A DNA stretch of 64,000 bases from Halomonas denitrificans (GTDB taxonomy: Bacteria; Pseudomonadota; Gammaproteobacteria; Xanthomonadales; Wenzhouxiangellaceae): NCBI GenBank assembly GCA_019800895.1, contig JAHVKF010000003.1:868001-932000 (forward strand), in the 5' to 3' direction. Position 1 is the stretch's first letter. Each line of letters opens with the position of its first letter. Of the stretch, positions 1 through 64,000 are shown piece by piece. The notes below the pieces were generated by a model. That model worked only from the letters and a program-made list of their open reading frames with translations. It made no database searches and was not told where the DNA came from. The position numbers and the translations under genes were made by a program.

Positions 1-492
1 GAGGATTTCCGGCCCCGTCGTGCTGGCGTGGTAGGCGGGGTTGGCCTCGTTCTCGAACTGGCGGGCGAGGAACCAGCCGTTGCGCTCGGCCAGTTCGGCG
101 GCCCGGCGGACCATGCCCGAGCCCTTTTCCTCCTTCGGGGTCAGGATCACCCTGGCGCCGAGCGCGCGCATCAGCTTGCGGCGCTCGATGGAGAAGGTCT
201 CGACCATCAGCGCCACGAACGGATACCCCTTCGCCGCACAGACCATGGCCAGGGCGATGCCGGTATTGCCCGACGTCGCTTCGATCACGGTCTGGCCGGG
301 CTTCAGCGTACCGCGCCGCTCGGCGTCCTCGATGATGCCGATCGCCAGCCGGTCCTTGACCGACGACATGGGATTGAAGAACTCCAGCTTCGCGAACAGG
401 TCCACCTTCTTGTTCGAATTCTTCGGACCGATGCGGTTGAGCCGGACGATCGGGGTATGACCGATCGTGGTCAGGATGTTGTCGTGGATCAC
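1..492 (-). CDS. cysK: Cysteine synthase (O-acetylserine sulfhydrylase), 5' part
   Basis: PLP enzyme that replaces the acetyl group of O-acetylserine with sulfide to make cysteine in the cytosol. The 164 visible codons carry the family N-terminus: a TIGHTPIVRLN opening, the PLP lysine in SSVKDR (Lys46), and the substrate loop TSGNTGIALA near residue 70. The gene runs off the left edge, so roughly the C-terminal half (the family is usually 310-330 residues) is missing. The start is a GTG preceded by a GAGG ribosome site seven bases upstream; no in-frame ATG lies nearby and the reading agrees with family N-termini. Cystathionine beta-synthase-like relatives share the fold, but the NMSS/NPMSSVKDR region and SIERR motif favour CysK. 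Confidence 0.93.
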   Translation of the reverse strand, partial: MIHDNILTTIGHTPIVRLNRIGPKNSNKKVDLFAKLEFFNPMSSVKDRLAIGIIEDAERRGTLKPGQTVIEATSGNTGIALAMVCAAKGYPFVALMVETFSIERRKLMRALGARVILTPKEEKGSGMVRRAAELAERNGWFLARQFENEANPAYHASTTGPEIL

Positions 493-642
493 GGTGGTTC
501 CTCGCAAGGTGGACTCGACGGATCTCCGAGTCTAGCGCCGTGGATTTCCGAGCGGCGTGACGTCGGGATGCCATGGAGGGGACCGGCAGGAGCGGTCGAA
601 TCGTGCAGCGACTGAGGTCGCCGGATGAAACGAAGCCCCGTC

Positions 643-667
643 TGTAGGAGTGAGCTTGCGAGCGAAT
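643..667 (+). repeat. REP-like short repeat between dnaE and cysK
   Basis: The string TGTAGGAGTGAGCTTGCGAG, followed by CGAAT, closely resembles the consensus of Pseudomonas-type REP sequences (TGTAGGAGCGAGCTTGCTCG then CGAA). Here the second half of the palindrome is altered, so the stem is weakened. It lies in the 215-bp gap between the end of dnaE and the start of cysK, a typical REP location. Only one copy is seen in the window. The family assignment is from memory of the consensus, not a search. Confidence 0.45.
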
Positions 668-707
668 CGTCAGGGGCCTGTCGCGTTCCTCGCCCCGTTC
701 ACCGATA

Positions 708-3700
708 TCACCGGTATACCAACTCCACCGCTTCCACCGCCTCCAGCCCCGCGATCGCCGCAAGCAGCTCGGTGCAGGGCCGGACCCGCCACGCGGCGCC
801 GAGCTTCAGGGTCGCCTCGGCGCGCCCGTTGCCGAACTGCACGATGACCGGAATGTCGCCCGGACGATATGGCCGGAGTGCGGCGGCGAGGTCGTGGTGG
901 ACGCTGTCCGGCGGGGCGTCCGGGCGCAGGCGGAGCTGGACGTGGCGCGCGAAGCGCTCGCGCGCCTGGTCGAGGGTGAAGACCTGCTCGGCGATCATCC
1001 GGTAGCCGCCGTTGAAGTCGTCGATATCGACCTTGCCGCTGACCACCACCACCTCGTCGGCGACCAGCACATCGCCGCTCTCGGACATCACCCGATCGAA
1101 GACCGCCACTTCCATCCGTGCGCTGCCGTCGTCGATCGCCGCGAACACGCCCTTGCCGGGCCGTCGACGCAGCGCCACGACCAGGCCCGCCAGGGTCATC
1201 GGCGTGCCCTGGTTGCGGCCGCGCCGGCGGCCGTCGCCGTTGCTGCCCGGCGGTGGCTGCTGCCCGCCCAGCTTGTCCGCCACGTCGCCGAGCCGGCAGC
1301 TGACGAAGCCGCCGATCTCGTCGGCCAGGTCGTCCATCGGGTGGCCCGTCAGGTAGAGCCCCAGGGTCTCGCGCTCGGCGCGCAGGCGCTGGCGGGCGTT
1401 CCAGGGCCGCACGTCGGGCAGCGGCGGCTCGTCGTCGGGACCGGGCGCATCGCCGCCGCCGGCCCCTCCACCGAACAGGCTGGCCTGGCCGGCGGCCGAA
1501 TCGGCCTGGTGCCGCTCGGCGGCGGCCCAGGCATCGGGCAGCGCCTGCATCAGCGCCGCGCGATTGTCGCTGATGCTCTCCAGCACGCCGGCGCGGATCA
1601 GCGTCTCCATCGTGCGCTTGTTGAGCTTGCCGAGGTCGAGCTCGCGCAGGAGCCCGCCGAGCGACTCGAACGGGCCCGTGCGCTCGCGCACCGCGACGAT
1701 GTTCTCGATCGCGCCCTCGCCGACGCCCTTGACCGCGCCTAGGCCGTAGCGGATCCGGCCGTCCTCGACCTCGAAGCGGTAGACCGAGGCATTGATGTCC
1801 GGCGGCAGGATCTCGAGGCCCATCGCCCGGCAGTCCTCGATCAGGTTGGCCACCTTGTCGGTCTTGTCCATGTCGGCCGACAGCACCGCGGCCATGAACT
1901 CGGCCGGGTAGTGGGCCTTCAGCCAGGCCGTGTGGTACGCGACCAGCGCGTAGGCGACCGAGTGGGACTTGTTGAAGCCGTAGCCGGCGAAGGTCTCGAT
2001 CAGGTCGAAGAGGTGGCCCGCATCGTTGGCGTCGACCCCGTTCTCGGCCGCCCCCGCGCAGAAGATCTCGCGCTGCTTGGCCATCAGGTCGCGGTCCTTC
2101 TTGCCCATCGCGCGGCGCAGCAGGTCGGCGCCGCCGAGCGTGTAGCCGGCCACGACCTGGGCGATCTGCATGACCTGCTCCTGGTACAGGATCACGCCGT
2201 AGGTCGGCGCGAGGATCGGCTCGGTCATCGGGTGCGGGTACTTGACCGTGGCCCGGCCGTGCTTGCGCTCGACGTAGTCGTCGACCATTCCGGCGTCCAG
2301 CGGGCCGGGGCGGAACAGGGCGACGGCGGCGACGATGTCGTCGAAGCTGTCGGGGACCAGCTTGCGGAGCAGGTCCTTCATGCCGCGCGACTCGAGCTGG
2401 AACACCGCCGTGGTGTGCGCCTTCTGCAGCAGGCGGAAGGTCTCGTCGTCTTCCAGCGGCAGCGCTTCGAGGTCGATCGGGTCTTCGCCGGCCTGGCGCC
2501 GCGCGCGGTTCACGGACTTCATCGCCCAGTCGATGATCGTCAGGTTCCTCAGGCCGAGGAAGTCGAACTTCACCAGGCCGACGGCCTCGACGTCGTTCTT
2601 GTCGAACTGGGTCACCACCGAGCCCGAGCGCGGGTCGGTGTAGAGCGGGGTGAAGTCGGTCAGCGGACCGGGCGCGATGACCACGCCCCCGGCGTGCTTG
2701 CCGGCGTTGCGGGCCACTCCTTCGAGCTGCATGGCCAGGTCCAGGATGCTGCGCGTGTCGTCTTCGCGCTCGAAGCGCTGCTTCAGCTCCGGCTCCTGCT
2801 CCAGTGCCTTGGCCAGCGTCATGTTCAGGTCCGGCGGAATGAGCTTGGCGATCGAGTCGACGAAGCCGTAGTTGTAGCCGAGCACCCGGCCGCAGTCGCG
2901 CACCGCCGCCTTGGCGGCCAGCGTGCCGTAGGTGATGATCTGGCTGACCCGGTCGCGGCCGTAATGATCGGCCACGTAGTCGATGACCCGGTCGCGGCCG
3001 GCCACGCAGAAGTCGATGTCGAAGTCGGGCATCGACACGCGCTCGGGGTTCAGGAAGCGCTCGAACAGCAGGTCGTAGCGCAGCGGGTCCGGGTCCGTGA
3101 TGCCGATGCACCAGGCGACCAGCGAGCCGGCGCCGGAACCGCGACCGGGCCCGACCGGCACGTCGTTGTTGCGTGCCCAGGCGATGAAGTCGGCAACGAT
3201 CAGGAAGTAGCCGGAAAACCCCATCTTGATGATGACCGCCAGCTCCCGCTCCACCCGGTCCCGGTAGTCCTGCTCCTCGTAGCCCGGCGCGATGCCGTGG
3301 GTCGCAAGGCGGCGCTCCAGGCCCTCGAAACTCTTGCGGCGCAGGTAGTCGTCGGCCGTGTCGCCGTCCGGCAGCGGGAAGGCGGGCAGGGCGTACTCGC
3401 CCAGGGTCAGCTCGAGGTTCAGGCGCCTGGCCAGCTCGACGGAGTTCTCCAGCGCCACCGGCAGGTCGGCGAAGACCTCGGCCATTGCCTCCGGCGACTT
3501 GAGGCACTGCGCCTCGACGTAGTCGCGCGGCCGGTGCTTGTCGTCGAGCAGCCGGCTCTGATGGATGCACACCCGGGCCTCGTGGGCCAGGTACTCGTCG
3601 GGCTGGGCGAAGCGGACGTCGTTCGTCGCGACCACGGGCACGTCGGCCTCGATCGCCGCGGCCAGCAGCCCGCCCTCGACCTCGCGCTCGCCGGCGCGCC

Positions 3701-4277
3701 CGGTCCGGGTCAGTTCGATGTAGACCCGGTCCGGGAAGCGCCGGGTCCAGGCGTCCAGGCGCCGGTGCGCCTCGTTGGGGTGGCCCGCAGAGAGCGCCTG
3801 GCCGACGTCGCCGGCCCAGCCGGTCAGGGCGATCAGGCCCTCGCAGGCCTCGGGCGTGAGCCAGTCCTCGTGGACCCGCGGCTGGCCCTCGTGGCGGCCC
3901 TCGACGAAGCTCTTCGAGATCAGCCGGCACAGGTTCAGGTAGCCGGTCCGGTCGGCGACCAGCAGCGTCGCCACGTGGGGCTCGGGCCGGCTCGACGAGG
4001 CGATCCGCACGTCGGCGCCGACCAGCGGCTTGATCCCGGCCTTGTGCGCCTCGCGGTAGAACTTGACCAGGCCGAACAGGTTGTGCCAGTCCGTGATCGC
4101 GATCGCCGGCATCCCCAGCTCGCGGGCGCGCCGGACCAGCTCGGCCGGCTTCGACAGGCCGTCCTCGAGGCTGTACTGGGAGTGGACGCGGAGGTGGACG
4201 AAGGTCGCCGGGGCCGGCTCGACCCGCGCATCGTCGGCGGCGGAGGGCGCAGGGATCGATGCGGGGTCGGCGGACAT
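708..4277 (-). CDS. dnaE: DNA polymerase III subunit alpha
   Basis: Catalytic subunit of the replicative polymerase. The 1189-residue product has an N-terminal PHP domain (HLRVHSQYSLEDGL near residue 25), the catalytic aspartates in PDFDIDFC (about residue 400), the palm/finger segment GFNKSHSVAYALVAYHTAWL, helix-hairpin-helix and a C-terminal OB-fold region. Length matches bacterial DnaE (about 1160-1190). The PHP motif reads HSQYS instead of HSDYS, so the metal site of this domain is probably decayed, as in many DnaE proteins whose proofreading is done by DnaQ. I chose the ATG at 4277 over an in-frame ATG 27 codons upstream because homology starts shortly after it. A TATAAT on the coding strand sits only 8-13 bases before this ATG, so transcripts may have almost no leader. 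In many gammaproteobacteria dnaE is followed by accA; here cysK follows. Confidence 0.97.
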   Translation of the reverse strand: MSADPASIPAPSAADDARVEPAPATFVHLRVHSQYSLEDGLSKPAELVRRARELGMPAIAITDWHNLFGLVKFYREAHKAGIKPLVGADVRIASSSRPEPHVATLLVADRTGYLNLCRLISKSFVEGRHEGQPRVHEDWLTPEACEGLIALTGWAGDVGQALSAGHPNEAHRRLDAWTRRFPDRVYIELTRTGRAGEREVEGGLLAAAIEADVPVVATNDVRFAQPDEYLAHEARVCIHQSRLLDDKHRPRDYVEAQCLKSPEAMAEVFADLPVALENSVELARRLNLELTLGEYALPAFPLPDGDTADDYLRRKSFEGLERRLATHGIAPGYEEQDYRDRVERELAVIIKMGFSGYFLIVADFIAWARNNDVPVGPGRGSGAGSLVAWCIGITDPDPLRYDLLFERFLNPERVSMPDFDIDFCVAGRDRVIDYVADHYGRDRVSQIITYGTLAAKAAVRDCGRVLGYNYGFVDSIAKLIPPDLNMTLAKALEQEPELKQRFEREDDTRSILDLAMQLEGVARNAGKHAGGVVIAPGPLTDFTPLYTDPRSGSVVTQFDKNDVEAVGLVKFDFLGLRNLTIIDWAMKSVNRARRQAGEDPIDLEALPLEDDETFRLLQKAHTTAVFQLESRGMKDLLRKLVPDSFDDIVAAVALFRPGPLDAGMVDDYVERKHGRATVKYPHPMTEPILAPTYGVILYQEQVMQIAQVVAGYTLGGADLLRRAMGKKDRDLMAKQREIFCAGAAENGVDANDAGHLFDLIETFAGYGFNKSHSVAYALVAYHTAWLKAHYPAEFMAAVLSADMDKTDKVANLIEDCRAMGLEILPPDINASVYRFEVEDGRIRYGLGAVKGVGEGAIENIVAVRERTGPFESLGGLLRELDLGKLNKRTMETLIRAGVLESISDNRAALMQALPDAWAAAERHQADSAAGQASLFGGGAGGGDAPGPDDEPPLPDVRPWNARQRLRAERETLGLYLTGHPMDDLADEIGGFVSCRLGDVADKLGGQQPPPGSNGDGRRRGRNQGTPMTLAGLVVALRRRPGKGVFAAIDDGSARMEVAVFDRVMSESGDVLVADEVVVVSGKVDIDDFNGGYRMIAEQVFTLDQARERFARHVQLRLRPDAPPDSVHHDLAAALRPYRPGDIPVIVQFGNGRAEATLKLGAAWRVRPCTELLAAIAGLEAVEAVELVYR

Positions 4278-4351
4278 GGATTCGATTATAGGGAAGGGTG
4301 GAGCGAGGGGCGGGGCGGTGGACGGGTCGAGCAGAAATTTCGTTCGCGGTA

Positions 4352-4380
4352 TTGCCAAATCGGGGGCGATTTGGTATCTT
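4352..4380 (+). promoter_or_regulatory. Sigma-70 promoter of the tRNA-Val gene
   Basis: TTGCCA (4352-4357), a 17-bp spacer, and TATCTT (4375-4380). Expected transcription start is near 4387, about ten bases before the tRNA 5' end. It lies in the divergent gap with dnaE. Confidence 0.7.
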
Positions 4381-4397
4381 GGCGCGCTTCGCTGTAC

Positions 4398-4474
4398 GGG
4401 CGATTAGCTCAGTTGGTTAGAGCGCTGTCTTGACATGGCAGAGGTCGCTGGTTCAAATCCAGCATCGCCCACCA
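4398..4474 (+). tRNA. tRNA-Val (anticodon GAC)
   Basis: A 77-nt cloverleaf with acceptor stem GGGCGAT/ATCGCCC, D-arm GCTC...GAGC, anticodon stem CTGTC/GGCAG around loop TTGACAT (anticodon GAC, reads GUC), T-arm GCTGG-TTCAAAT-CCAGC, and an encoded ACCA end. The TTGACAT loop is typical of gammaproteobacterial tRNA-Val(GAC). It is followed immediately by the 143-bp repeat array. Confidence 0.95.
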
Positions 4475-4475
4475 A

Positions 4476-5090
4476 ATTCCCTCCTTCAGAACTTCCCTGG
4501 CACGCCGCCTGCGCCGTCGTTCGGTGCTCGCGATCCTCATGTGCCATCAAGGCACACTGCGGTCGCTGCGCTCCGCGCGCCGGCGCATTCGACGCACCAG
4601 GAAAGCCCTGAAGAAGGGAATTGCATTTCCTCCAGGTCCCCGGCACGCCGCCTTGGCCGGCGTTCGGTGCTCGCGATCCTCATGTGCCATCAAGGCACAC
4701 TGCGGTCGCTGCGCTCCGCGTGCCGGCGCATTCGACGCACCAGGAAAGCCCTGAAGAAGGGAATTTCATTTCCTCCAGATCCCTGGCACGCCGCCTGTTT
4801 CGTCGTTCGGTGCTCGCGATCCTCATGTGCCATCAAGGCACACTGCGGTCGCTGTGCTCCGCGCGCCGGTGCAATCGACGCACCCGGAAAGCCCTGAAGA
4901 AGGGAATTGCATTTCCACCATCTCCCTGGCACGCCGCCTGCGCCGTCGTTCGGTGCTCGCGATCCTCATGTGCCCCAAGACTCGTCGGGCTCGGGGCGGT
5001 CCCGGGTCCGACGAGTCTCAACACTGCGTTTCCTGCACTCCGCGCGTCGGTCCAGTCGCGCATCACCAACGCCCTGAAGGTCGGAATTCC
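4476..5090 (+). repeat. 143-bp tandem repeat array downstream of tRNA-Val
   Basis: The landmark GGCACGCCGCC recurs at 4499, 4642, 4785 and 4928, an exact 143-bp period. Copies 1-3 are nearly identical; copy 4 diverges after ATGTGCC and degrades up to about 5090. Each of copies 1-3 holds a hairpin TGTGCC-ATCAA-GGCACA, flanked by further imperfectly pairing sequence, and ends with CTGAAGAAGGGAATT, the near reverse complement of AATTCCCTCCTTCAG that opens the array after the tRNA CCA. Because 143 is not a multiple of three, the same sequence reads open in shifting frames on both strands; I regard those frames as artefacts. A segment GCATTCGACGCACCA in each unit resembles the tRNA 3' end GCATCGCCCACCA. 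The remainder up to thrS (5091-5202) holds no recognisable gene. Confidence 0.85.
4978..5018 (+). repeat. 11-bp-arm palindrome in the last array copy
   Basis: AGACTCGTCGG (4978-4988) pairs perfectly with CCGACGAGTCT (5008-5018) across a GC-rich 19-nt loop. It occupies the place where copies 1-3 have the TGTGCC-ATCAA-GGCACA hairpin, so the last copy keeps a stem-loop at the same spot with unrelated sequence. It could act as a terminator for the tRNA transcript, although no T-run follows. Confidence 0.6.
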
Positions 5091-5202
5091 CTCCTGCGCT
5101 AGCATACCCTCGGCTCGCCGCTGGCGTAGCCGACTGCGAGCTGGGCGTCACCGAGTCGTTGCCGAGCGGTCGGATTGGAGGTTCCGACTGCTGCTTTGCG
5201 GC

Positions 5203-5230
5203 TTGGAGGCTCCTCTCGGTCCGGTACAAT
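5203..5230 (+). promoter_or_regulatory. Candidate thrS promoter
   Basis: TTGGAG (5203-5208), 16-bp spacer, TACAAT (5225-5230), placing the transcript start about 30 bases before the thrS ATG. The leader is too short for the operator structures known upstream of enterobacterial thrS. Confidence 0.5.
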
Positions 5231-5267
5231 TGCAGGTTCGTATCGGTTTTGACTGCACGGAATTTGC

Positions 5268-7193
5268 ATGCCTGAGATCACGTTGCCCGACGGGAGTCGG
5301 AAGTCGTTCGATGCGCCGGTGACGGTGCATGAGGTCGCGGAGTCGATCGGGCCGGGGCTGGCGAAGGCGGCCCTGGCCGGGGAGGTGAACGGGAAGCTGG
5401 TGGATACGGGGTTCCGGATCACCGGCGACGCGGACCTGAAGATCATCACCGGGCGCGACGAGGACGGGGTGGAGATCATCCGGCATTCGACGGCGCACCT
5501 GCTGGCGCAGGCGGTCAAGCGGCTGTTCCCGGAAACTCAGGTCACGATCGGCCCGACGGTCGATAACGGCTTCTACTACGATTTCGCCCGCGAAAAGCCC
5601 TTCAAGCCCGAGGATCTCGAGGCGATCGAGAAGGAGATGGCGCGGATCGTGGCCGAGGACATCCCGGTCGAGCGGTCCGAGATGGGGCGCGACGAGGCGG
5701 TGAAGTTCTTCCGCGACCAGGGCGAGGAGTACAAGGCCGAGATCATCGAGAGCATTCCGTCCGACGAGGCGCTGTCGCTTTACCGGCAGGGCGATTTCAT
5801 CGATCTGTGCCGGGGGCCGCACGTGCCGTCGACGGGCAAGCTGGGGGCGTTCAAGCTGACCAAGCTGGCCGGTGCCTACTGGCGCGGCGACTCGAACAAC
5901 GAGATGCTCCAGCGCATCTACGGCACGGCCTGGGGCGACAAGAAGGCCCTGAAAGCCTATCTGCGCCGCCTGGAAGAGGCCGAGAAGCGGGACCACCGCA
6001 AGATCGGCAAGCAGCTGGGCCTGTTCCACAGCCAGCCGGAAGCGCCGGGCATGGTGTTCTGGCACGACCACGGCTGGCGGATCTACCGGATGATCCAGGA
6101 CTACATCCGCGATCGTCTGCAGGAGGCCGACTACCAGGAGGTCCACACGCCGCAGATCGTCGACCTGAGCCTGTGGCAGAAATCGGGCCACTGGGACAAT
6201 TTCTCCGACAACATGTTCATCACCTCGTCCGAGGACCGCACCTACGCGGTCAAGCCGATGAACTGCCCCTGCCACGTGCAGATCTTCAACCAGGGCCTCA
6301 GGAGCTACCGCGACCTGCCGTTGCGCATGGCCGAGTTCGGCTCCTGCCACCGGAACGAGCCGTCGGGCTCGCTGCACGGGCTGATGCGGGTGCGCAACTT
6401 CGTCCAGGACGACGCGCACATCTTCTGCACGCCCGAGCAGATGCGCGACGAGGTGCTGGCCTTCAACGAGCTGGTTTTCGACGTCTACAAGGACTTCGGC
6501 TTCGAGGACATCCAGGTCAAGCTGTCGACGCGGCCCGAGCAGCGGGTGGGTTCCGACGAGGTCTGGGACCGGGCCGAGGCCGCGCTGAAGGAAGCGCTGG
6601 AAGCCGCTGAAATTCCATATGAAATCCAGCCGGGCGAGGGCGCCTTCTACGGCCCGAAGATCGAGTTCTCGCTGACCGACTGCATCGGCCGGGTCTGGCA
6701 GTGCGGCACGATGCAGGTCGATTTCTCGATGCCCGGCCGCCTGGGCGCGGCCTACGTGGACGAGAACGGCGAGAAGCAGGTGCCGGTGATGCTGCACCGG
6801 GCCATCCTCGGCTCGGTCGAGCGATTCATCGGCGTGCTGATCGAGCACTACGCGGGCAACCTCCCCGTGTGGCTGGCGCCGGTCCAGGCGGTGGTGATGA
6901 ACATCACCGACGCCCAGGCCGAGTACGCCCAGGGCGTGGCACGGCGGCTCGAGGAGCTCGGGTTCCGCGCCGAGGCCGACTTGAGGAACGAAAAGATCGG
7001 TTTTAAAATCCGCGAGCAGACCCTGGCCAAGGTGCCGTTCCTGCTGGTGGTCGGGGACCGCGAAGTCGAGGAAGGCACGGTCGCCGTCCGCCAGCGAAGC
7101 GGCAACGACCTCGGCTCGATGCGCCTGGAGGCCTTCGCCGACAAGCTCGGTCAGTGGGTCGCCCAGCGCGGTCGGACGAATCCGGCGGACTGA
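5268..7193 (+). CDS. thrS: Threonine--tRNA ligase
   Basis: Class II synthetase that charges tRNA-Thr and edits mis-charged serine. At 641 residues it matches the E. coli enzyme (642). In order it shows a TGS domain (residues 1-60), the editing domain ([16 protein letters not shown] near residue 75), the catalytic core with motif 2 ([18 protein letters not shown]) and the zinc-binding MNCPCH region, motif 3 ([18 protein letters not shown]), and the C-terminal anticodon-binding domain ending RQRSG. The ATG gives the normal [10 protein letters not shown] start; the ribosome site is weak. infC follows after 167 bases, with its own promoter. Confidence 0.98.
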
Positions 7194-7254
7194 CACCGGT
7201 TCTCCGCATTGCCGCAGGCCTGCGACAATGTTCGCCCGGCCTCCGGCAGACGTT

Positions 7255-7284
7255 TGCCGGCATCGGGCCGGGATTGGCCATAAT
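7255..7284 (+). promoter_or_regulatory. Candidate infC promoter
   Basis: TTGCCG (7255-7260), 18-bp spacer, CATAAT (7279-7284), in the thrS-infC gap. A GC-rich imperfect hairpin (GGCCCGCC...GGCGGGGCC) follows at about 7289-7311. A separate infC promoter near or within thrS is also known in enterobacteria. Confidence 0.45.
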
Positions 7285-7360
7285 GTCAGGCCCGCCCGGA
7301 ACGGCGGGGCCGAAGCGGTTACACCGAACAAACTCAATCCACAGCTAAGGAGACATCCAC

Positions 7361-7879
7361 ATCGCCACTGACAAGAAGACCCGGCGCAACCAGGACATTA
7401 CCGCGCCCAAGGTGCGAGTCGTCGCCTCCAACGGCGACCAGGTCGGCATCCGGAGCATCCAGGACGCCATCGCGCTGGCCGAGGAAGAGGGCATGGACCT
7501 GGTCGAGATCGCGCCGCAGGCGGATCCGCCGGTGTGCCGGATCATGGACTGGGGCAAGTTCCGCTTCGAGGAATCGAAGAAGCAGCAGGCCCAGAAGAAG
7601 AAGCAGAAGCAGGTCCAGGTCAAGGAAGTGAAGTTCCGGCCCGGCACCGACGACCACGACTATGACGTGAAGATGCGCAACCTGCGCCGCTTCATCGAGG
7701 AAGGCAACAAGGTCAAGGTCACGCTGCGCTTCCGCGGCCGCGAAATGGCCCACCAGGATCTCGGCCGCGACCTGCTCAAGCGGGTCGAGGGCGACATGGA
7801 AGGCGAGATCACCGTCGAGCAGTTTCCGCGCATGGAAGGCCGCCAGATGGTGATGATGATCGCGCCGAAGAAGACATGA
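7361..7879 (+). CDS. infC: Translation initiation factor IF-3 (AUC start codon)
   Basis: IF-3 binds the 30S subunit, keeps subunits apart and rejects non-AUG starts. The 172-residue product has the N-domain ([12 protein letters not shown] at the start, then [12 protein letters not shown]), a lysine/glutamine-rich linker ([12 protein letters not shown]), and the C-domain ending MIAPKKT. The start is an AUC placed eight bases after a strong AAGGAG (7347-7352); translation from it gives the conserved N-terminus, while the first in-frame ATG/GTG lies inside the conserved region. A rare AUU/AUC start is the basis of IF-3 self-repression in E. coli, so the same control is likely. Unlike the common order, no rpmI or rplT follows; a bidirectional terminator and the convergent cox cluster come next. 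Confidence 0.96.
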
Positions 7880-7987
7880 TCGTCAGGCGATGAGGATGCG
7901 CGGCCGACCGTACGAGTGATCGTTCGACGGCTCGTTCGACGGGCTGGCCGCATCCCTCGAAGAAGACACGTCGGCACATTGCCGGAT

Positions 7988-8020
7988 ACGAAAAAGGGGC
8001 CCGCCGGGCCCCTTTTTCGT
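7988..8020. terminator. Bidirectional Rho-independent terminator between infC and cox3
   Basis: A perfect inverted repeat with 15-bp arms and a 3-nt loop: the core GGGGCCC-GCC-GGGCCCC is flanked by AAAAA on one side and TTTTT on the other, so each strand reads a GC stem followed by T residues. It ends the thrS/infC transcript and, from the other side, the oxidase operon. Confidence 0.92.
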
Positions 8021-8053
8021 GGTCGGGTTGTGGCCCGGAACCGGGCGGCCCGG

Positions 8054-8914
8054 TCAGACCACGTAGACGAACACGAACAGGCCGAGCCAGACCACGTCGA
8101 CGAAGTGCCAGTACCAGGCCACCGCTTCGAAACCGAAGTGGTGGTCGGGTTTGAAGTGGCCCTTCATGCAGCGGAACGCGATGACCAGCAGCATGATCGA
8201 CCCGACCGTGACGTGCAGGCCGTGGAAGCCGGTCAGCATGAAGAAGGTCGAACCGTAGATGCCGGAGCCGAGCGTCAGGCCCAGGTCCTGGTAGGCGTGG
8301 ACGTACTCTGCCGCCTGCAGGTACAGGAAGAGGGCACCCAGCGCGACGGTCGCGAACATCCAGAGCACCAGCGCACGGCGCTGCATCTTCTTCAGTGCCC
8401 AGTGGGCCATGGTGATGGTCCAGCCCGAGGTGAGCAGGATCAGCGTGTTGATCAGCGGCAGCTCGAAGGCCCCGATCGTCTGGAAGTCGCCGCCGATGTT
8501 GGCCGGCCCGTTGGTGGGCCACGCCGGCTGGTAGTCCGGGTAGAGCAGCTGGTTGGTCATCACGCCGGTGCCTTCGCCGCCGATCCAGGGCACCGAGAGC
8601 ACCCGGGCGTAGAACAGCGCGCCGAAGAAGGCCGCGAAGAACATCACTTCCGAGAAGATGAACCAGATCATCCCCTGGCGGAACGAGGCGTCGACCTTGT
8701 TGTTGTACAGGCCGGACTCGGACTCCTTGATCACGTCGGCGAACCAGCCGAACATCATCAGGATCACGGTCGCGGCGCCGGCGATGGCCATCCACGGACC
8801 GAGGTCGCTGCCGTTCATCCAGTTGGCGAAGCCCGACACCAGAAGGAAAAGACCGATCGAACCGACGATCGGCCACTTGGCGGTGTGGGGGACGTAGTAG
8901 TTTGCGCTTGCCAT
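8054..8914 (-). CDS. coxC: Cytochrome c oxidase subunit 3
   Basis: Haem-copper oxidase subunit III, an inner-membrane protein without redox centres that stabilises subunit I and its proton uptake. The 286-residue sequence starts ANYYVPHTAKWPIVGSIG and has about seven hydrophobic segments, including FSEVMFFAAFFGALFYAR, LILLTSGWTITMAHWALK and TGFHGLHVTVGSIMLL (conserved GFHGxHV motif), ending VDVVWLGLFVFVYV. It is the last gene of the cluster, separated from the terminator by about 30 bases. The usual neighbours surf1, ctaA and ctaB are not in this window. Confidence 0.96.
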   Translation of the reverse strand: MASANYYVPHTAKWPIVGSIGLFLLVSGFANWMNGSDLGPWMAIAGAATVILMMFGWFADVIKESESGLYNNKVDASFRQGMIWFIFSEVMFFAAFFGALFYARVLSVPWIGGEGTGVMTNQLLYPDYQPAWPTNGPANIGGDFQTIGAFELPLINTLILLTSGWTITMAHWALKKMQRRALVLWMFATVALGALFLYLQAAEYVHAYQDLGLTLGSGIYGSTFFMLTGFHGLHVTVGSIMLLVIAFRCMKGHFKPDHHFGFEAVAWYWHFVDVVWLGLFVFVYVV

Positions 8915-8946
8915 GTTGACTCCCGGTGGGTTTCGGGGCGAATCGT

Positions 8947-9513
8947 TCAGGGTCCGACGGACGCCTGCTCGGTCGCATCCTCGTTCTTGTAGACGATATA
9001 GGAAAGGGTGATCAGGTCGATCCCGCCCGGCAGCTTCTCATCGACGTAGAAGCGGACCGGCATTTCGCGTGATTCGCCCGGCGCCAGCAGCTGCTGTTCG
9101 AAACAGAAGCACTCGGTCTTGTTGAAATACAGCGATGCCTGACCGGGCGCCACGCTGGGTACGGCCTGGGCGACCAGGGTCCGGTCGCTGCGATTGTGGG
9201 CGATGTAGGCGGTCTCGTACATCCGGCCGGGCTGGATGTCCATGAACTTCTCCATCGGTCGGAATTCCCACGCCAGGGCGGAATTGACGTTCGAGTCGAA
9301 GTGGACCTGGATCGTGCGATCCGAGTCGCCCGCATCGACCACTTCGGCGACCGCGTCGCCGGTCCGGCCGCCGATGCCGGTGATCTCGCAGAACTTGTCG
9401 TAGAGCGGCACCAGCGCGTAGCCGAAGCCGAACATGGCGACGGCCAGCAGCGCCAGCTTGCCGGCGGTGCGTGCAGTGTTCGTTTCCTTCCGATCGCTTG
9501 CGTTCTGGCTCAT
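8947..9513 (-). CDS. ctaG: Cytochrome c oxidase assembly protein Cox11/CtaG
   Basis: Copper chaperone that delivers copper to the CuB site of subunit I. The 188-residue protein has one N-terminal membrane helix (about residues 17-37) followed by a periplasmic domain with YDKFCEITGIGG and the copper-binding CFCFEQQLL motif (ECFCFEQ), then the PVRFYVDEKLPGGIDLITLSY end. It lies between the small membrane protein gene and cox3 in the oxidase operon, which fits its assembly role. Confidence 0.95.
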   Translation of the reverse strand: MSQNASDRKETNTARTAGKLALLAVAMFGFGYALVPLYDKFCEITGIGGRTGDAVAEVVDAGDSDRTIQVHFDSNVNSALAWEFRPMEKFMDIQPGRMYETAYIAHNRSDRTLVAQAVPSVAPGQASLYFNKTECFCFEQQLLAPGESREMPVRFYVDEKLPGGIDLITLSYIVYKNEDATEQASVGP

Positions 9514-9538
9514 GGGATGGATGTCCGGAGAAGCCGGG

Positions 9539-9718
9539 TTACACCGCGCGTCCGAAGACGCCGCTCAGGATGAACGCACCGTAGACCGCGAGCGCGACGA
9601 CGGCCAGCGCGATGGCGGTGCGTCGAACGCCCCGCCGTCGTGCGTCCCGGTCGTCGTCGCGGCGGGCCGTGCCGCCGCGCTCGGGATCCGTGCGGTTCGA
9701 GTCCGTGCGGTCGACCAT
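9539..9718 (-). CDS. Small single-helix membrane protein between cox1 and cox11
   Basis: A 59-residue ORF starting MVDRTDSNRTDPERGG, strongly basic/acidic for 34 residues (several RRDDDRDARRR-like runs), then one membrane helix (AIALAVVALAVYGAFILSG) and a short tail. Its ATG lies one base past the cox1 stop (TGACATG) and it ends 25 bases before cox11, so it is fully enclosed in the operon. Tiny one-helix proteins at this place in proteobacterial oxidase operons are annotated as cytochrome oxidase small assembly proteins; position and topology support that here, sequence alone does not. Confidence 0.72.
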   Translation of the reverse strand: MVDRTDSNRTDPERGGTARRDDDRDARRRGVRRTAIALAVVALAVYGAFILSGVFGRAV

Positions 9719-9719
9719 G

Positions 9720-11333
9720 TCAGCCCGGCACCTTGTCCTCGTGCACCGCGACGGAGTCGTCGACGACCGGCGGCGTGTCGAAGGTGTGCAGGGGAGCCGG
9801 GGAGGGCACGGTCCACTCGAGGCCGCGAGCGCCTTCCCAGACCCGCGCAGTGGCTTTCTCGCCGCCGCGCACGCACTTGATGACGATCCAGGCGAACAGC
9901 AGCTGCGCCAGGCCGAACGCGAAGCCGCCGATCGAGGAAATCAGGTTGAACTCGGCGAACTGGACGGCGTAGTCCGGGATACGGCGCGGCATGCCGGCCA
10001 GGCCCAGGTAGTGCTGCGGGAAGAACAGCACGTTGACCGAGATCGTCGACCACCAGAAATGGATCTTGCCGAGCCGCTCGTCGTACATGTTGCCGGTCCA
10101 CTTCGGCAGCCAATAGTAGGTCGCGGCCATGATCGAGTAGATCGCACCGGTCACCAGCACGTAGTGGAAGTGGGCGACCACGAAATAGGTGTCGTGGTAC
10201 TGGAAGTCGGCAGGCACGATGGCCAGCATCACGCCGGACAGGCCGCCGATCGTGAACAGGATGACGAAGCCGATCGCGAACAGCATCGGCGTCTCGAAGG
10301 TCATCGATCCGCGCCACATGGTCGATACCCAGTTGAACACCTTGATGCCGGTCGGCACCGCGATGACCATGGTCGCGTACATGAAGAACAGTTCGGCGCC
10401 CAGCGGCATGCCCACGGTGAACATGTGGTGCGCCCAGACGATGAACGACAGGAACGCGATCGAGGCCGTGGCGTAGACCATCGCGGTGTAGCCGAACAAC
10501 GGCTTGCGCGAGAAGGTCGGGATGATCTCGGAGATGATCCCGAACGCCGGCAGGATCATGATGTAGACCTCGGGGTGACCGAAGAACCAGAAGATGTGCT
10601 GGTACATCACCGGGTCGCCGCCACCGGCCGCGTTGAAGAAGCTGGTGTCGAAGAAGCGGTCGGTCAGCAGCATGGTCACCGCGCCGGCCAGCACCGGCAT
10701 CACGGCGATCAGCAGGAAGGCGGTGATCAGCCAGGTCCAGACGAACAGCGGCATGCGAAGCAGGGTCATGCCCGGCGCGCGCATGTTCAGGATCGTCGCG
10801 ATGATGTTGATCGCGCCCATGATCGACGAGATGCCCATCAGGTGGATCGAGAAGATCACGAAGGCGAAGCTGTTGCCGCCCTGCAGCGACAGCGGCGGGT
10901 ACAGCGTCCAGCCCGAGGCCGGGCCGCCCGACGGCATGAACAGGGTCGACAGCAGCATCAGGAACGCGAAGGGCAGGATCCAGAACGACCAGTTGTTCAT
11001 TCTCGGCAGCGCCATGTCCGGCGCGCCGACCATCAGCGGCACCATCCAGTTGGCCAGGCCGACGAAGGCCGGCATGACCGCGCCGAAGATCATGACCAGC
11101 GCGTGCATGGTGGTCATCTGGTTGAAGAACTCGGGGTTGACCAGCTGCAGTCCGGGCGAGAACAGCTCGGCGCGGATGACCATCGCCATCGCACCGCCGA
11201 TCAGGAACATGGCCAGGGACCAGAACAGGTAGAGCGTTCCGATCTCCTTGTGGTTGGTCGTGAACAGCCAGCGCTTCAGGCCCTTGGGCTGATCGTGGTG
11301 ATGGTCGTCAACGTGTGCGGTTTGCGTCGTCAT
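9720..11333 (-). CDS. ctaD: Cytochrome c oxidase subunit 1
   Basis: Catalytic subunit with haem a, haem a3 and CuB; reduces O2 to water and pumps protons. The 537-residue protein has twelve predicted helices. Key motifs include [17 protein letters not shown] (low-spin haem histidine), [18 protein letters not shown] (CuB His, the Glu of the D-channel and the cross-linked Tyr), [10 protein letters not shown] (two CuB histidines) and [14 protein letters not shown] (haem ligands). These mark an A-type (mitochondrial-like) oxidase. Transcription continues from cox2 across a 125-bp gap. Confidence 0.98.
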
Positions 11334-11458
11334 TAGCGATCCCTTGAAACAGGTAACTGCGAACAGTGGGCTGCTGCGTTTTCCGTACGCGACCCGCAGG
11401 TCGCGGATTCATTCGTCTGCGTGGTTCCGTGCCTCGATGGCGTGCCGGGTCGGGCCGG

Positions 11459-12310
11459 TCAGGGGCTGGCCGGACCGCTGTCGGCGACCGCGCCGCTGGT
11501 CGTGCTGGCGGCCATTCCGGCCTTCTGGCTGTCGACCCAGGCGCGGTACTCCTCCGGCGGCACGGCCTCGATGACCACCGGCATGAAGCCGTGGTCCTTG
11601 CCGCACAACTCGGTGCACTGGCCGCGGTACACGCCCGGCTCCTCGATCAGGGTCCAGGCTTCGTTGACCATGCCGGGGATCGCATCGCGCTTCCAGCCGA
11701 GGTCCGGCACCCACCAGGAGTGGATGACGTCGTCGGAGGTCAGCAGGAAGCGGATCCGGGTGTCGGTGGGCACGATGACCCGGTTGTCGACCTCGAGCAG
11801 GTAGTTTTCGACCTCTGCAGGGTCGATGCCGGAGCCGATCTGTCGGGCCAGCGCGCTGTCGCGGTCGAGGGCCGAGTAGAACTGGATCTCGTCCTCGATG
11901 TACTCGTAGCCCCACAGCCACTGGTAGCCGGTGACCTTGATGTTCAGTTCGGCGCCGCTCGTGTCTTCCATGTCGATCAGGACCCGGGTGGCCGGGATCG
12001 CCATCACGACCAGGATCAGGATGGGAATCACCGTCCAGGTGATTTCCGCCTTGGTCGAGTGGGTGAACTGCGCGGCCTCGGCGCCCTTGGATTTCCGGTG
12101 CAGGTAGATCGAGGTGAACATCGCCGCGAACACCAGCACGCCGATGACCGTGACGATGCCCAGGATCACCATGTGCAGTTGGTAGACGTCCTGGCTGAAC
12201 GGCGTCACGCCCGGCGTCATGTTGTCGCCCACGGCGAACAGAGCCCAGGTGACTGCGGCAATCACCGCAACCATGGCCAGGCCGACGATCAGTTCGTTGG
12301 TTCTCTTCAT
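11459..12310 (-). CDS. ctaC: Cytochrome c oxidase subunit 2
   Basis: Subunit II accepts electrons from cytochrome c at the binuclear CuA centre. The 283-residue protein has two N-terminal helices (about residues 8-28 and 45-70), the WTVIPILILVVMAIPA signature, the aromatic electron-entry motif KVTGYQWLWGYEY, a DDVIHSWWVPDLG histidine site and the CuA loop GQCTELCGKDHGFM. No C-terminal cytochrome c domain is present, so it is aa3-like rather than caa3. The C-terminus is a low-complexity Ala/Ser tail. A weak promoter-like pair may lie in the 106-bp gap upstream, so cox2 could also start its own transcript. Confidence 0.97.
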   Translation of the reverse strand: MKRTNELIVGLAMVAVIAAVTWALFAVGDNMTPGVTPFSQDVYQLHMVILGIVTVIGVLVFAAMFTSIYLHRKSKGAEAAQFTHSTKAEITWTVIPILILVVMAIPATRVLIDMEDTSGAELNIKVTGYQWLWGYEYIEDEIQFYSALDRDSALARQIGSGIDPAEVENYLLEVDNRVIVPTDTRIRFLLTSDDVIHSWWVPDLGWKRDAIPGMVNEAWTLIEEPGVYRGQCTELCGKDHGFMPVVIEAVPPEEYRAWVDSQKAGMAASTTSGAVADSGPASP

Positions 12311-12416
12311 CCTGAACTCGCTCGTTGTCGATTTACGATTCGTGGAATTCGCGCTTGAATTCTTGCATTTCGTCCGTGTCGCTCAACCTGCTTGCGACGC
12401 CCTTCGCCGGTCGCTG

Positions 12417-12920
12417 TCATCGGTCGTCCCGGCGGGACGCGGCGGTCCGGCAGTCCGCCAGCGTCTCGCGCAACCACCGGGCCGCTTCGAGACGCTCCTC
12501 GGCCGGCACGAACGCGCCGATCTCGGTGCGTTCATCGTGCATGCCGATGAACAGTCGCGGATCGATGCCGCTCCGGTCGACGTCGATCCGCACCCAGCTC
12601 GACGGCCAGCTTCGCTCGACGCGTCCTCGAGCGGAACAGTCGACCAGCGTCAGGCGGTCGGCATCGACGCACACTTCCTGTCGATGCCAGTGCCCCCGCC
12701 AGGCCAGCCGGAAACACCAGCCGACGATCGCCAGGTGGACCATCGCGATCGCGAACACCGGCCAGAACCCCATCAGCGTCGGCAGCAGGGCCACCAGCAG
12801 CGTGATCGCGCTGAGCACCAGGAACACGACGGCCAGCCGGTCGAGGGTCAGTGAAAGGTTCGAAAGCAACTCGGCGCGGCGGGTCCCGCTTGCGCCGCTG
12901 GCTGCTTCGATTTTCAGCAT
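12417..12920 (-). CDS. DUF2244 family membrane protein
   Basis: 167-residue protein of the DUF2244 family, function not established. It has two adjacent membrane helices (about residues 30-75) followed by a soluble domain with RHWHR/WHRQEVCVDADRL, a SWVRID segment and an LFIG...ERTEIGAFVPAEER end. Genes of this family commonly sit at oxidase loci, and this one precedes cox2 on the same strand; a link to oxidase assembly is inference from position. On the opposite side it diverges from putA, with TACAAT (minus strand, 12964-12959) as a possible -10. Confidence 0.8.
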   Translation of the reverse strand: MLKIEAASGASGTRRAELLSNLSLTLDRLAVVFLVLSAITLLVALLPTLMGFWPVFAIAMVHLAIVGWCFRLAWRGHWHRQEVCVDADRLTLVDCSARGRVERSWPSSWVRIDVDRSGIDPRLFIGMHDERTEIGAFVPAEERLEAARWLRETLADCRTAASRRDDR

Positions 12921-13162
12921 CGGGTTCGACCGTCGAACAGGCGGTTCCTCAGACGACGTATTGTAACGGATTCGGATCGTTCGAGGCGTTGCCGGCGTTC
13001 ACGGATGTCGTGCTCCGTCGGCGCCGGATGTGCGGGCGGAATCGCACGGGCGTGACGTTGCGTTACACTGGCGCCGGCCGCCCCGAGCGGCCCCGTCCGG
13101 ACGCTGTTCGGGCGCCGACCGACTCGTATTTTCGCCACCTTTTTCTGGAGCAGCGGGCCGCG

Positions 13163-16100
13163 ATGAGCGCAGACTTTCCTTTCGTTGATCCGGGCGATCT
13201 GCCCGACCATCCCCTCCGCCGGGCCATGGACGAGGCCTGGGCCGTCCCGGAATCGGAGCACGTGCCGTCGCTGCTGGCCGAGATTCGCCTGGGCACCGAC
13301 GCCCGCGCGGCAATCTCGAACCGTGCCGTGGACCTGGTTCGCCGGGTCCGCAAGCGCGCCGACGACCAGGGCGCGATGGAAGCGTTCATGCGCGAGTACG
13401 ACCTGTCGTCGGAGGAGGGCGTGGTGCTGATGTGCCTGGCCGAGGCGCTGCTTCGCATCCCGGATTCCGATACGGCCGAAGCGCTGATCGCCGACAAGCT
13501 GTCGGAAGCCAATTGGGAAACCCATCTCGGCAAGAGCGAATCGCTGTTCGTCAACGCCTCGACCTGGGGCCTGATGCTGACCGGCAGGATGGTTCGCGTG
13601 GGGCAGTCCGCGCGGCGCGATTTCAGCTCGGTCCTGGCGCGGCTGGCCAACAAGTCCGGCGAACCGGTGGTGCGCCTGGCGATTCGCCAGGCCATGCGCA
13701 TCATGGGCCACCAGTACGTGATGGGCAGGACGATCTCCGAGGCCATGGATCGCGCGGGGAAGAAGGGCAACCGCCGCTTCCGCTATTCCTTCGACATGCT
13801 CGGCGAGGCGGCGCTGACCGCCGAGGACGCCGAGCGCTACCGCCAGGCCTACGCCGATGCGATCGACGCGATCGGCGCGGCGATCCGAAAGGCCGGCGAC
13901 GAGCGCGACGTGTTCGACGTGCCGAGCATCTCGGTCAAGCTCTCGGCGCTGCACCCGCGCTACGAGCCGGCCAAGCGCCAGCGGGTCCTCGACGAGCTCG
14001 CACCCGTACTCCTCGATCTCGCCCGCCGGGCGCGCGATGCGGGCATCGCGCTGACCGTCGATGCCGAGGAGGCCGAGCGGCTGATGCTGTCGCTGGACGT
14101 GTTCGCCGCGGTCCTGGCCGACGAATCGCTGGCCGGCTGGGACGGCCTGGGCCTGGCGCTGCAGGCCTACCAGAAGCGCGCCTGGGCCGCGATCGACTGG
14201 CTCGCCGAGCTGGCCGAGCGGACCGGTCACCGGATTCCGATCCGGCTGGTCAAGGGCGCCTACTGGGACACGGAGATCAAGTTCGCCCAGGTCGAAGGGC
14301 ACGACGGCTACCCGGTGTTCAGCCGCAAGCCGAACACGGACGTGTCCTACCTGGCCTGCGCGCGCAAGCTGCTCGATCTGCCCGGTGCCTTCTACCCGCA
14401 GTTCGCGACGCACAACGCGCACACGATCTGCGCGGTCAGCGAAATGGCCGGGTCGCGCACGGACTTCGAGTACCAGCGCCTGCACGGGATGGGCCGGGAG
14501 CTCTACGAAGAGGTGCTGGACAACGACGGGTTCCAGGGCCACTGCCGCGTCTACGCGCCGGTCGGAAACCACAAGGACCTGCTCCCGTACCTGGTCCGGC
14601 GCCTGCTCGAGAACGGCGCGAACACCTCCTTCGTCAATCGCATCGTCGACGAGCGGCTGCCGCCGGAAGAGGTGGTGTCCGACCCGATCGAGGCGGTCGA
14701 GCGCTTCGACGTGCTGTCGCACCCGAAGATCCCGCTTCCGGTCGATCTGTTCGGCGAGGACCGGTGCAATTCCCGCGGCATCAATTTCGCCCGACAGGGC
14801 GATCTGGAACGCCTGGCCGAGCAGATGAAGGCCACCGGCAGCGGCGAATGGCGGGCCGCGCCGATGGGCGTTTCCGGCCTGCCGTCGGAAGCCGCCCGCG
14901 TCGTGCGCTCGCCGGCCGATCGCGAGGATCGGGTCGGCGAGGTGGCGTTCGCGGTACCCGAAGCCGCCGGCCCGGCCATCGAAGTGGCGCTTTCGAAGCA
15001 GCGCGATTGGGATGCGACGCCGGCCGCCGACCGGGCCGCCACGCTGGATCGCCTGGCCGACCTGCTCGAGGACCATCGCGACGAGCTGATGGCCCTGTGC
15101 GTGCGCGAAGCCGGCAAGTCCTTGAAGGACGGCATCGCCGAAGTCCGCGAGGCCGCCGATTTCTGCCGCTACTACGCGATGGAAGCACGCCGCGAGTTCG
15201 CCGGGCCGACGGTCCTGCCGGGGCCCACCGGCGAGCACAACGAGCTGTCCCTGCACGGTCGCGGCGTGTTCGTCTGTATCAGCCCGTGGAACTTCCCGCT
15301 GGCGATCTTCACCGGCCAGGTGGTCGCCGCGCTGGTCGCCGGCAACGCGGTCATTGCCAAGCCCGCCGAGCAAACCCCGCTGGTCGCTGCGCGCGCCGTC
15401 GAACTGATGTACCAGGCAGGCATTCCCGAGGGCGTGCTGCAGATGCTGCCCGGCGACGGGCGGCTGGGTGCGGCGCTGACCCGCGATCCGCGGATCGCCG
15501 GGGTGGCCTTCACGGGGTCGACCGAGACGGCGCGGGCGATCAACCGGGCCCTGGCCGAGCGCGACGGCCCGCTGGCGACCCTGATTGCCGAGACCGGCGG
15601 CCAGAACGCGATGATCGTCGATTCCTCGGCCCTGGCCGAACAGGTCGTCCGCGACGTCATCCAGTCGGCGTTCCTGTCGGCCGGCCAGCGCTGCTCCGCG
15701 CTGCGCGTGCTGTATGTGCAGGACGACGTCGCCGACCATATGCTGACGATGCTGGCCGGCGCGATGAAGGAGCTGCGCGTCGGCTGGCCCGGCCACCTCA
15801 AGAGCGATATCGGCCCGGTGATCGACGCCTCGCAGCTGCAGATGCTGCAGTCGCACGCCGACCGGATGGAATCGGGCGCCAAGCTGCTCGCCAAGGTGCC
15901 GTTGGAAGGGCGCCGGCCCGAGGGGTTCTGGTTCGCGCCGCGCGCCTACGAGATCAGCGGCATCGAGAGCCTGGACGGCGAGGTGTTCGGGCCGATGCTG
16001 CACGTGGTGCGCTACCGGGCGCGCGACATCGACAAGGTCATCGACGCGATCAACGCAACGGGCTACGGCCTGACCCTGGGCGTGCACAGCCGCATCGACC

Positions 16101-16330
16101 GGGTCCAGCAGTCCCTGTGCCGGCGGGTCCATGTCGGCAACGCCTACGTCAATCGAAACATGACCGGCGCCGTGGTCGGCGTCCAGCCGTTCGGCGGCGA
16201 GGGCCTCTCGGGCACCGGACCGAAGGCCGGCGGCCCGCACTACCTCGCGCGCTTTGCCGTCGAGCGCGTGCGCACGATCAACACCGCGGCCGTCGGAGGA
16301 AACGCTTCGCTGATGGTGCTGTCGGACTGA
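13163..16330 (+). CDS. putA: Bifunctional proline dehydrogenase / P5C dehydrogenase
   Basis: Oxidises proline to glutamate in two steps: an FAD-linked dehydrogenase passes electrons to quinone, and an NAD-linked aldehyde dehydrogenase oxidises glutamate semialdehyde. The 1055-residue protein has a PutA N-terminal helical region, the PRODH barrel (RIPIRLVKGAYWDTEIK, FATHNAHT, RLHGMG), then the ALDH part with ISPWNFPLAIFTGQV, the Glu in ETGGQN and the catalytic Cys844 in GQRCSALRV. I start at MSADFPFVDPGDL; an upstream in-frame extension of 104 codons is arginine-rich non-coding sequence. The start leaves no room for the ribbon-helix-helix DNA-binding domain of trifunctional PutA, so this form should not repress its own gene. 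TACACT at 13064-13069 is a possible -10. Confidence 0.97.
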   Translation: MSADFPFVDPGDLPDHPLRRAMDEAWAVPESEHVPSLLAEIRLGTDARAAISNRAVDLVRRVRKRADDQGAMEAFMREYDLSSEEGVVLMCLAEALLRIPDSDTAEALIADKLSEANWETHLGKSESLFVNASTWGLMLTGRMVRVGQSARRDFSSVLARLANKSGEPVVRLAIRQAMRIMGHQYVMGRTISEAMDRAGKKGNRRFRYSFDMLGEAALTAEDAERYRQAYADAIDAIGAAIRKAGDERDVFDVPSISVKLSALHPRYEPAKRQRVLDELAPVLLDLARRARDAGIALTVDAEEAERLMLSLDVFAAVLADESLAGWDGLGLALQAYQKRAWAAIDWLAELAERTGHRIPIRLVKGAYWDTEIKFAQVEGHDGYPVFSRKPNTDVSYLACARKLLDLPGAFYPQFATHNAHTICAVSEMAGSRTDFEYQRLHGMGRELYEEVLDNDGFQGHCRVYAPVGNHKDLLPYLVRRLLENGANTSFVNRIVDERLPPEEVVSDPIEAVERFDVLSHPKIPLPVDLFGEDRCNSRGINFARQGDLERLAEQMKATGSGEWRAAPMGVSGLPSEAARVVRSPADREDRVGEVAFAVPEAAGPAIEVALSKQRDWDATPAADRAATLDRLADLLEDHRDELMALCVREAGKSLKDGIAEVREAADFCRYYAMEARREFAGPTVLPGPTGEHNELSLHGRGVFVCISPWNFPLAIFTGQVVAALVAGNAVIAKPAEQTPLVAARAVELMYQAGIPEGVLQMLPGDGRLGAALTRDPRIAGVAFTGSTETARAINRALAERDGPLATLIAETGGQNAMIVDSSALAEQVVRDVIQSAFLSAGQRCSALRVLYVQDDVADHMLTMLAGAMKELRVGWPGHLKSDIGPVIDASQLQMLQSHADRMESGAKLLAKVPLEGRRPEGFWFAPRAYEISGIESLDGEVFGPMLHVVRYRARDIDKVIDAINATGYGLTLGVHSRIDRVQQSLCRRVHVGNAYVNRNMTGAVVGVQPFGGEGLSGTGPKAGGPHYLARFAVERVRTINTAAVGGNASLMVLSD

Positions 16331-16351
16331 CCATGAGCGCAGCCCGCTGAC

Positions 16352-17959
16352 ATGTACGAACAGTTCTACGGTCTCGACGAGCGCCCGTTCTCGATCACCC
16401 CGGACCCGCGCTTCGTCTACCTGAGCCAGCGCCACCAGGACGCCCTGGCGCACCTGTTGTACGGCATCGGCCGCGGCGGCAGCGGGGGCTTCGTCCAGCT
16501 CACCGGCGAAGTCGGCACCGGCAAGACCACCTTGTGCCGCTTGCTGCTCGAGCAGGTGCCCGAACGCACGCACATCGCGCTGGTGCTCAACCCCATGCTC
16601 GAGCCGCGCGAGCTCCTGCGCGCGGTCTGCCGCGAGCTGGCGGTTCCGCTCGAGGACTCCGACGGCAGCCTGGAGGATCTCAACGAGCGCCTCAACCGGC
16701 GGCTGCTCGACATCCATTCCGCCGGCGAGCGCGCGGTCCTGATCGTCGACGAAGCGCAGAACATGAGCCGCGAGACCCTGGAGCAGGTCCGCCTGCTGAC
16801 CAACCTCGAGACCGCCACCGACAAGCTGCTGCAGATCATCCTGCTCGGCCAGCCGGAGTTGCGCGAACTACTGTCGCGCCCGTCGCTGCGCCAGCTCGCG
16901 CAGCGGATCACCGCACGCTATCACCTGGCCCCCCTGGCGCCGACCGAGACCGCCGAATACGTGCGTCACCGGCTGACCATCGCCGGCGCCGAGCGCTGCC
17001 CGTTCACGCCGGCGGCGCTGCGCACGCTGCACCACGTCTCCGGCGGCGTGCCGCGGCTGATCAACATCATTGCCGATCGCGCGCTGATGGCCGGCTACGC
17101 GGCCGAGAGCGACCGCATCACGCCGGCCTTGATCAATCGGGCCGCCGGCGAGGTGGTGGTCGGCGACGAGGAGGGCGGTCGACGCAGCCTGACCGCGGGG
17201 CTTTCGCTGGCCGCGGTGGTGCTGGTGCTGGTCGTTGCCGCGGGCGTGGTCTGGTCCCTGAACCGGGTGCCCGCCGAACCGCCGCCGGACGAGCCGCAGC
17301 CGATGTGGAGGCAGGTGCTCGACGATGCCAGCGCCATTGATGCGATGCGCGAAGCCGCCGCGCTCTGGCCCGGCGTGGACGCCGCGCTGGTCGAGACCGC
17401 CTGCCGCGACCAGCACGCCGAGGGCCTGGCCTGCTACCGCCTGCGGGGCAACCTGGCCCTGATCCGCGACCTCGGCCGACCGGTGCTGCTGCGCCTGGCC
17501 GAGCCGGAGGACGCGATGGTGCTGCTGGTCGCGCTCGGCGACCGGCAGCTGCGGATCCGCCAGTCGGGCCAGGACTTCCGCGTGCCGTCGGACGCGGTGG
17601 AGCGGCGGTGGCGTGGTGAGTTTCTCGCGATCTGGCCCGACAGCGGCCGGATCTGGCGCAGCGGCGAACGCGATGCGGCGATCGAATCGCTGAAGCGGAC
17701 CGCCGCTGCGCATGCCGAATCGCCCTGGAACGGCGCCCTGGACGATCGCTACGACGCGGCCTTCGAGGACTGGGTGCGGGGCTTTCAGCGCCGCAACGGG
17801 CTGCGCGAAGACGGCATGATCGGCCCGGTCACCCGGCTCTACATGACGGCGCCGTCGGCCGGGACGGTGGCGGCGAACGGCGCGCTGGCACCGACCGGGG
17901 CCACGGCGCCCGCGACATCGGACGACGGTGCAGATGAACCGCCGGCGGGGCCGCGCTGA
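16352..17959 (+). CDS. gspA: GspA/ExeA-type ATPase with peptidoglycan-binding domain
   Basis: ExeA-family AAA ATPase that, with GspB, helps place or assemble the type II secretion secretin across the peptidoglycan. The 535-residue protein starts MYEQFYGLDERPFSITPDP, has Walker A GEVGTGKTT (residues 52-60), Walker B LIVDEAQNM, a sensor region (QLAQRITARYHLAPL), one membrane helix at about 283-303, and a C-terminal peptidoglycan-binding-type segment (FQRRNGLREDGMIGPVT) in the periplasm. Its stop overlaps the gspB start (TGATG). No other gsp genes are in the window. It follows putA by 21 bases, so the two may be co-transcribed although functionally unrelated. Confidence 0.92.
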   Translation: MYEQFYGLDERPFSITPDPRFVYLSQRHQDALAHLLYGIGRGGSGGFVQLTGEVGTGKTTLCRLLLEQVPERTHIALVLNPMLEPRELLRAVCRELAVPLEDSDGSLEDLNERLNRRLLDIHSAGERAVLIVDEAQNMSRETLEQVRLLTNLETATDKLLQIILLGQPELRELLSRPSLRQLAQRITARYHLAPLAPTETAEYVRHRLTIAGAERCPFTPAALRTLHHVSGGVPRLINIIADRALMAGYAAESDRITPALINRAAGEVVVGDEEGGRRSLTAGLSLAAVVLVLVVAAGVVWSLNRVPAEPPPDEPQPMWRQVLDDASAIDAMREAAALWPGVDAALVETACRDQHAEGLACYRLRGNLALIRDLGRPVLLRLAEPEDAMVLLVALGDRQLRIRQSGQDFRVPSDAVERRWRGEFLAIWPDSGRIWRSGERDAAIESLKRTAAAHAESPWNGALDDRYDAAFEDWVRGFQRRNGLREDGMIGPVTRLYMTAPSAGTVAANGALAPTGATAPATSDDGADEPPAGPR

Positions 17960-18909
17960 TGTCGCTGCTGCTCGAGGCACTCAGGAAATCGGAAAAGCGG
18001 CGGACGACGGGGTCGCCGCCGCCGCTGGGCCTGCCGACCGGTCCCGCGGCCGGGGAGCGGGCATCGGCCCCGCGTTCGCGCCGCCGCGGCCCCTGGCTCG
18101 TCCTCGTGCTCATCTTGCTGGCGCTGCTCTTTGCGGCCGCCTGGTGGGCCGCGGGCCGGCCCGGCTCGGCGGAACTGGCCTCGGCGTGGCGGTCCTGGGC
18201 CGATTCGCCGGCCGCGGCGGACGCTGGCTCGCGCTCGGCCGACGACGACCCCCAACCCGAACTCGAACCGGAGCAGCAGCTGGTCGCCCCGGTGTATCGG
18301 CGTCCGGCCCCGGAACCCGCCGTTGAAACCTCGCCGGAGGTTGCCGCCGCGATCGAGCCTGCGGAGGCGTCGCTCGCGGCCGCGCCGCGGACGCCGGCGG
18401 CAGGCGAAGGGGCCGACGCCGTTCCGGAGCCCGATCCGACGCTGGACGGCGAGCCCACCGCGGCTGCCGGCGTGGAATCCGCAGCGCCGAGCGGCGCCGC
18501 GACTGCGAATCGCCCCGAGCCGCCGGAATCCGCTCTCGACGATGCGGCGGCCGCGCTCGATGCGTCGCCGCGAACGCAGGCAGCGGCTTCGAGCGCGCCG
18601 GCCGAGACAGCGGGTCGCCCGCGGGAGGAGCTCGAGAACGCTCCCGAGGTCGCCGGAAATGCCCCGGCCACGGCGTCGCGAGACGACAGCATTCTGCCGT
18701 GGGAGCTTCCGGCAGGCCTGCGTGCGGAATTCCCCCGGATCGAGGTGGCGGTCCACGTGTTCGCGCCCGATCCGGCCGATCGCTTCGTGCTGGTCGACGG
18801 CGAGCGCTACGGCGAAGGCGATGCCCTGGCGCGCGGCGTGCAGCTCGAGGAAATCAGGCCGCGGGGCATCGTGGTCGGGTACCGCAACTACCGGATCCGG
18901 ATCGAATGA
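17959..18909 (+). CDS. gspB: GspB/ExeB-type secretion assembly protein
   Basis: Partner of GspA in type II secretion secretin assembly. The 316-residue protein begins with the family signature MSLLLEALRKSEKRR, has one membrane helix (about residues 36-57), a long low-complexity Ala/Pro/Glu linker that would span the periplasm, and the C-terminal T2SSB domain (FPRIEVAVHVFAPDPADRFV ... GIVVGYRNYRIRI). The start overlaps the gspA stop, pointing to translational coupling. Confidence 0.9.
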   Translation: MSLLLEALRKSEKRRTTGSPPPLGLPTGPAAGERASAPRSRRRGPWLVLVLILLALLFAAAWWAAGRPGSAELASAWRSWADSPAAADAGSRSADDDPQPELEPEQQLVAPVYRRPAPEPAVETSPEVAAAIEPAEASLAAAPRTPAAGEGADAVPEPDPTLDGEPTAAAGVESAAPSGAATANRPEPPESALDDAAAALDASPRTQAAASSAPAETAGRPREELENAPEVAGNAPATASRDDSILPWELPAGLRAEFPRIEVAVHVFAPDPADRFVLVDGERYGEGDALARGVQLEEIRPRGIVVGYRNYRIRIE

Positions 18910-18988
18910 GCACGGCCCGGCCCCGGATGCCGCGCAATCGGGCGCACTGGCCGGCGGTCGGCGCGGGGCCTCGACCCTGCGGGGGCCG

Positions 18989-19687
18989 GTGAGCGTCGTC
19001 CACCGCACGGAACGGCGTTCGCGCGCCTCGCGCTTTCCCGGCGGCGTGTTCGGGGTTTCGCTGGTCGCATCGCTGATGTGGGGCGTCCACCTGCTCCAGA
19101 TCGGACCGGCGGCGGGCAACTGGCTCGAGTTCTGGGGCTTCTCGCCCGACCAGGTCAGCGCTGCCCTGTCCGGGGGCGAGCAGCGAGACCTGCGCCAGGT
19201 GGGCGCCCTGTTCACCGCGCTGTTCGTGCATGCCAGCGGGCTCCACCTGGTCGGCAACCTGGCCTACCTGTGGGTGTTCGGTATTCCCGTCGAACGTGCG
19301 ATCGGCCACGCGCAGTTCGTGCTCGCGTTCGTGCTCCTCGGCGCCCTGGCCAATTTCTCGGTCGTGCTCGGGAGCCCCGATCTGGGCCGGACCGTGGTCG
19401 GCGCCAGCGGCGGCGTCTCGGCGGTGATCGGTCTGTACCTGGGCCTGTTCCCGACCCGACGGATCGGCCTGTGGCTGCCGCTGGGTGTGTTCCTCCAGTT
19501 CGCGCGGATTCCGGCGCTGCTGGTGATCGGCTCCTGGTTCACGCTCCAGTTGCTCTACTGGGTGTTCGGCCCGCAGTCGGGCGAAGTGGCCTGGTGGACC
19601 CATGTCGCCGGCTTCCTGTCCGGCGTCGCGGTCGCGGGCTTGTTCCGCTTGAGACGCAACCCGCGGCTCGACTCGAAAGAGGATTGA
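18989..19687 (+). CDS. Rhomboid-family intramembrane serine protease
   Basis: A 232-residue polytopic protein with the rhomboid catalytic dyad: serine in GASGGVSA and histidine in the last helix (WWTHVAGFLSG), plus the HLVGN motif of helix 2. It would cleave membrane-anchored substrates within the bilayer; no substrate can be named. The start is not certain. GTG at 18989 gives the first helix (FGVSLVASLMWGVHLL) intact, whereas the first ATG (19076) lies inside that helix. The GTG overlaps the stop of a 28-codon ORF (18906-18992) by GTGA; that small frame begins at the end of gspB and may couple translation or be chance. DUF1820 follows four bases later. Confidence 0.88.
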   Translation: MSVVHRTERRSRASRFPGGVFGVSLVASLMWGVHLLQIGPAAGNWLEFWGFSPDQVSAALSGGEQRDLRQVGALFTALFVHASGLHLVGNLAYLWVFGIPVERAIGHAQFVLAFVLLGALANFSVVLGSPDLGRTVVGASGGVSAVIGLYLGLFPTRRIGLWLPLGVFLQFARIPALLVIGSWFTLQLLYWVFGPQSGEVAWWTHVAGFLSGVAVAGLFRLRRNPRLDSKED

Positions 19688-19691
19688 ATCG

Positions 19692-20003
19692 ATGTACAAG
19701 ATCGTGTTCCTGAACCGGGGCCAGGTCTACGAGCTGTTCGCCGAGGCCGTCGAGTCCAGCCACCTGGTCGGCTTCGTGACCGTGACGAAGCTGTTGTTCG
19801 ACACCGAGACCGGGGTCGTCATCGATCCGACCGAGGAACGGATGCGTCGCGAGTTCGCCGACACGGAGCAGCTGCTGCTGCCGATGCAGTCGGTGATCCG
19901 GATCGAGAAGGTGAAGAAGCGCGGGGCCAGCGTGATCCGCGACCGGACCAGCGGCGAGAAGGTCACGCCGCTGCCGGTCGACGGTCCCGGACGCAAGCGC
20001 TAG
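19692..20003 (+). CDS. DUF1820 family protein
   Basis: A 103-residue soluble protein starting MYKIVFLNRGQVYELFAEAV, with the conserved GFVTVTKLLFD and ESEE/EERMRREFADTEQL segments and a basic tail (VKKRGASVIRD ... GPGRKR). It matches the DUF1820 family as I remember it, found in gammaproteobacteria and of unknown function. It is closely linked to the rhomboid gene (gap of four bases), so both are probably made from one transcript. Confidence 0.8.
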   Translation: MYKIVFLNRGQVYELFAEAVESSHLVGFVTVTKLLFDTETGVVIDPTEERMRREFADTEQLLLPMQSVIRIEKVKKRGASVIRDRTSGEKVTPLPVDGPGRKR

Positions 20004-20224
20004 GCCCGGACGGCGCCGCCGGCGCGGAACTGGTCGGGGCAGGGCGGTTGTGGTAGCTTTCCCGGCGCGCCCGCAGCCGCTTCATCCGGTCGCTCCGGAC
20101 CCCGGATCCCGCAGGCGCCGGGCCGATGCAGGCCCCGGAATCGCGGTCCACACCACGACCGGCACAACGACAACGACGAAACGACAATCACGATGATCCG
20201 CACAACCACGGGGAGCCTTCCGCA

Positions 20225-21805
<1,581 letters not shown>

Positions 21806-21827
21806 TCGACGTCGGGAGCCGGCCCGT

Positions 21828-23000
21828 TCAGCGCCGGATCCAGCGAGCCGGGTCGACCGGCTCGCCGTCACGACGCAGCTGGAAATAGAGTCCGGCGCGC
21901 GTCTCGCCGCCGGAGCTGCCGGCCAGGGCCACGACCTGGCCGGGTTCGACCCAGTCGCCGACGTCGGCCAGCAGCGCCTGGTTGTGGCCGTAGAGGCTCA
22001 TCCAGCCGTCGCCGTGATCGACGATCAGCATCATCCCGTAGCCCCTCAACCAGTCCGCGTAGGCGACCCGGCCGTAGGCGACGGCGCGCACTTCGTCCCC
22101 GGTCTCCGCCTCGATCAGCCAGCCCTGCCAGGTCGACTCGGCATTGCGGGCGTCGCTGAACGCGGCGCGCACTCGGCCCGGCACTGGCATCGGCAGGGTC
22201 CCGCGCAGGTCGGCGAAGGGGGGTGCGGCCAGTTCTGGCGGGATATCGGCAAGGGCGCCGGCCAGGCGGTCGAGCAGCGTTTCGAGTTCGGCGGCCGCGG
22301 TGCGGCGTTCAGCGAGGCGGGCTTCGTCGGTGCGGATCCGTTCGCGCAGTTCGGCCAGGGCGATCTCGCGCTCTTCGCGGGCGGAGCGCTGGGCGGCCAG
22401 CGAGGCCTGTTGCCGCTCGACCAGAGCGGCCAGGTCCCGTTCCCGCTCGCGACGCGCGTCGAGCACGGCGTCGAGGTCGCGCCGGCTGGCGATCAGGGCG
22501 TCGACCAGTTCCGCGCGGGCCCGTCCGAGGTAGCCGTGCATGGCCAGCTGGCGGCTGATCCGGTTGGGGTCCTCGGCGTTGAGCAGCGTGCGCAGGCGCG
22601 ATCGTGAACCCAGCCGGTACGCCGCCTGCAGCTGGGCGGCCAGCCGCTCGCGCTGCTCCTCGATGCGCAGCTGCAGTTCTTCGGCGCGGTCCTGCAGCTC
22701 GGCCACGGCGGCGCGGGCCTCGCTCAGTTCGGATTCGGTTTCGCGCAGGTCGCGGGCCAGGGCGGCGAGTTCGCGTTCGGACGCGGCCAGGGCGTCCTGC
22801 TCATCGGCAGCGACCGAGCGCTGTTGCTCGAGCGTTTCGCGGATCGCCTCGATCTCGGCGCGCAGTTCGGCCAGTTCGGTCTCGATCTCGGATGCTTCGC
22901 GCTGCGAGACCTGGGCCGGCGCCGGGGGAGCGACGACGAGTGCACCGACGACGAGTGCACTGAACGCCGCCGCTCGCAGCTGGCACTCCTTGCGCTTCAT
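21828..23000 (-). CDS. envC: EnvC-like murein hydrolase activator
   Basis: Periplasmic activator of cell-division amidases. The 390-residue protein has a signal peptide (about residues 1-30, ending PPAPAQ), a long coiled coil (about 35-250, rich in Glu, Arg, Leu and Ala), and a C-terminal LytM/M23-like domain. In that domain the metal ligands are largely lost: the sequence is DHGDGWMSLYGHN and GLYFQLRRDG where active peptidases have an HxH, which is the mark of EnvC-type activators. The start overlaps the gpmI stop by four bases (ATGA), the same order as in E. coli (gpmI-envC). Confidence 0.93.
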   Translation of the reverse strand: MKRKECQLRAAAFSALVVGALVVAPPAPAQVSQREASEIETELAELRAEIEAIRETLEQQRSVAADEQDALAASERELAALARDLRETESELSEARAAVAELQDRAEELQLRIEEQRERLAAQLQAAYRLGSRSRLRTLLNAEDPNRISRQLAMHGYLGRARAELVDALIASRRDLDAVLDARRERERDLAALVERQQASLAAQRSAREEREIALAELRERIRTDEARLAERRTAAAELETLLDRLAGALADIPPELAAPPFADLRGTLPMPVPGRVRAAFSDARNAESTWQGWLIEAETGDEVRAVAYGRVAYADWLRGYGMMLIVDHGDGWMSLYGHNQALLADVGDWVEPGQVVALAGSSGGETRAGLYFQLRRDGEPVDPARWIRR

Positions 23001-24520
23001 TCCTCCGGATGAACCAGGGCTCGGCCGGTCATTTCGCCGGGTACCGCGAGCCCGAGGAGCGTCAGCATCGTCGGCGCGATGTCGCGCAGGCTGCCGACGG
23101 CCTCGACCGTGGCGGCCCGCCCATGGAACACCAGCGGTACGGGATTGGTCGTGTGCGCCGTATGTGTCTGGCCCGTCTCGGGATCGAGCATCTGCTCGAC
23201 GTTGCCGTGATCGGCGGTGACCAGGAGTTCGCCGCCGGCCTCGTCGACGGCACTCACCACCCGCCCGAGCAGGCGATCGACCGCCTCGGCGGCCTGCACC
23301 GCGGCTTCGAAGATGCCGCTGTGGCCGACCATGTCCGGGTTCGCCACGTTGCAGATGATGACGTCGTGGTCGCCTGCACCGATGGCGGCGACCAGGCGAT
23401 CGGTCAGTTCCGGCGCGCTCATTTCCGGCTTCAGGTCGTAGGTGGCGACGTCGGGGGAGGGGATCAGGACCCGGTCCTCGCCGTCGAACACCTGTTCCTC
23501 GCCGCCGTTGAAGAAGTAGGTGACGTGCGCGTACTTCTCGGTCTCGGCGATCCGCAGTTGCCTCAGGCCGGCCCGGGCCAGTTCACCGCCGAGCAGGTGG
23601 TCCATGCGGGTCGGCGGAAAGGCGACCTCGGCCGGCAGCCCGTCGATGTAGGCGGTCATCGTCGTCAGTACGGAAAGCGCAGGTCGGCGGGCCTCGAAGC
23701 CGTCGAACGCGGGATCGACCAGGGCCTGGCAGAACTGCCGGGCGCGGTCGGCGCGGAAGTTGAAGAAGATCACCGCGTCGCCGTCTTCGATCGGTACGCC
23801 GTCGCCGATCAGCGTGGGCTGGACGAACTCGTCGTTCTCGTCGCGTGCGTACGCGGCCTCGAGCGCATCGGACGGCCGCTCGGAACGTAGCTCGGAGCGT
23901 GCGTCGACGATCGCGTCCCAGGCCCGCCGGACCCGGTCCCAGCGGTTGTCGCGATCCATCGCGAAGTAGCGTCCGCCGACCGTGGCGACCCGGGCCCGAT
24001 CGATGGCGCCGACCTCGCGTTCCAGCGCCTCGAGCGACGGGGCGGCCGAGCGAGGCGGCATGTCGCGGCCGTCGAGGATGGCGTGCACGGCGATCGGCCC
24101 GGGGTGAAGTTCGGCGGCCATCCGGAGCGTCGCGAACAGGTGATCTTCGTGGCTGTGCACGCCGCCCGGCGAGAGCAGACCGATCAGGTGCAGCGTGCGG
24201 TCGCCGGATTCGGTCATCGCCTTCTTCAGCGCCGCGTTTTCGGTCAACTCGCCGTCCTCGATCGCCTTCGTGATCCGGGTGAAGTCCTGGTAGACGATCC
24301 GACCGGCGCCGATGTTCATGTGGCCGACCTCGGAATTTCCCATCTGGCCGGCGGGCAACCCGACCGCCTCGCCGGACGTTTCGAGCAGGGCGTGCGGATC
24401 GTCGGCCCAGAGGCGGTCCCAGTTCGGGGTGTCGGCGGTGCTGATCGCGTTGTCGGCGGCGGCTTCGCGAATGCCCCAGCCGTCGAGGATGAGCAGCAGC
24501 AATGGAGTTCGGGCGGTCAT
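22997..24520 (-). CDS. gpmI: 2,3-bisphosphoglycerate-independent phosphoglycerate mutase
   Basis: Glycolytic/gluconeogenic enzyme that interconverts 3- and 2-phosphoglycerate through a phosphoserine and two manganese ions. The 507-residue product starts PLLLLILDGWGIREA, has the nucleophile serine in MGNSEVGHMNIGAGR, and metal-binding motifs HAILDGRDMPPRS, FFNFRADRARQ, CNVANPDMVGHSG and VTADHGNVEQM. I place the start at MTARTPLLLLILD; the longer reading upstream is not conserved. It is cotranscribed with envC and diverges from the rhodanese gene. Confidence 0.97.
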   Translation of the reverse strand: MTARTPLLLLILDGWGIREAAADNAISTADTPNWDRLWADDPHALLETSGEAVGLPAGQMGNSEVGHMNIGAGRIVYQDFTRITKAIEDGELTENAALKKAMTESGDRTLHLIGLLSPGGVHSHEDHLFATLRMAAELHPGPIAVHAILDGRDMPPRSAAPSLEALEREVGAIDRARVATVGGRYFAMDRDNRWDRVRRAWDAIVDARSELRSERPSDALEAAYARDENDEFVQPTLIGDGVPIEDGDAVIFFNFRADRARQFCQALVDPAFDGFEARRPALSVLTTMTAYIDGLPAEVAFPPTRMDHLLGGELARAGLRQLRIAETEKYAHVTYFFNGGEEQVFDGEDRVLIPSPDVATYDLKPEMSAPELTDRLVAAIGAGDHDVIICNVANPDMVGHSGIFEAAVQAAEAVDRLLGRVVSAVDEAGGELLVTADHGNVEQMLDPETGQTHTAHTTNPVPLVFHGRAATVEAVGSLRDIAPTMLTLLGLAVPGEMTGRALVHPEE

Positions 24521-24671
24521 TTCGTTGGGCGTCTCGCTACGGTATCGGTCGGCGTTCGGGTCCGGTTCCTCCCGGCGTGCGGCCGGGCTCCCTCCAGCGC
24601 TGATCCGGCCCCGCTTCGGCGCCCGGTCGCGGGAGACACCGCGGTGTCGGCCCGGAGTCCCGAATCCGGGA

Positions 24672-24737
24672 ATTATCCCACACGCCCCGAAGGGAAGGCG
24701 GCGCGCTCCAGCAGGGCCGGCGGGAATGCGGGATAAT
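24672..24737. promoter_or_regulatory. Divergent GGGATAAT elements between gpmI and the rhodanese gene
   Basis: GGGATAAT occurs on the minus strand (24679-24672) and on the plus strand (24730-24737), each a good extended -10-like match facing its gene. No convincing -35 is seen for either. They suggest back-to-back promoters in the 250-bp divergent gap. Confidence 0.35.
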
Positions 24738-24770
24738 GGCGGTTTGCACGGAACGACCCGTAGAGAATCC

Positions 24771-25343
24771 ATGGAACAGGTCCTGACCTTCATCGGAAAC
24801 CACCCGGTGCTGACCGGCGCGTTCGCGGTTGTGCTGGCCGCGCTGATTGCCAGCGAAATGGGCCGGATGGCCCGCCGCTGGAAAGAGCTCGATACGCACC
24901 AGACCATCCTGCTGATGAACCGGGAGGATCCGCTGATCCTCGACGTTTCGAGCAGCAAGGACTATGCGGAGGGGCACATCCTCAACGCCGAGAACGTCAC
25001 GCCGTCGCGACTCGAGGCGGGCAACCAGAAGCTCATGAAATACAGGGACCGCCCGGTCCTGCTCTACTGCAAGAACGGCCAGGTCTCGCCGCAGATGGCC
25101 TCGCGCCTGACCAAGCTCGGGTTCGAGCAGGTCCACGTGCTCAAGGGCGGTCTCGCCCAGTGGCGCTCCGACAACCAGCCGGTGACGCGCGGCAAGGGCC
25201 GGTCCAAGCCGAAGTCCACGGGCCGCAAGGCGGGCAAGGCAGACGGCGGGAAGGGCACGGACGCGAAGCGCGGGACCGATCCCGGTGCCGACGAGTCGAA
25301 TCGCGCCGCGGACAGCGCGCGAGACAGCGCCCGCAGCGATTGA
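24771..25343 (+). CDS. yibN: Membrane-anchored rhodanese-domain protein (YibN-like)
   Basis: Single-domain sulfurtransferase-like protein. The 190-residue product has an N-terminal membrane helix (about residues 13-32), a rhodanese domain (REDPLILDVSSSKDYAEGHI) with the active-site cysteine in LLYCKNGQVS and the closing VLKGGLAQW, and then a 55-residue tail rich in Lys, Arg, Gly and Asp with no visible fold. The order rhodanese-secB-gpsA matches E. coli yibN-(grxC)-secB-gpsA; grxC is missing here. Confidence 0.9.
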   Translation: MEQVLTFIGNHPVLTGAFAVVLAALIASEMGRMARRWKELDTHQTILLMNREDPLILDVSSSKDYAEGHILNAENVTPSRLEAGNQKLMKYRDRPVLLYCKNGQVSPQMASRLTKLGFEQVHVLKGGLAQWRSDNQPVTRGKGRSKPKSTGRKAGKADGGKGTDAKRGTDPGADESNRAADSARDSARSD

Positions 25344-25425
25344 TTCGACGGGCCGCAGCGCCCGCGAGCCGGCACGACCGCCGGGCCACGAACTTTCAAC
25401 AGACACTCTCGAGGAACCGACAGAC

Positions 25426-25920
25426 ATGGCAGACGAACAGATCGATACCGCCGCAGGCGGCGAAACCCAGCAGCAGGCCCAGATGGCCGTCCAGCACGTG
25501 TTCCTGAAGGACGCCTCGTTCGAGGCGCCGGGCGCCATGGGCATGGAGAATGCCGAAGGCCAGCCCGACATGAACCTGAACCTCGCGCAGCGGGTCAACC
25601 AGCTCGGCGACGACCGCTACGAAGTGGTGCTGACCGTGACCGTGACGGCGAAGCAGGGCGAGAAGACCGCGTTCATCGCCGAAGTGCATTACTCGGGCGT
25701 GTTCCAGTTCGCCGGCTTCAGCGAGCAGCAGCTGCCCTACGTGATCAACGTGATGTGCCCGAACGTGCTGTTCCCCTATGCCCGCACGCAGGTCGGCACC
25801 CTGATCGCCGCCGGCGGCTTCGTCGCGCCGCCGCTGCAGCCGATCAACTTCGAGGCCATCTACGCCCAGCGCGTCCAGCAGCAGCAGTCGGAGCAGGCGC
25901 CGAACGGCGCGGCCGAGTGA
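25426..25920 (+). CDS. secB: Protein-export chaperone SecB
   Basis: Tetrameric cytosolic chaperone that holds preproteins unfolded for SecA. The 164-residue sequence shows VQHVFLKDASFEAP, NLAQRVNQLGDDRYEVVLTV, the FIAEVHYSGVFQF strand and NVLFPYARTQVGTLIAAGGF, ending with the APPLQPINFEAIY segment that contacts SecA. Start after GAGGAACC about five bases upstream. gpsA follows by 19 bases. Confidence 0.97.
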   Translation: MADEQIDTAAGGETQQQAQMAVQHVFLKDASFEAPGAMGMENAEGQPDMNLNLAQRVNQLGDDRYEVVLTVTVTAKQGEKTAFIAEVHYSGVFQFAGFSEQQLPYVINVMCPNVLFPYARTQVGTLIAAGGFVAPPLQPINFEAIYAQRVQQQQSEQAPNGAAE

Positions 25921-25939
25921 TGACGACGGGAGTCGTGCG

Positions 25940-26953
25940 GTGAGCGAGTCGGAGCGTCGCACCGTTGCGGTGCTCGGCGCGGGCTCCTGGGGGACCGCGC
26001 TGGCCATCCAGCTGGCCCGGGTCGGCCACGAGGTCCGGCTCTGGGCGCGCGATCGCGACCACGTCGCGGCGATGCGCAGCGACCGCTGCAACGCCCGCTA
26101 CCTGCCCGGCGTCGAACTGGACGCCTCGATTCGCCCCGTGGCAGGCGTCGACGAGGCGCTCGAGGGCGCCGAGCGGATTCTCGTGGTCACGCCCAGCCAC
26201 GCGTTCGCCGAGAGCCTCGAGGCCGTCGCGTCCGCGGTCCGCGAGGACACGGGTCTGGCCTGGGCCACGAAGGGCTTCGAGCCCGGGACCGGCCGCCTGC
26301 TCAGCGAGCTGGCGGTGGAGCGGCTCGGCGACGGCGTTCCCCTGGCCGCCGTGTCGGGTCCGTCCTTCGCCGGTGAAGTCGCACGCGGACTGCCCACGGC
26401 GGTGACCGTCGGCGCCTCGACACCGGAATTCGGCCGCGACTGGGCCGCGCTGCTGCACGGCTCGAGCTTCCGCGCCTATTACACCGCCGACCTGGTCGGC
26501 GCCCAGCTGGGCGGGGCGGTCAAGAACGTGCTGGCCATCGCCTGCGGCATGGCCGACGGGCTGGGTCTCGGCAACAACACGCGGGCGGCATTGATCACGC
26601 GCGGCCTGGCCGAGCTGATGCGCCTCGGCGAAGCGCTCGGCTGTCGCACCCGGACCCTGATGGGTCTGGCCGGCATGGGAGACCTGGTGTTGACCTGTAC
26701 CGGGGATGCCTCGCGCAACCGGCGCTTCGGGTTGGCGCTGGGCAAGGGCGCGACCGCCGACGAGGCCCGGGCCGAGATCGGCCAGGTGGTCGAAGGCGTG
26801 GGCGCCGCCGAGGAGGTCATGCGTGCGGCCGAACGCGCCGGGGTCGAGATGCCGATCTCCGAGCAGGTTCACGGCATCCTGTTCAAGGGCTGGAACGCGG
26901 CCAAGGGCGTACGCGTGCTGATGGAGCGCGAGCCGAAGGCCGAAACCGATTGA
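25940..26953 (+). CDS. gpsA: Glycerol-3-phosphate dehydrogenase [NAD(P)+]
   Basis: Reduces dihydroxyacetone phosphate to sn-glycerol 3-phosphate for phospholipid synthesis. 337 residues; GAGSWGTALA nucleotide motif near residue 12, VSGPSFAGEVARGLPTAV, catalytic lysine in GAVKNVLAIACGM, and LAGMGDLVLTCTG. The start is GTG, after GGGAG nine bases upstream. The secB-gpsA linkage is conserved in gammaproteobacteria. Confidence 0.97.
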   Translation: MSESERRTVAVLGAGSWGTALAIQLARVGHEVRLWARDRDHVAAMRSDRCNARYLPGVELDASIRPVAGVDEALEGAERILVVTPSHAFAESLEAVASAVREDTGLAWATKGFEPGTGRLLSELAVERLGDGVPLAAVSGPSFAGEVARGLPTAVTVGASTPEFGRDWAALLHGSSFRAYYTADLVGAQLGGAVKNVLAIACGMADGLGLGNNTRAALITRGLAELMRLGEALGCRTRTLMGLAGMGDLVLTCTGDASRNRRFGLALGKGATADEARAEIGQVVEGVGAAEEVMRAAERAGVEMPISEQVHGILFKGWNAAKGVRVLMEREPKAETD

Positions 26954-27049
26954 ACCCGCGCGTGCGGTGGCCTCGACGGATTCAGGTCGACGCATCCGAG
27001 GGATCGCATTCATCAGAAACGTCAGGACAGCGGTAACCCAGGAGGGTCG

Positions 27050-28174
27050 ATGGAAACGCTGGATTACAACGAGCTGGCCGTGCCGGGCGTGCGCCAGCTC
27101 AAGCCGTACACGCCGGGCAAGCCGATCGAGGAACTGGAGCGCGAGTACGGCGTGTCCGACTCGATCAAGCTGGCGTCCAACGAGAATCCCCTCGGCGCGA
27201 GTCCGCGGGCGCTCGAGGCCGTGCGCGAGGCGATCGACGACCTGTGGTTGTACCCGGATGCCAACGGCTTCCACCTGAAGGCCGCCCTGGCCGAGAAGCA
27301 CGGCGTCGACCCGGCCTGCATCACCCTGGGCAACGGTTCGAACGACGTGCTCGTGTTCCTGGCCCAGGCCTTTCTGGCGCCGGGCCTGAAGGCGGTGTTT
27401 TCGCAGTACTGCTTCGCGGTCTATCCCATCGCGACCCAGATGGTCGGCGCCGAAGCCTCGGTCGCACCGGCGCTGCCCGCCGATCATCCGATGGCGCTGG
27501 GCCACGACCTGCGCGCGATGTACCAGCGCATCGACGCCGACACGCGGCTGGTGTTCCTGGCCAATCCGAACAATCCGACCGGCACCTGGCTTTCCGGCGA
27601 GAGGATCCGGGAATTCCTGGCCTCGCTGCCGGGGCACGTGATCTGCGTCGTCGACGAGGCCTACACGGAATACGCGGAGTCCGACGAACTGGGCGATGCC
27701 TCGACCTGGCTGGAGCAGTTCCCCAACCTGGTCGTCACCCGGACCTTCTCGAAGGCCTACGGGCTGGCCGGCCTGCGCGTCGGCTACGCGCTGTCGAACC
27801 CGGGCGTGGCCGACCTGCTGAACCGCGTCCGGCCGGCGTTCAACGTCAACTCCCTGGCCCTGGCCGCCGCCCGGGCCGCGCTCGGCGATCACGCCTTCAT
27901 CGAGCGATCGCGGACCCTGAACGCCGCCGGCCTGGTTCAGCTCCGCGAAGGCCTGGAGGCGCTGGACGTCGCCGTGGTGCCGTCGGCGGCCAACTTCGTC
28001 CTGGCCCGCTTCGATCGCCCGGGCGCCGAGCTCAACGAGGCGCTGCTGCGCCGCGGCATCATCGTCCGTCCGGTCGGCAACTACGGGCTCGACGACTACC
28101 TGCGCATCACCGTCGGCACGGAAGCGCAGAATCGCCGGCTGCTCGACGCGCTCGGCGACATCCTCGGGGACTGA
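27050..28174 (+). CDS. hisC: Histidinol-phosphate / aromatic aminotransferase
   Basis: PLP aminotransferase of class I/II, HisC family: interconverts histidinol phosphate and imidazole acetol phosphate, with many members also making phenylalanine and tyrosine. 374 residues; IKLASNENPLGASP, FLANPNNPTGTWL, DEAYTEY and the PLP lysine in FSKAYGLAGLRVGYA. No other his genes are near; it is directly followed (4 bases) by aroA, as in pseudomonads where hisC-tyrA-aroA-cmk form one block. That context suggests a role in aromatic amino-acid synthesis, though tyrA is absent here. A GGAGG ribosome site precedes the ATG. Confidence 0.92.
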   Translation: METLDYNELAVPGVRQLKPYTPGKPIEELEREYGVSDSIKLASNENPLGASPRALEAVREAIDDLWLYPDANGFHLKAALAEKHGVDPACITLGNGSNDVLVFLAQAFLAPGLKAVFSQYCFAVYPIATQMVGAEASVAPALPADHPMALGHDLRAMYQRIDADTRLVFLANPNNPTGTWLSGERIREFLASLPGHVICVVDEAYTEYAESDELGDASTWLEQFPNLVVTRTFSKAYGLAGLRVGYALSNPGVADLLNRVRPAFNVNSLALAAARAALGDHAFIERSRTLNAAGLVQLREGLEALDVAVVPSAANFVLARFDRPGAELNEALLRRGIIVRPVGNYGLDDYLRITVGTEAQNRRLLDALGDILGD

Positions 28175-28178
28175 CCCA

Positions 28179-29512
<1,334 letters not shown>

Positions 29513-29516
<4 letters not shown>

Positions 29517-30211
29517 GCGAGGACACCGCGCCGGTGCTGACGATCGACGGACCCTCCGGGGCGGGCAAGGGCGCGGTCTCGGCACGCGTCGCCGACGCCC
29601 TCGGCTGGCGCGTGCTCGACTCCGGCGCGGTGTACCGCGCGGTCGCCCTGGCCGCGCTGGACCGCGACATCGCCGCCGAACAGCGCGAGGCGCTGATCGA
29701 GCTGAGCCGCGATCTGCCGCTGGAATTCCGGCCGGGCCGTGACGGAATCGACGTCCTGCTCGACGGTGAACCGGTCGGCGACCGCCTGCGCACCGAGCCG
29801 GTCAGCGTGATGGCGTCGAAGGTCGCGGCGATCCCCGAAGTCCGCGAGGCCCTCCTGGACCTGCAGCGGGGCTGCCGGCGGGCGCCCGGGCTGGTGGCCG
29901 ATGGGCGCGACATGGGCACCGTGGTCTTCCCCGACGCGCCGGTCAAGGTCTTCCTCGAGGCGAGCGTCGAGGAACGCGCGCGCAGGCGCTATAACCAGTT
30001 GAAGGAAAAAGGGGAACCTGTTATTCTTGCGCGTCTTTTTCGGGACATGCAGGAACGGGATCGACGCGACCGCGAGCGGAGCGTCGCACCGACCGTCCCG
30101 GCCTCGGACGCGATCGTGATCGATTCGACCGTCATGGGGCTGGATGAGGTCGTCGCGACCATTCTCGAACGCGTTCGGCGTTGCCTCGACCTGCCGCCGG
30201 AAAGGACTTAA
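29513..30211 (+). CDS. cmk: Cytidylate kinase
   Basis: Phosphorylates CMP and dCMP using ATP. 232 residues; P-loop [11 protein letters not shown] at the start, [25 protein letters not shown] and the conserved arginine lid followed by [13 protein letters not shown]. The last segment is encoded by an unusually AT-rich stretch (see the promoter at 29999-30027). The gene order aroA-cmk-rpsA-ihfB is conserved widely. Confidence 0.97.
29999..30027 (+). promoter_or_regulatory. Internal promoter for rpsA inside cmk
   Basis: TTGAAG (29999-30004), 17-bp spacer, TATTCT (30022-30027) within the coding sequence of cmk. The local codons (AAA, GGG, GTT, ATT, CTT) differ sharply from the GC-ending codons elsewhere in the gene. 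E. coli rpsA is also served by promoters inside cmk. Confidence 0.5.
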
Positions 30212-30389
30212 GAAGTACCGCACGACCAGAGTCGTACCCAAGCGTGCGTCGCAGGGGCCGGAGATCGGCTCCTGGGCGCGTTCACTCACGAGCGCCCGAG
30301 TGGGGCGCAGACGACAAGAAGCCGGGCCCCAACCCCAACATTTCAAGGAACCCGTTGCACCGGCCTCTTGCAGGAACCTTCGTATTTCA

Positions 30390-32057
30390 ATGACTGAATC
30401 TTTTGCCGAACTATTCGAACAGAGCCTGAATGAAGCCAACCTGCGCCCCGGTGCCATCGTCACCGGCCGCGTGGTCGATATCCGCGACGACGTCGTGGTC
30501 ATCAATGCCGGACTGAAGTCCGAGGGCATCGTCCCGATCCACCAGTTCCGCAAGCCGGACGGCGAGCTGGAAGTGGAGCTGGGCGACGATGTCGAAGTGT
30601 CGCTGGACGCCGTCGAGGACGGCTTCGGCGAGACCCGCCTCTCGCGTGAGAAGGCCAAGCGTTCCCGCATCTGGGACACGCTGGAGCTGGCGTCCGAGAA
30701 GGAAGAGAACGTCATCGGCCAGATCACCGGCAAGGTGAAGGGCGGCTTCACCGTCAGCATCGACGGCATCCGGGCATTCCTCCCGGGCTCGCTCGTCGAC
30801 GTTCGGCCGGTGCGCGATCCGAGCTACCTCGAGGGCAAGGACCTCGAGTTCAAGATCATCAAGCTGGATCGTCGCCGCAACAACCTGGTCGTTTCCCGCC
30901 GCGCCGTGGTCGAGCACGAGTTCGCCGCCGAGCGCGAAGACCTGATCGAACGCCTGGAAGAGGGCGCGGTCGTCAAGGGCGTGGTCAAGAACCTCACCGA
31001 CTACGGCGCGTTCCTGGACCTCGGCGGTATCGACGGCCTGCTGCACATCACCGACATGTCCTGGAAGCGCGTCCGCCATCCGTCCGAAGTGGTCGAGGTC
31101 GGCGACGAGCTGGAAGTCCGCGTGCTGCGCTTCGACCGCGAACGCATGCGCGTCTCGCTGGGCCTGAAGCAGCTGGGCGAGGATCCCTGGGACAACATCG
31201 ATCGGCGCTACCCGCCGAGCTCGCGCCTGTTCGGCCGCGTCACCAACATCACCGACTACGGCTGCTTCGTCGAGATCGAGGATGGTGTCGAGGGCCTGGT
31301 CCACGTCTCCGAAATGGACTGGACCAACAAGAACGTCAACCCGAACAAGGTCGTGCACATCGGCGAAGAGGTCGAGGTCATGGTGCTGGACGTCGATCCG
31401 GAGCGCCGCCGCATCTCGATGGGCATGAAGCAGGTCAAGCCGAACCCCTGGGAAGCCTTTGCCGCCCTGCACAACAAGGGCGACAAGGTCTCCGGCACGA
31501 TCAAGTCGATCACCGACTTCGGCATCTTCATCGGCCTGGAAGGCGACATCGATGGCCTGGTCCACTTGTCCGACATCTCGTGGATGACCCCGGGCGAGGA
31601 AGCGATCCGCAACTTCCGCAAGGGTGAGGAAGTGGAAGCCGTGGTGCTGGCCGTGGATCCCGAGCGGGAGCGCATCTCGCTGGGCATCAAGCAGCTGGAC
31701 CAGGATCCGTTCGCGACCTTCATGGCCGAGCATCCGCGCGGTTCGATCGTCACCGGTCGCGTGCGCGAGATCGACGAACGCGGTGCGGTCGTCGAGCTGG
31801 CCGACGGCGTCGATGGCTACCTGAAGGCCAACGACATGCTCAAGGAGCGCGTCGACGATGCCACGAAGGTGTACAAGGTCGGCGACGAAGTCGAAGCCAA
31901 GTTCGTGGCCCTGGACCGCAAGTCCCGCAACCTGACGCTGTCGGTTCGGGCCAAGGACGAGGATGAACTCGCCGATGCGGTCGACCAGTACCAGGCGCCG
32001 AAGGCCGGCAGCACCAAGCTGGGCGAACTCCTGCGCGAGCAGCTCGGCAAGGACTGA
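30390..32057 (+). CDS. rpsA: 30S ribosomal protein S1
   Basis: RNA-binding ribosomal protein needed to load most mRNAs. 555 residues with six S1 repeats; each of the later repeats has a [20 protein letters not shown]-type core (for example [20 protein letters not shown] and [20 protein letters not shown]). Length equals the E. coli protein (557). The ATG has only a weak, distant AGGAA, and the 178-base leader from cmk contains pairing GC-rich segments; in E. coli rpsA lacks a good ribosome site and S1 represses its own mRNA through leader hairpins, so similar control is likely. Confidence 0.98.
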
Positions 32058-32072
32058 TCCACGCCTACCTTC

Positions 32073-32099
32073 CGGGCCGCCGCGCCGCGCGGCGGCCCG
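32073..32099 (+). terminator. Strong hairpin between rpsA and ihfB
   Basis: Arms of 13 bp (CGGGCCGCCGCGC and its reverse complement) around a single base, sixteen bases after the rpsA stop. No T-run follows, so it is more likely an attenuating or 3'-protecting hairpin than a full terminator. Confidence 0.6.
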
Positions 32100-32152
32100 T
32101 TGCAACCGGCACTCGAACCGTAACCATTCGGCTGAAGGGACCCCGTCGACCC

Positions 32153-32452
32153 ATGACCAAGTCGGAACTGATCGATAAGCTTGCGGCTGACCAGAAGCAC
32201 CTGAGTCACGCGGACGTCGACCTTGCGGTTCGGTCGATCATCGATCAGATGAGTGCGACGCTGGCAAGCGGCGACCGGATCGAGATCCGCGGGTTCGGCA
32301 GCTTTTCACTCCATTTCCGCCCCCCTCGCATGGGGCGCAACCCGAAGACCGGCGAAGCGGTCGCTCTTCCGGGAAAGCACGTTCCCCACTTCAAGCCCGG
32401 CAAGGAGCTTCGCGAGCGCGTCAACGACGCCGCGCAAGCGGCGCGGGACTGA
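32153..32452 (+). CDS. ihfB: Integration host factor subunit beta
   Basis: DNA-bending protein that pairs with IHF-alpha. 99 residues; [14 protein letters not shown] start, [16 protein letters not shown] and the DNA-intercalating arm [13 protein letters not shown], ending [12 protein letters not shown]. The position after rpsA is the standard one for ihfB. IHF-alpha normally lies behind pheT in the thrS-infC block, but that part is not present here. Confidence 0.97.
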
Positions 32453-32454
32453 CC

Positions 32455-32706
32455 ATGCTGCGCTGGTTCTTCGCCCTGATCGTGATCGCGGGCGCGGCGC
32501 TCGGGCTGCTGCTCGGCGTGCTCAACGCCGATCCGGTGGTGCTCGATCTCGGCCTTGTGCGCTGGGAAGCCTCGCTGGGTGCGGTCGTGGCCGCCGCGGT
32601 CGGGCTCGGGATGTTGATCGGACTTCTCGCCGGCGCCGTTCTGGGCCGGTTGGGACGGCGGCGCCGGGCGCCATCAGTCGGCACGACGTTGCCGACCGAT
32701 GAATGA
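32455..32706 (+). CDS. lapA: Lipopolysaccharide assembly protein LapA (DUF1049)
   Basis: 83-residue inner-membrane protein with two helices (about residues 4-22 and 40-66) and a basic tail (GRLGRRRRAPS). The stretch NADPVVLDLGLVRWEASLG between the helices is the LapA signature. With LapB it tunes LPS synthesis through FtsH control of LpxC in E. coli. The stop overlaps lapB by eight bases. Confidence 0.9.
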   Translation: MLRWFFALIVIAGAALGLLLGVLNADPVVLDLGLVRWEASLGAVVAAAVGLGMLIGLLAGAVLGRLGRRRRAPSVGTTLPTDE

Positions 32707-33871
32707 ACTGACCTGGATCGCGCTCGCGTTGTTGCCGGTCGCTGCAGCCAGCGGCTGGTGGCTGGCGAGGCGCTACCCGGATCCCGGACAGCGGCGTCAC
32801 GACAGGTCCCTGTCGAAGAACTACTTCCGCGGCCTCAACTATCTGCTCAACGAGGAGCCCGACAAGGCCATCGAGGTCTTTCTCCGCCTGGCCGATGTCA
32901 ACCGCGATACGGTCGAGACCCACCTGGCGCTGGGCAACCTGTTCCGTCGCCGCGGCGAGGTCGACAAGGCCATCCATTTTCACCGGCACATCATGACCCG
33001 CTCCCAGCTGTCCGAGCAGCACCGGACCCAGGCGCTGCTCGAACTGGGCGAGGACTACATGCGCGCCGGCTTGCTGGACCGGGCCGAGAAGCTGTTCAGC
33101 GAACTGGCGCGGGAAGGGCGCTTCTCGGAGACCGCCGTCCGCAGCCTGCTGGCGATCTACCAGCAGGAAAAGGACTGGCCCGGCGCGATCGTCCAGGCTC
33201 GCACCCTGGAACGGGTCACCGGCGAATCGACGGCCGCGCTTTCGGCGCAGTTCCACTGTGAATTGGCCGAACAGGCGCGTCGGGCCGGCGATCGGGATAC
33301 GGTCAGGAGTCACCTGGCGTCGGCCCGCAGTTACCGCTCCGATTGCGCCCGGGCGCACCTGATCGAAGCCCGCCTGGCCTTCGACGAGAAGCGCTGGGCC
33401 GAGGCGATCGAGGCCGACCGCGCGGCCTGCGAGCAGGACCCCGACCTGGTCGCCCTGGTCCTCGAGCGGCTGATCGACGCCCATGCCGAACTGGATCGCT
33501 CCGAGGAGCTGGTCGATTTCCTGCAACGGATGGAGCAGCGCTCGACCACGGCCGCACCGCTGCTCGGGCTGGCGCGCCTCGAAGCCGAGCGCGCTCCGGA
33601 GGTCGCCATCGAGTTGCTGCTCGAAGGCCTGCAGAAGCGGCCGAGCGTTCGCGGTCTGCGCTATCTGCTGGATCTGATGCACCGGCACGGCCAGCGGCTC
33701 GATGCCATCGACCCGGACCTGCTGACGCGGCTGATGGATCGCCTCATGGACGGCCAGCCCCGGTTCCGCTGCGTCGACTGCGGCTTCAGCGGCCAGACCT
33801 GGCATTGGCAGTGCCCGAGCTGCCGGGGCTGGGAATCGACCCGGCCCGTGATCGGGGTGCTCGGCGAGTGA
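32699..33871 (+). CDS. lapB: Lipopolysaccharide assembly protein LapB
   Basis: Inner-membrane-anchored TPR protein that presents LpxC to FtsH. 390 residues: one N-terminal helix, the conserved YFRGLNYLLNEEPDKAIEVF opening TPR, further TPRs to about residue 340, and a C-terminal rubredoxin-type metal site with two Cys pairs (RCVDCGF and CPSCRGW). Length matches E. coli LapB (389). Overlaps both neighbours, so lapA-lapB-glycosyltransferase are translationally coupled. Confidence 0.95.
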   Translation: MNELTWIALALLPVAAASGWWLARRYPDPGQRRHDRSLSKNYFRGLNYLLNEEPDKAIEVFLRLADVNRDTVETHLALGNLFRRRGEVDKAIHFHRHIMTRSQLSEQHRTQALLELGEDYMRAGLLDRAEKLFSELAREGRFSETAVRSLLAIYQQEKDWPGAIVQARTLERVTGESTAALSAQFHCELAEQARRAGDRDTVRSHLASARSYRSDCARAHLIEARLAFDEKRWAEAIEADRAACEQDPDLVALVLERLIDAHAELDRSEELVDFLQRMEQRSTTAAPLLGLARLEAERAPEVAIELLLEGLQKRPSVRGLRYLLDLMHRHGQRLDAIDPDLLTRLMDRLMDGQPRFRCVDCGFSGQTWHWQCPSCRGWESTRPVIGVLGE

Positions 33872-34884
33872 CCGCGGCCTCCTGGATGTCGCTGGTCGCC
33901 GCATTCGTGCTGACGTTGGTGCTGACTCCGTTGGCGCGTGCCTATGCCCGCCGCCGGGGGCTGATCGACCAGCCGGGCCCGCGCCGCAGCCACGTTGCGC
34001 CGGTCGCCCGCGGCGGCGGAGTTGCGCTGGCCGTCGGCGTGGGCGCCGCTGCGCTGATGATTCCGCCGGTTCCGGGCGGCGCGGCGTTCCCGGTCGGATT
34101 GCTGGCGATCGTCGCACTGGGGTTTGCCGACGATCACCGGCCGCTGCGCGTCGCGATCCGCCTGCCGGTCCAGCTTGCCGTCGCTGCCGCGCTGGTCGCC
34201 GCCGTGGGGGGCGTGCCCGTCATCGAGTTCGCCGGGCAGTCGATCGGACCGTGGCTGGCCTGGACACCGCTGGCCGTGCTGGCCATCGTCTGGATGATCA
34301 ACCTGTTCAATTTCATGGACGGCTCGGACGGTCTGGCGAGCGGCCAGGCGGCGTTCAGCGGGCTGGTGCTGGCGCTCGGCTTCCTGGATGCCGGCGAGAC
34401 CGGGCTCGGGGCCCTGGCCGGCGCGCTCGCGGCCGCCTCGCTGGCCTTCCTGTTCTGGAACCGGCCGCCGGCGCGAATCTTCCTCGGCGACTCCGGTTCG
34501 CTGACCCTGGGCTACGTGCTCGCCTTCCTCGCGCTGGCCGGGACCGTGACCGGATCCGTGTCGGTCTGGGCCGCGGCAATCGCGGTGTCGCCGTTCGTGA
34601 TCGACGCTACCGCGACGCTGCTCGCGAGGCTGGTTTCGGGACGTGAATGGTATACTCCGCACCGCGATCACGCCTACCAGTGCCTGATCCGCATGGGCTG
34701 GAGCCATGCCCGCGTTCTCGGCGCACTGGTGGTTCTCGACCTCGCGGTCGTGCTGCCGGCTTTCGTGCTCGCATCGAAGGTTCCGGCGTGGGACGCGGCG
34801 ATCGCAGCGTGCACAGGGGTCATGCTGCTCGCGATCTGGTCGGCGGCCAGGCAGCGAGCGAAGGCGGAGAACAGGGACGAATGA
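33868..34884 (+). CDS. WbpL/WecA-type undecaprenyl-phosphate sugar-1-phosphate transferase
   Basis: Integral membrane enzyme of glycosyltransferase family 4 (MraY/WecA superfamily) that starts O-antigen or related glycans by moving an N-acetylhexosamine phosphate to undecaprenyl phosphate. 338 residues, about ten helices; RGLIDQPGPRRSH, the metal/catalytic NLFNFMDGSDGLA, ARIFLGDSGSLTLGY and the late YTPHRDHAYQCLIR motif. The start is a GTG overlapping the lapB stop (GTGA). It is paired with a WbpM-like gene (ATGA overlap), as wbpL-wbpM are in Pseudomonas aeruginosa. Donor sugar unknown. Confidence 0.9.
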   Translation: MTAASWMSLVAAFVLTLVLTPLARAYARRRGLIDQPGPRRSHVAPVARGGGVALAVGVGAAALMIPPVPGGAAFPVGLLAIVALGFADDHRPLRVAIRLPVQLAVAAALVAAVGGVPVIEFAGQSIGPWLAWTPLAVLAIVWMINLFNFMDGSDGLASGQAAFSGLVLALGFLDAGETGLGALAGALAAASLAFLFWNRPPARIFLGDSGSLTLGYVLAFLALAGTVTGSVSVWAAAIAVSPFVIDATATLLARLVSGREWYTPHRDHAYQCLIRMGWSHARVLGALVVLDLAVVLPAFVLASKVPAWDAAIAACTGVMLLAIWSAARQRAKAENRDE

Positions 34885-36803
34885 ACTTTCGCGTGCTCAG
34901 GCGTACGCCGCGGTACCAGAACATCCGGGTCTTCGTCATCCTCCACGACCTGCTCGTGGCCGTGGGCGCGTGGTTCGCGGCGCGCTGGGCCGCCGCAGCG
35001 GTGCTCGGCGTCGCGTGGCCGTCGACCGCCCAGCTCCTGGCCGAGTCCGCGCTGCTGATTGCGCTGCAGGCGCTGATCCACTGGCGGGTGGGCCTGTACC
35101 GCGGGCTGTGGCGCTTCGCCAGTCTTCCCGATCTCGGCAACCTCGTCCGGGCTTCGCTGCTGGGCGCGGTCGCGGCGGCCACCGTGCTGCTCGCCTTGGA
35201 CGTGCCGTCGCGCGATCTGGTGCCGTTGCTGTGGCTGTATCCGACGCTGTTGCTGCTCGCGCTCGGACTTCCCCGGCTGGTCTTCAGGACGATCAAGGAC
35301 ATGCGGACCGAGGTCCGCTGGCGGCGCGCCAGCCAGCGCACCGTGATCCTCGGCGCGGGCCGGTCGGCGCGCCTGCTGCTGCCCGAATTGCGTCGCCGCG
35401 GCGGCTTCGAAGTGGTCGGCTTCCTCGACGACAACGAGCGCCTGCGCAACGCCGAAATCGACGGCGTACCGGTGATCGGCAGCATCGACCGTCTGCCGCG
35501 CGTCGTGCGCGAAGCCGCGGTCGACCTCGCGGTGATCGCCATTCCGTCGGCCACCAACATGCAGATGCAGCGGATCGTCGAGCTCTGCGAGCAGGCCGGC
35601 ATCGAGTTCAAGACCCTTCCGACGCTCAAGGAGCTCGGTGCCAGCATCACCCGCTTCGAAGACCTGAAGCCGGTCGCGATCGACGACCTGCTCGGCCGCG
35701 ATCCGGTTTCGCTGGACTGGAATGCGATCCGCTCGGGCCTGGCCGGAAAGCGGGTCCTGGTCACCGGCGGCGGCGGATCGATCGGCGCCGAGCTGTGCCG
35801 GCAGATCGCCCGGCTCGATCCGGCCGGCCTGGTGGTGCTGGACAGTTCCGAGTACAACCTCTACCGGATCGATTACCGGCTGCGCAAGGAATTCCGCGAC
35901 CTGGTCATGGACAGCGTGCTCGGCGACGTCTGCGACCCGGCGACCGTCGAGCGCGTGGTGTCCCGCCATCGGCCCGAAGTGATCTTCCACGCCGCGGCGT
36001 ACAAGCACCTGCCGATGCTGCAGAACCAGGTCCGGGAAGCCTTCCGGAACAACGTGCTCGGTACCGTGCGGATGGCCGACGCGGCGCGGCGTCACGGGGT
36101 CAGGACCTTCGTCCTGATCTCGACCGACAAGGCGGTCAACCCCTGCAACGTGATGGGCGCGACCAAGCGTGTGGCCGAGCTCTATTGCCAGCACAGCAAC
36201 CGTCACGCCCGGGGCCACCAGGCCGGCGAGGAGGGGAGGGACGGCGAAACCCGGTTCATCACCGTTCGCTTCGGCAACGTCCTCAATTCGACGGGCTCGG
36301 TGGTTCCGCTGTTCAACGAGCAGATCCGCGCCGGCGGTCCGGTCACCGTGACGCACCCGGAAATCTCGCGTTACTTCATGACCATCGCCGAGGCCGGCCA
36401 GCTGATCCTCCAGGCCGCCGTGCTGGGCGAGGGCGGTGAGGTGTTCGTGCTCGACATGGGTGAGCCGGTCCGGATCGGCTACCTCGCCGAACAGCTCATC
36501 CGGTTGGCCGGCAAGGAACCGGGGCGGGACATCGAGATCGTCTACACCGGGCTGCGTCCGGGCGAGAAGCTGTTCGAGGAACTGTTCCACGAACACGAGG
36601 CCTACGCCAAGACCGGTCACGAGAAGATTCTCCTCGCCCGCAACGCGTATCCCGATATCGCCGGCTTCGAGCAACGCCTGCGGCAGGCCGAGCAGGCGGT
36701 CCGCCAGTACGACTCGGAGGCCATCCGGGACGTGCTGATGCAGCTGGTGCCCGAGCTCGAGCGCGTGCCTGCGCGCGAGCGCAAGGTGATCCCGCTCGGA
36801 TGA
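34881..36803 (+). CDS. WbpM/CapD-type nucleotide-sugar 4,6-dehydratase
   Basis: Membrane-bound dehydratase that acts on UDP-GlcNAc-type sugars for O-antigen or capsule precursors. 640 residues: four N-terminal helices, a first nucleotide-binding domain (TVILGAGRSARLLLPELRR near residue 155), then the short-chain dehydrogenase domain (VTGGGGSIGAELCRQI near residue 292, ISTDKAVNPCNVMGATKR, RFGNVLNSTGSVVPLF). The usual SDR tyrosine is replaced by Met in MGATKR, as in WbpM/FlaA1-type enzymes. The start overlaps the preceding gene by four bases. Confidence 0.92.
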   Translation: MNFRVLRRTPRYQNIRVFVILHDLLVAVGAWFAARWAAAAVLGVAWPSTAQLLAESALLIALQALIHWRVGLYRGLWRFASLPDLGNLVRASLLGAVAAATVLLALDVPSRDLVPLLWLYPTLLLLALGLPRLVFRTIKDMRTEVRWRRASQRTVILGAGRSARLLLPELRRRGGFEVVGFLDDNERLRNAEIDGVPVIGSIDRLPRVVREAAVDLAVIAIPSATNMQMQRIVELCEQAGIEFKTLPTLKELGASITRFEDLKPVAIDDLLGRDPVSLDWNAIRSGLAGKRVLVTGGGGSIGAELCRQIARLDPAGLVVLDSSEYNLYRIDYRLRKEFRDLVMDSVLGDVCDPATVERVVSRHRPEVIFHAAAYKHLPMLQNQVREAFRNNVLGTVRMADAARRHGVRTFVLISTDKAVNPCNVMGATKRVAELYCQHSNRHARGHQAGEEGRDGETRFITVRFGNVLNSTGSVVPLFNEQIRAGGPVTVTHPEISRYFMTIAEAGQLILQAAVLGEGGEVFVLDMGEPVRIGYLAEQLIRLAGKEPGRDIEIVYTGLRPGEKLFEELFHEHEAYAKTGHEKILLARNAYPDIAGFEQRLRQAEQAVRQYDSEAIRDVLMQLVPELERVPARERKVIPLG

Positions 36804-36827
36804 CAGTGCCCGGATGATGGAGTTCGG

Positions 36828-37877
36828 ATGACGGACACGGGGCACGCACCGCCGCTGCGGCCACGCCCGGTCGACGAAGGGGGGCGGGTCGAGTTCTTCG
36901 AGTTCGTCTCGTCCGAGCTGGCCGGCAATCCGCTCGGCGACCCGACGCGGCGCAGTGTGGCGGTCTACCTCCCCCCCGGCTACGACGCCGATCGGCGCCG
37001 CTACCCGGTGCTGTGGTCCTTGCCGGCCTATACCAGTTCCGGCCCGGCCCAGGTGGCCTGGCGCAACCACGGCGAAACACTCCCCCAGCGCCTCGATCGT
37101 CTGATCGCCCGCGGTGAGATGGCGCCCGTGCTGTGCGTCATGCCCGACACCTACACCGCACTCGGCGGCAACCAGTTCGTCGATTCGCCGGCCATCGGCC
37201 ACTACGCGCGCTACCTGGCCGACGAGCTGATCCCCGAAGTGGACCGGCGCTATCGCACGATCGCCGACCCCGGCGGCCGCGCCGCCTTCGGAAAGTCCTC
37301 CGGGGGCTTCGGCGCGCTGCACCTCGCGCGGACCCGCCCGGGCCTGTTCGGTGCGGTGGCCAGCCACGCGGGCGATGCCGGCTTCGATCGGGTCTACCTG
37401 CGCGATTTCCCGGCCGCCTGCGACGAGCTGGCGCGGCACGACCGCGACCTGGAAGCCTTCGTGCGGGCGTTCTGGCGGTCGAGACGGCCATCGGGGCGCA
37501 TGTTCCACACGCTGATGGTGCTGTGCCTGGCGGCAAGCTACTCGCCGGACGCGGACCGGCCGCTGGGTCTCGCGCTGCCCTTCGACCTGGAAACCGCCCG
37601 GCTCGACGAGGCGGTCTGGCAACGCTGGCTGGCGTTCGACCCGGTCCACTGGCCCGACCGGGACCTCGACGTGCTGGCGGCCCTCGGCGGGCTCTGGATC
37701 GACGCCGGCAGCCGGGACCAGTACTTCATCCACTACGGCACCCGTGAATTCCACCGGCGGCTCGAGGCAGCGGGAATCGACCATTGCCACGAGGAGTTCG
37801 ACGGCACCCACAGCGGCATGGACGTGCGCTTCGACCGCTCGCTGCCCTGGCTGGTCGGTCGCCTCAAACAGGACTGA
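36828..37877 (+). CDS. Putative esterase (alpha/beta hydrolase, esterase D / PF00756 type)
   Basis: 349 residues without signal peptide. A serine-hydrolase triad can be proposed: nucleophile in GKSSGGFGAL, aspartate in DAGSRDQY and histidine in DGTHSGMD. The fold opening RSVAVYLPPGYDADRRRYPVLW is typical of the S-formylglutathione hydrolase/enterochelin-esterase family. It sits 24 bases after the WbpM-like gene and before nfuA. Removal of an acyl group from a sugar or a metabolite is possible, but the substrate is not shown by the sequence. Confidence 0.82.
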   Translation: MTDTGHAPPLRPRPVDEGGRVEFFEFVSSELAGNPLGDPTRRSVAVYLPPGYDADRRRYPVLWSLPAYTSSGPAQVAWRNHGETLPQRLDRLIARGEMAPVLCVMPDTYTALGGNQFVDSPAIGHYARYLADELIPEVDRRYRTIADPGGRAAFGKSSGGFGALHLARTRPGLFGAVASHAGDAGFDRVYLRDFPAACDELARHDRDLEAFVRAFWRSRRPSGRMFHTLMVLCLAASYSPDADRPLGLALPFDLETARLDEAVWQRWLAFDPVHWPDRDLDVLAALGGLWIDAGSRDQYFIHYGTREFHRRLEAAGIDHCHEEFDGTHSGMDVRFDRSLPWLVGRLKQD

Positions 37878-37921
37878 TTCGGTACGATATACTTCGTGCA
37901 GACGTTTCGCAGCGATTGCCC

Positions 37922-38497
37922 ATGTTGACCGTGACCCCCACTGCGCGCGATTACTTCGCCCGGCTGCTCGAAGAACAACCGCCGAAGACCGGCCTGAGGC
38001 TGGTGGTTCGCGATCCCGGCACGCCCCATGCGGACGTGGAGCTCAATTACTGTCCTGCCGGTCGTGAAGCCGCGGACGACGAGGCCCACGACTGCGGCAG
38101 CTTCACCCTGTTCGTGGAACGCGACAGCAGCGCGGCCCTCAGCGGCGCGATGATCGATTTCGAGACCGACGAGACCGGCGGTGAACTCAGCATCCGAGCC
38201 CCGGGCCTGAAGGGTCGGGCGCCCGGAGCCGATGCGCCGCTGTCCGAGCGCGTGGCCTGGGTGCTCGATACGCGCGTCAATCCGATGGTCGCCGGGCACG
38301 GCGGCCGGGTGGGGCTGGTGGAAGTGACCGAGGATCGTGACGTGGTCCTGCAGTTCGGCGGCGGCTGCCATGGCTGCGGAATGGTCGACGTGACCCTGAA
38401 GCAGGGCATCGAGACCCAGCTGCGCGAGGCCGTGCCGGAAATCCGGAACGTAGTCGATGCTACCGATCATTCGACCGGCAGCAAACCCTATTACTGA
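37922..38497 (+). CDS. nfuA: Fe-S biogenesis protein NfuA
   Basis: Iron-sulfur carrier with an N-terminal degenerate A-type domain and a C-terminal Nfu domain. 191 residues, equal to the E. coli protein; the cluster-binding cysteines are Cys149 and Cys152 (GGGCHGCGMVDVT). The final KPYY matches family C-termini. A TATACT at 37888-37893 is a candidate -10, so it may be transcribed apart from the glycan genes. Confidence 0.95.
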   Translation: MLTVTPTARDYFARLLEEQPPKTGLRLVVRDPGTPHADVELNYCPAGREAADDEAHDCGSFTLFVERDSSAALSGAMIDFETDETGGELSIRAPGLKGRAPGADAPLSERVAWVLDTRVNPMVAGHGGRVGLVEVTEDRDVVLQFGGGCHGCGMVDVTLKQGIETQLREAVPEIRNVVDATDHSTGSKPYY

Positions 38498-38651
38498 GTG
38501 CCGGACTACTGATCGCAGGCGACCGGCGGGCCCGGCTCTCTTCCATGGGATGCGGTGATTCCATCCGGTGGGCGGGCCGCCCGGCGAGATCCGGCCGGCT
38601 CTGACCAGGACGACACGGATGTCGCTCGCGGCCCGGCCGCGGACGCCGCCC

Positions 38652-39815
38652 TCAGAACGCGTTGTGCCCCGTCAGTTCGCGTCCGACGACCAGCTGATGG
38701 ATGGTCTCGGTGCCCTCGTAGGTGATGACCGATTCCAGGTTCAGCATGTGGCGGATCGGGACGTACTCGAGCGTGATGCCGGAGCCGCCGAGCAGGTCGC
38801 GACATTCGCGTGCGATATCGAGCGCCATGCGCACGTTGTTCCATTTCGCCAGGCTGACCTGGGTCGGGTGCATTTCACCGGCATCCTTGAGCCGGCCGAG
38901 GCGGAGCGACATCAACTGTGCGCCGGTGATCCGCCGGGCCATGTCCGCCAGGCGCAGCTGGACGGCCTGGTTGGCCGACAGCGGGCGCCTGAACAGCTCT
39001 CGATCCTCGGCGTATCGCAGCGCTTCGGCCAGGCAGGCCTGGGCGGCGCCGATCGGGCCCCAGGTGATGCCGTAGCGGGCCTGGGTCAGGCACGACAGCG
39101 GGCCCTTCAGCCCCTTGACGTTCGGCAGCCTGTTGGCGTCGGGCACCCGGACGTTGTCGAAGTACAGCTCCGAGGTGATCGAGGCGCGCAGCGACATCTT
39201 GGCCTTGACGTCGCGGGCCTCGAAGCCGTCGGAATCGGTCTCGACGATGAATCCCTGGATGCCGTCGTCGGTCCGTGCCCAGACGATCGCGATCTGGGCG
39301 ATCGAGCCGTTGGTGATCCACATCTTGGCGCCGTTGAGGATCCAGTCGTCGCCGTCCTTCTTCGCGTGGGTCTTCATGTTGGCCGGGTCGGAGCCGCCGT
39401 GCGGTTCGGTCAGGCCGAAGCAGCCGATCACCTCGCCGCTGGCCATCCGCGGCAGCCACTGTTCCTTCTGGGCTTCGGAGCCGAAGGCGTGGATCGGGTA
39501 CATGCACAGCGATGACTGGACCGAAACGAAGCTGCGCAGGCCGGAATCGCAGCGCTCGAGTTCCTGGCAGATCAGCCCGTAGCTGACCGAGTTCAGGCCG
39601 GCACAGCCGTAGCCATCGAGGCTGGAGCCGAGCAGGCCGAGCTCGGCGATTTCCGGCACCAGCTCGGAGGGAAACCGCCCCTCGTCGAAGCATTCCGCGA
39701 TCAGCGGCATCGCCTTGGAGTCGACGAAGCGCGCCACCGATTCGCGGATCATCCGCTCCTCGTCGGTCAGTTCGTCGGCGATACGGTAGAGGTCGAGCGG
39801 ATCGAGTGCGGGCAT
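38652..39815 (-). CDS. gcdH: Glutaryl-CoA dehydrogenase
   Basis: FAD enzyme that oxidises and decarboxylates glutaryl-CoA to crotonyl-CoA in lysine/tryptophan breakdown. 387 residues; FGLTEPHGGSDPANMKT, MWITNGSIAQIAIVWAR, and the catalytic glutamate in TYEGTETIHQLVVGRELTG. RRPLSANQAVQLRLADM and the E-x-V-P-E-L pattern favour GcdH over other acyl-CoA dehydrogenases. I start at MPALDPLDLYRIADEL; 25 upstream codons are not conserved. It stands alone, divergent from the cytochrome genes. The 154-bp gap to nfuA holds no visible gene. Confidence 0.92.
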   Translation of the reverse strand: MPALDPLDLYRIADELTDEERMIRESVARFVDSKAMPLIAECFDEGRFPSELVPEIAELGLLGSSLDGYGCAGLNSVSYGLICQELERCDSGLRSFVSVQSSLCMYPIHAFGSEAQKEQWLPRMASGEVIGCFGLTEPHGGSDPANMKTHAKKDGDDWILNGAKMWITNGSIAQIAIVWARTDDGIQGFIVETDSDGFEARDVKAKMSLRASITSELYFDNVRVPDANRLPNVKGLKGPLSCLTQARYGITWGPIGAAQACLAEALRYAEDRELFRRPLSANQAVQLRLADMARRITGAQLMSLRLGRLKDAGEMHPTQVSLAKWNNVRMALDIARECRDLLGGSGITLEYVPIRHMLNLESVITYEGTETIHQLVVGRELTGHNAF

Positions 39816-39884
39816 GGCGATTCGGCGTCGTGTGAAGGGGGCAGGTCGGAGGTCCGACATGAACCGGAATTGTACATCCCGCGC

Positions 39885-39914
39885 CTGCATGCGAGGTGGT
39901 CGGGCGGCTATAAT
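39885..39914 (+). promoter_or_regulatory. Candidate promoter of the cytochrome c pair
   Basis: A perfect TATAAT (39909-39914) with CTGCAT (39885-39890) 18 bases upstream, about 35 bases before the first cytochrome ATG. Confidence 0.5.
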
Positions 39915-39949
39915 GGGCGGATCGTTTCAACCAATCGGAATGGATACTG

Positions 39950-40282
39950 ATGCGACGTCGACTGATCGCCCTGATGCTGCTGCTCGGGCTCCCGCTGACT
40001 GCGCTGGCCGACGGCGACGCGGCCCGCGGCGAGCAGCTCTCCTACACCTGCACCGGCTGCCATGGCATCCCGTTCTACAAGAACGTCTACCCGACCTACA
40101 CGGTGCCCCGGCTCGGCGGCCAGAACCAGGAGTACATCGTCGCGGCGCTGAAGGCCTACCGCTCCGGCGAACGCCAGCACGCGACCATGCAGGCCCAGGC
40201 CAACACCCTGTCGGACCAGGACATCGAGGACATCGCCGCCTACTTCGCGTCGCTGGCCACGCTGGAAGGAGACGCATCATGA
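39950..40282 (+). CDS. Monohaem cytochrome c (c553/c4-half type), first of a pair
   Basis: Periplasmic electron carrier. 110 residues: signal peptide (residues 1-20, ending LTALA), haem site CTGCH (Cys34, Cys37, His38), and a predicted axial methionine in HATMQAQANTLSD. The segment EYIVAALKAYRSGERQ and SDQDIEDIAAYFASL is shared with the next gene, so they are recent-looking duplicates. The stop overlaps the next start (ATGA). A role as donor to the aa3 oxidase is possible but not shown. Confidence 0.92.
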   Translation: MRRRLIALMLLLGLPLTALADGDAARGEQLSYTCTGCHGIPFYKNVYPTYTVPRLGGQNQEYIVAALKAYRSGERQHATMQAQANTLSDQDIEDIAAYFASLATLEGDAS

Positions 40283-40632
40283 ACCGGTTCAGCATGGCAC
40301 AGCTCACCGCATTCATCGCGGTCCTGGCCGCCACCGGCCTCGGCACCGTCGACGCCCAGGCGGCAGGCAACGCGCAGCGCGGCCTGGAGAAATCCCAGGT
40401 CTGCCAGTCCTGCCACGGACGCAACGGCGACGAAGCCCTCCAGCCGAGCTACCCGATCCTCGCCGGCCAGCATGCCGACTACCTCGTTCATGCGCTGAAG
40501 GCCTACCGCTCGGGCGACCGCCAGAACGCCGTCATGGCCGGCTTTGCCGCCAACCTCAGCGATCAGGACATCGAGGACCTCGCGGCCTGGTTCGCGAGCC
40601 AGGACGGCCTCGTCGACCTGACGATCGACTGA
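40279..40632 (+). CDS. Monohaem cytochrome c, second of a pair
   Basis: 117 residues; signal peptide to about residue 28 (VDAQA), haem site CQSCH (Cys42, Cys45, His46), predicted axial Met in NAVMAGFAANLSD. DYLVHALKAYRSGDRQ and SDQDIEDLAAWFASQ are near copies of the preceding protein. Together the two look like the halves of a dihaem cytochrome c4 made as separate chains. Followed by a Rho-independent terminator. Confidence 0.92.
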   Translation: MNRFSMAQLTAFIAVLAATGLGTVDAQAAGNAQRGLEKSQVCQSCHGRNGDEALQPSYPILAGQHADYLVHALKAYRSGDRQNAVMAGFAANLSDQDIEDLAAWFASQDGLVDLTID

Positions 40633-40700
40633 CTCCGCGTTGATCCGACCGACGAGCCGGCCCCGGCTCGGCCGGTCGTGACGACCCCCAAGACTTCCCG

Positions 40701-40725
40701 GCCCGGCCACGATGCCGGGCTTTTT
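40701..40725 (+). terminator. Rho-independent terminator after the cytochrome pair
   Basis: GCCCGGC, loop CACGAT, GCCGGGC, then TTTTT. It lies about 70 bases after the second cytochrome stop. Confidence 0.9.
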
Positions 40726-40798
40726 CGTTCCAGCGCAGTCTCGCCACGGGGAGGGCTTGCGGTAGAGTCGAGGCTCTCGTGCCGGCCAATTTCAAACG

Positions 40799-41263
40799 CG
40801 TTTCGCCACGCGCGCTGCGCCCGCTTGCTGGCGAGGTACTTTTGACAATCGTCTCAAAAGTACCCAAAAGCGCTTTTAAAAGCGGTACGAAGAGAGCGGG
40901 GTTGCCCGTCAGGTCGAGGCGCGGCGCAGAAAATCGCTTACCGCGCTGAGACACGAGAAGCTGTCGAGCGCCAGTCGTTGGCTACCGGGCGAGGGATCGA
41001 AGCCCGATCCCCTCGTCGGAGGGAGCAATCCCGAGGTCGCTGCCCGCCCGGAGTGTTTTCCTCACCGCGTCCACCCTGGGTAACCCTGGAGGTTGCGACC
41101 AACAGCTTCCCCTTTCCCGAGGCCGACCACCGAGTATTGTCGCCACGGCGTACCCGGGGATTTCGCCCCTCGATACGACCCGCTTTTGAAGAGCGCTCTT
41201 ACCTTCTTTTGTTGCGCCTGACAAAAGAAGGTCGCCCGCAAGCGCGAAGCGCGGGGCGAAATG
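40799..41263. repeat. 465-bp non-coding element bounded by about 90-bp imperfect inverted repeats
   Basis: The left end (40799-40890) and the right end (41171-41263) are imperfect inverted copies. Each end contains two structured parts: a hairpin (left GTACTTTTGA/TCAAAAGTAC, 40836-40863; right ACCTTCTTTTGT/ACAAAAGAAGGT, 41201-41232), both with 8-nt loops, and a 12-bp perfect palindrome on the inner side (left AAAAGCGCTTTT, 40866-40877; right AAGAGCGCTCTT, 41189-41200). The outer arms share TTTCGCC-C-GCGC and CTTGC-GGCGA. The 280-bp centre encodes nothing I recognise. Translated fragments of similar sequence appear as spurious hypothetical proteins in xanthomonad genomes as I recall, which would make it a dispersed, MITE-like repeat. 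Confidence 0.75.
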
Positions 41264-41414
41264 CTTCTAGGGGTCGATTCTCTTTTCGATCGTCAGAGAA
41301 CCCGGCAACAAGAGCGTTCAGCGCGTCAGGGCGCCGCGCCGCACAGAGACGAGGGCCGTTGCGTGGAAACACACAACGGCTCCCGACCGACCTCAGGTCA
41401 AAATAATAGAAACA

Positions 41415-41499
41415 TGGTGCCGAGGAGAGGACTCGAACCTCCACGGGTTGCCCCACCAGGACCTAAACCTGGCGCGTCTACCAGTTCCGCCACCTCGGC
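41415..41499 (-). tRNA. tRNA-Leu (anticodon UAG)
   Basis: 85-nt class II tRNA with long variable arm. Acceptor GCCGAGG/CCTCGGC, anticodon stem CCAGG/CCTGG around TTTAGGT (anticodon TAG), T-loop TTCGAGT, encoded ACCA. Second gene of the tRNA-Leu transcript. Confidence 0.95.
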
Positions 41500-41609
41500 G
41501 CGGTGCGAATTGTAGCGCGTAGCGCGGCGTGGCCGCGGGGCGGCCAGTCGAGCGTCACAGGATGCTGTCGACCGACCCGGGCGTCGTTTCGAGAAAGTGC
41601 ACCTGGGGA

Positions 41610-41696
41610 TGGTGCCGAGGGGGAGACTCGAACTCCCACGTCCTAACGGACACTAGCACCTGAAGCTAGCGCGTCTACCAATTCCGCCACCTCGGC
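41610..41696 (-). tRNA. tRNA-Leu (anticodon CAG)
   Basis: 87-nt class II tRNA; acceptor GCCGAGG/CCTCGGC, anticodon stem CTAGC/GCTAG around TTCAGGT (anticodon CAG, reads CUG, likely the main Leu codon in this GC-rich genome), long variable arm, encoded ACCA. First gene after the promoter at 41779-41806. Confidence 0.95.
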
Positions 41697-41705
41697 ATAA
41701 AAGAA

Positions 41706-41771
41706 GTGGCCGAGGCAAGGGGGGAACCTCGGCCACAATCCGGCTCGGGGAAGGGGGGAACCCCAGACCGG
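41706..41771 (-). promoter_or_regulatory. Tandem C-tract hairpins in the tRNA-Leu leader
   Basis: On the transcribed strand two successive hairpins carry the same loop TTCCCCCCTT. The first (41771-41740) has outer arms CCGG/CCGG and inner GGGG/CCCC. The second (41736-41706) has 10-bp arms GTGGCCGAGG/CCTCGGCCAC, which include exact copies of the tRNA-Leu acceptor-stem sequences GCCGAGG and CCTCGGC. The first hairpin begins at the expected 5' end of the transcript, and the leader before the tRNA is almost wholly these two structures. Confidence 0.65.
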
Positions 41772-41778
41772 AGACGAA

Positions 41779-41806
41779 ATTCTAACCCGTCACGCAGTCA
41801 TGTCAA
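41779..41806 (-). promoter_or_regulatory. Strong sigma-70 promoter of the tRNA-Leu operon
   Basis: On the minus strand TTGACA (41806-41801), 16-bp spacer, TAGAAT (41784-41779). Predicted start near 41772. The 440-bp region 41697-42139 otherwise holds only the leader hairpins and, on the other strand, a TATACT (42035-42040) that may serve the acyl-CoA dehydrogenase gene. Confidence 0.85.
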
Positions 41807-42139
41807 GAGTACTCCGTCACAAAACGACACATCCGCGACCCGCTTTTCCGCGGCGTTCACGCCCCGGTTTCGCCGACGTTCGGGCATCGATCGGCGCGAT
41901 GGACCGGGGCCGGAGCAGCGGTCGTTTCGCGCCCCGCGGGAGGGGGTCGTCGCGAAGCGTTCCGGGCCGTTCGAACCGCTCACGCGCCCTGGCGGAACGA
42001 GCGCGTGGACACGGGTCGATCCACGCCCCGGTGCTATACTTCAACGCTTGATCGAGCGAAGCTTCGGCCGGCCCCGTACGGGTGTCGGTCGGCCGGAATT
42101 CTTCGCCATTGGGCCCGCACCGAAAGGACGATATTCAGC

Positions 42140-43303
42140 ATGGATTTCAGATTGACCGAAGAACAGCAGATGATCCAGGCCGCGGCGCACGAGTTCGCCC
42201 AGGAACGGATCGCGCCGGTCGCCGCCGAGTTCGACGAATCGGGGGAATTCCCGCTCGAGAACATCCGGGCGATGGGCGAGCTCGGCCTGATGGGCATCGA
42301 GGTTCCCGAGGCGTACGGCGGCGCCGGACTCGACACGATCGGCTACGCGCTGGCGCTGATGGAGATCTGCGAGGCCGACGCGGCGCACGGCACGATCATG
42401 AGCGTCAACAACTCGCTGTTCTGCAACGGCATCCTGAAGCACGGCACCGAGGACCAGAAGCAGAAGTACGTCCGCGCGGTCGCTACCGGCGAGGCGATCG
42501 GCGCCTACGCGCTGACCGAGCCGCAGTCCGGGTCCGATGCCTCCAACATGAAATCCCGCGCGGTCAAGTCCGACGACGGCAGCCACTACGTGATCGACGC
42601 ACGCAAGTCGTGGATCACGTCCGGCCCGCATGCCGACTACATCGTGCTGTTCGCGATGACCGATCCGGATGCCGGGGCCAAGGGCGTGTCGGCATTCATC
42701 ATCGACACCACCGTCGAGGGTTTCTCCCGCGGCAAGACCGAGCCGAAGCTGGGAATCCGCGCCTCCGCGACCTGCGAGATCGAACTGGACGGCTACAAAT
42801 GTCCGGCCGATTGCCTCTTGGGCAAGGAAGGCGAGGGCTTCAAGATCGCGATGGGCGTGCTCGACGCCGGTCGCATCGGCATCGCGGCGCAGGCCGTCGG
42901 CATTGCCCAGGCCGCGTACAAGGCCAGCCTGGAATGGTCGCGCGACCGCAAGGCCTTCGGTCGCGAGATCGGGAGCTTCCAGATGATCCAGGCGAAGATC
43001 GCCGACATGAAGTGCCGGCTCGAAGCCGCCCGCCTGCTGACCCTGCGAGCCGCCTGGGCGAAGATCCAGTCGCAGGAAACCGGCGCACGCTTCACGGTCG
43101 ATGGATCGATGGCCAAGCTGGTCGCGTCCGAGGCGTGCATGTACATTACCCATCAGGCCGTCCAGATCCACGGCGGCATGGGCTACAGCAAGGAAATGCC
43201 GGTGGAACGCTACTTCCGCGACGCCAAGATCACGGAAATCTACGAGGGCACGAGCGAGATCCAGCGGATGGTCATCGGCCGGCAGGAGACCGGCCTGAGA
43301 TAG
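42140..43303 (+). CDS. Acyl-CoA dehydrogenase (short/medium chain type)
   Basis: FAD enzyme that introduces the alpha,beta double bond into acyl-CoA. 387 residues; MDFRLTEEQQMIQ opening, YALTEPQSGSDASNMKS, RKSWITSGPHADYIVLFA, RKAFGREIGSFQMIQ and the catalytic glutamate in EIYEGTSEIQRMVIGRQ. It resembles butyryl-CoA/AcdA-type enzymes; chain preference cannot be set. I start at MDFRLTEEQ rather than 45 codons upstream because the upstream reading covers promoter-like sequence. gdhB follows after 79 bases. Confidence 0.92.
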   Translation: MDFRLTEEQQMIQAAAHEFAQERIAPVAAEFDESGEFPLENIRAMGELGLMGIEVPEAYGGAGLDTIGYALALMEICEADAAHGTIMSVNNSLFCNGILKHGTEDQKQKYVRAVATGEAIGAYALTEPQSGSDASNMKSRAVKSDDGSHYVIDARKSWITSGPHADYIVLFAMTDPDAGAKGVSAFIIDTTVEGFSRGKTEPKLGIRASATCEIELDGYKCPADCLLGKEGEGFKIAMGVLDAGRIGIAAQAVGIAQAAYKASLEWSRDRKAFGREIGSFQMIQAKIADMKCRLEAARLLTLRAAWAKIQSQETGARFTVDGSMAKLVASEACMYITHQAVQIHGGMGYSKEMPVERYFRDAKITEIYEGTSEIQRMVIGRQETGLR

Positions 43304-43382
43304 TCGCGAGATCATCGCGTCGGGCGCGGCGGGGAGCCGCCGCCGCGCACACGCCACGCATCCAACGTCGGGGTAGACGAAG

Positions 43383-46300
43383 ATGTCAGAGTCAGGGCGC
43401 TCGCGCCGCAAGCAGGGCGCAGCCAACAGCCAGAAGCACGACAAGCATGACAAGAGCAGCACCCGCCGGGAGGTCCAGCGCGTCCTCGATGCGCTCGAGG
43501 CGCAGCCGGGAAAGGTCGATCCGGCCTTTGCCCGCGCGTTCCTCCGCAACCTGCCGGCGATCGAGCCGGAAGAGTTGCCGCCGGAGGTCCTGGCGCGGAT
43601 CGTCGCAGGCTTCAGCGAATTCGTCCGGGAACGTCGCATCGGCGACGTCAAGCTGCGCATCTTCAACCCGACCGAAGACGAGCACGGCTGGACCTGCAGC
43701 CACAGCGTCGTCGAGATCGTCAACGACGACATGCCGTTCCTGGTGGATTCGGTGGTTCTCGCGCTGTCGCGGTTCGACCTGTCCGTTCACCTGATCATCC
43801 ATCCGGTGGTCGCGCTCCAGCGCGATCCCGCCGGTCACCTGATGGCGCTTGCCGGCGACACCGATTCGAACGCGCACGCGGAATCGCTGATGCACCTTCA
43901 GATCGACCGGCAGACCGCGCCCGACGCGCTGGCGCGCATCGAACGGCGGATCCGGTCGACGCTGGCCGACGTCCGCCGCGCGGTCAAGGACTGGAAGGCA
44001 ATGCTGGGCAAGGCCGAGGAGATCGCCGGCGAGCTCGCCGACAGCCGATCGGGGCTGGACGACGAAGAGCTGGAAGAGGCGCGCGAGTTCTTCCGCTGGC
44101 TGGCCGACGATCACTTCACCTTCCTTGGATACCGCGAGTACGAGATCACCGAGTCCGACGATCGCCGGTTGCTCGAGGTGGTCGAAGGCAGCGGACTGGG
44201 CTTGATGCGCGAGGACCATCGCGCCTCGCCCAGCCGGGAGCTGTCGCGCGACTCGGATTCGGGCCGCAAGCACGTCAGCCACCCGATCATCATCACCAAG
44301 ACCAACGGTCGCTCGACGGTCCACCGCGACGGCTACATGGACTACATCTCCGTGCTGCGCTTCGATGAAGACGGCGGCGTGGCAGGGGAGAAGCGGATCA
44401 TCGGGCTGTTCACGTCCGGGGCCTACATCCGCCGTTGCCAGGACACGCCCCTGGTCCGCCGCAAGGTCCTCGACGTGCTGCGCATGTCCGGGCTGCGGCC
44501 GGGCAGCCACGCCGGCAAGGCGCTGTTGCACATCCTCGAGACCCTGCCCCGGGACGAGCTGTTCCAGGCCACCGCCGAGGAGCTGCTGAAGCTCAGCACC
44601 GGCATCCTCGACCTGCAGGAACGGACCCAGACCCGCCTGTTCATCCGGCGCGAGCGCTTCGGACGCTTCTATTCCTGCATGGTGTTCATCCCGCGCGACC
44701 GGTTCAACACGGAGAACCGGCAGAAGGTGCAGAACATCCTCAAACGCGCGCTGAAGGGCGAGCGGCTCGATTTCTCGGTCCAGGTCGGCGAATCCAAGCT
44801 GGCCCGGATGCATGTCATCGTCCGCTCCAAGGGCGAACCGCCGGCGGTGATCGATACGGCCGAGATCGAGTCGAAGATCAAGCTGGCGATCCGCTCCTGG
44901 ACCGACGAACTCGGTGAAATCCTGGTACGAAACTGCGGCGAAGAGCAGGGCCTCGAACTGCTGCGTCGCTTCGGCCAGGCGTTCCCGCTCAGCTACCAGG
45001 GCGACGTGGCGCCCCACGTGGCCAGCTTCGACGTGATGGCCGCAGCGCGCCTTCGCCACATCAGCGACCTGCAGATGAGCCTGTACAAGCCGCGCCGCCG
45101 GCTCAAGGGCATCCTGCGGTTCAAGCTGTTCAAGTACGACCAGCCGATCCCGCTGTCGGACGTGTTGCCGATGCTCGAGAACCTCGGCATGCGCATCGTT
45201 TCCGAACGGCCGTACGAGCTGAAGATGGCCGACGGCAACGTGATCTGGATCCAGGACTTCGACATGCGTCCCCCGGGCGGGACCGATCTCAATCTCGACC
45301 TGGTCCGCGATCACTTCCAGGACGCCTTCGAGCAGACCTGGCGCGGCCGCAACGAGAACGACGGCTTCAATCGCCTGGTCCTCCTGGCCAAGCTCAGCTG
45401 GCGCCAGGCCAGCGTGCTCCGGGCCTGCGGCAAGTTCCTGCTGCAGACCGGTTCGCCGTTCTCGCAGACGTACATGGAGCAGACCCTGGCCGCCTGGCCG
45501 CTGGTCTCGCGCCTGCTGGTCGAATACTTCGAGGCGCGCTTCGATCCGAGTCGCACCGAGGAGACCGCCAAGCAGCGGGCCGCAGGTCGCAAGCAGCTGG
45601 AAAGCCACTGCAAGGAACTGGCCGAGTCGATCGACGACCCGGTCCTCGACGAGTTTCTCGACGACGTGTACGTTGCGCGCGAGACGGGCGATCGCGAAGA
45701 CGACGCGCAGACCGTCCGCGTTGCCATCCTGCGAACGATGGACTCGATCTCCAGCGCCGACCAGGACCGCATCCTGCGCAGCTTCGCCGACGTGTTCCGG
45801 GCCATGCTCCGGACCAACGCGTTCCAGCTCGACGCCCGCGGCCAGCCCCACGACTACATGAGCTTCAAGTTCGATTCGGCGCGGCTGCCGGACCTGCCGC
45901 GGCCGCGGCCGTTCCGCGAGGTGTGGGTCTATTCGCCTCGGGTCGAGGGCGTGCACCTGCGCGGCGGCATGGTGGCGCGCGGCGGGCTGCGCTGGTCGGA
46001 CCGGCGCGAGGACTTCCGGACCGAGGTCCTCGGCCTGCTCAAGGCGCAGACCGTCAAGAACACCATGATCGTGCCGGTCGGCGCCAAGGGCGGATTCTTC
46101 CCGAAGCGGCTGCCCGAAACCGACGACCGCGACGAGATCATGGCCGAAGTCGTCTACTGCTACCGTTCGTTCATCAACGGGCTGCTCGATCTCACCGACA
46201 ACCTCGACGGCGACCGGATCGTGCCGCCCGAAGGCGTGGTGCGCCACGACGGCGACGACCCGTACCTGGTGGTGGCCGCCGACAAGGGCACGGCCACGTT

Positions 46301-48374
46301 CTCCGACATCGCCAACGCGATTTCCGCCGAGCACGATTTCTGGCTCGGCGATGCGTTCGCCTCGGGCGGGTCGAACGGCTACGACCACAAGGGCATGGGC
46401 ATCACCGCCAAGGGCGCCTGGGAGTCGGTCAAACGGCATTTCCGCGAACTGGGCCTCGACACCCAGAGCGAACCCTTCGACGTGGTCGGGATCGGCGACA
46501 TGTCCGGTGACGTGTTCGGCAACGGCATGCTGCTCTCGCGACACATCCGCCTGAAGGCCGCCTTCAACCACATGCACATCTTCCTCGACCCCGATCCGGA
46601 CCCCGAGACGTCCTTCGAGGAGCGCAAGCGCATGTTCGAGCTGCCGCGGTCGAGCTGGAGCGACTACGACAGCAAGCTGATCTCCAGGGGCGGCGGCGTG
46701 TTCTCGCGCCAGTCCAAGACCATTCCGATCTCGCCCGAGGTCCGCGAGTGGCTCGGCATCGAGGACGAGGAGCTGGCGCCGCATGCGCTGATCAAGAAGC
46801 TGCTGACCGCCGATTACGACCTGCTGTGGAACGGCGGCATCGGCACCTACGTCAAGGCCCAGTCGCAGTCGAACGCCGATGTCGGCGATCTCGCCAACAA
46901 CCCGGTCCGGGTCGACGGTCGCGAACTGCGCTGCCGGGTGGTCGGCGAGGGCGGCAACCTGGGCCTGACCCAGCGCGGACGGATCGAGTTCGCGCTAAAC
47001 GGCGGAAGGGTCAACACCGACTTCATCGACAATTCGGCCGGCGTCGACTGCTCCGACCACGAAGTCAACATCAAGATCCTGCTCAACCAGGCGGTGACCG
47101 CCGGCCGGATGACGCTGGACGAACGCAACGCCCTGCTGCGCGAGATGACCGACGAGGTCGAGCAGCTGGTGCTGCGCTCCAACTACCTGCAGACCCAGGC
47201 GCTGAGCATGATGGAGTCGATGACTTCGACCCGTCTCGGCGCCGAAGCGCATTTCATCACCATGCTCGAACACCAGGGCGTGATCGACCGCGACCTCGAG
47301 GACCTGCCGGACGAGGAAGAGCTGCGCGAGCGGGTCGCCCGCGGCCAGGGGCTGACCCGGCCGGAGCTGGCGGTGCTGTTCTCCTTCAGCAAGATCACGC
47401 TGTACCAGGACCTGGTCGACTCGGAGGTGCCCGAGGATCCCTACCTGTCGCGCGAGCTGGAGGACTACTTCCCCCGGCCGCTGCGCGAAGCGCACGCCGA
47501 CCTGATGACCGAGCACCGCCTGAAGCGCGAAATCATCGCGACCCGGGTAACCAACAACCTCATCAACCGGATGGGCGCGTACTTCGCGATGCGGATCAAG
47601 GAGGACACCGGTGCGTCGTCGGCCACGGTGGCCAAGGCGTTCACGGTCGCGCGCGAGATCTTCGACGCGCGCGCCGTCTGGCGCAAGCTGGAAACGCTGG
47701 ACAATGCGGTCGATGCGGAGGCCCAGAACCGGGTCTACCTCGAGCTCTGGAACCTGCTCCGCCAGTCGACTCGCCGCCTGATCACGCTTCCGGGCGGCTT
47801 CGCGATCGATATCTCGAGCAAGGTCAACCGCTTCGCGCCCGGCATGAAGGACTTCCGCAACGCGCTGGCCGACATCCTGACCGAGGAAGAGCTCGACGCC
47901 ATGCGCACGCGCGTGGCCGAGTACGAGACCGAGGGCTTCGATGCCGACTTCGCGCAGCGCTGCGCGGCGCTGGGCTGGATGTACTCGTCGCTGGATATCG
48001 TCGACGAGGCACGCAACCTCGATCTCGAAGTCAGGCAGGTCGGCCGGATCTACTTCCGCCTGTTCGACGAGCTGTGCCTGCGCTGGCTGCGCGACAGCGT
48101 CGAGGACCTGTCGGTCGAAAAGCAGTGGCACGCGCACGCCCGCGGCAACCTGCGCGATCAGCTGTTCGGTTATCACCGCGTCCTGACCCGTCGCATCCTG
48201 ACCGAACATCGCGACGCCGAAGACCCGATCAAGGCCTGGTTCGCCCAGCATGCCGACAGCGTCGAGCGAACCCGCGTGATGCTCGACGAGATGCGTGCCA
48301 CCTCGGGCCAGGACTACGCCACGATGCAGGTCGCCATCCACGGCCTCGGCCAGCTGCTCAGCGCCACCGGCTGA
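43383..48374 (+). CDS. gdhB: NAD-specific glutamate dehydrogenase, large (180-kDa class)
   Basis: Oxidises glutamate to 2-oxoglutarate and ammonia, a catabolic enzyme first studied in Streptomyces and Pseudomonas. 1663 residues, the usual size. After a basic N-terminus come regulatory ACT-like regions (DDMPFLVDSVVLALSRFD near residue 120, FTFLGYREYEI), then the catalytic core with GGMVARGGLRWSDRREDFR, TVKNTMIVPVGAKGGFFPKR and the NAD-binding segment VVGEGGNLGLTQRGRIEFAL, and a long C-terminal domain (RPELAVLFSFSKITLYQDL, NLINRMGAYFAMRI). NAD kinase follows by four bases. With PutA it would complete conversion of proline to 2-oxoglutarate. Confidence 0.97.
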   Translation: MSESGRSRRKQGAANSQKHDKHDKSSTRREVQRVLDALEAQPGKVDPAFARAFLRNLPAIEPEELPPEVLARIVAGFSEFVRERRIGDVKLRIFNPTEDEHGWTCSHSVVEIVNDDMPFLVDSVVLALSRFDLSVHLIIHPVVALQRDPAGHLMALAGDTDSNAHAESLMHLQIDRQTAPDALARIERRIRSTLADVRRAVKDWKAMLGKAEEIAGELADSRSGLDDEELEEAREFFRWLADDHFTFLGYREYEITESDDRRLLEVVEGSGLGLMREDHRASPSRELSRDSDSGRKHVSHPIIITKTNGRSTVHRDGYMDYISVLRFDEDGGVAGEKRIIGLFTSGAYIRRCQDTPLVRRKVLDVLRMSGLRPGSHAGKALLHILETLPRDELFQATAEELLKLSTGILDLQERTQTRLFIRRERFGRFYSCMVFIPRDRFNTENRQKVQNILKRALKGERLDFSVQVGESKLARMHVIVRSKGEPPAVIDTAEIESKIKLAIRSWTDELGEILVRNCGEEQGLELLRRFGQAFPLSYQGDVAPHVASFDVMAAARLRHISDLQMSLYKPRRRLKGILRFKLFKYDQPIPLSDVLPMLENLGMRIVSERPYELKMADGNVIWIQDFDMRPPGGTDLNLDLVRDHFQDAFEQTWRGRNENDGFNRLVLLAKLSWRQASVLRACGKFLLQTGSPFSQTYMEQTLAAWPLVSRLLVEYFEARFDPSRTEETAKQRAAGRKQLESHCKELAESIDDPVLDEFLDDVYVARETGDREDDAQTVRVAILRTMDSISSADQDRILRSFADVFRAMLRTNAFQLDARGQPHDYMSFKFDSARLPDLPRPRPFREVWVYSPRVEGVHLRGGMVARGGLRWSDRREDFRTEVLGLLKAQTVKNTMIVPVGAKGGFFPKRLPETDDRDEIMAEVVYCYRSFINGLLDLTDNLDGDRIVPPEGVVRHDGDDPYLVVAADKGTATFSDIANAISAEHDFWLGDAFASGGSNGYDHKGMGITAKGAWESVKRHFRELGLDTQSEPFDVVGIGDMSGDVFGNGMLLSRHIRLKAAFNHMHIFLDPDPDPETSFEERKRMFELPRSSWSDYDSKLISRGGGVFSRQSKTIPISPEVREWLGIEDEELAPHALIKKLLTADYDLLWNGGIGTYVKAQSQSNADVGDLANNPVRVDGRELRCRVVGEGGNLGLTQRGRIEFALNGGRVNTDFIDNSAGVDCSDHEVNIKILLNQAVTAGRMTLDERNALLREMTDEVEQLVLRSNYLQTQALSMMESMTSTRLGAEAHFITMLEHQGVIDRDLEDLPDEEELRERVARGQGLTRPELAVLFSFSKITLYQDLVDSEVPEDPYLSRELEDYFPRPLREAHADLMTEHRLKREIIATRVTNNLINRMGAYFAMRIKEDTGASSATVAKAFTVAREIFDARAVWRKLETLDNAVDAEAQNRVYLELWNLLRQSTRRLITLPGGFAIDISSKVNRFAPGMKDFRNALADILTEEELDAMRTRVAEYETEGFDADFAQRCAALGWMYSSLDIVDEARNLDLEVRQVGRIYFRLFDELCLRWLRDSVEDLSVEKQWHAHARGNLRDQLFGYHRVLTRRILTEHRDAEDPIKAWFAQHADSVERTRVMLDEMRATSGQDYATMQVAIHGLGQLLSATG

Positions 48375-48378
48375 GTCG

Positions 48379-49152
48379 ATGTTCGACGACGGCCCGCTGC
48401 GGATCGCCTTCCTGAGCAGTGCTCGCCCGGCCGCTCGCGAGGCGGCCGAGCGGATGATCGAGCGCCACGGCAACGTGCCGGTGGCCGAGGCCGACGTGCT
48501 CGTCGCGCTCGGCGGCGACGGGTTCATGCTGCACACGCTGCACGAGAACAGCGATCACCGGATTCCGGTCTTCGGCCTGCATTTCGGCGAGGTGGGCTTC
48601 CTGATGAACCGCTTCAGCGAAGAGGACCTCGAGGCGCGGATCCGGGACGCGGCCAGCTTCACCCTCAAGCCGCTCCGGATGCACGTGACCACGCAGGACG
48701 GCCGGACCCGCAGCGGGCTCGCGATCAACGAGGTCGCGCTGCTTCGCCAGACCAGCCAGGCCGCCCACGTGCGGATCCGGGTCAACGGCACGGTACGGGT
48801 CGATCGCCTGGTCGCCGACGGCGTGCTGGTGGCCACGGCGGCCGGCTCGACCGCCTACAACCTGTCCGCGCACGGACCGATCCTGCCGCTGGGCACCGAG
48901 GCCGTCGTCCTGACCCCGATCAGTCCGTTCCGGCCCCGCCGCTGGCGCGGCGCGGTGCTGCCGGCGGCGGCCACGGTGGAGTTCGAGATCCTGAATGCCG
49001 AGCGCCGGCCGGTCAGCGCCACCGCCGACTACGACGAAGTGCGCGATGTCGCGCGGGTCGAAGTCACCGAGGACAAGCACGCGGAGCACGTGCTGCTGTT
49101 CGATCCGGAGCATTCGCTGGACGAGCGGATACTCAACGAACAGTTCTTGTAG
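48379..49152 (+). CDS. nadK: NAD kinase
   Basis: Phosphorylates NAD to NADP. 257 residues, shorter than E. coli NadK (292). The GGDGFML motif (residues 45-51), NEVALLR, the ATAAGSTAYNLSAHGPILP loop and TPISPF/P-R-R are conserved. It starts four bases after gdhB, which suggests coupling of the two NAD(P)-related genes. Its TAG stop overlaps the first bases of a long palindromic repeat. Confidence 0.94.
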   Translation: MFDDGPLRIAFLSSARPAAREAAERMIERHGNVPVAEADVLVALGGDGFMLHTLHENSDHRIPVFGLHFGEVGFLMNRFSEEDLEARIRDAASFTLKPLRMHVTTQDGRTRSGLAINEVALLRQTSQAAHVRIRVNGTVRVDRLVADGVLVATAAGSTAYNLSAHGPILPLGTEAVVLTPISPFRPRRWRGAVLPAAATVEFEILNAERRPVSATADYDEVRDVARVEVTEDKHAEHVLLFDPEHSLDERILNEQFL

Positions 49153-49332
49153 GCCGCTCCCTTGGGGTGCTGCGCTACTGTGGCGCGCCCGTGCACGGCA
49201 TCCGAACCGTTCGACTCGGTCGCGCGTCCTCGCCGTAGCGCTGCTACGACTGCGGGGCGCTCGGTCGCCGACCGGTCCGGCTCCCGCACCCGAACACGCC
49301 TCGCGACGCGCAGCACCCCAAGGGAGCGGCCT
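49151..49332. repeat. 182-bp palindromic repeat with 25-bp perfect arms at the nadK 3' end
   Basis: Bases 49151-49175 and 49308-49332 are perfect reverse complements (25 bp; core CCGCTCCCTTGGGG). The interior pairs imperfectly and is centred on CGTAGC-GCT-GCTACG (about 49234-49248), so the whole unit can fold as one long hairpin. A partial second copy of the centre (CTCGCCGTAGCGCTG...ACGACTGCG) occurs at about 49383-49408. No ORF here is credible. The rest of the 320-bp gap to the next gene shows nothing else. Confidence 0.8.
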
Positions 49333-49471
49333 GGCTTCTTCCCAAAGGCCTTCTTGAAAGGCGCATTGCTCGGCCGTCGATGCTCGCCGTAGCGCTGTGA
49401 CGACTGCGCTCCCCTCGGACGCGTCGCCGGGCCCGGTTCGATGATCGAATGGGCACTGCCCGCGATCGTCG

Positions 49472-50290
49472 CTAGGGCTCGGGGGGCGTCGCTTTGCGCG
49501 CCGAGCGGAACGGGTTCGCGAGGAGGGCGATCAGCCCCTGGTCTCGATCGTTCATGTACTCGTCCAGGCCGATCGGCATGGCTTTTTCCGGGTGCTTGGG
49601 CTCGGCGCGGTAGCTGCGGAAGAGGCGGTCCCAGATCGAGAGGTGGAAGCCGTAGTTGGTGTCGGTCTCGGTCTTGTCCGGGCTGTGGTGGATGCGGTGC
49701 ATGCTTGGCGTCACCAGCAGCCAGCGGGTGGCGCGGTCGATCGGCCGGGGCAGGGCGATGTCGGTATGGGTCCAGAGGCTGCCGAGGCTGAGCATCAGTT
49801 CGAAGGTCAGGACGGCCAGGGCGCTGGGGCCGAGTGCGGTGATGACGCCGAGCTTCAGGCCCATCGACAGGGCGATTTCCAGCGGGTGGAAGCGCACTGC
49901 AGTCGTGACGTCGAAGGCGCGGTCGGCGTGGTGGACGCGGTGCATGCGCCAGAGCAGCGGGATGCGGTGCATCAGGCGGTGCTGCCAGTAGATGACGAGA
50001 TCCAGCGCGAGAATCGCGATCGCGAACTCGATGATCGGGTGCCAGGCGAGCGCGCCGAAGAGCCCGCCACCGTCGGCATGGACCTGCGCGGCCCAGGCCA
50101 CCGCCAGGACCGGGAAGGCGAAGCGCAGCACGAGCGTGTCGATGACCCCGAAGGCGAGATTGACCGCCTGTCGTTTCGCCGGCCGGCCGTCGCCACGGAG
50201 CGCGAAGCGCCACTGCAGGGCGAGCAGCAGGCCGCCGACGACGAAAAAGGCGAGCAGGCGGATCAGGCCGTCGTCGAGCGGATCGGTCAT
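49472..50290 (-). CDS. Fatty acid hydroxylase / sterol desaturase family protein
   Basis: Membrane-bound di-iron oxygenase family. 272 residues, about four to six helices, with the histidine clusters HRLMH, HRVHH and HRIHH plus a distal FHLSIWDRLF segment. Members hydroxylate or desaturate sterols, fatty acids, carotenoids or plasmanyl lipids; the substrate is not clear. The start overlaps the preceding gene by four bases, so it is the last of a three-gene minus-strand unit with two glycosyltransferases. Confidence 0.88.
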   Translation of the reverse strand: MTDPLDDGLIRLLAFFVVGGLLLALQWRFALRGDGRPAKRQAVNLAFGVIDTLVLRFAFPVLAVAWAAQVHADGGGLFGALAWHPIIEFAIAILALDLVIYWQHRLMHRIPLLWRMHRVHHADRAFDVTTAVRFHPLEIALSMGLKLGVITALGPSALAVLTFELMLSLGSLWTHTDIALPRPIDRATRWLLVTPSMHRIHHSPDKTETDTNYGFHLSIWDRLFRSYRAEPKHPEKAMPIGLDEYMNDRDQGLIALLANPFRSARKATPPEP

Positions 50291-50976
50291 GCGGCGCCGT
50301 CCTTGCCGAGCCGGGCCAGGCGCTCCAGGCATTCGCGCATCCGTTGCTGCGCAGGCGTCGGTGCATCCAGCGCGTCGAGTTCCTCGACCACCGATGCGAT
50401 GTCGGCGCTCTCGTCCAGGTCCGTGCGCTGCGGAAGTTCCAGCCAGGATGTGGGCGGGGCGTCGATCGCGGCGCGGAACCGCTCGGCGGTCTCCGCCCGG
50501 CTGTAGGGAAGGCCGGGCCAGCCTGCGGTGGGGTCCCGGGCCGAGCTGCCGTAGAGCCAGAAGCCGCCGTCGCGGGCCGGGCCGATCGCGTGCCGCTCGG
50601 GCGAAGTCAGCCAGTCGACGGCCCGCGAGAGCAGCGCCGGGTCGAGCTGGGGCAGGTCGGCGCCGACCAGCAGCACGGCCGGGTGATCCCGGCGCAGCGC
50701 GCGATAGACCCCGGCCATGCGCGCACCGAGATCGCCGGACGGTTGCGCGATGCAGGGTGCATCGGTCCACGGCGTTCGGTCGACGCAGTCGGCTTCGGCG
50801 ACCGCCCAGCGGCGTGCGAGCTCCGCGGCATCGACCGCTTCGGCCACGCAGGCCAGCGAAGCCCGGTAGATCGACTCGACGGGCGCCGTCCCCAGCCCGC
50901 GGGCCAGCCGGGTCTTGATCGGCGAGCGGCCCGGCGTCTTGACGAAGACCGCGACGACCGGCGAAGACGCGTTCAT
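50287..50976 (-). CDS. TIGR04282/DUF2064-type glycosyltransferase
   Basis: 229-residue nucleotide-sugar-transferase-like protein. VAVFVKTPGRSPIKTRLARGLG at the N-terminus and LLVGADLPQLDP plus AIGPARDGGFWLYG are the family's signature (SxD replaced by GADLP). Overlaps both neighbours by four bases. The family name used in databases, arsenosugar biosynthesis-associated glycosyltransferase, derives from some loci; nothing here (no arsM or radical SAM gene) points to arsenic. Confidence 0.85.
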   Translation of the reverse strand: MNASSPVVAVFVKTPGRSPIKTRLARGLGTAPVESIYRASLACVAEAVDAAELARRWAVAEADCVDRTPWTDAPCIAQPSGDLGARMAGVYRALRRDHPAVLLVGADLPQLDPALLSRAVDWLTSPERHAIGPARDGGFWLYGSSARDPTAGWPGLPYSRAETAERFRAAIDAPPTSWLELPQRTDLDESADIASVVEELDALDAPTPAQQRMRECLERLARLGKDGAA

Positions 50977-51719
50977 CGGGTTTCGCCCCTTGTCCGTCCG
51001 CCGGGCTCACCTTGTCGCGCCCGACGCCACATCGATCGGGTCAGGCGCAGGTGTTCGAAGGTCGTCGCGGCCCAGCCCCGGTCCGCGTAGCGACGCGGCG
51101 AGGTGGCCAGGGGCGTGCGGAAGCGCCGGAACCGGACCCCGTGCCGGCGCGCGCGCACCGCGAACTCCAGGTCCTCGCCGCGCGTCCAGGCGGGGTCGAA
51201 GCCGCCGACCGTGTCGATGGTCGCGCGGGTCAGGCGCCAGCCCTGGTCACCGAAGGGGAGGTGCAGCCAGCGCGAGCGCAGGTTGGCGCCGATCGCGTTC
51301 AGGCGGACCCAGGGCGGCCGCGGCGGGTCGAAGCGGAGGGGATACCAGGCCAGGACGCCGCGTTCGACCGGCGGGGCCGCCTCGGCCAACGCAGCGGCCG
51401 ACGGCATCGCATCGGCGTGGAGCAGCCAGAGCTGGTCGCTGCGGGCGGCCTGCACGCCGCGATTCAACTGGATCGGCCGGCCCGCTTCTGCGTGCAGCCA
51501 GCGGATTCCGAACGGTGGGGCGAAGGCGTCGAGGTCGTCCGGCGCGGCTTCGCAGGCGCTGAGCACGATCTCGTGCGGCGTCGCGAGCGCGCCGAGCGCG
51601 TGCAGCAGCGTCCGCCACGCCCGGTCGCCGGGCCCGACCGGGACGATGACGCTCAGCGAATTCGAGGGCAGGCGGTCGATGGCGTGAGTCGTTCGAAGCG
51701 GGGCCAGGGACGCGAGCAT
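50973..51719 (-). CDS. Family 2 glycosyltransferase (TIGR04283 type)
   Basis: 248 residues, GT-A fold: SLSVIVPVGPGDRAWRTLL at residue 22, a LLHADAMPS motif in the DXD place, LPFGDQGWRLTRATIDTVGGFDP and an EDLEFAVRARRHG segment. It has no membrane helix. TIGR04282 and TIGR04283 proteins are often neighbours, as here. First gene of the trio that ends with the hydroxylase; a glycosylated lipid product is an inference from grouping only. Confidence 0.85.
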   Translation of the reverse strand: MLASLAPLRTTHAIDRLPSNSLSVIVPVGPGDRAWRTLLHALGALATPHEIVLSACEAAPDDLDAFAPPFGIRWLHAEAGRPIQLNRGVQAARSDQLWLLHADAMPSAAALAEAAPPVERGVLAWYPLRFDPPRPPWVRLNAIGANLRSRWLHLPFGDQGWRLTRATIDTVGGFDPAWTRGEDLEFAVRARRHGVRFRRFRTPLATSPRRYADRGWAATTFEHLRLTRSMWRRARQGEPGGRTRGETR

Positions 51720-51794
51720 AGTCGATCGGGCGTCGCAGCCCTGCGTGCCGGTGTCCTGACCGGGGATTCACCGCGACGGTGCACAGTGGGGCGC

Positions 51795-52391
51795 ATGCAA
51801 ATCATCACTGCTCCCTCGATCCGCTGGCTCCTCGTCGCCATCGTCGTGCTGACCGCCGCCGGCTGCGCGCTCCTGTTCTCCGGGCGCGGCGACCGGCCTC
51901 CGCTCGAGACCGCCGCGCCGGTCGAACTCGAGCGCTACCTCGGCGAGTGGTACGTCATCGCCAATATCCCGTACTTCGCCGAGCGCGGCAACGTCGCCTC
52001 GCGCGCCGTGTACCGCCGGCGCGACGACGGCCGGCTGGACGACCTGTATTTCTACCGCGACGACTTCGGTGCGGAGGAGGAATCGATGGAAGGCGTGGCC
52101 CGGGTCGTCGAGGGCAGCGGCAACGCGCGCTGGAAGGTCCGCTTCTTCTGGCCGTTCACCTTCGATTACGTGATTCTCGCCGTCGACACGGACTACCGGC
52201 ACGTCGCCGTCGGGCATCCCAGCCGCGAGTACGCCTGGATCATGGCCCGCGAGCCGCGCATCGACGACGCGGTCTACCAGCGCTTGCTCGACGTGTTCGC
52301 GCGCAACGGTTACTCGCCCGAAGCACTGCAGAAGGTGCCGCAGTTCCCCGCCCAGGTCGGCCGGCCGGGTTTCCAGTCGCCCGACGACTGA
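51795..52391 (+). CDS. blc: Lipocalin-family lipoprotein (Blc-like)
   Basis: Outer-membrane lipoprotein that binds fatty acids or lysophospholipids in its barrel. 198 residues: signal peptide with lipobox LTAAGC (Cys24), the lipocalin GEW motif in YLGEWYVIANIPYFAER, the FFWPFTFDYVILAVDTDY strand pair and the helix RIDDAVYQRLLDVFARNGY. It diverges from the glycosyltransferase trio and converges with the flavoprotein gene (7-bp gap). Confidence 0.92.
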   Translation: MQIITAPSIRWLLVAIVVLTAAGCALLFSGRGDRPPLETAAPVELERYLGEWYVIANIPYFAERGNVASRAVYRRRDDGRLDDLYFYRDDFGAEEESMEGVARVVEGSGNARWKVRFFWPFTFDYVILAVDTDYRHVAVGHPSREYAWIMAREPRIDDAVYQRLLDVFARNGYSPEALQKVPQFPAQVGRPGFQSPDD

Positions 52392-52398
52392 GGCCGCG

Positions 52399-54552
52399 TC
52401 AGCCGCGCCGCCAGGCGAAGAAGCGCTCGGCGAGTTTCAGCAGGCGCTCGGGCTTGCGCGCCTTCTTCCACTCGCCGGCGGCGAACTTGTTGGCCTCGTT
52501 CAGGGTCGGGTAGACGTGGATCGTGCCGAGGATCTTCTCGAGGCCGAGCCCGTGCTTCATCGCGAGCACGAACTCCGCGAGCAGCTCGCTGGCATGCGCG
52601 CCGACGATCGTCGCGCCGAGGATCCTGTCCTTGCCCGGTTCGGTCAGCACCTTGACGAAGCCGTGGTCGGCCGACTCGGCGATCGCCCGGTCCAGGTCGT
52701 CGAGGCCGTAGGTCGTGATCTCCACGTCGATCTCCTGCTCGGCGGCGTCCTGTTCGTTCAGGCCGACACGTGCGACTTCCGGCTCCGTGAACGTCGCCCA
52801 CGGGATCACCCGGTAGTCGGCGCGGAACGACCAGAACGGCGCGATCAGGCCGTTGACCGCGGCGAACCAGGCCTGGTGCGAGGCCACGTGGGTGAACTGG
52901 TACGGTCCGGCCGCGTCGCCGCAGACATGGATGTTCGGGAAATTGGTCCGCAGGAAGTCGTCGGTACCGATCGTGCCGTCGTCGTCGATCCGCACACCGA
53001 GCTCTTCGAGCCCGAAGCCCCGGGTTCGGGCCTTGCGTCCGAGCGCCACCAGCACGCGGTCGAACTCGAAGCGGACCTCTTCGCCGTCCCGGTCGCAGAT
53101 CGCGATTCCGCCGTCCCCGACCGCCTCGAATCGCACCGCCCGGTGCCCCGTGGCCACGGTCACGCCCTCGCGCTCCAGGCGCCGCGTCAGCGCTTCGGAG
53201 GCTTCGACGTCTTCCTTCTGGAGCAGGCGTTCGCCCATTTCGACGATCGTCACCTCCGAGCCGAGACGGGCGAAGGCCTGGCCCAGCTCGCAGCCGATCG
53301 GACCGCCACCGAGCACGACCAGCCTGCGTGGCTGTTCGTCGAGGCTCCAGAGCGTGTCGCTGGTGATCATGGGCACCGAATCGAGACCGTCGATCGGCGG
53401 CACCAGCGGCTCGGCGCCGGTGGCCAGCACGATGCTCCGTCCGGTGATCGTCCGTGTGCCGTCGTCGTCGGTCACCTCGACCGCCCACGGCGAAACGAGC
53501 CGGGCCTCGGCAAGCATCACGTCCACGCCCATGCCGCGATAGCGCTCGGGCGAGTCGTGCGGCTCGATCTTCGCGATCACCGAGTGCACGCGCTCCATGA
53601 CCTGTTTCCAGTCGAGGTCGACGGACATGGACCGGATGCCGTAGCGCTCGCTGTCTTGCGCTTCCTGCACCAGCCGGGCGGTACGCAGCAGCGCCTTCGA
53701 CGGCACGCAGCCCGTGTTCAGGCAGTCGCCGCCCATCCTGTGCTTCTCGATCAGCGCGACCTTCGCCTTGACCGTGCTGCCGATCAGCGACGAGACCAGC
53801 CCGGCCGAACCGGCGCCGATCACGACCAGGTTGTAGTCGAAGGACTTCGGCCTGTCGTGGCCGGCATAGACCTTGCGGTGCTTCAGGAAGCGCAGGATCC
53901 AGCGTGTGATCAGCGGCAGCAGGCCGAGCAGGACGAAGGCGCCGATCAGGCCCGGCGACAGCACGTCGCCGATCGAGTCGACCTGGGCGAGCTGGGTGCC
54001 GGCGTTGACGTAGACCACCGTGGCCGGAAACATGCCGACCAGGCTGACCCAGGCGTAGGTCCAGGTCCGGATCGGGGTCAGGGCCATGACCAGGTTGATG
54101 ACCCAGAAGGGGAAGATCGGCACCAGCCGCAGTGCCAGCAGGTAGAACGCGCCGTCGCGCTCGACGCCTTCGTTGATCCGCTTCAGGCGCTTGCCGAAGC
54201 GCTTCTGGACCGACTCGCGGAACAGGAAGCGGGCGGCGAGGAAGACCAGCGTGGCGCCGATCGTCGATGCGATGGAGACCGCGACGGTGCCCGCCAGCAG
54301 GCCGAACAGCGCCCCGCCGGCCAGGGTCAGGATCGCGGCCCCCGGGAGGGACAGCGCCGCCATCACGATGTAGGTGCCGATGAAGATCGCCAGGGCGACG
54401 AGGAAATTGCGGTCGATGTAGGTCAGCAACTCGTCGCGACGTTCGCGGAGCTCGGCCAGGCTGAAGTACTGGCCGAGATCGAACCAGAAGAAAGCGCCGA
54501 CGGCGGCGACAAGCCCGGCCAGCAGGAGGATTCGGGTGGTGGTCTTGCTCAT
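52399..54552 (-). CDS. Fusion of TVP38/TMEM64 (VTT) membrane domain and FAD disulfide oxidoreductase
   Basis: 717 residues. Residues 1-225 form a VTT/DedA-like membrane domain (several helices; LRLVPIFPFWVINLVMALTP near 141-160). Residues 238-717 are a complete class I flavoprotein disulfide reductase: FAD motif GAGSAG (246-251), redox cysteines Cys277 and Cys282 in GGDCLNTGCVPSK, second nucleotide motif VVLGGGPIGCELGQ, GDAAGPYQFTH, and the dimer-interface HVYPTLNEANK. The reductase part resembles mercuric reductase and dihydrolipoamide dehydrogenase but lacks the extra metal-binding cysteines of MerA. Its electron acceptor is unknown. Confidence 0.92.
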   Translation of the reverse strand: MSKTTTRILLLAGLVAAVGAFFWFDLGQYFSLAELRERRDELLTYIDRNFLVALAIFIGTYIVMAALSLPGAAILTLAGGALFGLLAGTVAVSIASTIGATLVFLAARFLFRESVQKRFGKRLKRINEGVERDGAFYLLALRLVPIFPFWVINLVMALTPIRTWTYAWVSLVGMFPATVVYVNAGTQLAQVDSIGDVLSPGLIGAFVLLGLLPLITRWILRFLKHRKVYAGHDRPKSFDYNLVVIGAGSAGLVSSLIGSTVKAKVALIEKHRMGGDCLNTGCVPSKALLRTARLVQEAQDSERYGIRSMSVDLDWKQVMERVHSVIAKIEPHDSPERYRGMGVDVMLAEARLVSPWAVEVTDDDGTRTITGRSIVLATGAEPLVPPIDGLDSVPMITSDTLWSLDEQPRRLVVLGGGPIGCELGQAFARLGSEVTIVEMGERLLQKEDVEASEALTRRLEREGVTVATGHRAVRFEAVGDGGIAICDRDGEEVRFEFDRVLVALGRKARTRGFGLEELGVRIDDDGTIGTDDFLRTNFPNIHVCGDAAGPYQFTHVASHQAWFAAVNGLIAPFWSFRADYRVIPWATFTEPEVARVGLNEQDAAEQEIDVEITTYGLDDLDRAIAESADHGFVKVLTEPGKDRILGATIVGAHASELLAEFVLAMKHGLGLEKILGTIHVYPTLNEANKFAAGEWKKARKPERLLKLAERFFAWRRG

Positions 54553-54661
54553 CGGCGAAGCTCCGGAAGAGGTGCAGGGGCGGGCGGCAGTGCAGCATCA
54601 TAGCCACTGACAGGGACCGGGCCCCGTCCGAAGGGCTTTCATCCGGTCGCCGGGAGGGCGC

Positions 54662-54859
54662 ATGCGAAGGCTTCCATCGATCACCCTCGCCGCACTGGGC
54701 GACTTTCTCATGGTCTTCGGCGCCGGCATGGCGACGAGTGCGGCGTCGATCGGGGAGGTCGTGCTGGCGCGGGACCCGGTCTCCGGAGCGGCCTACGCGA
54801 TCGCCCTGCTGGTGTTCGCGCTGGCGCCGGCCGGCGTCAAGCGCAGGGCCTCGAAATGA
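54662..54859 (+). CDS. Small hydrophobic protein of unknown function
   Basis: 65 residues with two hydrophobic segments (about 8-28 and 43-58) and a basic end (VKRRASK). The ATG follows GGGAGGGCGC, a good ribosome site. It diverges from the flavoprotein fusion gene and ends just before a hairpin terminator. No family recognised; the ORF is short, so chance cannot be excluded. Confidence 0.5.
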   Translation: MRRLPSITLAALGDFLMVFGAGMATSAASIGEVVLARDPVSGAAYAIALLVFALAPAGVKRRASK

Positions 54860-54885
54860 ACGCGGCCCGGAAGGCCGGGCCGCGT
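54860..54885. terminator. Hairpin between convergent genes
   Basis: ACGCGGCCCGG, loop AAGG, CCGGGCCGCGT (11-bp perfect arms), directly after the small ORF stop and 31 bases from the end of the convergent secreted-protein gene. No long T-run. Confidence 0.6.
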
Positions 54886-54915
54886 GGAAGGATTACCGGA
54901 GCGTTGCGCTGGGCG

Positions 54916-55962
54916 CTACTCCCAGGGATTGCAGTCGTAGCCGGCCACGCGGACCAGGCGGGTCAGTACCAGCGTGCCGCTGCCCTCGCCGATGTCGGTG
55001 AAGTCGTAGTCGAGCTGGATCGTGTTGCAGTCGATCACCGAGATCGTGAAGTCGCCGATCAGGGTCTGGTCGATGGCGTTGCCCGGCGCCTGGTTCGGGT
55101 CGGCGAAGAAGGTGCCGCCGTCGAAGCGGAACGCGTCGACCGAGATCGGACCGGGCTGGAACTGGATCGCGGTGGTGTTGCCGGTCACCCACAGGGGCGC
55201 GCCGTCGAGGTAGGTGAAGAAGATCGCGAACAGGAAGTTGGCGTCGCCGGTTTCGGCGACCTGCAGCACCAGGCCCTGGCGCTCGCGGCCCTCGGCTACC
55301 CACTGGCCGGTGAAGCGGCCGTTGAGGACCGGCTCGTCGAACTGGGGCGGGTCGAGGCTGGGTTCGAAGCGGTCGAGCAGCACCGGGAAATTGACGTCTT
55401 CGGAACCGGAATAGGCCTCCCAGGTGAACTCGACGGTGAACTGCTCGTTGTAATCCTCGGGCAGAAACGTCGTCTGGCCGTCGATCGACGTGGGCTCCAC
55501 CGCAAGCATCCACGTAGTGCCCGCATTCGTGATGATCCCGCCGGTCGCGCCGACGTTCCCCGCCGCCGGAATGAGGAGCAGGTTGGCCTCGTGGAACGGC
55601 CGATCGACATCGCCGGCTTCGGCATACACCTGCGGAATCACGACCGGGTCGCCCGCCAGCTGGGCCATGCGGACGAGCACGACCGAGTAGCCGTCGTCGG
55701 CACAGGCGACGCGCCAGATCTGCACGTTCACGGTTGCGTCGTTTACGTTGCTCAAGGCCGAGGGCACGTTGATGTCGCTGTCGACCAGCAGACTGTCCGG
55801 GTCGTCCGGCTGCTCGGGGATATCGATCGACAGGCAGCCCGGCGGGAACGGTGTCCCCAGGTCGGTCAGCAGGTTCAGCTCGCCGGTCTGGGCCGGCGCG
55901 GTGGTCGAGGCCAGCAGCGCGGCCAGCAGCGCGGGTACGGCAGGCAGGGTGAATCGGCGCAT
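54916..55962 (-). CDS. Secreted protein of unknown function
   Basis: 348 residues. A signal peptide (about residues 1-25, RFTLPAVPALLAALLASTTAPAQ region) is followed by a beta-rich, acidic protein with few lysines. The second half has a repeat-like pattern NGRFTGQWVAEGRERQGLVL ... FLFAIFFTYLDGAPLWVTGN, which recalls a group of secreted proteins common in Xanthomonadales-like genomes where W, G and LW-x-TG recur. Two cysteine pairs could form disulfides. No enzyme motif is seen. It stands alone between the flavoprotein and yebC. Confidence 0.75.
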   Translation of the reverse strand: MRRFTLPAVPALLAALLASTTAPAQTGELNLLTDLGTPFPPGCLSIDIPEQPDDPDSLLVDSDINVPSALSNVNDATVNVQIWRVACADDGYSVVLVRMAQLAGDPVVIPQVYAEAGDVDRPFHEANLLLIPAAGNVGATGGIITNAGTTWMLAVEPTSIDGQTTFLPEDYNEQFTVEFTWEAYSGSEDVNFPVLLDRFEPSLDPPQFDEPVLNGRFTGQWVAEGRERQGLVLQVAETGDANFLFAIFFTYLDGAPLWVTGNTTAIQFQPGPISVDAFRFDGGTFFADPNQAPGNAIDQTLIGDFTISVIDCNTIQLDYDFTDIGEGSGTLVLTRLVRVAGYDCNPWE

Positions 55963-56168
55963 GGGTCGGTCTCCGGAAGTCGGTTTCGGGGATTACAACG
56001 TCATTCAGATCGTCATTCTAGCGGCTATGGCTGACTCGAAGCTGAACCGCCGTCAGCGCGGCGCCCGGCGCGCGATCTTCGACCCGGGCACGACCGGGGC
56101 GGGCGAGGGCGGGGCGGGCATGCGTGGTAAACTTCGCGGCTTGTTCCATCGGCAGGAAAACGCGTTCC

Positions 56169-56909
56169 ATGGCAGGTCATTCCAAGTGGGCCAACATCCA
56201 GCACCGCAAGAAGGCGCAGGACGCCAAGCGGGGCAAGATCTTCACGCGCCTGGTGCGCGAAATCACCGTCGCGGCGCGCGAAGGCGGTGGCGACCCCGAT
56301 GCCAATCCGCGGCTGCGCCTGGCCTGGGACAAGGCCAACGCGGCCAACGTGCCCAAGGACAACATCGAGCGCGCGATCAAGAAGGCCACCGGTGAGCTCG
56401 AAGGCGTCGACTACGAGGAAATCCGCTACGAAGGCTACGCGCCGGGCGGCGTGGCGGTGATGGTCGACACGGTGACCGACAACCGGAACCGGACCGTGGC
56501 CGCGGTGCGCCACGCGTTCAACAAGCACGGCGGCAACCTCGGCACCGAAGGCTCGGTCGCCTACCTGTTCGACAAGAAGGGCGTGATCAGCTTCGGGCCC
56601 GGCGCTGACGAGGACCGGATCATGGAGGCGGCCCTGGAGGCCGGCGCCGAGGACATCGAGACCGCCGACGACGACAGCGTCGAGGTGCTGACCACGCCCG
56701 AGCAGTTCTCCGAGGTGCTCGGCGCGATCAAGGCCGCCGGCCTGGAGCCGGACGAGGCCGAAGTGACCATGCGCGCCAGCACCACGGTGCCCCAGGACGC
56801 CGAGAGCGGCCGGAAGCTGGTCACCTTCCTCGACGTGCTCGAGGACATCGACGACACCCAGAACGTCTGGCACAACGCCGAGATCCCGTCCGAGGCCTAC
56901 GACGACTGA
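56169..56909 (+). CDS. yebC: YebC/PmpR-family protein
   Basis: 246-residue protein of the YebC/TACO1 family, described as transcriptional regulators and, more recently, as factors that relieve ribosome stalling. [25 protein letters not shown] start, [19 protein letters not shown] region, [19 protein letters not shown] and NVWHNAE near the end. I start at MAGHSKW, not 15 codons earlier. It precedes ruvC, the standard arrangement. Confidence 0.96.
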
Positions 56910-56970
56910 TGGCCCCGTTGCCCGCGAGCCGCGCTGCCCTGCGTTCCCGCCCCGCGACCCGGGGCCGCTG

Positions 56971-57459
56971 ATGCGGATCCTCGGCATCGATCCGGGCTCG
57001 CGGGTCACCGGCCTGGGCGTCATCGACGGCCACCGGCTGGTCGCGGCCCTCGACCTCAAGCTCGGCGGCGCGGACATGCCCGGCCGGCTGTCGGCCCTGT
57101 TCGACGGCATCCGCGACGCCATCGAAGCGCACCGGCCCGAGGTGGTCGCGATCGAGACCGCGTTCATGAGCCGCAACCCGCAGTCGGCGATCAAGCTCGG
57201 CCAGGCGCGGGGCGCGGCGATCTGCGCCGCGGTGCAATGCGGGCTCGCGGTGCACGAGTACGCGCCGCGGCTGATCAAGCAGGCGCTGGTCGGGCGCGGC
57301 GGCGCCGACAAGGAGCAGGTCCAGCACATGGTCCGGATGCTGCTGAAGACGAACGAGCCCTTCGGGGCCGATGCCGCCGACGCGCTGGCCGTGGCGTTGT
57401 GCCACCACCACACGGCCGAGACCGCGGCCCGCCTGCCGGCCGGGGTGCGGTTGCGATGA
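56971..57459 (+). CDS. ruvC: Holliday junction endodeoxyribonuclease RuvC
   Basis: Cuts Holliday junctions as a dimer. 162 residues; catalytic acids in ILGIDPGSR (Asp7), AIETAFMSRNPQSAIKLGQARG (Glu) and GADAADALAVALCHHH (two Asp). First of ruvC-ruvA-ruvB. Confidence 0.97.
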   Translation: MRILGIDPGSRVTGLGVIDGHRLVAALDLKLGGADMPGRLSALFDGIRDAIEAHRPEVVAIETAFMSRNPQSAIKLGQARGAAICAAVQCGLAVHEYAPRLIKQALVGRGGADKEQVQHMVRMLLKTNEPFGADAADALAVALCHHHTAETAARLPAGVRLR

Positions 57460-57511
57460 GTGTTCGACGGTCGGCATCCACGCGTAGCAGCCCCACCATC
57501 GGAGACGGTCG

Positions 57512-58108
57512 ATGATTGCCAGGCTTTCCGGAACCCTGGTCGAGCAGCAGCCGCCGATCGTGGTGATCGACTGCCACGGCGTCGGCTACGAGGTCGAGTG
57601 CCCGATGACCGTGTTCGGCTCGCTGCCGGCGATCGGCGAGGCCTGCAAGCTCGTCATCCACACGGTGATCCGCGAGGATGCGCACCTGCTGTTCGGCTTC
57701 GCGGCGGCGTCCGACCGGGAGCTCTTCCGCACGTTGCTGAAGATCTCCGGTGTCGGTCCGAAGCTGGCGCTGGCCATCCTGTCGAGCGTGTCGGCCGCGG
57801 ACTTCGCGCTGATGGTCGAATCCGGCGACAGCAAGGCCCTGACCAGGCTCCCGGGGATCGGCAAGAAGACCGCCGAACGGCTGGTGTTGGAGATGAAGTC
57901 GCGCCTCGACGATCTCGGCCTGGAGGCCACGGGCCTCGGCGGCACCGGCTCGTCCACGCCGGACGTCGCCAGCGAGGCGCGGGCGGGCCTGATCGCCCTG
58001 GGCTATTCCGCCACCGAGGCGCTGAAGATGGTCAAGGGCGTCGACGGCGAGTCCTCCAGCGCCGGCGCGCTCATCCGCCAGGCCCTGAAGAACCGGATGG
58101 CGAAGTAG
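57512..58108 (+). CDS. ruvA: Holliday junction branch migration protein RuvA
   Basis: Tetramer that holds the junction and loads RuvB. 198 residues: [17 protein letters not shown]-fold, helix-hairpin-helix segments ([33 protein letters not shown]) and the C-terminal RuvB-binding domain ([19 protein letters not shown]). Confidence 0.97.
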
Positions 58109-58184
58109 CCGCGCTCCGACCCGACGCGCGATTTCCGCTACCATTCCGGCAAGCTTCGTTCGCCCCACGGACTCCCAGCCCTCG

Positions 58185-59267
58185 ATGAGCGAATTCGATC
58201 CACTCGCCGGCAACGACGACGACCGTGCGCGCCTGATCGGCGCCGAGGTCGAGGGCGACGAGGCGCGCGTCGAGGCCAGCCTGCGCCCCGCGCGGCTCGA
58301 CGAGTACGTCGGTCAGAAGGCCATGAAGGACCGCCTCGGCATCTATCTCGAGTCGGCCCGCAACCGGGCCGAAGCGCTGGACCACGTGCTCATCTTCGGC
58401 CCGCCGGGGCTGGGCAAGACGACGCTGGCCAACGTGATTGCCGCGGAAATGGGCACGCAGCTGCGCCAGACCTCGGGACCTGTCCTCGAGCGGGCCGGCG
58501 ACCTGGCCGCGATGCTGACCAATCTCGAGCCCGGCGACGTGCTGTTCGTCGACGAGATCCACCGCCTGTCGCCGGTCGTCGAAGAAGTGCTCTATCCGGC
58601 GATGGAGGACTACCGGATCGACATCATCATCGGCGAGGGGCCGGCGGCGCGCTCGATCCAGCTCGACCTGCCGCGCTTCACGCTGGTCGGCGCGACCACC
58701 CGGGCCGGGCTGCTGACCTCGCCGCTGCGCGATCGCTTCGGGATCGTCGAGCGGCTCGAGTTCTACGACGTCGACGACCTGGCGAAGATCGTCACTCGCT
58801 CGGCCGGGATCCTCGACATCGAGTGCGACGCGAAGGGAGCCGCCGAGATCGCCCGGCGCTCGCGCGGCACGCCGCGGATCGCCAATCGCCTGCTGCGCCG
58901 CGTGCGCGACTACGCCGAGGTGCGCGCCGAGGGCCGGATCGGCGGCGAGGAGGCCGGCGACGCGCTGGAGATGATGCAGGTCGACGCCGAGGGCTTCGAC
59001 CAGCTCGACCGGCGCTTGCTGCAGATCCTGGTCGAGCACTTCAACGGCGGCCCGGTCGGCGTCGAGTCGCTGGCCGCGGCGCTGTCGGAAGAACGCGGCA
59101 CGATCGAGGACGTGATCGAGCCGTTCCTGATCCAGCAGGGCTTCCTGGTCCGCACCGCGCGCGGCCGGATGGCCACGGACCGGACCTGGCGCCACCTCGG
59201 ACTGAAGCCGCCGTCCGGGCGCAGCGGCCCGGACCTGTTCGACTCCGAGCCGGATTCGTCCACATGA
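58185..59267 (+). CDS. ruvB: Holliday junction branch migration ATPase RuvB
   Basis: Hexameric AAA+ motor. 360 residues: [18 protein letters not shown], Walker [15 protein letters not shown], Walker [11 protein letters not shown], the arginine-finger region [18 protein letters not shown], and a C-terminal winged helix. The stop overlaps ybgC (ATGA). Confidence 0.98.
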
Positions 59268-59725
59268 CCGGCCCGGATCCGGCCGCCCGTAACCCTTCGT
59301 TCCGCTACCGCGTCTACTGGGAAGACACCGACGCCGGCGGCGTGGTCTACCACGCCCGCTACCTGCAGTTCCTGGAGCGTGCGCGCTCGGACTGGCTGGC
59401 GTCGATCGGCGTCCACCAGGTGCCGCTCCGTGAACGGCACGGGGTGGTGTTCGCGATCACGAAGATGGCGATCGATTTCCGCAAGCCGGCGCGACTCGAA
59501 GATGAACTCTCGGTGACCGTTGCCGTCATAGCCATCGGCCGCCTGAGAATGGACTTCGAACAACGGATCGAGCGCGACGGCGAGCTGCTGCTGACCGCCA
59601 CCGTGCAGGCAGCGTGCCTGGATGCGGAACGCTTCGCGCCGAAGCGCACCCCGGCCGAGGTGCGCGAACGGATCCTCGCGGCGGCCGGTGCGATGACGCC
59701 TGCGGAGCGAGGTACAAGGGACTAG
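59264..59725 (+). CDS. ybgC: Tol-Pal associated acyl-CoA thioesterase
   Basis: Hotdog-fold thioesterase. 153 residues; the catalytic motif [37 protein letters not shown] and the [14 protein letters not shown] strand. It links ruvB to tolQ in the common order ruvCAB-ybgC-tolQRAB-pal. Confidence 0.95.
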
Positions 59726-59795
59726 GGGCGGGACCAGGCACGAGTGCGTTGTTCGGTGGTTCACTCGTCCCTTTCCCCTCGTCTCTCGCCCCTCG
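59708..59795. repeat. Purine/pyrimidine-rich imperfect inverted repeat between ybgC and tolQ
   Basis: A purine-rich arm (GGTACAAGGGACTAGGGGCG) at the ybgC 3' end is mirrored by a pyrimidine-rich arm (CCCTTTCCCCTCGTCTCTCG) downstream. The inner ACGAGTG (59740-59746) pairs exactly with CACTCGT (59762-59768). Confidence 0.5.
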
Positions 59796-59875
59796 AAGAG
59801 AATCCTTAACGTGACCTGAAGCCCGACTCCAACAGACTACGCCCTGATTCTTCCCATCCCCGACAGAGAGTTCGA

Positions 59876-60562
<687 letters not shown>

Positions 60563-60563
60563 G

Positions 60564-60992
60564 ATGGAGGCCGATTCGCCGCTGCGCCGGCGCCGCCGGC
60601 CGATGGCCGAGATCAACGTCGTGCCGTACATCGACGTGATGCTGGTCCTGCTGATCATCTTCATGATCACCGCGCCGCTTCTGAACCTCGGCGTCGAGGT
60701 CGAACTGCCGCAGGGCAACGCCGAGTCGCTGGGCGACATCGAGGAGCCGCTGCTGGTGACGATCGACCGCGACGGCAACCTGTACCTGAACACCGGCGAT
60801 GCGCCGGAGCTGGTCGATCCGCAGACGTTGACCGAGCGGGTCCGCATCATCACCGGGCGCAACCCCGACGTGCAGGTCCTGGTCGGCGGCGACCAGCAGA
60901 CCGACTACCGCTACATCTACGAGACCATGGTCGTGCTGCAGCAGGCCGGCGTCGCGTCGATCGGTTTCATGGGTGATCCGCCCGACCAGTGA
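60564..60992 (+). CDS. tolR: Tol-Pal system protein TolR
   Basis: ExbD/TolR family, 142 residues: basic N-terminus (RRRRRP), then MAEINVVPYIDVMLVLLIIF with the proton-channel aspartate, and a periplasmic domain ending AGVASIGFMGDP. Starts one base after the tolQ stop; its stop overlaps the tolA GTG (GTGA). Confidence 0.97.
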   Translation: MEADSPLRRRRRPMAEINVVPYIDVMLVLLIIFMITAPLLNLGVEVELPQGNAESLGDIEEPLLVTIDRDGNLYLNTGDAPELVDPQTLTERVRIITGRNPDVQVLVGGDQQTDYRYIYETMVVLQQAGVASIGFMGDPPDQ

Positions 60993-61942
60993 ACAGGCCC
61001 CGCATCCCAACCGAGGCGCCGTCGCCCGCCCGCGAAGCCGCGCGCGCGCTCGGCCTGGCCGTGCTGGTCCACGTCGGCGCGCTTGCGCTGCTGTGGCTGG
61101 GCAGCCTGAGCTGGAGCGCTCGCGAGCCGGTTCGGCCGACCCCGGCCTTCGTGCTCGTCGATGCCGCACCGGTGATCGAACGCCGGGAGCAGGAGGACCG
61201 CCAGCGCGAAGCCGAACAGCAGGCCCGGCAGCAGGCCGAGGACGCGCAACGGCTGCTTGAGCAGCGCCGGGCCGAGGAACAGCGCCGGCAGCGGGAGCTG
61301 GAGGAACGGCAGCAGCGCGAGCAGGAGCGCGAAGCCGCCGAAGCCGAGCGCCAGCGCCTGCTCGAACAGCAGCGCGAGGCGCAGCTGGCGCGCGAACGCC
61401 AGGCCGAGGCGGAGCGCCGTGAGCGCGAGCAGCAGGAGGCCGCCGAGCGCCAGCGTCGCGAAGCCGAAGCGGAGCGCCTGCGCGAGCTCGAGGAACTGCG
61501 CCGGCAGCGCGAGGCCGTACAGCAGCGCCGCGAGGAAGAGGAGCGCCGGCTTGCCGAGCTCGCCGAGCAGCGCGAGGCCGAGCGCCGGCGCCAGGCGGCC
61601 GAGGAGGAGGCCGAACGTCTCCGCCTGGCCCGCGAGCAGGCCCAGGCCGCCGAGCGCCGGGCCACCCTGGCCGACGAGTACTACGCCACCTTGCAGGAAC
61701 TCATCACCCGCAACTGGCGGCGGCCGCCGACCACGGAACCGGGCCTGCGCTGCACGGTCCGAGTCATCCAGATTCCCGGCGGCGAGATCATCGACCAGGC
61801 GATCGTGACGCCGTGCAATGCCGACGAACTGACCCGGCGGTCGATCCTGGCCGCTGTCGAACGCACCGAGCAGCTGCCCTATCGTGGGTATGAGGAGGTT
61901 TTCCAACGTGAAATCGAATTCGTGTTCCGTTATGACGGCTGA
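60989..61942 (+). CDS. tolA: Tol-Pal system protein TolA
   Basis: Spans the periplasm to link the inner-membrane motor with TolB/Pal. 317 residues: one N-terminal helix ([19 protein letters not shown]), a very long charged helix rich in Glu, Arg, Gln and Ala (about residues 60-230), and the C-terminal domain (YYATLQELITRNWRRPP, LRCTVRVIQIPGGEIIDQAI) that ends in REIEFVFRY. The start is GTG, overlapping tolR. tolB overlaps its end by 11 bases. Confidence 0.95.
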   Translation: MNRPRIPTEAPSPAREAARALGLAVLVHVGALALLWLGSLSWSAREPVRPTPAFVLVDAAPVIERREQEDRQREAEQQARQQAEDAQRLLEQRRAEEQRRQRELEERQQREQEREAAEAERQRLLEQQREAQLARERQAEAERREREQQEAAERQRREAEAERLRELEELRRQREAVQQRREEEERRLAELAEQREAERRRQAAEEEAERLRLAREQAQAAERRATLADEYYATLQELITRNWRRPPTTEPGLRCTVRVIQIPGGEIIDQAIVTPCNADELTRRSILAAVERTEQLPYRGYEEVFQREIEFVFRYDG

Positions 61943-63275
61943 TCCGCACACCACGCGCGGAGTGTCGCGACTCGCCCTGGGGGCAGCCCTGGTCCTTGCG
62001 CTGGTCCTGGCCCTGGGCGCCGCGCCCGTCCGTGCCCAGCTGCAGATCGAGATCGTCGACGGCGTCGAGGGCGCGCTGCCGATCGCCGTCGTGCCGTTCG
62101 CGCAGGGACCGGGCGTGCTGCCGCCGGAGACGCCGATGCACGAGGTGATCGCCGCGGACCTCCGGCGCTCGGGCCTGTTCGAGACGATGGCGGTCGAGGA
62201 CATGATTGATCGGCCGACGCGGCCGGCGGAGGTTCGGGTCAACACCTGGAACCTGCTGCGCGTCGACTACGTGGCGATGGGCCGGATCGTTCCGGCCGCG
62301 GACGGGCAGGGCGAGGAGATCGAGTACCACCTGGTCGCCACCACCTCCGGCCGCACGCTGTTCTCGCGCGCGATCGCGGCCGGGCCCGGCGAGTACCGCC
62401 TGCGCGCGCACCAGATCGCCGATGCCATCTACGAGGAACTGATCGGCGTGCCCGGCGCCTTCGCCAGCCGCATCGCCTACGTCAAGGTCGCCGACACGGG
62501 CACCGACGACGAGCAGTTCGAGCTGATCGTCGCCGACTCCGACGGCTACAACCCCCAGACCATCGTTCGCCACAGCCAGCCGATCCTGTCGCCGAGCTGG
62601 GCGCCGGACGGACGCCGGATCGCCTACGTGTCGTTCGCGACGGGCCGCTCCAACGTGATCGTGCAGGACATCTTCACCGGCCAGCGCGAAATCGTCTCGT
62701 CCGAACGCGGGATCAACGGGGCGCCGGCGTTCTCGCCGGACGGCCGCTACCTGGCGATGAGCCTGTCGCGCAGCGGCAGCCCGGAAATCTGGGTCCGCGA
62801 CCTGGAGACCGGCCGCAGCGAGCAGCTGACCCAGCACTACTCGATCAACACGGAGCCCGCCTGGTCGCGGGACGGCCGGCACCTGTTCTTCACCTCGGAC
62901 CGGGCCGGACGGCCGCAGATCTACCGGGTCCGGCGGGACGGGCGCGACGTCGAGCGGGTGACCGTCGAGGGCCGCTACAACTCGCGCGTTTCCGTCGACC
63001 CGGAAACCGGTGCGCTGGCCATGGTCCACGGCGACGGATCGACCTTCCGGATCGCCGTTCTCGATCGCGAATCCGGGAGATTGCGTGTATTATCCCCGGG
63101 ACGTATGGACGAGTCGCCGAGCTTCGCGCCGAACGGCAGCATGGTGCTCTACGCGACGCGAGAAGGCGAGCGAGGCGTGCTCGCCGCGGTCTCCGTCGAC
63201 GGCCGCTTCCGGCAGCGCCTGGTGCTGGCCGACGGTGACGTGCGCGAACCGGCCTGGTCACCGCGGATTCGATGA
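61932..63275 (+). CDS. tolB: Tol-Pal system protein TolB
   Basis: Periplasmic protein with an N-terminal alpha/beta domain and a six-bladed propeller that binds Pal. 447 residues; signal peptide through APVRAQ (about residue 37), then IAVVPFAQGPGVLPPE and repeated propeller motifs such as SPSWAPDGRRIAYVSF, APAFSPDGRYLAMSL and EPAWSRDGRHLFFTSD. I use the ATG that overlaps tolA; an upstream in-frame start would lie further inside tolA. Confidence 0.96.
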   Translation: MTADPHTTRGVSRLALGAALVLALVLALGAAPVRAQLQIEIVDGVEGALPIAVVPFAQGPGVLPPETPMHEVIAADLRRSGLFETMAVEDMIDRPTRPAEVRVNTWNLLRVDYVAMGRIVPAADGQGEEIEYHLVATTSGRTLFSRAIAAGPGEYRLRAHQIADAIYEELIGVPGAFASRIAYVKVADTGTDDEQFELIVADSDGYNPQTIVRHSQPILSPSWAPDGRRIAYVSFATGRSNVIVQDIFTGQREIVSSERGINGAPAFSPDGRYLAMSLSRSGSPEIWVRDLETGRSEQLTQHYSINTEPAWSRDGRHLFFTSDRAGRPQIYRVRRDGRDVERVTVEGRYNSRVSVDPETGALAMVHGDGSTFRIAVLDRESGRLRVLSPGRMDESPSFAPNGSMVLYATREGERGVLAAVSVDGRFRQRLVLADGDVREPAWSPRIR

Positions 63276-63489
63276 CCGGTCCGATGGACGATGTCCGCTG
63301 ACCGGGCACGACCGGCGGAGCGGCGCGCGCCGGAAATTTCGCGCCCGGTCCGATGACGATTTCGAAGAACGATGGTCCAAGACGCGGGCCGGAATGCATG
63401 TCCCTGGGGGAGTGCATGACCGAGCTCCATAAGAAACGCAGTCGAATAAATCGAACCACCCGTCCCTGACCTGTATTCCTGGAGGAATC

Positions 63490-64000
63490 ATGAACACCGC
63501 AGTCCGCCTGATGATGATCGTCGCGCTGAGCCTGGTGCTCGCCGCCTGCTCCCGCGAAACCCGTGAAACGCCGCCGGAAACCGATCCGGGCGACCAGACC
63601 ACGATGCCGACCGATCCGGTCGAAGTCGATCGCGTCGATCCCGCCGACTACGCCGATTCGCGCAACCTGGACAACCCCGACAGCCTGCTGAGCCAGCGCG
63701 AGATCTACTTCGAGTTCGATCGCTCGGACGTCCAGCCGCAGTACCTCCCGATCATCCGGGCCCATGCCGCTTACCTGCGCGCCAATTCTTCGGCCCGTGT
63801 GCTGCTCGAAGGCCACGCCGACGAGCGCGGTTCGCGCGAGTACAACCTGGGCCTCGGCGAGCGCCGCGGCAACTCCGTGCTCGACCTGATGCGCGCCGAA
63901 GGCGTGGCCGGCAACCAGGTCGAAGTCGTCAGCTACGGCGAGGAGCGCCCGGTCTGCCGTCAGACCAGCGACGCTTGCTGGGAACGCAACCGCCGGGTGG
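63490..64000 (+). CDS. pal: Peptidoglycan-associated lipoprotein Pal, 5' part
   Basis: Outer-membrane lipoprotein that anchors the Tol system to peptidoglycan. 170 codons are visible before the right edge. The ATG follows GGAGG by five bases; the lipobox LVLAAC gives lipidated Cys20, then an acidic linker, the OmpA-like domain (EIYFEFDRSDVQPQ, LLEGHADERGSREYNLGLGE) and the late SYGEERPVCR. Two extra cysteines (VCRQTSDACWERNRR) could form a disulfide. The 214-bp gap to tolB has no gene and no strong promoter that I can defend. Confidence 0.95.
   Translation, partial: MNTAVRLMMIVALSLVLAACSRETRETPPETDPGDQTTMPTDPVEVDRVDPADYADSRNLDNPDSLLSQREIYFEFDRSDVQPQYLPIIRAHAAYLRANSSARVLLEGHADERGSREYNLGLGERRGNSVLDLMRAEGVAGNQVEVVSYGEERPVCRQTSDACWERNRRV

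Follow-up and report, generated by a model that had tools for sequence, protein, structure and literature searches.

A conserved pair of hairpins with C-rich loops, linked to tRNA-Leu(CAG) in Wenzhouxiangellaceae, is probably a small regulatory RNA

C-rich loops are found in several small RNAs (sRNAs) of bacteria, among them RNAIII, the Rsa RNAs, the alphaproteobacterial ar14, and B11 of Mycobacterium, and some of these pair with G-rich sites in mRNAs. PMC3771888 also names the alphaproteobacterial ar7 as a C-rich-loop sRNA, and it describes sX13 of Xanthomonas (Xanthomonadaceae) as an RNA with C-rich apical loops (4C, 4C, and 5C) on stable stems, which act without Hfq on 4G or G-rich motifs near start codons. 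Other sRNAs are tied to the transcripts of stable RNAs. According to PMC8144298, 3'ETS-leuZ of E. coli is a 3' spacer that RNase E releases from a tRNA transcript and that serves as a sponge for other sRNAs, and the sRNAs rrA, rrB, and rrF of the same species are found after the rRNA genes, where the rRNA operons end, and between two terminators.

We analyzed a stretch of 64,000 nucleotides of Halomonas denitrificans (GCA_019800895.1, contig JAHVKF010000003.1, positions 868,001 to 932,000), hereafter called the window, in which two hairpins with identical C-tract loops had been predicted at 41706-41771. Both the coordinates and the description hold, and the hairpins lie on the minus strand. 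In our view they probably constitute a small regulatory RNA of around 70 nt, which would act like sX13 and be released from the transcript of tRNA-Leu(CAG). On the minus strand, the locus consists of a promoter match, the two hairpins, a 9-nt U-rich spacer, and the tRNA gene. The -35 box TTGACA (41801..41806) and the -10 box TAGAAT (41779..41784) are 16 nt apart and match 11 of the 12 consensus positions, making this a strong sigma-70-type site and the single promoter-like one; we assigned it by consensus match alone. The relatives show the same arrangement. TTGAC lies at most 48 nt 5' of the element in all 42 loci examined, and the best -10 box is found at spacing 16 in 25 of the 26 loci that the script could read, including the window, and at spacing 18 in one (6 of 32 loci were unreadable). 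A start 7 nt past the -10 box places the predicted beginning of the transcript at 41772. This is the first base of hairpin 1, as had been proposed, and also the base where the block conserved in relatives begins (query position 39).

Hairpin 1 (41739..41772, minus strand) has one internal loop in its stem and the apical loop UUCCCCCCUU at 41760-41751. Hairpin 2 (41706..41736, minus strand) has 10 pairs plus a closing U-G pair, and the same loop at 41726-41717. It is followed on this strand by the spacer UUCUUUUAU (41697..41705), with 7 T in 9 nt, which resembles a weak terminator tail and would also be the leader removed by RNase P, and then by the tRNA-Leu gene with anticodon CAG and an encoded 3' CCA (41610..41696), whose RNase P site is expected at 41697/41696. 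We saw no second promoter in the 9 nt between hairpin 2 and this tRNA, and a shared transcript is predicted. The hairpins had been described as standing in front of tRNA-Leu genes, in the plural. This is correct for tRNA-Leu(CAG), which follows directly, but the next gene, tRNA-Leu(TAG) (41415..41499, minus strand), lies around 110 nt further on and is probably a separate unit, with its own -10-like box TACAAT seen by eye about 10 nt upstream. On the plus strand, the divergent gene at 42140..43303 encodes a putative acyl-CoA dehydrogenase (named from its sequence). The exact anticodon-arm pattern of tRNA-Leu(CAG) has one match in the window genome (G000). Among 14 genomes tested, 12 have it once each, and it is absent from two genomes of genus g6 (G015 and G022), where the tRNA was found by other searches and must therefore differ in sequence from the pattern. 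These counts fit a single-copy gene, apparently the only one for this tRNA.

The structure of the element is well defined. The 64 kb of the window contain two copies of the ten-mer TTCCCCCCTT, at 41717-41726 and 41751-41760, for a chance expectation of 0.04, and none of 100 shuffles contained two copies. Folding of the 77-nt leader (41773-41697) gives two hairpins and nothing else, with an energy of -41.4 kcal/mol (z -6.5), and none of 200 shuffles was as stable. When leader and tRNA were folded together, there was no mispairing despite the GCCGAGG that they share, and the tRNA folded independently of the hairpins. For the covariation analysis we aligned 32 elements, 30 of them distinct, and omitted L058, which is cut by a contig end. 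Standard pairs fill 94.8% of the cells of this alignment and only 39-56% when it is slid. Changes on both sides were found in 11 of the 20 pairs, amounting to 38 cells against 6.9 in shuffles, none of which reached this value (0 of 500). Helix 2 is paired in 99.7% of cells, with five of its ten pairs compensated, and RNAalifold recovered it unaided. Helix 1 is noisier (89.9% paired, and poorly recovered by RNAalifold), partly because the rows of genera g4 and g5 are misplaced by one column in the alignment. Hence, the conserved feature is the structure, with compensatory changes in both stems, best in stem 2. While the letters of the stems vary, the loops are nearly invariant: a run of five or six C framed by T is present in nearly every row. 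The original prediction had named a lack of loop conservation in close relatives as one result that would refute it, and the loops are conserved. It had also offered four functions for the hairpins, a set that is partly supported. The best supported is a C-tract exposed for pairing with a G-rich partner, given the conserved loops, the compensatory stems, and the analogy with sX13; the other three are weighed below.

To what extent the hairpins depend on the tRNA can be judged from the 40 loci that have a tRNA-Leu(CAG) gene. In 18 of them the two are fused, with the tRNA 3-17 nt past hairpin 2 (six loci in g1, the genus of the window, two in g4, two in g5, and eight in family f8, thus in two families). 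Such very short spacers, together with a hairpin 1 that begins at the predicted +1, are what one would expect if the hairpins served the tRNA only, as a 5' leader whose roles are to shield the transcript and to present the site for RNase P, without any function in trans. This reading is however at odds with the remaining 22 loci, where element and tRNA are apart. In 21 of these, all in g2 and g6, an element with the same loops is located 92-154 nt from the tRNA, measured from the aligned element end, and in the one locus of g3 (G007) the distance is around 950 nt. For 19 of the 21 separate g2 and g6 loci, the script found an intrinsic terminator that lies past the element and before the tRNA (none in L017 and L026, nor in L117), and in those that were printed a -10 box ahead of the tRNA could be seen by eye. 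With its own terminator in most of these loci, the element is in some species a unit separate from its neighbours. Family f8, sampled as 18 stretches from 11 genomes plus L030, adds to this: its 19 loci comprise eight fused to the tRNA, nine of another type beside a zapE-like gene (see below), and two free copies of the two hairpins (L114 and L121), which have a U tract and no tRNA. A function for the tRNA only would also leave unexplained why nearly invariant loops sit on changing stems, and we regard it as quite unlikely. The proposal of an RNase processing guide does not fit for the same reason, since a related genus has the element at a distance from the tRNA and in most loci ended by its own terminator. 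Protection of the 5' end is possible for hairpin 1 but does not account for the loops.

The U-rich tail differs between the two forms. The nine nucleotides after hairpin 2 include 5-8 T in 9 of the 10 fused loci of family f1 (Wenzhouxiangellaceae) by script, against 1-5 in the separate loci of g2 and g6; in the tenth, L014, the script picked the wrong hairpin and the spacer read by eye is ACTCTTTTT. This is as expected if the tail matters only where there is no other downstream terminator. A ten-pair GC-rich stem followed by such a tail, which fades where another terminator is present, might also be a regulated attenuator that sets the amount of tRNA-Leu(CAG), perhaps sensed through the C-loops. 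Yet the loops are equally conserved where element and tRNA are separate and hairpin 2 can have no control over the tRNA, and in the fused loci of f8 the spacer is 3-8 nt and the U tract is short or absent in three (L112, L119, and L118). We therefore find an attenuator unlikely. If the hairpins are an sRNA, its release at these three f8 loci would depend on RNase P alone.

Stem 2 contains, in the window, GCCGAGG and CCTCGGC, which are both strands of the acceptor stem of tRNA-Leu(CAG), as had been pointed out. One might thus have expected the hairpins to mimic this stem and to bind leucyl-tRNA synthetase, RNase P, or another tRNA enzyme. Both strands do recur in the element in 11 of the 40 loci, and at some g6 loci stem and tRNA both read GCCCAGG. 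But the other 29 loci do not have both, including 13 of the 18 fused ones and L006 from the genus of the window, so that the likeness is present in only 5 of the 18 fused loci. The comparison mostly refutes acceptor-stem mimicry, and a minihelix function appears very improbable.

To establish the distribution of the element, we searched for it at several levels. We searched the DNA of 61 genomes, and each of them had a match; among the matches listed, the leader was matched in f1 and in f8 (G043 and G053), and only the tRNA in other families. In four of the five other g1 genomes the match begins no more than two bases from 41772 and extends to the end of the tRNA, and the match of the fifth, L002, reaches further upstream. 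Genus g6 has a separate match over the hairpins, the clearest covering 41772-41706, almost exactly the interval first predicted. The exact two-loop pattern, searched in the genomes of 84,980 species, was found in 22 stretches, which come only from records named Wenzhouxiangella, Wenzhouxiangellaceae, Lysobacteraceae/Lysobacterales, or unplaced Gammaproteobacteria. We then built a covariance model of the element (R1) and ran it on 250 genomes of the order (E <= 0.5). It matched 68 genomes overall, among them 37 of the 43 genomes of f1 and 29 genomes of f8; weak hits in f2 (L127, with one clear hairpin only) and f12 were taken as chance. At E <= 0.05 none of the 368 genomes searched elsewhere in the class had a match, large searches of this kind using stricter filters. 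A search of plasmids gave no match either. The six f1 genomes without a match have at least 100 contigs (as far as listed) or are incomplete, and a loss of the element in them is possible. A more open search with R1 in 12 f1 genomes gave one strong copy each, with extra weak hits in G015.

The neighbours of the element give an indication of its history. A gene that resembles rnr (RNase R; named from its sequence) adjoins it in g3, g4, g5, and all eight tRNA-linked loci of f8. It is divergent in g3, g4, g5, and five of the f8 loci, and downstream in the same direction in L030, L123, and L125. The 12 fused loci of g4, g5, and f8 are all beside this gene, and the six of g1 are beside the acyl-CoA dehydrogenase gene, the conserved divergent neighbour in g1, g2, and g6 by tblastn. 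Since the fused form is found beside rnr in two families, parsimony, applied without a tree, suggests that it may be ancestral. On this reading, g1 retained the fusion beside another neighbour; in g6 and g2, element and tRNA are apart. In L011, tandem units like GGGATAAAGGACGGGTT are located directly before the tRNA-Leu(TAG) gene, just 5' of it at 1772.

The nearest Rfam family outside tRNA is sX13 (RF02232), which matches the element with its C-loops in register (E 0.013), albeit at 23.3 bits, below the gathering score of 50. The element might thus be a true sX13 that was relocated, an ortholog or recent paralog of the RNA linked to polA. Of ten sX13-model loci that were searched, four are also matched by R1, at 20-31 bits, and G000 and G004 show no such RNA downstream of polA. 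More precisely, polA of the window genome is on contig C2 and the element on C3, no sX13 was seen in the 363 nt downstream of this polA, and inspection by eye revealed no C-loop RNA downstream of polA in G000, G004, G008, and G009. A relocation nevertheless seems doubtful: the score is low, the element has two stem-loops, both C-rich, instead of three, its neighbours are different, and G015 and G017 have both RNAs. We thus withhold the label sX13, because the Rfam threshold is not reached, polA is not a neighbour of the element, and two relatives have the element together with an sX13-like RNA linked to polA. With score, location, and number of loops all differing from sX13, we treat the element as a C-loop sRNA family in its own right, linked to tRNA-Leu(CAG). 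It shares with the class of C-rich-loop sRNAs its own promoter (by consensus match), stable stems, and conserved C-rich apical loops.

Other C-loop RNAs came up in the same genomes. The sX13-like RNA downstream of polA was seen in two g6 genomes (G015 and G017), alongside the tRNA-linked element; that of G017 matches Rfam ar14 below threshold (43.0 bits for a cut-off of 58.8). The sX13-like loci L129:1283-1358 (minus strand) and L133:2771-2845 (plus strand) have a further C-loop hairpin just upstream and score below the Rfam cut-offs. In the f8 loci L130 and L131, a sequence with C-rich stretches at around 2635-2835 (minus strand) lies downstream of polA on the opposite strand, with sub-threshold matches to ar14 and anti-hemB. 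A free-standing RNA beside a zapE-like gene (named from its sequence) was observed in 9 of the 19 f8 loci (L108, at around 2640-2785 on the minus strand, and L109, L111, L113, L116, L120, L122, L124, and L126). It has three hairpins with CCCCTTG loops, in which runs of four to seven C precede TT, and the last hairpin is terminator-like with a T-rich tail. This is a second, unannotated family of C-loop sRNAs. Finally, L187 contains at around 1501-1576 (minus strand; G015:C1:2151428-2151503) another RNA of two hairpins with C-rich loops, which ends in a T6 terminator and scores 32.3 bits with R1.

If the element acts through its loops, its targets should have G-rich sites. An 8-nt duplex of the loop with AAGGGGGG has an energy of -14.9 kcal/mol. 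Across 43 f1 genomes, AAGGGGGG occurs 176 times within 14 nt before an ATG, against 123 in the backward control, a mild excess that could come from G-rich ribosome-binding sites alone. A search for AAGGGGG or AAGGGGGG before ATG in G000 and the 43 f1 genomes gave no convincing target. The matches of G000 before plausible starts concern what we take, from sequence features, to be a NuoD-like and a glutamate-synthase-like protein, as well as two proteins with signal-peptide-like starts; among the matches read, none of these candidates recurred across genera. A tract of six G, complementary to the C-loops, was observed as GGG GGG codons at the 3' end of what is presumably dnaG, around 90 nt before a presumed rpoD (e.g., in L200), in 15 of the 26 readable loci. 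Matches were obtained in 39 of 43 genomes, and 30 gave loci, 4 of them unreadable. GGG is otherwise a rare glycine codon there, at 2 of the 54 in the rpoD reading. The tract is absent from G001, of the genus of the window, and G000 and G004 are unreadable at this place. We do not claim it as a target, because it was found post hoc and G001 does not have it.

Based on these results, we propose that the two rigid stems would present the C-rich loops to G-rich stretches, likely at or near the ribosome-binding sites of target mRNAs, and that this pairing would lower translation. In the window, the sRNA would have no gene of its own: one promoter would give a transcript made of sRNA, U-rich spacer, and tRNA-Leu(CAG). 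RNase P forms the 5' ends of tRNAs, and in doing so here it would release the sRNA, as expected from established tRNA maturation and the spacing. Some transcripts may instead stop at hairpin 2, at the terminator-like U-rich tail. With one promoter for both, the sRNA would be coupled to the synthesis of the apparently only tRNA-Leu(CAG) gene. The promoter match, the structure and its covariation, the conserved loops, the distribution, the two forms (fused and separate), and the synteny were all obtained by computation. Beyond this, we infer that the RNA accumulates, that its 3' end is formed by RNase P, and that it would act on mRNAs as sX13 does. A broader proposal is possible, though we hold it only tentatively: there may be a family of C-loop RNAs with a 3' end made by RNase P, in which a single promoter gives one regulator for each molecule of the apparently only CUG-reading tRNA-Leu and a repressor of genes with G-rich ribosome-binding sites tracks tRNA supply and growth rate. 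The coupling would then be the ancestral state of two families, and one genus would have lost it when a terminator and a second promoter came to lie between the two.

If this is true, it would add a new, unannotated sRNA family to a group without described sRNAs, with a regulator that forms part of the 5' leader of a seemingly single tRNA gene. Our literature search, mostly of papers outside subscription, found no description of the element, and no paper in which "Wenzhouxiangella" and "sRNA" occur together. Because sister genera have the fused and the separate form, they offer a natural experiment on the reasons for which the sRNA would be tied to the tRNA. With several C-loop RNAs in the order, beside polA, the zapE-like gene, and tRNA-Leu, the origin of such RNAs and the overlap of their targets can also be studied.

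Among the described systems, RNAIII and the Rsa RNAs, ar7 and ar14, and B11 are at unrelated loci in unrelated lineages, and their Rfam matches to the element are sub-threshold or absent. The sRNAs rrA, rrB, and rrF resemble the arrangement predicted here in being part of a stable-RNA transcript with terminator read-through; they differ in their downstream position, and the passages of PMC8144298 consulted give no description of C-loops in them. 3'ETS-leuZ is a regulatory RNA cut out of a tRNA transcript, as is proposed for the element. It is, however, the 3' part, whereas the element would be the 5' part and has conserved hairpins and a separate-gene form in relatives. The closest likeness is to sX13, which occurs in the same order, has stable stems and C-rich apical loops, and whose Rfam model has, like the element, a U tract at its end together with a last stem that carries a C-rich loop. 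Yet sX13 has three loops and an unstructured 5' part and is always downstream of polA, while the element, which is below the Rfam cut-off, has two loops, is structured from its predicted +1, and is linked to tRNA-Leu(CAG).
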